Assembly: GCA_031273825.1 (NCBI GenBank)
Contig: JAISRB010000064.1
Coordinates: forward strand, 1 to 34,125
Length of the DNA stretch: 34,125 nt
Reading direction: 5' to 3'
Origin: Clostridiales bacterium
Lineage (GTDB): Bacteria > Bacillota > Clostridia > Christensenellales > JAISNN01
Shown one piece after another: positions 1 through 34,125 of the stretch. The position numbers were made by a program, and so were the translations under genes. Positions within the stretch are counted from its first letter, which is position 1. Every line of letters starts with the position of its first letter. Under the pieces are notes generated by a model. It saw nothing but the letters and a program-made list of their open reading frames with translations, was not told where the DNA came from and did no database searches.

Positions 1-346
1 TTGGTCTTGATTGTATTTTCTTAAGTCAAGTTTTTCATCGTTTTCCATATATCAAGTATATCATAATTTTTACAATTATGTCAACCGATTTATACCAGGT
101 TTAGACGGTTTGGTAATACACCGGCGAATAAAAAACAAAAGCTCCCCCTCTATCGCGGGCGCGGCGATAGAGGGGGCTTATCCTCCAAAAACACGGCGCG
201 GGAGTAAGAGGGGTGGCGGGAAGGAAAGGAAAAAATATAGCGGTTGTGTGCAAAACCGTTGTTTTGGCGTGTCCAAAATTATTGTTCACTGACCGCTGTT
301 CACTAACTACCGCCGTTAACCGTCGGTCGCTAATAACAATTGCCAC
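1..346. other. Intergenic region upstream of the GH30 gene
   Basis: I see no convincing gene here. Open frames on both strands have no ribosome site and overlap the hairpin and the GH30 promoter. The left 120 bases are AT-rich. The region carries a strong inverted repeat (144-176, listed separately). It also has GC-rich repeat words at 309-333 that recur after the GH30 gene and before the surface gene at 30187. Confidence 0.6.
144..176. repeat. 13-bp perfect hairpin with CCCCCTCTATCGC arm
   Basis: The left arm 144-156 pairs perfectly with 164-176 around a 7-nt loop, and the pairing extends outward after a 2-nt bulge. An A-rich run lies to the left (about 127-140), so the T-tract follows the stem only when read on the minus strand. 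It would act as an intrinsic terminator for leftward transcription, but I see no minus-strand gene to its right. It may instead stop antisense transcription or be a structural element. Confidence 0.55.
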
Positions 347-375
347 TTGACAAAGACCCGGTTTTGTAGTATAAT
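347..375 (+). promoter_or_regulatory. Consensus sigma-A promoter for the GH30 gene
   Basis: A perfect TTGACA (347-352) and a perfect TATAAT (370-375) are separated by exactly 17 bases. The predicted start of transcription is near 382, and the GH30 start codon is at 406 after a GGGAGGAAT ribosome site. A fully consensus promoter suggests strong expression unless an operator overlaps it. The repeat words at 309-333 lie just upstream and could hold such a site. Confidence 0.85.
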
Positions 376-405
376 AATAAAAACAAACTCGGGAGGAATA
401 TCGAA

Positions 406-1959
406 ATGAAACAAGTGAAAGCAAAGGGGCGCGTCGCCGGCGTTTTAAAGGCGGCCGTGATTGTCTGCGTCGCGGCGGTTTGGTTTTTTGGAACCTACGC
501 GGCGGCCGTAACGGTCGCGGGGGTGACGCTGAGCGTTGATTCGGACGTTGAATATCAGACGCTCGAGGGCTTTGGCGCGTCGGCGGCGTGGACGTTTCAA
601 TCTCTCGGCGGCGAGGACGACGAAACCGTCGCGAAAGCCGCGGAAATGCTTTACGGCGATTCCGGGTTGGCGTTGTCTATTTTTCGTTACAACATAGGCG
701 CGGGGTCGGCCGAGCCGATCTTTGACGGAGTGTTTCCTTATAATTCCGGTTGGTTCGACGGAGAGCGGAGGGCGGAAAGCTTTTTTAAGGCGGAAAATTA
801 TAAAACCTTGAGCGACTTTGCAGACGAGGGAAATTATGATTTTACAAAGGACGCGCAAGCGATGAGAGCCTTTGAAAAATGTATGGAGACGGGCAACGTC
901 GAACGGCTTGTGCTTTTTGCCAATTCTCCGCATTATCTCATGACGGAGTCGGGCAAGACGACGGGCGATTATGAATACCAAAACAATTTGAGAGAGGATA
1001 GCTACGGGGCTTTTTGCGACTATCTTTTGATAATAGCCAAGAATTTTTATACGTCGCTTGCGGCAAAGGGATATTTTCCGCGCATTTTACTTAGCCCGAT
1101 AAACGAGCCGCAATGGAAATGGGGCGGGGAGTCCGCCTCACAGGAGGGCTGTCACTATGACCCTAAGCCGTTGGCGGCGTTTGCCGACGTGTTCTTTAAA
1201 AAATTAAAGGCGTTTAACGAGGCGAACGGATTGTCTATCGAGGCCGACTTGTTTGAATGCGGAAATTATAAGATAAGGTTGACGGGTCCCGATATTCTCG
1301 ACTACCTCGACGCTATGTCAAAATATGAATATTTTGACGAGATGACCCATATCTCCGTGCATTCCTACGGCGCGAATACCGACAAAATCGCCCGCAGAGG
1401 GCTATCCTTGATTATGAAAAAATATCCTAACCTCAAGGTGTCGCAGACCGAGGTCTGCGAAATGGAGTGGGGCAGATTTGACACGATAGAATCGGGGCTG
1501 TTTTTGGGCAAAATGATAAGCCGCGACTTGACCTATTATGACGCTACCGATTGGAGCTGGTGGCTGGGCTTAGCGCGCGGCGACTACAACGACGGTCTGG
1601 TCTATTGGGATATCAAAGACGGGGTCAACGAGCTTTCCGTCTTAAAAAGATATTACGTTATGGGGCATTATACAAAATATCTCGGCATAGGCGACAAGCG
1701 CGTCGGCGTTTCGTCGTCAGATTTTGTCAACATGTCGGGCTTAGACTACTCGGCCTTCAAAAAAGCCGACGGCAGCATAGTTTTGATTGTCATAAACGAG
1801 GGCTTAGACAACAAAATAACCGTCAAAGCAAACGGCTCGTCCGCGACCGTCGTCACAACCTCGGCGACGCAAAATCAAGAAACCTTTTCCTTAGACTTTT
1901 CGGGTAGCCTAAAATTAAATCTGAAAGGCAAGAGCATAACGACGGTGGTGTTGAGATAG
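406..1959 (+). CDS. Secreted GH30-family glycoside hydrolase
   Basis: This 517-residue protein resembles glycoside hydrolase family 30 enzymes (O-glycosyl hydrolases such as endo-beta-1,6-galactanases and glucosylceramidase-like enzymes), which cut beta-linked glycans outside the cell. A basic N-terminus and hydrophobic segment (about residues 12-34) form a signal peptide or anchor. The GH30 entry motif LEGFGASAAW is at residues 53-62. SPINEPQW carries the likely acid/base Glu234, and SQTEVCEMEW carries the likely nucleophile Glu349. The last ~80 residues look like the beta-sandwich domain normal for the family. The ATG at 406 has a good GGGAGGAAT site and a consensus promoter upstream. It is monocistronic, with a hairpin following its stop. 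The substrate cannot be settled from sequence; beta-1,6-galactan or a related plant or mucin glycan is plausible. Confidence 0.88.
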   Translation: MKQVKAKGRVAGVLKAAVIVCVAAVWFFGTYAAAVTVAGVTLSVDSDVEYQTLEGFGASAAWTFQSLGGEDDETVAKAAEMLYGDSGLALSIFRYNIGAGSAEPIFDGVFPYNSGWFDGERRAESFFKAENYKTLSDFADEGNYDFTKDAQAMRAFEKCMETGNVERLVLFANSPHYLMTESGKTTGDYEYQNNLREDSYGAFCDYLLIIAKNFYTSLAAKGYFPRILLSPINEPQWKWGGESASQEGCHYDPKPLAAFADVFFKKLKAFNEANGLSIEADLFECGNYKIRLTGPDILDYLDAMSKYEYFDEMTHISVHSYGANTDKIARRGLSLIMKKYPNLKVSQTEVCEMEWGRFDTIESGLFLGKMISRDLTYYDATDWSWWLGLARGDYNDGLVYWDIKDGVNELSVLKRYYVMGHYTKYLGIGDKRVGVSSSDFVNMSGLDYSAFKKADGSIVLIVINEGLDNKITVKANGSSATVVTTSATQNQETFSLDFSGSLKLNLKGKSITTVVLR

Positions 1960-1960
1960 A

Positions 1961-1998
1961 GAGGCGTAGCGGTCGGCGGTTAGCGACCGCCGCGCCTC
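1961..1998. terminator. Nested GC-rich hairpin after GH30
   Basis: GAGGCG (1961-1966) pairs with CGCCTC (1993-1998), and inside it GGCGGT (1975-1980) pairs with ACCGCC (1986-1991) around a 5-nt loop. It starts two bases after the GH30 stop codon. The downstream run is A-rich rather than T-rich, so it is a weak intrinsic terminator, perhaps a 3'-end stabiliser. Part of it (TTAGCGACCG at 1980-1989) recurs inverted upstream of the same gene at 324-333. Confidence 0.5.
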
Positions 1999-2083
1999 GA
2001 CCGCTAAAAATAAAAATTTGCAAATCTTTTTGCGGGGTTAAATTGGGGACTAAAAAAAACTCAAGATTTTTTTTAAAAAGATA

Positions 2084-2112
2084 TTGAAAAAAGTCCGGTT
2101 ATATGATATACT
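2084..2112 (+). promoter_or_regulatory. Promoter of the small anchored protein gene
   Basis: TTGAAA (2084-2089) and TATACT (2107-2112) are separated by 17 bases. The start codon at 2149 is preceded by GGGAGAG. This gives the 117-residue ORF its own transcription unit, bounded downstream by the terminator at 2537-2574. Confidence 0.65.
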
Positions 2113-2148
2113 TTTTAGAGAGGATTTTTATACGGGAGAGTTTTTGAC

Positions 2149-2502
2149 ATGATACGAAGCGATAAATTAAAAAAAAGACGAAACAGAAACACCGCGCTAT
2201 CGACGGTCGGCGCGGGAATCGCGCTCTTTGTTTTGACGGCGGCGGTCGTTTTGTGCGCCTTAGGCGTAGCGGGATTAAAAACGGCTAAGGCCGAGGCCGT
2301 CGGCGAGCTGACGGCAAAATATGACGTCGAGCAAAACTACACCCCCGAAAACTATGAAAAAATACAAGCGTTGCTTTCGGAGGCCGAGTTGGCTATCAGA
2401 GGCTGCCTTTCAAATAACGCGGTCAGAGCCGCCTATGAGGAGGCCGATTTGCGCATGGGGATAATCGAGACGACGGCGGTAAAAACGCTTTTTTGCGTTT
2501 GA
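2149..2502 (+). CDS. Small membrane-anchored or secreted protein, FIVAR-like
   Basis: This 117-residue protein has a very basic start (KLKKRRNRN), one hydrophobic segment (about residues 18-42) and an AKAEA stretch that could be a signal-peptidase site. The rest (about 50-105) is a helical segment beginning YTPENYEKIQALLSEAE, resembling a single FIVAR-type module of Gram-positive surface proteins. No catalytic motif is visible. A good promoter, ribosome site and terminator support it as a real single-gene unit. Its last codons (KTLFCV) are encoded by a small hairpin, AAACGC-T6-GCGTTT at 2483-2500, so the natural C-terminus may be a chance extension. It could also be the truncated start of a longer surface protein. 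Function unknown. Confidence 0.6.
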   Translation: MIRSDKLKKRRNRNTALSTVGAGIALFVLTAAVVLCALGVAGLKTAKAEAVGELTAKYDVEQNYTPENYEKIQALLSEAELAIRGCLSNNAVRAAYEEADLRMGIIETTAVKTLFCV

Positions 2503-2536
2503 CTTATATTCGGCTCGCGGCAAAAATAAAATATAC

Positions 2537-2574
2537 GGACGGGATTTCGGCGACGGAATTCCGTCCTTTTTTTT
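2537..2574 (+). terminator. Strong intrinsic terminator
   Basis: The arm GGACGGGATT (2537-2546) pairs with AATTCCGTCC (2557-2566), 10 bp with one G-U pair and a 10-nt loop. It is followed by eight T residues (2567-2574). This is a textbook rho-independent terminator for the unit starting at 2149. Confidence 0.88.
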
Positions 2575-2864
2575 GCGTTTTTTTAAAGGCGCGGCATCTT
2601 AAAATTTTTTTTGCGAAACGATATACCCGTTGTGTTTTTATCGGCTTGTATTTTATCGGCGCGTTATCCTAAAATTTCCTTGCGGCATATTATGTATCAG
2701 CCATATATCGTTAAATTTTTGGCTTTCATTTATTTTGGCGGCTAAAGACGTTGATTTTTTGCGGCGGCTTTTGACGAAACGACCCGCCGTATATAGATGA
2801 AACACGCTTTTACATTTTAGTCGTTTGTGTAAAGATGAAAAAAATAAAAAAGAAGGGGATTATT
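2575..2864. other. Gene-free leader region of the collagen-like gene
   Basis: These ~290 bases (about 360 from the previous stop codon) contain no supported ORF. TTGACG at 2771-2776 is followed by TATAGA or TAGATG, but the spacing (15-17) and match are poor, so no promoter is called with confidence. If the collagen-like gene is developmental (spore surface), the promoter may belong to an alternative sigma factor that I cannot recognise by eye. Confidence 0.4.
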
Positions 2865-4832
2865 ATGAGCAATAAGTTTTCAAATGGTTGCGACGGTTAT
2901 GATCGGTCGACTTACGGAAGTTGCTTAAATTTCACGTCCGACAGCCGTTGTTACGATTCCGATTGCCGTCGTGAGCCGGAATGCGGGCGCGGTCCGCGAG
3001 GCTTGACGGGACCGCGCGGTCCTGCCGGCCCGGCGGGGCAGACCGGCGGCCCCGGGCCTATGGGACAAAGAGGCCCGGCAGGCTCGCCCGGTCCGACGGG
3101 ACCTATAGGACCCGCCGGCCCTATAGGCTTGACCGGCCCGGTCGGCCCGACGGGCGCGACCGGACCTACGGGTTCGATAGGCCCGATAGGCCCGGCAGGC
3201 GCGACCGGCGCGACGGGTCCGATAGGCCCGGCCGGCCCGACGGGCGCGACGGGCGCGGTAGGCCCTGAAGGCCCGGCCGGAGCGAGAGGCCCGGCGGGGC
3301 CTATAGGACCGACCGGCACGATAGGCCCGGTAGGGCCGCAAGGAGCGCAAGGTCCGGTCGGCCCGCAGGGAGCGGCCGGCGCGACCGGAGCGGCAGGCCC
3401 GGCCGGCCCTATAGGCCCGGCGGGCGCGACGGGTGCGACCGGCGCGGCGGGAGCGACGGGCGCGCCCGGGGCGACGGGGGCGACGGGGGCGCAAGGTCCT
3501 GCGGGCGCGGTAGGGCCGGCCGGCCCTATAGGACCTGCCGGCGCGACGGGCGCGACCGGCGCGACGGGAGCTATAGGCCCGGCCGGCCCCGCAGGATCTA
3601 TAGGTCCTGCCGGAGCGGCCGGCGCAACCGGCCCGATAGGCCCGGCGGGGCCTGCGGGCTCGACGGGCGCGATAGGTCCGGAAGGCCCTGTCGGCCCGAT
3701 AGGCCCCGCCGGTCCTACGGGGGCGACGGGCGCGACGGGCGCGGTAGGCCCGGCGGGTCCGATAGGCGCGACGGGAGCGACGGGAGCAACGGGGCCGATA
3801 GGCCCTACGGGACCTGCGGGCGCGACGGGCGCGATAGGTCCCGAAGGCCCGGTAGGCCCGGCCGGACCGGCCGGCGCGACGGGCGCGACGGGGGCGACGG
3901 GGGCGACGGGCGCGATAGGCCCGGCAGGCCCTATAGGCGCGACGGGAGCGACGGGTCCGATAGGCCCGGCGGGGCCTGCCGGAGCTACGGGCGCGATAGG
4001 CCCGGCAGGTCCGGTAGGCCCCGCTGGCGCGGTAGGCCCTATAGGCCCGGCCTGCCCCGCGGGACCTATCGGCGCGACGGGAGCGACCGGCGCGCAAGGC
4101 CCTATGGGACCCGCGGGTCCTGCCGGCGCGACGGGAGCGACGGGAGCGCAAGGCCCTGCCGGCGCGACGGGGGCGACGGGAGCGACCGGCGCGACCGGAG
4201 CAACCGGCGCGACCGGCGCGCAGGGAACTCCCGGACTAAACGGCGCGGCGGGCGCGCAAGGCCCTATGGGGCCTCAAGGCCCGCAGGGAATTCAAGGTCC
4301 CGTCGGGCCTCAAGGTCCGCAAGGTCCTCCGGGTCCTCCCGGCGTCATTCGCGCCGCGGGAGAGAGCGGCTCGTCGCTTTTGCTCAGAACGGAAAATTTG
4401 GAGGGAGATACGGTCGATTTGCCGGTGAGAAAGGCCTACGAGGCATACGGCTTCGGGCTTGAGAGTCAGGGGCAGTCTTACGACGTTAGCGTCGACGGCG
4501 TAATTTTGGAAATATACAGATCGGGATCGGCGTTGAGGACGCGGATTAAGCCGGTTAACGCAAGCGCGTCGGCAAAGGCCGTGGACTTCAGGGCTACGCT
4601 AAGCTCGGGCAATTCCGCCGCCGCGGCAAGCGAGACGGCCGAGGGCTTGACGCTCGCGTCCGGCTCGGCTATCGACATCGGCGTAGAAATCGTCGGAGGC
4701 TTCGGCTCGGTTTTTGAAATATTGCTGCGCGTCACCGACCTTCCGACAAATCAAATATCGATAAGCAACGTTCGCATCGTCAAGGACGGCGCGTTCAAAA
4801 ACGTAGTTGTTTTGATAGACCGAATAGTTTGA
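2865..4832 (+). CDS. Collagen-like surface protein (151 Gly-X-Y triplets)
   Basis: With the start at 2865 (AGAAGGGG at 2851-2858, better than the ATG at 2835) the protein has 655 residues. Residues 1-42 have no signal peptide but five cysteines (around NGC, GSC, SRC, SDC and PEC). Residues 43-495 are 151 consecutive Gly-X-Y triplets, rich in GPIGPAG, GATGAT and GPQGPQ. One triplet has Cys for Gly (codon TGC at 4053-4055). Residues 496-655 form a non-collagen globular domain rich in beta-prone segments that probably seeds trimerisation; I do not recognise its family. Bacterial collagen-like proteins form triple helices on cell or spore surfaces (for example exosporium filaments of the BclA type). 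The lack of a signal peptide and the Cys-rich N-terminus favour a spore-coat or exosporium role, which is inference. Confidence 0.87.
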
Positions 4833-4896
4833 CGCCCGATTGTCGGGGCAAAAAAAACCTTCCGATAAAAAAAACCGCGCGTCACCGCTAAAATTA

Positions 4897-4926
4897 TTGA
4901 CACGGCAAGCGTTTTTGTAATACAAT
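4897..4926 (+). promoter_or_regulatory. Promoter of mscL
   Basis: TTGACA (4897-4902) and TACAAT (4921-4926) are separated by 18 bases. Transcription would begin near 4933. That excludes the ATG at 4927 as the mscL start and leaves an ~85-nt leader before GTG 5017. The unit probably runs through the PHP and GDPD genes, which follow without clear terminators. Confidence 0.75.
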
Positions 4927-5016
4927 ATGAACGTAGCCGATAATATAAAAAGCGGGATATTTCGTCCGAAGCTTTATTCTTTATGGTTTCGGACGTTTTT
5001 TTTGCGGAGGATTTTT

Positions 5017-5574
5017 GTGAAAAAGCTGTTGCGCGAGTTTAAAGCCTTTATCAACAAGGGCAACGTCATAGATCTTGCCGTCGCGGTCATCATAGGCGCG
5101 GCGTTCGGAAAGATTGTGTCGAGCCTTGTCGAGGACGTAATAACGCCGCTGACGTCGCTTGTCATAGGCAGTGTCGATATCGTCGATCTAAAATGGGTCA
5201 TAATCAAGGCGGCCGCGGACGGCGCGGGCGAGGTCGCCGTCATGTACGGAAAATTTCTAAAGAATGTAATGGATTTTTTGATAATAGCCGTATCGATATT
5301 TTTTGCCATCAAATTTTATAACAGAGCGACGCGCAATATTCAAAAGCAGATAGAGAAAAGCGGCGAACAGATAAAAGCGCGTTTGTCGGCTCAAAAAACC
5401 GCCGATTGCGCCGATAAAGACGACGGCGCGGCCGAGGCCGCGGAAAGCGGCGACAATGGTCGGGAAAGCCATGCAGAGTCTAACGCCTCCGCCGTCGGAG
5501 AGGAAAACGGAATATTAAAGGAAATAAGAGACCTGCTCAAAAATCATATAGAAAAAGGCGGCGGGCGGTCATGA
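5017..5574 (+). CDS. mscL: Large-conductance mechanosensitive channel
   Basis: MscL forms a homopentameric tension-gated pore that releases solutes on osmotic downshock. The GTG start at 5017 is preceded by GCGGAGG and lies inside the transcript; the in-frame ATG at 4927 sits on the promoter. The 185-residue protein starts KKLLREFKAFINKGNVIDLA, the conserved N-terminal helix and gate. TM1 is about residues 15-40, a short extracellular loop follows, and TM2 (FLKNVMDFLIIAVSIFFAIK) is about 75-95. The conserved cytosolic helix (LKEIRDLLKN) is at the end. A ~50-residue acidic, Ala/Asp/Ser-rich linker separates TM2 from that helix, longer than the usual 120-150-residue proteins. Its stop overlaps the next start by 4 nt. 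Confidence 0.93.
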   Translation: MKKLLREFKAFINKGNVIDLAVAVIIGAAFGKIVSSLVEDVITPLTSLVIGSVDIVDLKWVIIKAAADGAGEVAVMYGKFLKNVMDFLIIAVSIFFAIKFYNRATRNIQKQIEKSGEQIKARLSAQKTADCADKDDGAAEAAESGDNGRESHAESNASAVGEENGILKEIRDLLKNHIEKGGGRS

Positions 5575-6053
5575 TTGTTTTAGACGAAAGGCTAAAGACC
5601 GCCGATGAATTTATTCACATAAGGCTTCCGTTCGAGGTCAAAGACAGCGCGGATGTTATGCGGATAAGCTTTTGTTATTTTCCAAAGATAATAGCCGACG
5701 AAAAATATTCGACGGAGCTGATAGAGGAGGGCTATAAGCGGTGCTTTCCCGACGAGCCTATCGACCCCGCCGTCATAAAAAAACGTCTGCCGCTGACAAA
5801 TCTCATAACAATTTCACTCGACGCGCCGAACGGCGAATATATCGGCGACGCACACCGCAAAAATAACGACGAGACATATTTTATATCCGAAAAGGAAAGC
5901 TCGCCGGGTTTTTTGCCGCGCGCGATAGACGCGGGCTTTTGGAAAATAGTTTTGAGCGTCTTTAGCGCAGAAAAAAACGGCGTCGACGTTAGCGTCAGAG
6001 TCGAGACGGAAAACGCTCCCCTTACGGACGGCGCGGGAGGAGAATGGGCGTGA
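5571..6053 (+). CDS. N-terminal beta-sandwich half of a CehA/McbA-like metallohydrolase
   Basis: The 160-residue product looks like the N-terminal accessory domain of CehA/McbA-family PHP metallohydrolases: an opening LPFEVKDSADVMRISFCY strand pair, a central LITISLDAP, and an SSPGFLPRAIDAGFWKIVLS block resembling the family's 'PGYLPGPIPAGxW' stretch. It has no catalytic residues. It starts ATGA-overlapped with mscL and its own stop overlaps the GTG of the following PHP gene, so both halves are likely made from one transcript in coupled fashion and may assemble. The family match is from memory of the pattern, not a search. Confidence 0.6.
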   Translation: MIVLDERLKTADEFIHIRLPFEVKDSADVMRISFCYFPKIIADEKYSTELIEEGYKRCFPDEPIDPAVIKKRLPLTNLITISLDAPNGEYIGDAHRKNNDETYFISEKESSPGFLPRAIDAGFWKIVLSVFSAEKNGVDVSVRVETENAPLTDGAGGEWA

Positions 6054-7000
6054 GTTACGTTTATTTTCCCGTGGAATTACATTGCCACACAATTCACAGC
6101 GACGGCGCGATGACGCCAGAGCGGCTTGTCGACAGAGCAAAACGGCGCGGATATTCGGCGATAGCCCTCACCGATCACAATGTATATTCGGCTTGCGCGG
6201 CGGCCAAGGCCGCGGGGGAGTCCGTCGGGCTGACGGTCATAGGCGGCATAGAATGGACGACGTTTTTTGGTCACGCGGTTTGTCTTTCCGACGATTCGGG
6301 CGGCGTCGATTGGCGCGATATCACAAAAACCAACATAGGGAGTCTGGCAAGGCTGGCAAAAAATAACGGCGCGATCGTCACCGTCGCTCACCCTAAGAGA
6401 ATGGGATATCCCGTTTGCACGGGCTGTCATTGGGATTTTGAGACCGACGATTACGGCGGCTTTACGGCGTTTGAGGTCTGGTCGCAGTCGGAGGACGGCG
6501 ATTCTCTGCAAAACAGGCTTTCCGAGCAATTTTACCGCAAGCTTTTGAATAAGGGTTTCAGACTGTCGGCGGTGTACGGCTATGACTGGCACATCGAGCG
6601 GCAAGGCTCTGAAAACTATTTTTTTAACACCTATATAGGCGCGGACGGCGCGTCGGCGGACGAATTAAAGGACGGCTTGCGGCGCGGCGACACCTATATA
6701 GCGTCGGGGCTTTCGGCGGCGCTGTACGCCGGCGGGCGAAGGCTTGCCTTCGGCTCGGAGATAAGGAGCGGCAAGCATGTCTTTGATTTAAAAATCGGAA
6801 AGGGGCTGTGCAAGGGCGGCGTTATCCCCGAAACCCTCGAAATTTCAGGCAGCGCGTTAAGAGAAACCGTCGCGGCGGCCGTCGGGAACGGGGTTTGCCT
6901 TGACCTGTCGCCCGGGTGGCTTATGTTTAAGGTATACGGACTGTCGGAGGGGAGAACCAAGCCGTTGCTTGTGACAAGCCCGATATACGTGACCGACTGA
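6050..7000 (+). CDS. PHP-domain phosphoesterase (catalytic half)
   Basis: This is a PHP-superfamily metal-dependent hydrolase of about 316 residues. ELHCHTIHSDGAM holds the HxH motif for the first metals and ALTDHN is the second PHP motif. TVAHPKR and the GYDWH segment provide later histidine and aspartate ligands. I place the start at GTG 6050 because GGGAGGAG (6035-6042) is well spaced from it and only about 1 nt from the ATG at 6044. This also gives a GTGA overlap with the preceding gene. In the CehA/McbA family this domain is normally fused to the domain encoded just upstream. The substrate (phosphoester, or another hydrolysable bond) is unknown. A stop at 6998-7000 is followed by a 40-nt gap to the GDPD-like gene. 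Confidence 0.8.
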   Translation: MSYVYFPVELHCHTIHSDGAMTPERLVDRAKRRGYSAIALTDHNVYSACAAAKAAGESVGLTVIGGIEWTTFFGHAVCLSDDSGGVDWRDITKTNIGSLARLAKNNGAIVTVAHPKRMGYPVCTGCHWDFETDDYGGFTAFEVWSQSEDGDSLQNRLSEQFYRKLLNKGFRLSAVYGYDWHIERQGSENYFFNTYIGADGASADELKDGLRRGDTYIASGLSAALYAGGRRLAFGSEIRSGKHVFDLKIGKGLCKGGVIPETLEISGSALRETVAAAVGNGVCLDLSPGWLMFKVYGLSEGRTKPLLVTSPIYVTD

Positions 7001-7040
7001 GGCGGCAAACAAAAAAAACCATAAAGGACGGGTGAAATTT

Positions 7041-7676
7041 ATGTATATAACGGCGCACGGCGGCGCGTTAAGGACGGGCCGCAACAGCAAAAAATTTTTT
7101 GAGGCGATGAGGGATTATCCCGTCGATATCGTCGAGGTTGACGTGAGGTCGGGCAAGGGCGGGCTTTATATTTCGCACCACAAGCCGCTTTTTGCCGACG
7201 GCAAGCTTTCGCTTGAGTTTGTCTTGAAATACGCGCGCGAGCGCGGCTTAATGGTCAACTGCGACATGAAGGAGCGCGGACTTGTCGGGAAGCTTTTGGA
7301 GCTTGCCGAAAGCCTGTCTGCGGAGGCTTGCGTGATTTTTACCGGGCGGTTTTGTGAGAGCGATTTGCCGCTTTTAGACCGCGGCCGCGTCTATCTCAAC
7401 ACGGGATTTTTTAAGGGGAAGTGCGCTATAGAGCCGTTTGACATGAAGCGCGTCATAGACGGGGCAAAAAATCCGAGGGTTTTAGGCGTCAATTTGAGCT
7501 ATCGGTTTTGCTCCGACGGGTTTCTAAAAAAGGCGGAGGAGTGCGGTCTAAAGCTGTCGGTATACACCGTAGACGACCCCGCCGTAATAGAAAGGCTTAT
7601 GCAAAGCGTTGCGGTCGACAATATCACGACAAATATACCCGACCAAGCGATAAAATTGCGCGGAGCGAACGCATGA
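7041..7676 (+). CDS. Glycerophosphodiester phosphodiesterase-family protein
   Basis: The ~211-residue protein has the GDPD TIM-barrel pattern. AHGGALRTGRNS replaces the usual HRG...PENT entry, IVEVDVRSGKGGLYISHH supplies the ExD metal ligands and the second catalytic His, and the C-terminus has YTVDDPAVIERL followed by ITTNIP. Such enzymes hydrolyse glycerophosphodiesters to glycerol 3-phosphate and an alcohol. It is short, and the PENT element is altered, so another phosphodiester or sugar-phosphate substrate is possible. I prefer ATG 7041 (GGGTGA five bases upstream) over GTG 7032. The TGA stop lies in the loop of a hairpin repeat (7665-7690) that recurs at the end of uxuA. Confidence 0.75.
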   Translation: MYITAHGGALRTGRNSKKFFEAMRDYPVDIVEVDVRSGKGGLYISHHKPLFADGKLSLEFVLKYARERGLMVNCDMKERGLVGKLLELAESLSAEACVIFTGRFCESDLPLLDRGRVYLNTGFFKGKCAIEPFDMKRVIDGAKNPRVLGVNLSYRFCSDGFLKKAEECGLKLSVYTVDDPAVIERLMQSVAVDNITTNIPDQAIKLRGANA

Positions 7677-7690
7677 AAATGCGTTTGCCT
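7665..7690. repeat. Hairpin repeat copy 1 (AACGCAT-GAAA-ATGCGTT)
   Basis: Positions 7665-7674 pair with 7679-7688 (10 bp, one G-U) around a GAAA tetraloop. A 22-nt stretch (7669-7690) is identical to 11809-11830 at the 3' end of uxuA, and TGAT follows one base later in both copies. There is no T-tract directly after the stem, so it is not a classical terminator; it may be an mRNA 3'-end or repeat element. The stop codon of the gdpD-like gene is inside it. Confidence 0.8.
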
Positions 7691-7721
7691 TGATAAAATT
7701 GCGGGGCGAAGTCAAAAACGT

Positions 7722-7750
7722 TTGATTTTAACCTTATCTTGATATATAAT
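7722..7750 (+). promoter_or_regulatory. Promoter of the hexuronate operon
   Basis: TTGATT (7722-7727) and TATAAT (7745-7750) are separated by 17 bases. Transcription would begin near 7757 and the eda start codon is at 7779, so the leader is short. I could not see an obvious operator palindrome over it, although hexuronate operons are usually controlled by GntR- or LacI-type repressors. Confidence 0.7.
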
Positions 7751-7778
7751 AATAGTCGCAAAAAAAGGACGGAACATT

Positions 7779-8372
7779 ATGAAAAGCAAGGAAACGGTTT
7801 ATTCTCTGATAAGGCGGCACAAAATAGCCGCCGTGCTCCGCGGCAAGGCCGACGAGGTTTTGGCATCGGCGGAGCGGCTGGTCGGCGCGGGAATCAAGGT
7901 CTTAGAGGTGACGTTTACGGTTTGCGGCGCGGAGGAGATTATCAAAAGCCTTTCCGAAAAATATTCGGGCGGAGATATAACCGTCGGCGCGGGAACGGTT
8001 CTCGACGCGGAGACGGCGCGGCTGGCCATATTAAAGGGCGCGGAGTTTGTAGTGACGCCCGCGGCGGCTATCGACGTAATCAAGGTCTGCAACCGCTATT
8101 CGACGGCGGTAATTCCGGGCGTCGCCACGGCGACGGAGCTTTTGTCGGTTCTCGATTACGGGGCGGACTTCGTCAAGCTGTTCCCCGCGAATATCGGCGT
8201 TTTGAAGGCCTTAAAAGGCCCGTTTCCAAACGTTTCATTTATGGTGACGGGAGGCGTCGGGCTTGACAATCTTTCGGAATGGTTTAAGGCCGGAGCGTCG
8301 GCGGTCGGCGCGGGAAGCAATCTGACGGGCGCGGACGCCGACATAAAAAAATGGATGGAGGCGGTCAAATGA
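7779..8372 (+). CDS. eda: KDPG aldolase (2-dehydro-3-deoxyphosphogluconate aldolase)
   Basis: This class I aldolase cleaves 2-keto-3-deoxy-6-phosphogluconate to pyruvate and glyceraldehyde 3-phosphate, the last step of hexuronate breakdown. The 197-residue length is normal. Residues 40-46 (KVLEVTF) contain the conserved catalytic Glu43, VGAGTVLD is near residue 70, and DFVKLFPA carries Lys133, the Schiff-base lysine at the same number as in the E. coli enzyme. The ribosome site is AAAGGAC. It is the first gene of a four-gene operon and its stop overlaps the kdgK start (ATGA). Confidence 0.95.
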   Translation: MKSKETVYSLIRRHKIAAVLRGKADEVLASAERLVGAGIKVLEVTFTVCGAEEIIKSLSEKYSGGDITVGAGTVLDAETARLAILKGAEFVVTPAAAIDVIKVCNRYSTAVIPGVATATELLSVLDYGADFVKLFPANIGVLKALKGPFPNVSFMVTGGVGLDNLSEWFKAGASAVGAGSNLTGADADIKKWMEAVK

Positions 8373-9394
8373 GTCAAATAGTAACCTTTGGCGAGGTCAT
8401 GATGCGTCTGCAAACGCCTCTTTATAAACGCTTTGCGCAGGCGGACGGCTTTGATATGTGCTTTGGCGGCGGCGAGGCAAACGTCGCGGTAGGGCTTGCG
8501 GGTTTCGGCGCGGACGCGGCTTTTTTTAGCAAGCTGCCCGAAAACGAGCTTGCCGACGCGTGCGTCGCGGCCTTAAAGGCGCGCGGCGTGGAGACGCGTT
8601 TTTTGTTGCGCGGCGGCGAGAGAATGGGCATATATTTTTGCGAAAAGGGAGCGGCTCAGCGTCCGAGCAAGATAATATACGACCGAAAAGGCTCGAGTAT
8701 AAACGACATAAGCGAGGACGAAATCGACATAGAGAGGCTGTTTGACGGAACAAAGTGGTTTCACTTTTCGGGAATAACCGCCGCGCTTTCCGAAAAAACT
8801 CTGAACGCGCTGCGTGTTTTGATAGCCGGAGCGAGGGAGAGATGCATAACCGTTTCGTGCGATTTAAACTATAGAAAGAAGCTTTGGTCAAGAGAGAAGG
8901 CAAGAGAGGTCATGACGGAGCTTGTCGGTCTTTGCGACGTTCTCATATCAAACGAGGAGGAATGCAAGGACATATTCGGAATAGAGGCCGCGGGAGCCGA
9001 CATAGACGGCGGCGTGGTAGACCCCGAAGCCTACGCGGGGCTTGCGGCGGCTTTGAGAAAAAAATTTAAAAATCTGACGGCGATAGCCTTTACTCTGAGA
9101 ACCAGCGTCTCCGCGAGCGTCAACCGCTGGGCGTGCATACTTTCGACAAAGGACGGTTGCTTTGTCTCCAAGCGTTATGAGATAAACATAGTCGACAGGA
9201 TAGGCGCGGGCGACAGCTTTTCGGCGGGGCTGATTTTTAGCCTGCTCAACAAAAAAAGTCCGCGTGAGGCCGTCGAGTTTGCGGCGGCGGCGTCTTGTCT
9301 CAAGCACACCGTCGAGGGCGACTTTAGCATAGCGACGGCAGAGGAGGTCGAGGCTCTAATAAAGAGCGGCGGCGGCGGGAGAGTGCAAAGATGA
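8369..9394 (+). CDS. kdgK: 2-keto-3-deoxygluconate kinase (PfkB family)
   Basis: The enzyme phosphorylates 2-keto-3-deoxygluconate to KDPG with ATP, feeding Eda encoded just upstream. I set the start at ATG 8369 (product MSQIVTFGEVMMRL, GGAGG eight bases upstream, ATGA overlap with eda) rather than the earlier ATG at 8351. The 341-residue protein shows the PfkB N-terminal FGGGEANVAVGLAGFG sugar-binding glycine stretch. VSCDLNYRKKLW is in the middle, and DRIGAGDSFSAGLIF holds the anion hole and catalytic Asp near residue 285. It overlaps uxaC by 4 nt. The family contains other sugar kinases, but the operon context settles the assignment well. Confidence 0.92.
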   Translation: MSQIVTFGEVMMRLQTPLYKRFAQADGFDMCFGGGEANVAVGLAGFGADAAFFSKLPENELADACVAALKARGVETRFLLRGGERMGIYFCEKGAAQRPSKIIYDRKGSSINDISEDEIDIERLFDGTKWFHFSGITAALSEKTLNALRVLIAGARERCITVSCDLNYRKKLWSREKAREVMTELVGLCDVLISNEEECKDIFGIEAAGADIDGGVVDPEAYAGLAAALRKKFKNLTAIAFTLRTSVSASVNRWACILSTKDGCFVSKRYEINIVDRIGAGDSFSAGLIFSLLNKKSPREAVEFAAAASCLKHTVEGDFSIATAEEVEALIKSGGGGRVQR

Positions 9395-10767
9395 GCGCGT
9401 TTATCGAAAACTCAATATTAAAAAGCGCGTCGGCAAAGAAAATTTTTGACGAAATAAAGACGCTTCCCATAATTGATTATCACTGTCATCTTAACGCTAA
9501 GGACATCTATGAGGACAAGCCTTTTTCGGATATCTCCGACGTATGGCTAAAGGGAGACCATTACAAATGGCGGCTCATGCGTCAGGCGGGAATAGACGAG
9601 CGGCTGATAACCGGCGACGCCGACGGCGGCGAAAAATTCGCCGCGTTCGCGTCCGCCGCAGAGCGGGCCTTCGGCAACCCCGTCCGCGATTTTTGCAGGC
9701 TTGAGCTTAGCGCGTATTTTGGCATAGACGAACAGCTGACCATAGACAACGCGGCCGAAATAAGAGCCGCGGCAAACGCCGCGATAGCGCGGCAAGGGCT
9801 TTCGCCGAGAAAGCTTATAGCGCGGTCGGGCGTGGAGTATATCGCTACGACCGACAACCCCTTTGACTCTCTCGAATATCACGCGGCGTTAAAATCGGAG
9901 GGCTTTTTGACCGGGGTCGCGCCGACGTTCCGCGTCGATTCGCTGTTTAATATCGCCAACGCCGAGCAATTCAGGCGCGACGCGCAAAGACTCGCCGAGT
10001 CGTCGTCAGTCGAAATAGACGGCTTTGACGGCTTTTTGGAGGCTATAGAAAGGCGCGCGCGCGATTTTTCCGAGGCCGGCTGCCGGTTTGCCGACATAGG
10101 CATAGAGGGCTTTCCGTCGTCGGTCGGAGAATATTCCGTTGCAAGGTGGATATTCAACCGCGTTTTTGGCGGCGGCTCGATAGAAAGGGGCGGCGCGGAC
10201 GCTTACGTCGGCTATATGTACGTATGGTGGCTCAGGCTCTGCAAAAAATACGGGTTTACGGCGCAGCTTCACATAGGAGCTATGCGCAACGCAAACCGCC
10301 GCGCGTTTGCGCTAAAGGGCGCGGACTGCGGCTTTGACACGGTTGCCGACGGCTTTTCTGCGTCGGCGTTAAAGGATGTTTTAAACGCGGCCGACGGCGG
10401 CGCGGGGCTTCCGCAAATCATAGTTTATACGCTTAATCCGATTATGTACTATCCGCTTTTTACGCTTTGCGGAGCGTTCAAGGGCGTTAGCGTCGGCGCG
10501 CCGTGGTGGTTCAACGATCACAAGCGCGGCATTATCGATTATTTTGACCGCGCGTCGGAGCTTTCGCACATCGGGCGAATTCCCGGAATGCTGACCGACA
10601 GCCGTAGCTTTATGTCTTATGTCAGACACGGATATTTTAGAATGCTCGCCGCCGAATACCTTTCGCGTTTCAAGGGCGAAAAAATCGACGCGCTGATAAA
10701 AACGGCGCGGGATATATCGTATTTTAACATGAAAAAAATAATATCCGGCGGAGGTATAGAGGCGTGA
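9391..10767 (+). CDS. uxaC: Uronate isomerase (glucuronate/galacturonate isomerase)
   Basis: UxaC converts D-glucuronate to D-fructuronate and D-galacturonate to D-tagaturonate. The 458-residue protein belongs to the amidohydrolase-like superfamily. IIDYHCHLNAKDI near residue 30 has the metal-binding HxH, followed by YKWRLMRQAGIDERLITG, a signature stretch of uronate isomerases. ATTDNPFDSLEYH and QLHIGAMRNANRR are further conserved blocks, and PWWFNDHKRGI and GMLTDSRSFMSYVRH close the barrel. The length is normal. Both ends overlap neighbours by 4 nt, so synthesis is coupled to KdgK and UxuA. Confidence 0.95.
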   Translation: MSAFIENSILKSASAKKIFDEIKTLPIIDYHCHLNAKDIYEDKPFSDISDVWLKGDHYKWRLMRQAGIDERLITGDADGGEKFAAFASAAERAFGNPVRDFCRLELSAYFGIDEQLTIDNAAEIRAAANAAIARQGLSPRKLIARSGVEYIATTDNPFDSLEYHAALKSEGFLTGVAPTFRVDSLFNIANAEQFRRDAQRLAESSSVEIDGFDGFLEAIERRARDFSEAGCRFADIGIEGFPSSVGEYSVARWIFNRVFGGGSIERGGADAYVGYMYVWWLRLCKKYGFTAQLHIGAMRNANRRAFALKGADCGFDTVADGFSASALKDVLNAADGGAGLPQIIVYTLNPIMYYPLFTLCGAFKGVSVGAPWWFNDHKRGIIDYFDRASELSHIGRIPGMLTDSRSFMSYVRHGYFRMLAAEYLSRFKGEKIDALIKTARDISYFNMKKIISGGGIEA

Positions 10768-11834
10768 AAATAACCTTTAGGTGGTACGGCGAGGGCGACA
10801 AAATCAGCTTAAGCGACATACGTCAGATTCCTACGGTAGACGGCGTGGTGACGGCGGTTTACGACACCCCCGTCGGCGGCGTGTGGAGCGGGGAGAGCAT
10901 AAAAAAATTGGCCGTCGCGGCGCGTAAAAACGGCGTGCCGTGGGAGGTCGTCGAGAGCGTGCCCGTTCACGAGGATATCAAGCTCGGCCTGCCGTCGGCG
11001 CGGACGTATATCGACAACTACAAGGAAAACCTGCGGCGGCTGTCGGCGGTCGGAATAAAATGCGTGTGCTACAACTTTATGCCCGTGTTTGACTGGCTGA
11101 GGAGCGAGTTAGCCTTTCCCTTAGAGGACGGCTCAAACGCCCTTGCCTACAAGCACGAGAGCGTCGTCGGCATGAATCCGCTTACTTCGGAGCTGTCCTT
11201 GCCGGGGTGGGACGCAAGCTACAAAAAAGACGGGTTAAAGACGCTTTTGACGCGGTATAGAGCCGTCACGGACGAGGTTTTGTGGGACAATCTCAAGGCG
11301 TTTTTGTCGGAGGTTATTCCCGTGGCGGGAGAGTGCGGCATAAAAATGGCTATTCACCCCGACGACCCGCCGTGGGGGATATTCGGACTGCCGAGAATAA
11401 TAACTAATATCGGCAATATCGAGAGGTTTTTGCGCCTTGTCGACGACCCGTACAACGGCATAACGCTTTGCACAGGCTCGCTCGGAGCGGCTAAGGAAAA
11501 CAATTTGACGGATATTATAAAGACGGCTAAGGGGCGCATACCCTTTGTGCACATGCGCAACGTAAAAATCACGGGCGGCCGCGATTTTTGCGAGACGGCT
11601 CACCCGTCGGCCTGCGGAGATATAGATATGTACGCCGTCTTAAAGGCTCTTCTCGACGGCGGCTTTGACGGCTACGTCAGACCCGATCACGGCAGAATGA
11701 TTTGGGGCGAAAGCGGCAGACCGGGCTACGGGCTTTATGACCGCGCGCTCGGCGCGGCGTATATAGGCGGACTATACGAGGCCTTGACAAAGTCGGACTC
11801 TCGGGACAAACGCATGAAAATGCGTTTGCCCTGA
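10764..11834 (+). CDS. uxuA: Mannonate dehydratase
   Basis: UxuA dehydrates D-mannonate to 2-keto-3-deoxygluconate, the substrate of KdgK. The 356-residue protein begins KITFRWYGEGDKISLSDIRQ, typical of the family. It contains CYNFMPVFDW, MAIHPDDPPWGIFGLPRI (metal ligands His and Asp) and GSLGAAKENN, then HMRNVK and YVRPDHGRMIWGE. It starts with GTG at 10764, overlapping the uxaC stop. The tail after GGLYEAL is unusual: the last residues, KRMKMRLP, are encoded by the second copy of the hairpin repeat at 11803-11831. Fructuronate reductase (UxuB), needed between UxaC and UxuA, is not encoded in this operon. Confidence 0.95.
   Translation: MKITFRWYGEGDKISLSDIRQIPTVDGVVTAVYDTPVGGVWSGESIKKLAVAARKNGVPWEVVESVPVHEDIKLGLPSARTYIDNYKENLRRLSAVGIKCVCYNFMPVFDWLRSELAFPLEDGSNALAYKHESVVGMNPLTSELSLPGWDASYKKDGLKTLLTRYRAVTDEVLWDNLKAFLSEVIPVAGECGIKMAIHPDDPPWGIFGLPRIITNIGNIERFLRLVDDPYNGITLCTGSLGAAKENNLTDIIKTAKGRIPFVHMRNVKITGGRDFCETAHPSACGDIDMYAVLKALLDGGFDGYVRPDHGRMIWGESGRPGYGLYDRALGAAYIGGLYEALTKSDSRDKRMKMRLP
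11803..11831. repeat. Hairpin repeat copy 2, at the 3' end of uxuA
   Basis: CAAACGCAT (11807-11815) pairs perfectly with ATGCGTTTG (11820-11828) around GAAA. After a bulged A at 11806 the stem continues GGG/CCC (11803-11805 with 11829-11831). Positions 11809-11830 are identical to 7669-7690. Unlike copy 1, the element is read through in frame and contributes the UxuA C-terminus, with the TGA immediately after it. Confidence 0.8.
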
Positions 11835-11884
11835 TTTAGGGAACACAAGAAAGTGCGGTTTTCGGCAAGCCTTAAGTAAAATAA

Positions 11885-11924
11885 CGGAGTAGCTATGTAA
11901 AAAAGTTTTTATGCGTTTACTCCG
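11885..11924. repeat. Imperfect 40-nt palindrome between uxuA and PFK
   Basis: CGGAGTA (11885-11891) pairs with TACTCCG (11918-11924), and inside it GTAAAA pairs with the T5 run near 11906-11911. It lies after the hexuronate operon and before the phosphofructokinase promoter. It could terminate the operon or be an operator. The inner right side again contains ATGCGTTT, as in the hairpin repeats. Confidence 0.45.
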
Positions 11925-11950
11925 GCGGCCTATGATAAGCACAAATTAAT

Positions 11951-11978
11951 TTGACAAAAAAATAAAAATATATAAATA
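11951..11978 (+). promoter_or_regulatory. Probable promoter of the PFK-pyrE unit
   Basis: TTGACA is perfect at 11951-11956. The -10 is ambiguous in an A/T-only stretch: TATAAA at 11971 (spacer 14) or TAAATA at 11973 (spacer 16). The start codon at 11999 follows an ACGGAGGTTACT ribosome site. Confidence 0.5.
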
Positions 11979-11998
11979 AAAAACAAACGGAGGTTACT

Positions 11999-13246
11999 AT
12001 GAAAAATTTAAAAGGCGCGTTGATGTTCGGACAGTCGGGAGGTCCTACGTCGGTCATCAACTCAAGCGCGGCGGGCGTATTTATCGAGGCGTTAAAGCAC
12101 CCCGACAAAATCACAAGGGTATACGGCGCGGCGCACGGAGTAAAGGGTATTTTAGACGAAAATTTCTATGATATCGGCAAGGAGGATCCAAAGGAATTGG
12201 AGCTGTTAAAATACACGCCGTCGTCGGCCTTAGGCTCGGTCAGATATAAGCTAAAAAAAGCCGCGGACGACGAGACAGATTATAAGAGAATACTCGAGGT
12301 ATTCAAAAAATATGACATACGCTATTTCTTTTATAACGGCGGCAACGACAGCATGGACACCTGCAACAAGGTCAGCAAATATCTCGCTCAAAACGGCTAT
12401 GAATGCAATATCATAGGCGTTCCTAAGACCATCGACAACGACCTTTGCGGCACCGACCACTGCCCGGGCTACGGCAGCGCGGCAAAATATGTCGCGACGA
12501 CGCTCATGGAGCTAAACTTAGACGCCAAGGTATACAACACCGGGCTTGTGACGATCGTCGAGGTCATGGGCAGAAACGCCGGCTGGCTGACCGCCGCGTC
12601 TGCGCTCGCCGCTTATAACGGCTTAGGTCCCGATCTCATTTATCTGCCCGAGACGGCGTTTAGCGTCGACAAATTTGTCGCCGACGTAAAGGGCGTATGC
12701 GAAAAAAACAACAACAAATGTATAGCCGTAGTCTCCGAGGGAATCAAAACCGCCGAGGGCAAATACATAGGCGAATTTATGGCGTCCGCGACCGACCTCT
12801 TTGGTCACGCGCAGCTCGGCGGCGTTTGCTTTTCGCTTGCCGGCATAGTCAAGGAGAGGTTGGGCGTCAAGGTCAGACCGATAGAGTTTAGCTTGCTTCA
12901 GAGATGCGCGGCGCATTTAGCGTCAAAAACCGACGTAGACGAGGCCTTCGAGGCGGGTTCCGCGGCGGTCAGATATGCAATCGACGGCGAAACCGACAAA
13001 ATGGTCGTGCTGATAAGAGACGTCAAGGACGGAAAATATCACTGCTCCGTCGAGCTTGTGCCCGTCGAAAAAGCCGCGAATTCGGAAAAAACCGTGCCTA
13101 AGGAATGGATAACCGGCAACGGCACGGGCTTGTCTAAGGAGTTTATCGATTACGCGCTGCCGCTCATTCAGGGCGAGGCCAAGGCTCCGCTCGAAAACGG
13201 TCTGCCGCGCTTTGCAAGACTAAAAAAAGTCAAGGGCGGGAAATAG
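11999..13246 (+). CDS. pfp: PPi-type 6-phosphofructokinase
   Basis: The 415-residue enzyme phosphorylates fructose 6-phosphate in glycolysis. FGQSGGPTSVINSS is the N-terminal phosphoryl-donor loop. YNGGNDSMDT has Asp where ATP enzymes have Gly (GGDG), and GVPKTIDNDL has Lys instead of the Gly of ATP enzymes. Both changes mark pyrophosphate-using PFKs. EVMGRNAGWLTAAS and the later ERLGVKVRPIEFSLLQR are fructose-6-phosphate and subunit-contact blocks. Pyrophosphate use saves ATP and is common in anaerobic Clostridia. The ribosome site is GGAGGT. pyrE follows after 3 nt. Donor specificity is inferred from the two signature residues. Confidence 0.92.
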   Translation: MKNLKGALMFGQSGGPTSVINSSAAGVFIEALKHPDKITRVYGAAHGVKGILDENFYDIGKEDPKELELLKYTPSSALGSVRYKLKKAADDETDYKRILEVFKKYDIRYFFYNGGNDSMDTCNKVSKYLAQNGYECNIIGVPKTIDNDLCGTDHCPGYGSAAKYVATTLMELNLDAKVYNTGLVTIVEVMGRNAGWLTAASALAAYNGLGPDLIYLPETAFSVDKFVADVKGVCEKNNNKCIAVVSEGIKTAEGKYIGEFMASATDLFGHAQLGGVCFSLAGIVKERLGVKVRPIEFSLLQRCAAHLASKTDVDEAFEAGSAAVRYAIDGETDKMVVLIRDVKDGKYHCSVELVPVEKAANSEKTVPKEWITGNGTGLSKEFIDYALPLIQGEAKAPLENGLPRFARLKKVKGGK

Positions 13247-13249
13247 AGC

Positions 13250-13786
13250 ATGACAGATAAGCTTGAATTGGCAAAGCGCGTCTATGATAAGGCGCACATC
13301 ACGGGGAAATTCGTCCTGCGTTCGGGGCAGATTTCAAACGAATACTTTGACAAATATCTATTCGAGGCCGACCCCGTCGTTCTGGCCGATATCGCAGAAC
13401 TGATGAAGGATAACATTCCGGAACAGACCGACGTTTTGGCGGGGCTGGAAACGGGCGGCATTCCCGTCGCGACGGTCTTGTCGTGCAAGACAAAAATCCC
13501 CGCGGCCTTCGTCAGAAAAAAGGCAAAGGAATACGGCACCTGCAAGCTTGCCGAGGGCGCGGACATAGACGGAAAGAGGGTCTGCGTAATCGAGGACGTC
13601 GTGACGACCGGCGGACAGATAATCGAGAGCGTCAAGGAGCTTAGACAGAGGGGCGCGTTAGTCTCCGACGTTTTGTGCGTCATTCTCCGCAATACGGAGG
13701 CCTACGGCGTAATGGAAAAGCAAGGGCTGAAACTGACGCCGCTCTTTACTATGGTCAAGGAAAACGGAATCAGCCGCTTAGAATAG
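13250..13786 (+). CDS. pyrE: Orotate phosphoribosyltransferase
   Basis: PyrE joins orotate and PRPP to give orotidine 5'-monophosphate in pyrimidine synthesis. The 178-residue protein has the N-terminal GKFVLRSGQISNEYFDKY (orotate side), VLAGLETGGIPVATVLS, AFVRKKAKEYGT (catalytic lysine loop), and the PRPP signature VCVIEDVVTTGGQIIES near residue 120. It starts 3 nt after the PFK stop, so it is likely co-transcribed. No other pyr gene is nearby, which is common when pyrE is detached from the main pyr operon. Confidence 0.94.
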   Translation: MTDKLELAKRVYDKAHITGKFVLRSGQISNEYFDKYLFEADPVVLADIAELMKDNIPEQTDVLAGLETGGIPVATVLSCKTKIPAAFVRKKAKEYGTCKLAEGADIDGKRVCVIEDVVTTGGQIIESVKELRQRGALVSDVLCVILRNTEAYGVMEKQGLKLTPLFTMVKENGISRLE

Positions 13787-13853
13787 CGGGGAAACGCGCT
13801 TGATAGGGTTTTTACCTTGCCGTTCGGAATAGACGGCTTTGAATATAAAGGCT

Positions 13854-13896
13854 TTTATACGGGGCTTGCGCTTTTTTTGCGCAAGCCCCGTATAAA
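13854..13896. terminator. 18-bp perfect hairpin with T7 loop after pyrE
   Basis: Positions 13854-13871 pair without mismatch to 13879-13896. The core arm is ACGGGGCTTGCGC and the loop is seven T residues. It lies 68 nt after the pyrE stop. No T-tract follows the stem on either strand, so the 18-bp stem, rather than a canonical U-tail, must account for any termination. It could also be an RNase III-type processing site. Confidence 0.6.
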
Positions 13897-13942
13897 TTCC
13901 TCATAATCCGACAAAAGAAGTAAAAAAAATATAATATATGCC

Positions 13943-13958
13943 ACCGCCGCGCGGCGGT
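13943..13958. promoter_or_regulatory. 16-bp perfect palindrome before the dehydrogenase-like gene
   Basis: ACCGCCGCGCGGCGGT is a perfect palindrome just downstream of a TATAAT at 13930-13935, where an operator would sit. No good -35 was found for that TATAAT. A related GC-rich palindrome, also preceded by ATATGCC, lies before secA at 15191-15207. Role inferred only. Confidence 0.3.
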
Positions 13959-13983
13959 ATCCGTTGTAAAATATAGGTTGAGA

Positions 13984-14018
13984 AAGCCGCGCTATAGAGC
14001 CGCCGCTTTCGGCTTTTT
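13984..14018 (+). terminator. Possible terminator or attenuator in the leader of the 14035 gene
   Basis: AAAGCCG (13984-13990) can pair with CGGCTTT (14008-14014), and a shorter GCCG/CGGC stem is also possible. T residues continue to about 14018. Its position immediately before the ribosome site suggests attenuation, or the end of a transcript starting near 13940. The loop is long (17 nt), so the call is weak. Confidence 0.4.
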
Positions 14019-14034
14019 TTGGGGGTATCGTTAT

Positions 14035-15150
14035 ATGGGCGAAACGGGGCGCGTAATATGCGGACGGGAGGAAATCGTCGACAATATAAAAAAGACGCAA
14101 GGCGGCGGCAACGTCAGCATATGCTACACCGCCGACGTTCCCTCCGAATACGTCGGCTTTTTGACCGTCAGGCTCGCGCGTTCGGGCTTTATCGTCACCG
14201 AGAGAAAATTTGACGGGCGGTTCAAAAAGGACGTTATAGACTACCTCGCGCCGATAGACGCGGTAAGAATGATAATCGGCGCGGGCGACGGGCTTTTTGC
14301 CGACGTAGTCGCCGCCGCCGCCCGCGCAAAAAAAATAAAGGCCGTTTTTATTCCGACCGGCTATTATTCGGAGGGGAGGGAGACCGCTGCCTTTTTTTGC
14401 GGGGGAGGGTTTGAATATTATCGGCTTTCGCCCTTTGAGGCGGTCTTTGCCGACGGCGCGCTTTTGGCGGACGCTCCCCCTAAGGTCAGGGCGGGGGCGA
14501 TAGGGGTATATCTCGCGGACGTCCTCGGTTTTTTTGACGGAACGCTCGGTAATTTGATTTTGAACGGAAAATTTGACGAGTCCGGGGTCGATGCGGCGTT
14601 AAAAAATTATGAGCGCGCCTTAAGCGACCCGACGGCTCTCGTCTGTCCTCAGTCCTACGGCCGCGCGCTTATGTCGGCCGCGCTCTATAACCGCATAAAT
14701 CCGTCGCTCGGCATAGGCGAGGCCGCCTTTATAACGGCTTACGCGCAAGTCAAGCTGTATAAGCGTTTTTTGGAAAACGACGGCTTTGATTTGAGCATAC
14801 CCAAGGATTACGGCGGTTTTTTTGACGGACTGGCAAAAAAATACGACGCGGACATAGTCGGAGTGTTAAAAAATTTACAGCCGCCCTCCGTCGGCGAATA
14901 TCTGAAACGCGCCTATGTGATAGACGAATACAGAGGAGAGCTGCTTTCGCTGATAAACAAAATCGACGCGCTTTTGCCGCGTCTCTTAAAGAGCTTCAGA
15001 CGAATGTACCGTGACGCCGGCTTTTTTCTCAAGGATGCCGTAGAGGGGCGCGACATTATCGGAGCCTTGACCGCGGCGGCGTCGCTCGGCGGCGATTTTT
15101 CGCTGTCGCGCCATATAGACGAGACGGGAGCCTTCGATTTGTGGGCGTAA
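14035..15150 (+). CDS. Glycerol-1-phosphate dehydrogenase-like protein, probably non-catalytic
   Basis: The 371-residue protein follows the iron-dehydrogenase/dehydroquinate-synthase fold as in AraM-type glycerol-1-phosphate dehydrogenases. MIIGAGDGLFADVVAAAA matches the NAD-binding GGG..D element, AVFIPTGYYSEG matches the VPT..S.DG stretch, and DAPPKVRAGAIGVYLADVL matches AP..l.AGLGD.lA. The AGLGD aspartate is missing (AGAIG), and the later metal-binding histidines are absent; INPSLGIGEAA stands where RPASGAEH is expected. Loss of all metal ligands suggests a regulatory or structural role, or relaxed constraint. The ATG at 14035 has a weak GGGGG site; a TTG at 13978 is less likely. It stands alone between pyrE and secA. 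The fold assignment is by pattern and should be tested. Confidence 0.55.
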   Translation: MGETGRVICGREEIVDNIKKTQGGGNVSICYTADVPSEYVGFLTVRLARSGFIVTERKFDGRFKKDVIDYLAPIDAVRMIIGAGDGLFADVVAAAARAKKIKAVFIPTGYYSEGRETAAFFCGGGFEYYRLSPFEAVFADGALLADAPPKVRAGAIGVYLADVLGFFDGTLGNLILNGKFDESGVDAALKNYERALSDPTALVCPQSYGRALMSAALYNRINPSLGIGEAAFITAYAQVKLYKRFLENDGFDLSIPKDYGGFFDGLAKKYDADIVGVLKNLQPPSVGEYLKRAYVIDEYRGELLSLINKIDALLPRLLKSFRRMYRDAGFFLKDAVEGRDIIGALTAAASLGGDFSLSRHIDETGAFDLWA

Positions 15151-15244
15151 TTTTTGATTTTGTTCCAAAAAAGCTTCTAAAGTTACATATGCCGCCCGCG
15201 CGCGGCGATTTATTACTTTACTTTTTTTTTAAATTATTGTAAAA

Positions 15245-15250
15245 TATAAT
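15245..15250 (+). promoter_or_regulatory. Possible -10 element of the secA transcript
   Basis: A perfect TATAAT sits ~70 nt before the secA start codon. The -35 region is a T-run (15222-15230) without a good match, so the promoter call is weak. The intergenic segment 15151-15320 also contains the GC-rich palindrome GCCGC...GCGGC near 15191-15207. Confidence 0.35.
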
Positions 15251-15320
15251 GTAACTATATCTTATAGGGGATAATACATAGGTTCAAAGGCCGCTGTTTT
15301 AATTAGAGGCGAGGAGACAA

Positions 15321-18209
15321 ATGGGTTTTTTAAATAAGCTTTTTCCGTCTGAAAACGACAGGAACGTAAAAAAATTAAAAAAGATTGCCGACGGGGTTCA
15401 GGCGTTGGAGGAGAGGTTCAAGGAGCTTTCCGACGACGAATTAAAGGAGACGACCGCCGCGCTAAAGCGGCGTTTAGACGACGGCGAGACGCTTGACGAC
15501 GTTTTGCCCGAGGCGTTTGCAGCCGTCAGAGAGGCGAGCGGCAGGGTTTTGGGTATGCGCCACTTTTACGTTCAGCTGCTCGGCGGAATAGCCCTTCATC
15601 AGGGGCGCATAATAGAAATGAAAACCGGCGAGGGCAAGACGCTTGTCGCGACGCTGCCGACATATCTCAACGCGCTTGCGGGCAAGGGCGTTCACGTCGT
15701 CACCGTCAACGACTATCTGGCGCGGCGCGACGCGGAGTGGATGGGCAAGATATTCAGATTTTTGGGGCTGACCGTCGGCGTAGTCACGCCGAGGACGAGC
15801 CACGCCGCAAAAAAAGCCGCCTATGAATGCGACATAACCTACGCGACGAATAACGAGCTGGGCTTTGACTATCTGAGAGACAACATGGCCGTCTATAAGG
15901 AGGCCAGGGTTCAGAGAGAATTGAGCTTTGCCATAGTCGACGAGGTAGACTCGATTTTGATCGACGAGGCGAGAACCCCTCTCATCATATCGGGCAGGGG
16001 CGAAAAGTCGAGCGATTTATATTCGCAGGCAAACCTCTTTGCAAAGCGGCTGACGCGCGGCGACCCCGACGACCCGGACGGCGAGGCCGATGTCATCATA
16101 GAGGACAAGGAAAAGACCGTGCGCCTGAGCGAGTCGGGCATAGTCAAGGCCGAAAGGTTCTTTAAGCTGGAAAACCTCGCCGACCTCGAAAATTCCGAGC
16201 TGAACCACCACATAAACAACGCCCTAAAGGCGCAGTTTATGATGAAAAAGGACAGCGACTACATCGTCGAAAACGGCGAAATCATCATCGTCGACGAGTT
16301 TACGGGCCGTCAGATGATAGGCCGCCGCTTTAGCGAGGGTCTGCACCAAGCCATAGAGGCCAAGGAAAACGTTCCGATAAAGAACGAAAACAAGACTATG
16401 GCGACCATCACCTTTCAAAATTATTTTAGGCTCTACCGCAAGCTTAGCGGCATGACGGGTACGGCAAAGACCGAGGAGGTGGAGTTTAAGGGAATCTATA
16501 AGCTCGACGTCGTCGTTCTGCCGACAAATATCCCAATGATAAGAAACGACGAAAACGACAAGCTATACACGACCGCGGGGGGCAAGCTGAGAGCAATAGC
16601 CGCCGACGTCGAGGATTGCTATAAGCGCGGACAGCCGGTTCTCGTCGGTACGGTTTCCGTCGAAAAGTCGGAGCAGTTAAGCCGTCTTTTGCTCGGCAAA
16701 CGCATTCCGCATAAGGTTTTGAACGCCAAAAGACACCAAGAGGAGGCCGAGATAGTAGCGCAGGCCGGCCGGCTGAAGCAGGTGACGATCGCCACCAACA
16801 TGGCGGGGCGCGGAACCGACATCACCTTAGGCGGCAATCCGGAATACCTCGCCAAGCAGGAACTAAAAAGACGCGGCGCGGACGACGAAATAATAAGCGC
16901 GGCGACGGCTTCGTTTGAAAAGCCGGAGGACGCGGCAAAAAAAATCGCGGCGCGCGTCCTCGTCGAGGAGTTGGAGAGAAAGCGGCACGAAAAGGACACC
17001 GTGCGCAGCGAGGTCATAAAGGCCGTGCTGTTGAATCTGCCGAGCAATTCCGCCGAGATAATCAAAGAAAAGGAAAAATTTCAAGAGACGATAGACGACA
17101 TAGTCAAAAAAATCGCGGCGGCAAAAATCGACTACGAAAAGCTTTATGAGCGGTTTAAGCAAGAGATAAAGGCCGAAAAAGAGGAAGTGAAAAAGCTCGG
17201 CGGTCTCAGAATCGTCGGCACGGAACGCCACGACAGCAGACGTATAGACAATCAGCTCCGCGGGCGCAGCGGCCGTCAGGGAGACCCCGGCAGCTCGGTT
17301 TTTTATCTGTCGCTTGACGACGATATCACAAAGGTTCTCGACAAGGCGAGGTTTTCGAGCATCATATCGAGCATCAACACAGACGAGGATATTCCTATAA
17401 CCAACGTCATGGTTACGCGCCTCATGGAGCGCGCCCAAAAGATTATCGAGGACATGCACTATTCCTCAAGAAAGCGCGTGCTTGCCTATGACGACGTAAT
17501 GAATAAGCAGAGAGAAATCATATACGGCGAAAGAAACAAGGTCTTGACGGGCGAGGACGTTCACGATCAGATTTTGAGCATGGTGCCCGACGTCGCCGCG
17601 AGCATAATCCGCGCCTACGCCGACTTTGAAAAGGATTTGAAAACGTGGGATTATAAGGCCTTTAACTCCGAGTTAGAGCGCATTTTACTCCCCGAGGGAA
17701 CAAACATAGTCACCCCGGAGCTTGCCGAAAAATATAGCTTTGACGACATAAGCGACGCGGTTGTAAAAAAAGCTACGGAGTGCTACGAAAACAAAATCGC
17801 GGCTTTCGCATCCAAGGGCGTAAATTTCGGCGAGGTCGAGAGAGAGACGCTTTTGCGCTTTGTCGACGCTAAATGGACGGATCATATCGACGCTATGGAC
17901 GCCCTTAGAAAGGGCATAGGGCTTCGCGCCTACGGCCAGACCGACCCCGTCATCGCCTACACCAAGGAGGGCTTTGAGATGTTCGGCGAGGCGACGCACG
18001 CCATAAGGTTTGAGACCGTCCATCATCTCATGAAGGTCGAGAGAATACGCGTCGGCAGACAGGCCGTCACGGGCGAGGCGGGCTTTGCGTCCGACGGGTC
18101 GGGGGCGCGCAAAAGACAACCTATAAAAAAAGAAAAGGAGCCGGGTCCGAACGACCCGTGCCCTTGCGGCAGCGGAAAAAAATATAAGCACTGTTGCGGC
18201 GGAAAATAA
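15321..18209 (+). CDS. secA: Protein translocase ATPase SecA
   Basis: SecA drives preproteins through SecYEG by ATP hydrolysis at the membrane. The 962-residue protein has MKTGEGKTL (Walker A, residues 100-108), VDEVDSILIDEARTPLIISG (DEAD-like Walker B), TGRQMIGRRFSEGLHQAIEAK (preprotein cross-linking domain), TNMAGRGTDITLGG and GTERHDSRRIDNQLRGRSGR (second helicase domain). The scaffold helix region follows. At the C-terminus is a SEC-C zinc motif, CPCGSGKKYKHCC. An insertion of ~125 residues, charged and helical, separates GRGTDI (about 500) from GGLRIVGTERH (about 626), longer than in Bacillus or E. coli. The ribosome site is GAGGAGA. prfB follows after 17 nt. Confidence 0.97.
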   Translation: MGFLNKLFPSENDRNVKKLKKIADGVQALEERFKELSDDELKETTAALKRRLDDGETLDDVLPEAFAAVREASGRVLGMRHFYVQLLGGIALHQGRIIEMKTGEGKTLVATLPTYLNALAGKGVHVVTVNDYLARRDAEWMGKIFRFLGLTVGVVTPRTSHAAKKAAYECDITYATNNELGFDYLRDNMAVYKEARVQRELSFAIVDEVDSILIDEARTPLIISGRGEKSSDLYSQANLFAKRLTRGDPDDPDGEADVIIEDKEKTVRLSESGIVKAERFFKLENLADLENSELNHHINNALKAQFMMKKDSDYIVENGEIIIVDEFTGRQMIGRRFSEGLHQAIEAKENVPIKNENKTMATITFQNYFRLYRKLSGMTGTAKTEEVEFKGIYKLDVVVLPTNIPMIRNDENDKLYTTAGGKLRAIAADVEDCYKRGQPVLVGTVSVEKSEQLSRLLLGKRIPHKVLNAKRHQEEAEIVAQAGRLKQVTIATNMAGRGTDITLGGNPEYLAKQELKRRGADDEIISAATASFEKPEDAAKKIAARVLVEELERKRHEKDTVRSEVIKAVLLNLPSNSAEIIKEKEKFQETIDDIVKKIAAAKIDYEKLYERFKQEIKAEKEEVKKLGGLRIVGTERHDSRRIDNQLRGRSGRQGDPGSSVFYLSLDDDITKVLDKARFSSIISSINTDEDIPITNVMVTRLMERAQKIIEDMHYSSRKRVLAYDDVMNKQREIIYGERNKVLTGEDVHDQILSMVPDVAASIIRAYADFEKDLKTWDYKAFNSELERILLPEGTNIVTPELAEKYSFDDISDAVVKKATECYENKIAAFASKGVNFGEVERETLLRFVDAKWTDHIDAMDALRKGIGLRAYGQTDPVIAYTKEGFEMFGEATHAIRFETVHHLMKVERIRVGRQAVTGEAGFASDGSGARKRQPIKKEKEPGPNDPCPCGSGKKYKHCCGGK

Positions 18210-18226
18210 AGGCGGGTGATGTAATT

Positions 18227-19325
18227 TTGATAGAGTTTGACGCTATAAGAGAAGAGCTAAAGGAAATCAAAGAAAATTTACAGTGGGCGGGCGATGCACT
18301 TTGACGTCGCCGAGCTTGAAAAAAAACTAAAGGAATTGCAGGACGAGCGCGAGCGCGGCGACTTTTGGGTCGATTTAGCCAAGGCTCAAACCGTCGGCAA
18401 GCGGGCGAGGGTCATAGAAAACAAGCTTAACGGCTTTAAAAAGCTAAAAAGCCGCTTTGACGACGCCGCGCTTCTCGTCGAAATGAGCGACGAAACGGGC
18501 GACGCGTCGGAGCTTGAATTTATCAAATCCGAAATGTCCGACATAAAATCGGGGCTGGAAAAAATCAGACTCGAAACGCTCTTGCGTGGCAAGTACGATT
18601 CGGCGAACGCCGTTTTGACCCTGCACGCGGGGGCGGGCGGAACCGAGGCGCAGGATTGGGTGAGTATGCTCTTTAGAATGTATTCGCGCTATATCGAGCG
18701 CAAGGGCTATTCGACAAAGCTTCTCGACAGCTTAGACGGCGAGGAGGCGGGGCTAAAGAGTGTCACCTTTACGGCGGACGGCGAAAACGCCTACGGCTAT
18801 CTAAAGGCCGAGATGGGCGTGCACAGACTCGTCAGAATTTCTCCCTTTGACAGCAACAAGCGCAGGCATACGTCCTTTGCGTCCTTAGAGGTCATGCCCG
18901 AGATAGAAAACGACGACGAGATAGTCATAGACTCCGAGGACTTAAAGGTTGACACCTTCAGAAGCGGCGGAGCGGGCGGACAGCACGTCAACAAAACCGA
19001 TTCGGCGGTGAGAATAACCCACCTTCCGACGGGCATTATCGTCGCCTGTCAAAACGAGCGCAGTCAGATTCAAAACCGCGAGCAGGCTCTAAAAATGCTT
19101 AAAGGGCGGCTGATAGAGCGGCGCGAGCGCGAGCGTCTCGAAAAGGAGCAGAGCCTAAAGGGCGACCTCAAAAAAATCGAATGGGGGAGTCAGATACGCT
19201 CATACGTCTTTTGTCCCTATACCTTGGCTAAGGATCACCGCACGGGCTTTGAAAACAGCAACATAACGGCGGTCATGGACGGAGACATAGACGACTTTAT
19301 AACGGAATATCTAAAGAAATCATGA
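18227..19325 (+). CDS. prfB: Peptide chain release factor 2 with +1 programmed frameshift
   Basis: RF2 ends translation at UGA and UAA. The gene starts at TTG 18227 after GGGTGAT. Twenty-five codons (…ENLQWAGDAL) lead to CTT TGA C, where TGA (18302-18304) is in frame. Skipping the T at 18302 reads GAC and continues to 19325, giving join(18227..18301,18303..19325), 365 residues, the same length as E. coli RF2. The anticodon-mimic SPF is at 205-207 and GGQ (SGGAGGQHVN) at 250-252, the E. coli numbers. Low RF2 favours slippage, so the gene is self-regulated. An upstream GGGCGGGCG could act as the stimulatory Shine-Dalgarno-like element but is weaker and further from the slip site than the usual AGGGGG. 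It overlaps tsaD by 4 nt. Confidence 0.95.
18296..18305 (+). promoter_or_regulatory. RF2 recoding site (CTT TGA C)
   Basis: The slippery codon CTT (18299-18301), in-frame stop TGA and following C match the universal prfB frameshift heptamer. The peptidyl-tRNA-Leu slips from CUU to UUU, and the next codon read is GAC. Confidence 0.93.
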
Positions 19326-20347
19326 TTGACTTAGCGGCAAAAAAAAATATAACGGTTCTCGCCATAGAATCCTCCTGCGACGAGACGGCGGCGGCCGTCG
19401 TCGTCAACGCGCGGGACGTTTTGTCAAACGTCATAGCGTCGCAGATAGAGGTTCACAGGCGGTTCGGAGGGGTTGTCCCCGAGGTCGCGTCGCGCAATCA
19501 CACGCTTGCGTTGCCGGGGGTCGTAGACCGCGCCCTGAGCCTATCGGGGCTTGAGTTGAGCGGCATAGACGCTATAGCCGTCACCTACGGCGCGGGGCTT
19601 TTGGGGGCGTTGCTGACGGGAGTTGCATACGCCAAGGGGCTTAGCTACGCGTCTGGAATTCCGCTCGTAGCGGTCAGCCACGTCAAGGGACATATCGCCG
19701 CAAACTACCTCGCGCACCCCGATTTGGAGTTTCCTTATATATGCGTACTCGCGAGCGGCGGCCACAGCGCGATCGTCAATATAACCGATTATGACAAATT
19801 AGAAACGCTGGGAAGCACGCTTGACGACGCGGCGGGAGAGGCCTTTGACAAGGTCGCGAGGGTGTTGGGTCTGCCCTATCCCGGAGGACCCGAGATTCAG
19901 AGGCTTGCAAGAGAGGGCAAGCCCTGCATAGACTTCGGCAGACCGCTAAAAAACCGCGCCGGCTTTGACTTTTCGTTTAGCGGGCTAAAGACGGCGGTAA
20001 TCAACTATACGGCCAACAACCAAAAAAACGGCTATAGCAAGGCTGACGCGGCCGCGTCCTTTGAGCTTGCGGCGGCCTCGCATCTTGCGGACAACGCCGT
20101 CAGAGCCGCGCTTGCAAAAGGGGTTAGGAGCATAGCCCTGTCGGGCGGAGTCGGCGCGAATATCAAGCTCAGGGAGCTATTGACAAACGCCTGCGCCCCT
20201 CACGGCATAAAAACCTATTTTTTGCCGCTCGGGCTTTGCACCGACAACGCCGCCATGATAGCCGCCGAGGCTTATTTTATGATAAGAAAGGGCAAGGCGT
20301 TCGCCGGGTTAGAGCTTGACGCGCAAGCAAGCTTAAAGATAATATGA
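19322..20347 (+). CDS. tsaD: tRNA N6-adenosine threonylcarbamoyltransferase
   Basis: TsaD transfers the threonylcarbamoyl group to A37 of ANN-decoding tRNAs, together with TsaB and TsaE. The 341-residue ASKHA-fold protein has AIESSCDETAAAVV near the N-terminus. VSHVKGHIAANYL supplies the metal-binding histidines, ASGGHSAIV and SLDDAAGEAFDKVARVLGL-type stretches bind nucleotide, and SFSGLKTAV and LSGGVGANIKLRE follow. CTDNAAMIAAEAYF at the end has the conserved Asp. It starts inside the prfB stop (ATGA). tsaB and tsaE are not in the window. Length is normal. Confidence 0.96.
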   Translation: MIDLAAKKNITVLAIESSCDETAAAVVVNARDVLSNVIASQIEVHRRFGGVVPEVASRNHTLALPGVVDRALSLSGLELSGIDAIAVTYGAGLLGALLTGVAYAKGLSYASGIPLVAVSHVKGHIAANYLAHPDLEFPYICVLASGGHSAIVNITDYDKLETLGSTLDDAAGEAFDKVARVLGLPYPGGPEIQRLAREGKPCIDFGRPLKNRAGFDFSFSGLKTAVINYTANNQKNGYSKADAAASFELAAASHLADNAVRAALAKGVRSIALSGGVGANIKLRELLTNACAPHGIKTYFLPLGLCTDNAAMIAAEAYFMIRKGKAFAGLELDAQASLKII

Positions 20348-20387
20348 AACAAAGAAAAATAAAGATTTTTTGAGGAAATACAAAAAA

Positions 20388-23300
20388 ATGATATATTCGC
20401 CTGATAAGACAAACTATAAGAACTTTGACGTATTTGAAAAAAACAAGCTCGAAGCCCGTTCGTATTTTATACCCTTTTCGTGCAGAAGGGCGGCGGACGG
20501 CGTTCCCGTTCCGCTTGCGAGATACAAGAGCGACAGGGTGACGCTTTTGTCGGGAGAATGGCAATTCAAATATTATAAAAAGCTGTCGGAGATCGGCGAC
20601 AAGATAGATACCGCGACGATGATATTCGACGCGGTCGACGTTCCCTCCGACTGGCAGAGGACGGGCTATGAGCCGCCGGTCTATATCAATACGAGATACG
20701 CCTTTAAGCTTGACCCGCCCAATATCCCCGATGACGGTCCCTGCGCCGTCTATCGCAAACGCTTCAGCGTCGACGACCTTCGCTCCGGCTACATACTGAC
20801 CTTTCTCGGCGTTACGTCGGGCTTTGACGTCTATGTCAACGGCTCGCACGCCGGCTACAGCGAAGGCTCTCACAATTCGGCGGAGTTTGACGTTTCGTTC
20901 TTTTTGAAACGCGGAGTAAACGAGCTTATCGTCATAGTCTACAAATGGACAAACGGCTCATATCTCGAATGTCAGGACATGTTCAGAGAAAACGGCATAT
21001 TCAGAGACGTATATCTGACCGAGATAAACGCCGACTATATCTACGATTACGAATTCAAAACGACAAAAATCAACGGCAAATATGACATAAGGCTGACGAT
21101 AAACGGCAAGTTCTCGGGCGATTGCGAGCTTGAGGCGATAGTCGCGGCAAAAGACGGGCGCGTCGTCGGCAGAAAGGTCATATCGGCGGAAAGCAAGACG
21201 CTCATTATGGCCGAGGGGCTGGTCGTCGACGAGTGGAGCGCGGAAATCCCCAACGTGTATTATCTCGAAATAACGCTGAAGAAAGACGGCCGCGAAATGG
21301 AATTTATACGCGATATCATCGGCTTCAAGACAATCGATATCGACGGTCCCGTCTTTAAGCTCAACGACAAGGCGATAAAAATTCTCGGCGTAAACCGCCA
21401 CGATACCGACCCCGTCAAGGGCTTTGTCATGAGCGCGCTGCAGCTTGAGGGCGACGTCAGGCTGATGAAACGCTATAATATCAACGCCGTCAGAACGGCG
21501 CACTACCCGCCCGACCCGATATTTCTCATGTATTGCGACCTTTACGGGCTTTATGTCATAGACGAGGCCGACATAGAGACCCACGGCTGTTATGCCGTGG
21601 TATACAAGCCCGACCTTATCAGCCACGACAAGCGTTGGGAAAACCGGTTTGTCGACCGCGTCAAAAGAATGCAGATGCGCGACAAAAACCGCGCCTCCAT
21701 AGTCATGTGGTCGCTCGGCAACGAGGCCGGCGGCTATAACAATCAAGATTCGGCTTACGCCTATCTAAAGGAGGTCTGCCCCGAAATCCCCGTGCATTAC
21801 GAGGCCGTGTGCCGCACTGTGAGATTCCGCTACGACGTGACCTCCGAAATGTACCCGTCTTATGACCGGATAAAAAAATACGGAGAGGGCAAGATTCCAA
21901 AGAAATACCGCGGCGCGCCTTATTTTCTCTGCGAATACTGCCACGCTATGGGCGTAGGGCCGGGCGGGCTTAAGGAGATGACCGATTTGTTTTTTAGCAA
22001 CGATCTATACCTCGGCGGCTGCATATGGGAATGGGCCGATCACGCCGTCTACAACAAGACGGGAGCTTATAAATACACCTACGGCGGCGATCACGGCGAG
22101 GAAATCCACGACGGCAATTTTTGCGTCGACGGGCTTGTCTATCCCGACAGGCGGCCGCATACCGGCTTGCTCAACGCGGCGGTATGCTACAGCCCGTTTA
22201 GGGTCATAAAGACGGGAACGGGAAGCTTTGAGTTTTTTAACCGCAATTTTTTTAGAAGATCAGACTACGCGCTCGTCAAATATTCCGTGCAAAGAGACGG
22301 CAGAGAGGTCGCGGCGGGAAGCCTTGAGTTTGACATAGCTCCGTCGTCGTCCGCGGCCTTTAAGCTCGACTGCGGAGAGCCGCCCGCGCCGAAGTCAAAA
22401 AAAGAAAAAATCGCCGCGCCTATAAACGCCGACGTATATGTCTCGTTTGAATATATCGACAAGACGACCTTAGAAACCATTGCAAAGGAACAGCTTTGCG
22501 CGTCGGTAAAGCCGTTTGCGGCAAGCGCGGAAAATTCCGCATCGGGCGCGTTGTCGTGCCGCGAGACAAAGGAGGCCTTTATCGTCGAATTTGCAGGCGG
22601 CTCGGTAGTCGTCGGCAAATACAGCGGCGACATAGAGCGCATAACCGCCGACGGGCGCGACTATCTGAACGCCGACCCGAGAGACGGAATTATCGGAATA
22701 TACGACAACATATACCGCGCCCTCCTCGATAACGACAACCCTATAAAAAACGCGGTGACAAAGGCCGGCTACGCCTCCGCCGCTCCATACGTCAAAAGCG
22801 CGGTCAAGTCGGACAAGCTTTCAAGCGAGGGCAAAATAGTCATTTTGATAGACAAATATCTCGTCGACGAAAAGGGTAAAACCCTCTTTAAGCTGAGGGT
22901 GGCCTACGGCGTCACTCCGCGCGGAAGTATTTTTGTCGAGACAAAATTTAAAAAAGCCAAGCGCGGCCGCCCGTTGCTTTTGAGAGTCGGCTACGCTATG
23001 GAGCTTGCCGACGGCTTTGACAGAATAAAATATTACGGCAGAGGTCCGTCGGAAAATCTCCCCGACTTCAAAGAGCACGCATACGTCGGCGTATACGAAC
23101 AAAAAATATCCGACATGCACGAGCCTTATATCAGACCGCAGGACAACGGCTATCACACCGACGCGCGCCGTGTCGAGGTGACCGACGGGGAGGGGCGCGG
23201 ACTCGTATTTGAGGCCGTCGGCGCGCCGCTGGGCTTTTCGGCGCACGACTACACCCAAAGGGAGCTTGACGCGGCGGCTCATCAGGAGGATTTGCCGAGG

Positions 23301-23444
23301 CGGCAGGGCGCGGTCTTTTTAAATATAGACGGCTTTGTGTCGGGCGCGGGCAGCGGAAGCTGCGGACCTATGCCCGCCGAGAGGTTTCTTTTGAGACCCG
23401 ATAAAAAATATGAATACAAGTTTGTCATAAAGACGCTGAAATAA
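20388..23444 (+). CDS. lacZ: Beta-galactosidase, GH2 family (LacZ type)
   Basis: The 1018-residue protein matches LacZ-type beta-galactosidases. An N-terminal jelly roll (GEWQFKYYKK, VPSDWQRTGYEPPVYIN) is followed by a beta-sandwich with NRHDTDPVKGF, then a TIM barrel. VIDEADIETHG precedes VMWSLGNEAGG with acid/base Glu446, and FLCEYCHAMG carries nucleophile Glu516. GGCIWEWADHAV closes the barrel, and a C-terminal beta-galactosidase small-chain domain (YYGRGPSENLPDFK, QDNGYHTDARRVEV) is complete. No signal peptide is seen, so it acts in the cytoplasm on imported galactosides. Start ATG 20388 is chosen for the GAGGAAA site. It is inserted between housekeeping genes tsaD and birA with short gaps, so it may be co-transcribed. 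Substrate beyond beta-D-galactoside is unknown. Confidence 0.93.
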   Translation: MIYSPDKTNYKNFDVFEKNKLEARSYFIPFSCRRAADGVPVPLARYKSDRVTLLSGEWQFKYYKKLSEIGDKIDTATMIFDAVDVPSDWQRTGYEPPVYINTRYAFKLDPPNIPDDGPCAVYRKRFSVDDLRSGYILTFLGVTSGFDVYVNGSHAGYSEGSHNSAEFDVSFFLKRGVNELIVIVYKWTNGSYLECQDMFRENGIFRDVYLTEINADYIYDYEFKTTKINGKYDIRLTINGKFSGDCELEAIVAAKDGRVVGRKVISAESKTLIMAEGLVVDEWSAEIPNVYYLEITLKKDGREMEFIRDIIGFKTIDIDGPVFKLNDKAIKILGVNRHDTDPVKGFVMSALQLEGDVRLMKRYNINAVRTAHYPPDPIFLMYCDLYGLYVIDEADIETHGCYAVVYKPDLISHDKRWENRFVDRVKRMQMRDKNRASIVMWSLGNEAGGYNNQDSAYAYLKEVCPEIPVHYEAVCRTVRFRYDVTSEMYPSYDRIKKYGEGKIPKKYRGAPYFLCEYCHAMGVGPGGLKEMTDLFFSNDLYLGGCIWEWADHAVYNKTGAYKYTYGGDHGEEIHDGNFCVDGLVYPDRRPHTGLLNAAVCYSPFRVIKTGTGSFEFFNRNFFRRSDYALVKYSVQRDGREVAAGSLEFDIAPSSSAAFKLDCGEPPAPKSKKEKIAAPINADVYVSFEYIDKTTLETIAKEQLCASVKPFAASAENSASGALSCRETKEAFIVEFAGGSVVVGKYSGDIERITADGRDYLNADPRDGIIGIYDNIYRALLDNDNPIKNAVTKAGYASAAPYVKSAVKSDKLSSEGKIVILIDKYLVDEKGKTLFKLRVAYGVTPRGSIFVETKFKKAKRGRPLLLRVGYAMELADGFDRIKYYGRGPSENLPDFKEHAYVGVYEQKISDMHEPYIRPQDNGYHTDARRVEVTDGEGRGLVFEAVGAPLGFSAHDYTQRELDAAAHQEDLPRRQGAVFLNIDGFVSGAGSGSCGPMPAERFLLRPDKKYEYKFVIKTLK

Positions 23445-23461
23445 GGCAAAAAACGACAATT

Positions 23462-24151
23462 ATGATATACAAAACAGAGCAAACCGCATCGACAAATACC
23501 GCAATCAGAGAGGGCGGCTTTTGTCATCTCGACGTAGTCGCGGCAAGCGTTCAGACGCAAGGCAGAGGGCGCGGCGAAAAAAAATTTGTATCTAATGTCG
23601 GCGGGCTTTATATGAGTATGCTCATTGATTGCGCCGCCGTATACGGAGACATAGGCGGCTACATAACGCCGCTCGCCGGCTGCGCCGTGTCGGAGCTTCT
23701 CTTGGGATACGGCTTTGACCCGAAAATCAAATGGGTAAACGACGTGTTTGTCGGCGGCAAAAAGATATGCGGCATACTTGCCGAGAGGTTTCAAAGAGAC
23801 GGCCGCGGCTATATTGCCGTCGGAATAGGGCTAAACGTCAACAACGCCGACTTCGGAGAGTATTCGGCTATAGCCACGTCTATGAGCATAGAGGCAAAAA
23901 AAAGCTTTGACCTGAACGCGGTGTTGTCGGAGCTGACGGAGCGGCTGATATTTATGATAGGCAACCGCGGCAAAAATGAGATAATCGACGAATACAGGCG
24001 GCTTTCGCTTGTCGTCGGCAAATACGCCGCCTTAGAGGACGGAACAAGGGTGTTCGTGAGGGGCATAGACGGCGACGGGCGACTCGAGGCTGTCATGCCC
24101 GACGGGCAAGACGCGGTCATATCGAGCGGAAGCATAACGCCGCTCCTATAG
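23462..24151 (+). CDS. birA: Biotin--protein ligase, class I (no HTH)
   Basis: BirA activates biotin with ATP and attaches it to the biotin carboxyl carrier domain of acetyl-CoA or oxaloacetate/pyruvate carboxylases. The 229-residue protein starts at STNTAIRE and has QTQGRGRGEKKF, the biotinyl-AMP loop. KWVNDVFVGGKKICGILAE carries the catalytic Lys. YIAVGIGLNVNN and a small C-terminal SH3-like domain (ALEDGTRVFVRGIDGDG) follow. The N-terminal DNA-binding domain of the BirA repressor type is absent, so it should not repress biotin genes. The ribosome site is poor, so it may depend on readthrough from lacZ, 17 nt upstream. Confidence 0.92.
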   Translation: MIYKTEQTASTNTAIREGGFCHLDVVAASVQTQGRGRGEKKFVSNVGGLYMSMLIDCAAVYGDIGGYITPLAGCAVSELLLGYGFDPKIKWVNDVFVGGKKICGILAERFQRDGRGYIAVGIGLNVNNADFGEYSAIATSMSIEAKKSFDLNAVLSELTERLIFMIGNRGKNEIIDEYRRLSLVVGKYAALEDGTRVFVRGIDGDGRLEAVMPDGQDAVISSGSITPLL

Positions 24152-24179
24152 CGGCCGCAAAAAAAATCGAGGTAAAAAA

Positions 24180-24434
24180 ATGAAGCTATGGATAAAAATA
24201 ATGAACGACGACAAGGTGTTCAAGGGAATAGTCAGAGACGTTCGCGACGGCTACGACGAGCTTGTCGAGGATATGCGGACGGTATGCGGAGAGCTTGACA
24301 TTCCCACGCCTATGATTTTGAGGAGCAGGTACGAGCAGCTGATAAACTTTAACATGCTAAAGCTTACGCCGTCAGACTTTATCGAGAGCGTCGGCTTTGA
24401 TTGTCTGTTTATAGAAAATTGGATAACCGTTTGA
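24180..24434 (+). CDS. Small conserved-type hypothetical protein
   Basis: This 84-residue soluble, acidic protein has a GAGGT ribosome site and sits between birA and rex. It has no signal peptide, membrane segment, cysteine pair or nucleotide motif I recognise; the two cysteines (VCGEL, DCLF) are far apart. The pattern KIMNDDKVFKGIVRD... ending in FIENWITV suggests a small alpha/beta domain. Its compact size and operon position between two regulators or enzymes of central metabolism make it a real gene, but no function can be stated. Confidence 0.65.
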   Translation: MKLWIKIMNDDKVFKGIVRDVRDGYDELVEDMRTVCGELDIPTPMILRSRYEQLINFNMLKLTPSDFIESVGFDCLFIENWITV

Positions 24435-24474
24435 CGGTTCGGGGTAAATAACAAAACAAAAGGGGAACGGGCGA

Positions 24475-25116
24475 ATGAAAGGTCAAAACGACGCAAAAAA
24501 AGTTTCGGAGGCGGTGATAAAGCGGCTTCCACGCTATTTGAGAGTCTTTAAGGACTTGATAAAACGCGGAGTTATGAATATTTCTTCTCAAAAAATAGCC
24601 GAAAGCATGGGCGTCACCGCGTCGCAGGTCAGGCAGGACTTTTGCAGCTTCGGCGGCTTCGGACAGCAGGGCTACGGCTATGACGTAAAAAAAATGACCG
24701 ACGAGCTGTCGCAAATCTTAGGGCTTGACAAAAGCTATAATATGGTCATATTCGGGGCGGGCAACATAGGGCGCGCGCTCGCCAACTACCGCGCCTTTTT
24801 TGACGAGGGCTTTGTCGTTAAGGCCATGTTTGATATCGCGCCGCAGGGCGGGGAAATAAACGGAATCCCCGTTTTGCATACCGACTGCTTCGCCGAATTT
24901 GCAAGCCGCAACGCGGTGGACATAGCCGTCATAACCACCCCTAAGGACAAGGCGGAAAAAATAGCCGAGCTTGTGACCGCCGCCGGAATAAAAAACATCT
25001 GGAATTTTGCCCCCGTCGAGCTAAAGGGCGCGGAGGGCGTAATAATCGAAAATATCAGTATGAGCGACAGCCTGTACGTTTTGAGCTACAAGCTGAACAA
25101 CCGCGTCAAGGAATAG
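24475..25116 (+). CDS. rex: Redox-sensing transcriptional repressor Rex
   Basis: Rex binds NAD(H) and releases DNA when the NADH/NAD ratio rises, derepressing fermentation genes. The 213-residue protein has an N-terminal winged helix (KRLPRYLRVFKDLIKRG, SSQKIAESMGVTASQVRQD, FGGFGQQGYGYDV) and a Rossmann domain (MVIFGAGNIGRALANY, then AMFDIAPQGG). A C-terminal swap helix is near residues 190-213. Length and motifs are complete. The ribosome site is GGGGAA. I saw no Rex operator (TTGTGA-type palindrome) in the window by eye, so its targets lie elsewhere. The next gene follows 7 nt after its stop. Confidence 0.95.
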   Translation: MKGQNDAKKVSEAVIKRLPRYLRVFKDLIKRGVMNISSQKIAESMGVTASQVRQDFCSFGGFGQQGYGYDVKKMTDELSQILGLDKSYNMVIFGAGNIGRALANYRAFFDEGFVVKAMFDIAPQGGEINGIPVLHTDCFAEFASRNAVDIAVITTPKDKAEKIAELVTAAGIKNIWNFAPVELKGAEGVIIENISMSDSLYVLSYKLNNRVKE

Positions 25117-25123
25117 GAAGGTA

Positions 25124-26353
25124 ATGGTTAAAAAATTTAAAATCACCGCAAAAAACGCTTCTTTTATCGCCGTCATGACGGCGTTAATGGCGGTCTTTAT
25201 GTTAATCGCGCCGATATCGCCCATGGTGGCATACGTCGGCTCGGCGATAGTTCCGTTGATAATAATAGCCGTCTCCGCGTCCGCGGAGGGGCTTTTTGCC
25301 GGCGTTGTCATGGGCGCGGTATTTGGTATAATAAGCTTTGCGGGCAGTTTTTTTGTGCCGTCGCTTATGGCCGAATGCTTTCACAATCCGCTGATATCGG
25401 TGTTGCCGCGCGTATTCATCGGCGCGGTCGTCTATTATGCCGGCTTATGGCTTGATAAGGCCGTCAAAAGCAAGAGCAAAAAAGCCGGGTTTGTCAAGAA
25501 TGGTCTGGCCGCCGCCGCCGGCGCGGCGTTTAACACCGCCGCAGTCATGGGGCTTGTCGCGCTGTTTTTCGGCGGAAAAACCGTCGGCTCGGGCGGCGAA
25601 ACCGCGCTTGTCAACGCAAAACTGATTTTGGGCATAGTGGCGGCGAACGGCGGCATGGAATTTTTGGGCGCGTTTATTCTGACGCCGCCGATAGTTTCCG
25701 CGGTTAAAAAAATCAACGGAGCGTCCGCGCTCAAAAAGAGCCGCGAAAACCGCGGTATAGAACCGCCGCCGCCCGACGCTATAAGGGCGCAAAAAGCCGC
25801 GCTAAGAGCCGCGATAAAGCAAAAAGCCGCGGACTTTGCGGCTTCCGGGGCAAAGCCCGCCGCAGACGGACAAATATTCGACGGATTTTTTGAATACGAG
25901 GACGTAAAAACGGCAAGAAATATAATGATATACAAATCTTTTGACAACGAACCCGATACCGGGGCGATAATCGCGGAGCTGTTTGAACGCGGCAAAAACG
26001 TATATTTGCCCGTCTTGCGCGGCGGCGGCATAATAGCCGTACCCGTCGGAAAGGACTCGGTTTACGTCAAAAATCAATACGCGATAGACGAGCCGGTTTT
26101 TGACGAAAACGACGCGCAAGCCGAGGCGCAGGCGCGGTATAGAGCCGCCTTCGACATAGTTGTCGTTCCACTCGTCGCCTTTGACGGCGGCATGAACAGA
26201 TTGGGCAGGGGCAAGGGCTGTTACGACGCGTTTTTGAAGCTGTTGCCGCCGGATACAAAAAAAATCGCGCTCGCATATTCCTTTCAGAGGGTTGCAAAAA
26301 TCCCGACGGAGAAATTTGACGTAAGGATAGACGGGGTCATAGTCGCGGCATGA
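25124..26353 (+). CDS. ECF transporter S component fused to 5-formyltetrahydrofolate cyclo-ligase
   Basis: A single 409-residue ORF holds two proteins. Residues 1-~195 form about six hydrophobic helices with the ECF S-component pattern (AVMTALMAVF at the start, then HNPLISVLPRVFIGAVVYY), which would bind a vitamin and pair with the ECF A/A'/T module. Residues ~215-409 are a full 5-formyl-THF cyclo-ligase: a basic start (IRAQKAALRAAIKQKA), VYLPVLRGGGIIA, IVVVPLVAFD and MNRLGRGKGCYDAFL (ATP loop). It converts 5-formyl-THF to 5,10-methenyl-THF with ATP. The linker (EPPPPDAIRA) is Pro-rich and no separate start codon with a ribosome site is seen. The fusion predicts folate, perhaps 5-formyl-THF, as cargo. 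ECF substrate identity is inference. The ribosome site is GGAAGGT; it overlaps rsmD by 4 nt. Confidence 0.85.
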   Translation: MVKKFKITAKNASFIAVMTALMAVFMLIAPISPMVAYVGSAIVPLIIIAVSASAEGLFAGVVMGAVFGIISFAGSFFVPSLMAECFHNPLISVLPRVFIGAVVYYAGLWLDKAVKSKSKKAGFVKNGLAAAAGAAFNTAAVMGLVALFFGGKTVGSGGETALVNAKLILGIVAANGGMEFLGAFILTPPIVSAVKKINGASALKKSRENRGIEPPPPDAIRAQKAALRAAIKQKAADFAASGAKPAADGQIFDGFFEYEDVKTARNIMIYKSFDNEPDTGAIIAELFERGKNVYLPVLRGGGIIAVPVGKDSVYVKNQYAIDEPVFDENDAQAEAQARYRAAFDIVVVPLVAFDGGMNRLGRGKGCYDAFLKLLPPDTKKIALAYSFQRVAKIPTEKFDVRIDGVIVAA

Positions 26354-26952
26354 GGGTGATAAGCGGAAGCTACGGAGGAAGAAATTTGTTTCTTCCCGAT
26401 ACAAAGGCCGTCAGGCCGACGGGCGGCAGAGCCAAGGAGGCTCTCTTTAGCATATTAGGCGCGGACGTTATGGGAGCGTCGGTTTTAGACCTCTTTTCAG
26501 GGAGCGGCGCGCTCGGAATCGAGGCGTTGAGCAGAGGCGCAAAAAGAGTGGTTTTTGCCGACATAGAGCCGCGCTATATCAAAAAAAATCTCGCCCTTAT
26601 AGGCGAGGAATACGACAAGACGGTTTATTGCGGAGGCGGAGCAAAGAGGAGCGTCGTCATCGGCGGAGCTTACGAGGGGACGCTGTCCCTGCTCGCAAGG
26701 GCGGGCGAGGCGTTTGACATAATATTTTTAGACCCTCCTTATAACGGCGAGCTGGGAGAGTCGGCTATAGCCGGTCTTATAAACGGCGGACTTGTCGCGG
26801 ACGGGGGAAAAATAATATTTGAGCATTCGCGCGATAAAGAGTTGAAAAAATTGCCGGATTGTGCTATCATATATGACGAGAGGCGATACGGAATACAGGC
26901 GTTGTCTTTTATCGCCGTCAAAAAGCAGAGAGACTTTGAGGTGACATTATGA
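26350..26952 (+). CDS. rsmD: 16S rRNA guanine(966)-N2 methyltransferase
   Basis: RsmD methylates G966 of 16S rRNA on the assembling 30S subunit with S-adenosylmethionine. The 200-residue protein has MRVISGSYGGRNL and RPTGGRAKEALFSILG (RNA side). VLDLFSGSGALGIEALSRGA (SAM-binding motif I) and FDIIFLDPPYNGEL (catalytic DPPY) follow. Length is normal. It is joined ATGA to the fused transporter gene and to coaD, the common rsmD-coaD pair of Bacillota. Confidence 0.95.
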   Translation: MRVISGSYGGRNLFLPDTKAVRPTGGRAKEALFSILGADVMGASVLDLFSGSGALGIEALSRGAKRVVFADIEPRYIKKNLALIGEEYDKTVYCGGGAKRSVVIGGAYEGTLSLLARAGEAFDIIFLDPPYNGELGESAIAGLINGGLVADGGKIIFEHSRDKELKKLPDCAIIYDERRYGIQALSFIAVKKQRDFEVTL

Positions 26953-27461
26953 AAACCGCTATGCTGACCGGCAGCTTTGACCCCGTGACAAACGGACACG
27001 TCGAGCTGATAATCAGGGCGCGCAAGATTTTTGACAAGGTCTACGCCGCGATTTTGATAAACCCCGACAAGCTATACCTCCTGACGCTAAAAGAGCGGCT
27101 TGAGCTTTTGCGCTCCGTCATTTGCGGCATAGACGGAGTCGAGGCCGTAGCGTCCGAGGGCACGGCCGCCGCGCTTGCGAGGGCTTGCGGCGTCGATTGC
27201 TTTGTCAGAGGCGTGAGAAACGCCGACGATTATGAATACGAGCGCGTAATGGCGGCTTATAACTATAACGATTGCGGCTTAGATACGGTTTTGTTCGACG
27301 CGGGCGACAGCTATTCGGCGATATCGTCGGCTATGGTAAAAAAACTCGTCAAAGAGGGCAAGTCGATAGAAAACTTCGTTCCGTCGCAGATAAGAGAAAA
27401 ATTTGAAAGGCTTGCCGCCCGGATAAATATCAAAAGCAACAATACCGAAACTAATAGCTAA
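26949..27461 (+). CDS. coaD: Phosphopantetheine adenylyltransferase
   Basis: CoaD adenylates 4'-phosphopantetheine to dephospho-CoA, the penultimate step of CoA synthesis. The 170-residue protein has TGSFDPVTNGHVELI with the T/HxGH nucleotidyltransferase motif, VRGVRNADDYEYERVMA in the middle, and AISSAMVKKLVKEGKSIENFVPSQI at the end, as in the family. The GAGGTGA site lies within the rsmD end. Its length is a little above the usual 160. Confidence 0.95.
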   Translation: MKTAMLTGSFDPVTNGHVELIIRARKIFDKVYAAILINPDKLYLLTLKERLELLRSVICGIDGVEAVASEGTAAALARACGVDCFVRGVRNADDYEYERVMAAYNYNDCGLDTVLFDAGDSYSAISSAMVKKLVKEGKSIENFVPSQIREKFERLAARINIKSNNTETNS

Positions 27462-27497
27462 GGCATAACAAACGCTAAATAAGGAGATCTAACAAAA

Positions 27498-27986
27498 ATG
27501 GATAAATTAGAATCGCTACTGCTCGAAATCGAGGACGAGATAACAAAGGGCAAGAAATTTTTCGGCTCGACGCTAATCAACGACAAAAACCGTATTCTTT
27601 CGCTTTTGGATTCGGTGAGAAAGGAAATCCCCGAGGTGATAAGAGAGGCCGAGGCGACGCTAAAAAACAAAAACAGCATACTTCAGGATGCCATAGAGCT
27701 GTCTATGAGGCGCACGCAGCAGGCGCAGGAGGAGGCCGACTACATGGTCAGCACCTCGGCAATCAACATGAAAGCCAAAGAGGAGGCCGTCAGAATCATC
27801 GAATCGGCCGACAAACGCGCCTACGAAATCGAAATGTTTTCTAAGCAGCGCATAGACGAGTTGCTTTCGTCCGTCGAGCAGGTCTTAAAGAGCCATCTCG
27901 ACCTTGTCCGCAACAACAGAGAGGAGCTGTCGGGAGAATTGCTCAAACGCTACGTTCCCGCAAAGATAGAGATAACGGAGGAATAA
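27498..27986 (+). CDS. Coiled-coil protein of the rsmD-coaD cluster
   Basis: The 162-residue protein is almost wholly helical and charged. Heptad-like stretches lie at about residues 40-80 (VRKEIPEVIREAEATLKNKN) and 85-150 (AKEEAVRIIESADKRAYEIE). No signal peptide or membrane segment is present. It resembles the small DivIVA-like or ATPase-subunit-like coiled-coil proteins that often follow coaD in Clostridia. That resemblance is from memory; the function is unknown and could be structural in cell division or cell-envelope assembly. The ribosome site AAGGAGAT is strong and a 36-nt gap separates it from coaD. Confidence 0.7.
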   Translation: MDKLESLLLEIEDEITKGKKFFGSTLINDKNRILSLLDSVRKEIPEVIREAEATLKNKNSILQDAIELSMRRTQQAQEEADYMVSTSAINMKAKEEAVRIIESADKRAYEIEMFSKQRIDELLSSVEQVLKSHLDLVRNNREELSGELLKRYVPAKIEITEE

Positions 27987-27992
27987 CGACCG

Positions 27993-28619
27993 GTGGGGAA
28001 CGTTTTTGTTTTGCTGGCGCTTGCCGTCGGTCTGTCGGCGGACGCTTTTGCCGTGTCGGTCGGCAAGGGGCTTAGCGCAAAACGCGCGGATACAAGGGCG
28101 TTTGTCTTTCCTGCCGCCGTATTCGGCGTTTTGCAGGGGGTTATGTCTCTCATAGGATATTTTGCCGGCGCGGCCTTTTTGAGCTACATAGAAGCCTACC
28201 TCGGGATAATTTCGTTTGCCATATTGCTTGCGATAGGGCTAAAGATGCTTATAGGGGGCGCGGCCGCGCTTAGAAGCGGCGCAAAACGTGACCACGACGC
28301 GGAAAAATCAACCGAAAAGCAGATAACCCGCGCCATAGACGAATTAAACAAAGCCGACGCGGCGTTTTCAGCTAAGGAGGTCATACCGCAGGGCGTGGCG
28401 ACGAGCATAGACGCCTTGGCGGTCGGAGTGTCTCTCTTAAATTTTCCCGTTCCGATTTTTGTCGCCGCGCCGGTCATCGCCGCGGTAACCTTTGCCGTTT
28501 GCCTTATCGGCGTGTTTTTTGGCTTTAAGGCGGGCAAGGCGTTAAAGGCAAAAAACGGCGTCGCCGAAATTATCGGCGGAGCTATGCTGATAGCCGTGGG
28601 AATCGGACTGCTGTTTTAG
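27993..28619 (+). CDS. mntP: Manganese efflux pump MntP
   Basis: MntP exports Mn(II) across the cytoplasmic membrane. The 208-residue protein has about six membrane helices in two related halves. The first contains LALAVGLSADAFAVSVGKG and the second GVATSIDALAVGVSLL, both with the conserved Asp used for metal transport. A hydrophilic loop (about residues 92-125, rich in Arg, Asp and Lys) separates the halves. The GTG start at 27993 is 6 nt after the preceding gene; no manganese riboswitch fits in that gap, so control would come from the operon. Confidence 0.9.
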   Translation: MGNVFVLLALAVGLSADAFAVSVGKGLSAKRADTRAFVFPAAVFGVLQGVMSLIGYFAGAAFLSYIEAYLGIISFAILLAIGLKMLIGGAAALRSGAKRDHDAEKSTEKQITRAIDELNKADAAFSAKEVIPQGVATSIDALAVGVSLLNFPVPIFVAAPVIAAVTFAVCLIGVFFGFKAGKALKAKNGVAEIIGGAMLIAVGIGLLF

Positions 28620-28630
28620 AATCGATAAAA

Positions 28631-28706
28631 ACAAAAAAGCCGTTCTAAAAGAGAGATAAAAAACAAAGACAAAAAAGCTGTTTTAGATAAAGATAAAAAT
28701 AAAAAC
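28631..28706. repeat. Imperfect 38-nt tandem duplication before lysA
   Basis: ACAAAAAAGCCGTTCTA (28631-28647) recurs as ACAAAAAAGCTGTTTTA (28669-28685), and both are followed by an A-rich stretch ending ATAAAAA. It fills most of the A-rich leader between mntP and the lysA start codon. It may be a slipped-strand duplication with no function. Confidence 0.45.
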
Positions 28707-28732
28707 AAAACAACGGGAGAAAAATTGTCGTC

Positions 28733-29989
28733 ATGAAAAAACCTATTTTGACCTTAGAGCAGGCGAGGGATATTTCAAAAATATATCCTACGCCGTTTTA
28801 TATTTATGATGAAAAAGCCATTCGCGCCAACATTCGCGAATATCTCGACGCGTGGTCGTGGAACAAGGGCTTCAAGGAATATTTTGCAGTCAAGGCCAAC
28901 CCGAACCCCGTCCTGCTAAAAATTTTGCGCGAGGAGGGCTGCGGCGTCGATTGCTCGTCTTATACCGAATTGCTGTTGTCCGACGCTTTGGGCTTCAAAA
29001 ACGGCGAAATTTTCTTTTCGTCAAACAACACGCCGGCCTCCGAATTCGTCTTTGCCAAACGGCTCGGCGCGAGAATAAATCTCGACGACTTTACGCATAT
29101 CGACTTTTTGAACGATTGCGCGGGAATCCCTAAGGAGATTTGCCTGCGGTTTAACCCCGGCAACAACTTCAAAATCAGCACGGCGATAATGGACAACCCC
29201 GAGGACGCGAAATACGGCCTGACCTTTGAGCAGCTTATAGAGGGTTTTAAGCTGTTAAAGCGCAAGGGCGCGGAACGCTTCGGAATCCATTCGTTTCTCG
29301 CGAGCAACTGTCTTGACGAAAACTATTATCCGTCGCTGGCGCGACTGCTCTTTAAGGTCGCCGTCGAGCTAAAAGAGAGCTTTGACATAGAAATCTCGTT
29401 TTTTAACCTGTCCGGAGGAATAGGAATTCCTTACCGCCCGTCAGACAAAAGGGTCGACGTATATAAGGTTGCCTCAAACGTAAAAAAAGCCTATGAGGAA
29501 ATCTTAGTCCCTGCGGGGCTTGGCGGCGTGTCGCTTTGCACGGAGCTTGGCCGCTACGTAGCCGGCCCTTACGGTCAGCTTGTCACGACGGCGGTTCACA
29601 AAAAGGATATATACAAAAGCTATATCGGGGTCGACGCTTGCGCCGTCAACCTCATGCGTCCGGCTATGTACCGCGCCTATCACCACATAACGGTTCTCGG
29701 CAAGGAGGACGCGCCGGCAACAAGGCTCTATGACGTAGTCGGCTCTCTTTGCGAAAACAACGACAAATTTGCCATAGACAGAATGCTGCCTGAAATCTCG
29801 ACGGGAGACATATTGACAATTCACGACGCCGGCGCGCACGGCTACGCCATGGGCTACAACTACAACGGAAAGCTAAAATGCGCCGAATTGCTCTTGAAAG
29901 AGGACGGCTCCGTCGAGCTTATAAGACGCAGAGAAACGCCCGCGGACTATTTTGCGACCGTCGATTTTTTGAAGATTTTTAATGAATAG
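28733..29989 (+). CDS. lysA: Diaminopimelate decarboxylase
   Basis: LysA decarboxylates meso-diaminopimelate to lysine, using PLP. The 418-residue fold type III enzyme has TPFYIYDEKAIRAN, then YFAVKANPNP with PLP Lys54, GCGVDCSSYTELLL, LRFNPG and SFFNLSGGIGIPYRP (phosphate loop). LCTELGRYVAGP, VGSLCENNDKFA (catalytic Cys) and HDAGAHGYAMGYNYNG close the sequence. Carboxynorspermidine decarboxylase is a related alternative, but the motifs fit LysA. The GGGAGAA site is about 12 nt before the ATG. Confidence 0.88.
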   Translation: MKKPILTLEQARDISKIYPTPFYIYDEKAIRANIREYLDAWSWNKGFKEYFAVKANPNPVLLKILREEGCGVDCSSYTELLLSDALGFKNGEIFFSSNNTPASEFVFAKRLGARINLDDFTHIDFLNDCAGIPKEICLRFNPGNNFKISTAIMDNPEDAKYGLTFEQLIEGFKLLKRKGAERFGIHSFLASNCLDENYYPSLARLLFKVAVELKESFDIEISFFNLSGGIGIPYRPSDKRVDVYKVASNVKKAYEEILVPAGLGGVSLCTELGRYVAGPYGQLVTTAVHKKDIYKSYIGVDACAVNLMRPAMYRAYHHITVLGKEDAPATRLYDVVGSLCENNDKFAIDRMLPEISTGDILTIHDAGAHGYAMGYNYNGKLKCAELLLKEDGSVELIRRRETPADYFATVDFLKIFNE

Positions 29990-30050
29990 GAATTAGGGGG
30001 CGGTCGCGGTTTTTAGCGAGCGGTGTTTGGTGATCGGCGGTCAACGGCGG

Positions 30051-30078
30051 TTGTCAATCAATAACATGATAATATAAC
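30051..30078 (+). promoter_or_regulatory. Possible promoter of the InlB-repeat gene
   Basis: TTGTCA (30051-30056) and TATAAC (30073-30078) are separated by 16 bases. They sit directly after the repeat words 30013-30051 that also occur near the GH30 gene. The gene starts at 30187 after GGAGGAGAAG, leaving an unusually long leader (~100 nt). Confidence 0.42.
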
Positions 30079-30186
30079 GGAATTGGGGCGGACGACAATT
30101 AGCCGGCCGAAAACAACGGTATAGCGCGAAACAAATCATGGCGAACAAAACAAATAAAGAAAATATAAAAGCGGAGGAGAAGTAGC

Positions 30187-31007
30187 ATGTTTAAAGACAA
30201 GCTAACGCAAATCATTAAGGCAATAGCCGGCATAACAGTGAAAATCAAGGCGGCTATAATCGCCAAGCCCGCTATCTTTATAGTGATGGCCGTGGTGGCA
30301 ATCGTGACGCCGATAACCCTTATATTAGCGTTGTCGAATGATAATGACGGCGATGAACAGCTATATTATACAGTAACGTTCGATGTAAACGGAGGGAACG
30401 GAATATATCAAAATCAAAGCATAACGATTGAGGAAAGAGTTATTGACCCTAGAATACCAACGCGCGAAAATTATGCGTTTGTCGGTTGGTACACTCGGGC
30501 AAACGGGGGTGAGCTTTGGGATTTTGAAAACGATATTGTAACGGGCAATATTATATTATACGCTCGGTGGTCGGCGATACATTATACCGTAACGTTTGAT
30601 TCAAACGGAGGGAATGGAACATATCAAGATCAAAGCGTAACGATTGAGGAAAGGGTGATTGACCCGGGAACGTTGACATGTAATAATTATGCGTTTATCG
30701 GTTGGTATACCCAGGCAAATGGGGGGGGGAACTTTGGGATTTTGAAAACGATATAGTAACGGAGGAGATCACTCTTTATGCGCGTTGGATAGAGGGCACC
30801 GCCGGATTAGCGTATACAGCGGTAGACGGAGGGTATTCCGTGAGCATGAAAAGCTCAATTGCGCCAGAGATAGTGATACCGAGTACATATAACGAAAAGA
30901 GCGTTGTAGCGATAGGGGATAATGGTTTTTATGGCAAAAGAAATATTACGTCGATACTAATACCAAATAGCGTGACGAGCATAGGAATAACAAGGGCATA
31001 TCGATAA
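30187..31007 (+). pseudogene. InlB-repeat/BspA-like surface protein, split at a G9 tract
   Basis: An ATG at 30187 with a GGAGGAG site opens a 189-residue frame: one membrane segment (about residues 25-50), then two InlB B-repeat (Flg_new) units (TVTFDVNGGNGIYQNQSITI ... FVGWYTRANGG ... NIILYARW; then a second copy). In the second unit, nine G residues (30721-30729) shift the frame and the ORF ends at 30756. The missing sequence (ELWDFENDIV, LYARW) continues in another frame through a single BspA-type leucine-rich repeat (IGDNGFYGKRNITSILIPNSV) to 31007. One extra G would give 273 residues. Proteins of this type display adhesin repeats. It may be a phase-variable gene, a decayed gene or a sequencing error. 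The LRR array is also very short, suggesting a 3' deletion. Confidence 0.7.
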
Positions 31008-31324
31008 AAAAATATAAAATAATTGTGTTAATAGGATAGTCGCAATAAACTATGAATTATAAAAGATTTTTTTGCTGCTTGTTGTATAACGGGCAGCTTT
31101 TTTATTGGAAACAATAGGAATAGCGCGGTTATCAAGCCCAAAAAGCGCAGGCAAAGAACAAATACGCAAGCGCAATGAGTAAGAACATATGAGTGGCGGG
31201 AGAATAAATTGACTGAAAAAATCTAAATAAAAAAGATAAAGTGAAATGCAAGAGAAAGGCAAAAAACAGGAAAACATATTTTGGAAAATCTCAAAAGGAT
31301 AAACTGAAACAAGTAAATAAACGG
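31008..31324. other. AT-rich gene-free region with a terminator
   Basis: I see no supported ORF; the minus-strand frame at 31050-31277 has no ribosome site and a low-complexity, aromatic-rich product. The one clear element is the terminator at 31074-31103. Confidence 0.5.
31074..31103 (+). terminator. Intrinsic terminator of the InlB-repeat gene
   Basis: GCTGCTTG (31074-31081) pairs with CGGGCAGC (31090-31097), 8 bp with two G-U pairs and an 8-nt loop, followed by six T residues (31098-31103). Confidence 0.72.
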
Positions 31325-31561
31325 TTATTTGGATAGTCTGACGGGATTATCCGTATAGCCGAATAGATAGTCTATGCTGACGTTGAAAAACTCCGAGATT
31401 TTAATCAGCGTATTGTAAGACGGTAAAAATGCTTTTTGATTGCTTTCATAATATTGGTACGAACGCAGGGTGACATTCAATATTTTTGCCATAGCGTTTT
31501 GAGACAATTTTTGTTTTTGTCTTAGTTCCTTTAATCGGGCTTTAAATATTTCTTTAAACAT
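31325..31561 (-). CDS. XRE-family helix-turn-helix regulator
   Basis: The 78-residue protein is a single HTH_XRE domain. RLKELRQKQKLSQNAMAKIL and LRSYQYYESNQKAFLPSYNTL form the helix-turn-helix, with the family ending FFNVSIDYLFGYTDNP. It is the only minus-strand gene in the window. The ATG at 31561 is preferred over upstream in-frame codons because the domain starts right there; a GGTGG lies ~10 nt upstream. Such regulators often accompany phage, ICE or toxin-antitoxin loci, and the surrounding AT-rich sequence with decayed ORFs fits a mobile-element remnant. An inverted repeat ~110 nt upstream (31673-31692) is a candidate operator. The target genes are unknown. Confidence 0.85.
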   Translation of the reverse strand: MFKEIFKARLKELRQKQKLSQNAMAKILNVTLRSYQYYESNQKAFLPSYNTLIKISEFFNVSIDYLFGYTDNPVRLSK

Positions 31562-31672
31562 TATAGATAACCACCGGGGTGTCTTTTTTTTATTGTATTG
31601 CTGTAATGTATTGGCGTTACTCTTATGTTTCATGTTAAAATAATAGCGAAAGAAAATTGCATATTCTTTGAG

Positions 31673-31692
31673 AAGTATCTTTTTTGATACTT
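31673..31692. promoter_or_regulatory. Inverted repeat AAGTATC-T6-GATACTT, candidate XRE operator
   Basis: AAGTATC (31673-31679) and GATACTT (31686-31692) are perfect 7-bp arms separated by six T residues. XRE-family regulators (for example HipB, TATCC-N8-GGATA) often bind TATC...GATA half-sites, and this lies upstream of the minus-strand regulator. Assignment to that protein is inference. Confidence 0.35.
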
Positions 31693-31803
31693 TAATAATA
31701 ACACAAAATTCGTTAGAAATAAAGATAAAAGCGTAAAAACATTTCAAAAACTTGTAAAACATACATAAGGATACGCTATGATAAAAGGAATAGAATTCGG
31801 ATT

Positions 31804-32025
31804 ATGGATAAAATCTATGATATTTACAAAGACGCATACACAACCCAAAGATAAATCAATTTGAAAAAAGATTTTGAATTCGCGCATAGCAAAAACGCGC
31901 GGACTATGAAAAGTAAGACGGAGCAATTTTGGGAAAAACTGCACGCTGCAAAAAGTAAATAGATCAGAAATTACCCGAACGAAATCAGTTTTGAAATAAG
32001 AACCGACACAACGGACAATCTATGA
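31804..32025 (+). pseudogene. Possible decayed small gene
   Basis: One frame starting at ATG 31804 encodes MDKIYDIYKDAYTTQR, then stop, then a charged helical stretch (about 35 residues, including KTEQFWEKLHAAKSK), then stop, then IRNYPNEISFEIRTDTTDNL, then stop. The segments stay in the same frame with protein-like composition, as expected of a small helical gene interrupted by two stop codons. No good ribosome site is seen. I do not recognise the family, and chance cannot be excluded. Confidence 0.3.
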
Positions 32026-32179
32026 GTCGAGACGGTTTGTTGTTGTACTTAAAGTTTAACGTTACAATATTATTGATAATGAAAACGGCTTAAGTCTTGT
32101 TTGAGTTCAAGGTTGAGCCGATGATGAGTATCGGGCTGAGTGATACAATACAATTTGGCAAATAATTATTTAAAACATA

Positions 32180-32208
32180 TTGACTTTTTATGGCAAATAG
32201 TTTACTAT
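32180..32208 (+). promoter_or_regulatory. Probable promoter of the GLUG surface gene
   Basis: TTGACT (32180-32185) and TACTAT (32203-32208) are separated by 17 bases. The start codon at 32289 is ~75 nt beyond the predicted start. Confidence 0.52.
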
Positions 32209-32288
32209 ATAAGTATGCTAAATAATTGGAATTGGCATTCTCATTGCGTAAGTGAAAAATGGTCGATTCAAAAACAAGGAATAAGGCT

Positions 32289-33986
32289 ATGAAAGGCAAG
32301 ACAAAATTATACGGTTTAATAATTTTGTCGACATTGTTTGTTGCAATGCCGTTTTTTGCGGTAGACGAAAGCGCCGTTTATGCGGCGAGAACTACTGAAT
32401 CGGCGTTGATTGAAATATATACGGCGGCGGAGTTGTGTGAGATTGTTTCGATGGAGAATGCCGGCAACAGTTTTATTCTCAAGAACGATATAGATTTAAA
32501 TGCCGATACAAGCTGGCATGATTATGTTGCGGATAGCGAGAGCGGGTGGTTGCCGCTCGATACATATTTTAACTCGGGTACGTTTGACGGCGGCGGTTTT
32601 ACTATTCACAACCTTACAATAAGCCGCGTAAACGAATATAGCGGACTTTTTTCAAAGAACAGTTTGAACATTAAAAATTTGTTTTTTGAGAATGCGCATA
32701 TTGAAAATAGTGAAAATGCGGGAATATTGACCGGCTTAAATAATGGTAGAATTGATAATGTGCATATTACGAGTAGCATTGTTGCAGCAAATGCCGTCGG
32801 CGGTGGATTGATTGCAGAGAATTACGGAGATTTAGATAATTGCTCCTTTGACGGAAGCGTGTCCGCCAGAACGGGCGGCGGTCTTGTCGGAAACAATTGG
32901 TCAAAAATTATCAGCAATTCGTATTCGATAGGTTCTGTGTCGGGGCAGAAGATAGGCGGTCTTGTCGCGACGGCATTTAAGTCGAACGACGGAACTGCAA
33001 GTATTGAAACCGGCTTTTCGTTTGCAGGCTTAACTATAATTGAATACGATACCACGGTTAGACGCGCGGGCGGACTTATCGCAACTCGTGAAAACGGGGT
33101 TGAAGTTGTGAATTGCTATGCGGGCGACGAATACCCATGCGTAGCGTTTGGTGATTTTAACGGTTGTAGTGAATTAAGCGGCACAAAACGGGCGCAAAGA
33201 GAATCTTTTGCGGGGTTTGATTTCGACAATTATTGGAATTGGAATGATGAAACGAAGGCAATAACTCAAAAGACAATAACGATTTCATCAGATATTATTA
33301 ATCTAAGCGGCAATTATCTAATTATTGTCGGTGATAAAAAGTATTACAACAAAGACGAAACGGCGAGATTAATTTTAAATAACGATTTAAAACGAAATGT
33401 CGCAATAAAAAGCATCATTATTAACGGAGTTGAAATTACAGAAATAAATGAAAGCAATATAATAGAGCAAGAATATACGGTGGCAGTAAGCGGAAATATG
33501 TATATCTCTTTTACGCTACAATATTTAATTGCAGTAAGTGTTGGTGACGAAAGCAAAGATTATGTTTTCCCTAACCGGATATTCTTTCAATCAAATGAAG
33601 AAATCGCCGTTTATATTAGGAAAATAGAAGGTTATAAAAAACCAGTGTTGGTTTTAGGCTTAGGTCGCGATGCGTCGTTTGAAAAAGAGATTGCCGTTAT
33701 AGAGGAATATGATGAAAATTATTATCGTGTGGTATTTAATACGGATATTGACAATTATACAGACGGCGAAGTGCTTTTTTTGAGCGTCTATTATGAAAAA
33801 ATTGCTGATTATAAAGTAATCATTATTGTTTGCTTAAGTATTTTATTGGGGTTAAGCATAATTGGATTTGGCGGTTCTCATTGGGATAAGAAAGAGAGGT
33901 TTACAACGGGAACAGATCGTACAAAGAGCGGATTATTTGGAATAAAGTTTAAAAATCAAGACGAGGAGGTCAAGGGTTTAAAATGA
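32289..33986 (+). CDS. Secreted GLUG/beta-helix surface protein with C-terminal anchor
   Basis: The 565-residue protein (start ATG 32289, AAGGAATAAGG upstream; the ATG at 32259 is less well placed) has a signal peptide of about 31 residues ending VYA. An AELCEIVSMENAGNSFILKNDIDL segment follows, typical of the N-terminal cap of GLUG/pectin-lyase-like adhesins. Repeats of the form G(G)L-(I/V) with DNCSFDGSV, NSYSIGSVSG and GFSFAGL units (about residues 85-250) build a right-handed beta-helix. A linker and beta-rich part lead to a single membrane helix (YKVIIIVCLSILLGLSIIGF, about 500-530) and a short charged tail. This topology fits a wall- or membrane-anchored adhesin. Codon use is more AT-rich than in the housekeeping genes. 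It overlaps the next gene by 4 nt, so the two probably work together. Confidence 0.78.
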   Translation: MKGKTKLYGLIILSTLFVAMPFFAVDESAVYAARTTESALIEIYTAAELCEIVSMENAGNSFILKNDIDLNADTSWHDYVADSESGWLPLDTYFNSGTFDGGGFTIHNLTISRVNEYSGLFSKNSLNIKNLFFENAHIENSENAGILTGLNNGRIDNVHITSSIVAANAVGGGLIAENYGDLDNCSFDGSVSARTGGGLVGNNWSKIISNSYSIGSVSGQKIGGLVATAFKSNDGTASIETGFSFAGLTIIEYDTTVRRAGGLIATRENGVEVVNCYAGDEYPCVAFGDFNGCSELSGTKRAQRESFAGFDFDNYWNWNDETKAITQKTITISSDIINLSGNYLIIVGDKKYYNKDETARLILNNDLKRNVAIKSIIINGVEITEINESNIIEQEYTVAVSGNMYISFTLQYLIAVSVGDESKDYVFPNRIFFQSNEEIAVYIRKIEGYKKPVLVLGLGRDASFEKEIAVIEEYDENYYRVVFNTDIDNYTDGEVLFLSVYYEKIADYKVIIIVCLSILLGLSIIGFGGSHWDKKERFTTGTDRTKSGLFGIKFKNQDEEVKGLK

Positions 33987-34125
33987 AAAGAAAAAGCATA
34001 TTCGAGACTTTAGCATTTTGGCGTATTTTAATTACCGCGTTATGCGTTGCGGTTGTCGCGGGGTTTTCGTGCGCTCTAATTTTTTATCCTAAGATTTTTG
34101 AGAAATGGGATAGGACTAAGGTTGT
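33983..34125 (+). CDS. Partial membrane protein (cut by window end)
   Basis: An ATG at 33983, overlapping the preceding stop and preceded by GAGGT and AAGGG, starts a frame that runs off the window. The visible ~47 residues (MKRKSIFETLAFWRILITAL…) have a basic start followed by one hydrophobic segment of about 25 residues and then KIFEKWDRTKV. It is a membrane or exported protein. Its co-transcription with the GLUG adhesin suggests a shared surface role. The family cannot be told from this part. Confidence 0.6.
   Translation, partial: MKRKSIFETLAFWRILITALCVAVVAGFSCALIFYPKIFEKWDRTKV

Follow-up and report, generated by a model that had tools for sequence, protein, structure and literature searches.

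The only PDB relatives by sequence of the membrane half of the protein reported here are the S components of ECF-PanT from L. brevis (4rfs_S) and L. delbrueckii (6zg3_C), both of which belong to pantothenate transporters (PMC7755397). In the L. brevis protein mutation showed that Arg95, Asn131 and Trp64 are important for pantothenate binding (PMC7755397), and an AxxxA motif in helix 1 of S components serves the docking to EcfT (PMC11109136). PanT is found mostly in vitamin B5 auxotrophs (PMC6593275). The second family involved is the 5-formyl-THF cyclo-ligase (MTHFS or 5-FCL), which recycles 5-formyl-THF, a by-product of serine hydroxymethyltransferase (SHMT) (PMC9426524). Here we describe a gene in which what looks like a PanT-type S component is joined to MTHFS in one protein. 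In the open-access literature searched we found no paper that describes the fusion of an ECF S component with MTHFS or with any enzyme, and this combination of known families is a domain architecture new to us and absent from the literature searched.

The window, that is the whole stretch of 34,125 nucleotides from a Clostridiales bacterium that was analysed, carries the fused gene as one continuous reading frame of 409 codons, which begins with ATG and has AGGAAGG just upstream as ribosome site (Table 1). A sequence-only reading of this DNA had reported an uninterrupted ORF with the motif HNPLISVLPR, the ATP loop GMNRLGRGKGCYD and no internal start, and all of this was found again: both motifs are present, both halves are matched by profiles within the one frame, and there is no in-frame ATG, GTG or TTG between residues 182 and 267, so that the enzyme half has no start of its own. 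In the Pfam search PF01812 matched residues 224–407 above its cut-off (E 7.7e-31) and PF12822 matched residues 15–191 (E 5.3e-7) at 30.3 bits, just below its cut-off of 30.7; in the whole-genome search it scored 33.3 bits, above the cut-off. The MTHFS equivalog TIGR02727 (NCBIfam) reached 122.6 bits against a cut-off of 84.9. The AlphaFold model of the fused protein shows two confident domains (mean pLDDT 86.7), one with the six-helix S-component fold and one a full cyclo-ligase domain, which together with the profiles bears out the proposed ECF S component and complete cyclo-ligase. By equivalog score and fold the second half is a 5-formyl-THF cyclo-ligase, with the corresponding activity predicted. 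The joint at residues 201–212 is disordered, and with a pTM of 0.53 the placement of the two domains relative to each other is undefined. The N-terminus, the cytosolic loop and the C-terminus of the S half are positive as read from the sequence, and this charge pattern would place the enzyme half in the cytosol.

Table 1: The fused gene, its parts and its neighbours; positions refer to the window.
Feature	Position	Strand	Remarks
rex (redox-sensing repressor)	24475..25116	+	ends 7 bases before the fused gene; retained in the genus
Fused gene, PanT-type ECF S component (by likeness) and predicted 5-formyl-THF cyclo-ligase (MTHFS), 409 aa	25124..26353	+	
S-component half, residues 1–204	25124..25735	+	six membrane helices; helix 1 AxxxA = A16–A20
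Linker, about residues 201–221	25724..25786	+	pLDDT <50 at 201–212; no internal start codon
5-Formyl-THF cyclo-ligase half (predicted), residues about 222–409	25787..26350	+	ATP loop NRLGRGKGCYD
rsmD	26350..26952	+	4-base overlap with the stop of the fusion; named by sequence and context
coaD (phosphopantetheine adenylyltransferase; CoA pathway)	26949..27461	+	named by sequence and context

The four genes rex, fused gene, rsmD and coaD form one operon-like run, in which rsmD is an ancestral neighbour of mthfs and coaD one of mthfs-rsmD. Elsewhere the window holds a 665-aa ORF with collagen-like GPxG repeats (2835–4832) and, read by eye, an apparent uronate catabolism cluster with aldolase, sugar kinase, uronate isomerase and mannonate dehydratase (7779–11834).

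Six genomes of the genus were available, the window genome (G000) and G001–G005, and the congener genomes with names are MAGs of 'Clostridiales bacterium'. The fusion is present in four of them (the window genome, G001, G004 and G005) with 43–46% identity, and PF12822 scores 37–42 bits in G001 and G004 and 22.8 bits in G005. As the joined ORF is shared by G001, G004 and G005, a stop lost by sequencing error is unlikely. The two remaining species encode S component and MTHFS as adjacent separate genes: in G002 they overlap by TTGA and the S gene retains a linker-like tail of ~45 residues, and in G003 an expanded low-complexity stretch lies between them. Close relatives therefore do not always encode two proteins, three congeners being fused and two split, and the same joined ORF in four species speaks for a real fusion. 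A conserved linker length had also been expected, but the distances between the two Pfam domains are 32, 48, 54 and about 60 residues. In the trees the split G003 groups with the fused G005 (98–99% with all genes), so that within the genus a split or an additional fusion must have happened at least once. The matches listed from 101 genomes of relatives, 391 of the class and 398 of the phylum include no such fusion beyond the genus, and a match spanning both domains would rank topmost.

Several features bear on the question to which vitamin the S half belongs. A PDB profile search gave only two believable chains, 4rfs_S (2.2e-16) and 6zg3_C (3.2e-12), and the structural match of the S-half model ranks the same two ahead of ThiT and RibU (Z 21.2 and 20.4 versus 13.9 and 12.8); FolT is not on this list, an absence that by itself is no evidence. 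In the alignment R96 and N137 of the fused protein take the places of Arg95 and Asn131 in the L. brevis protein, and Phe67 that of Trp64. Since Phe is also found at this position in most coaX-adjacent relatives and Leu or Met in a few, Trp64 probably does not define PanT in this lineage. The FolT proteins of the genus genomes have Gly at the position of Arg95; the Asn is common to FolT too, and only the Arg separates PanT from FolT. In the phylogenetic tree the S genes of the genus form part of a cluster of the order's S genes, beside coaX-adjacent ones (94/91), and the genome's own FolT and other S components are located outside this PanT-type group (94/94). For the fused protein no TIGR04518 (FolT) match with E ≤1 was listed, and the separate FolT of the same genome reaches 62.8 bits against a cut-off of 60. 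By sequence, fold, tree and residues the S half thus looks like a PanT-type (pantothenate) S component and not like FolT. The FolT-family S components L151, L152 and L153 of the genus carry low-complexity, often repetitive N-terminal extensions of >100 residues.

The gene neighbourhoods point in the same direction. The related S gene of other families in the order immediately precedes coaX (type III pantothenate kinase), with hom as the usual next gene; this was seen in nine of 13 fetched loci of these families with the S gene located by script, and L030, L067, L068, L071 and L072 (Ezakiella peruensis) are further S-coaX loci. The usual order around MTHFS in the order is alr-mthfs-rsmD-coaD: among 50 loci, a count that takes in three S-only loci and a few duplicates, alr is a neighbour in 31, rsmD in 36 and coaD in 31. 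As the S gene is coaX-adjacent in the relatives, is missing in front of coaX-hom in the genus and stands in the place of alr, we infer from these two sets of loci that it moved from coaX to the front of mthfs, replacing alr, and was then joined to it.

The gene content of the genus fits this assignment. PanB and PanC are absent from all six genomes, CoaX is present in all six and EcfT in five of them, so that pantothenate must be imported. The window genome is 89% complete, which makes absences weaker there, and those of PanB and PanC hold in six genomes. HPPK is also absent from all six, each of which carries a FolT-family S gene (above the TIGR04518 cut-off in five), so that folate must be imported as well, through another S component. 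SHMT is encoded in five of the six, the window genome among them, and the fused gene is the sole MTHFS found in this genome. Pantothenate import and removal of the SHMT by-product thus give either half a routine job in its own right. Riboswitches were considered as a cargo clue (e.g., tetrahydrofolate), and there was no Rfam match in the window or the FolT loci.

We consider it probable that a PanT-type S component and MTHFS were joined through their gene neighbourhood and that the two halves act independently. A panT gene would have ended up immediately in front of mthfs in an mthfs-rsmD-coaD operon, after which the reading frames joined. The S half would bind pantothenate outside the cell and dock with a shared EcfT/A module encoded elsewhere, and MTHFS, the cell's only copy, would hang from the cytosolic C-terminus of the S half on a flexible tether and turn 5-formyl-THF back into 5,10-methenyl-THF in the cytosol, the two halves serving different vitamins. 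Three points speak against this: the exchange of Trp64 for Phe, the folate auxotrophy of the genus, as MTHFS could serve imported 5-formyl-THF, and the persistence of the fusion across four diverged species, which is not required of a purely neutral event.

Alternatively, PanT might tether MTHFS at the membrane next to an ECF module that it shares with FolT, which docks there too and releases incoming reduced folates, so that 5-formyl-THF would be converted on arrival. The docking motif is A16-V-M-T-A20 in the fused protein, it is retained in G001 and reads AxxxG in the remaining four congeners. EcfT of the window genome (G000:C16, 155.5 bits) has an ABC ATPase gene just upstream, and in four of the five EcfT-bearing genomes it is a single copy, which is consistent with a shared module. 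A separate FolT and the need to import both vitamins would suit such a tether, but two sister species manage without it and MTHFS is a promiscuous fusion partner. It is fused to Alr in L078:426-2168, uniting the ancestral neighbours alr and mthfs, to FolC in three genomes of two families (L027, L159, L160), to QueH (epoxyqueuosine reductase) in frame in four species of one genus (g220; L161, L162, L163, L165; Pfam check run on L161 and L162), and to a BrkB/YihY-type membrane protein in L164:995-2536, a second membrane-tethered MTHFS. As MTHFS joins readily to any upstream gene, the fusion says little about a shared pathway, and we regard conversion at the docking site as unlikely. The broader idea that the tether was selected, with FolT-delivered folates, or the joint supply of both vitamins, being processed at the membrane and the S component acting as scaffold for the enzyme of another vitamin, appears just as unlikely. 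In the window genome another, unassigned S component gene overlaps a small P-loop kinase gene (L130:2508-3627, G000:C38), perhaps a pair for vitamin uptake and phosphorylation.

A related compound such as pantetheine is quite unlikely as the cargo of the S half, a reading in which the fusion would again be unrelated to folate: the Trp64 exchange and the low identity to the solved PanT chains would allow it, yet the pantothenate kinase gene coaX is the conserved neighbour in the relatives and present in every genus genome. The sequence-only reading had the S half capture reduced folate and pass 5-formyl-THF to the fused cyclo-ligase on entry. Its conserved ECF S–MTHFS fusion with a cytosolic enzyme stands, and folate auxotrophy and the retention in four species agree with it, but its cargo does not hold. 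The S half groups with PanT and its close relatives precede coaX, the genus is without pantothenate synthesis and has a separate FolT-family S component in every genome, the linker is floppy and variable, two species have mthfs as a gene of its own, and elsewhere MTHFS fuses to unrelated neighbours; direct hand-over of folate is thus very unlikely. An assembly error, or a chain cut in the linker after synthesis, could be suspected from the disordered linker and the split genes of G002 and G003, but either is extremely unlikely; four species, each assembled separately, share the joined ORF.

A gene fusion therefore need not imply a shared substrate: read off the fused enzyme the cargo suggests a folate transporter, and read off sequence, neighbourhood and gene content it suggests pantothenate. 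As a natural, ready-made membrane-tethered MTHFS the protein also offers a system for testing whether S components can still dock and topple with 20 kDa of cytosolic cargo attached.

Compared with ECF-PanT of L. brevis (4RFS) and L. delbrueckii (6ZG3), the S half is alike in its six-helix fold, in NPLIxxLPR, in the pantothenate-site residues Arg and Asn and in the helix 1 AxxxA, which aligns with AVFVA of 6ZG3. It differs in its identity of about 22–27%, in Phe instead of Trp64, in the added C-terminal enzyme and in its location at mthfs-rsmD-coaD instead of coaX. FolT (TIGR04518) is an S component as well and occurs in the same genomes, but as a separate gene without NPLIxxLPR and the Arg and outside the PanT group of the tree. 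With bacterial MTHFS/5-FCL (TIGR02727; 2JCB, human 3HY6) the enzyme half shares the complete domain (Z 23.9 to 2jcb_A and 23.5), the ATP loop and the rsmD-coaD neighbours seen elsewhere in the order, whereas its N-terminus is joined to a membrane protein. As in the other MTHFS fusions, MTHFS is C-terminal and in frame with the upstream protein, but there the upstream partner is a different enzyme or a different membrane protein.
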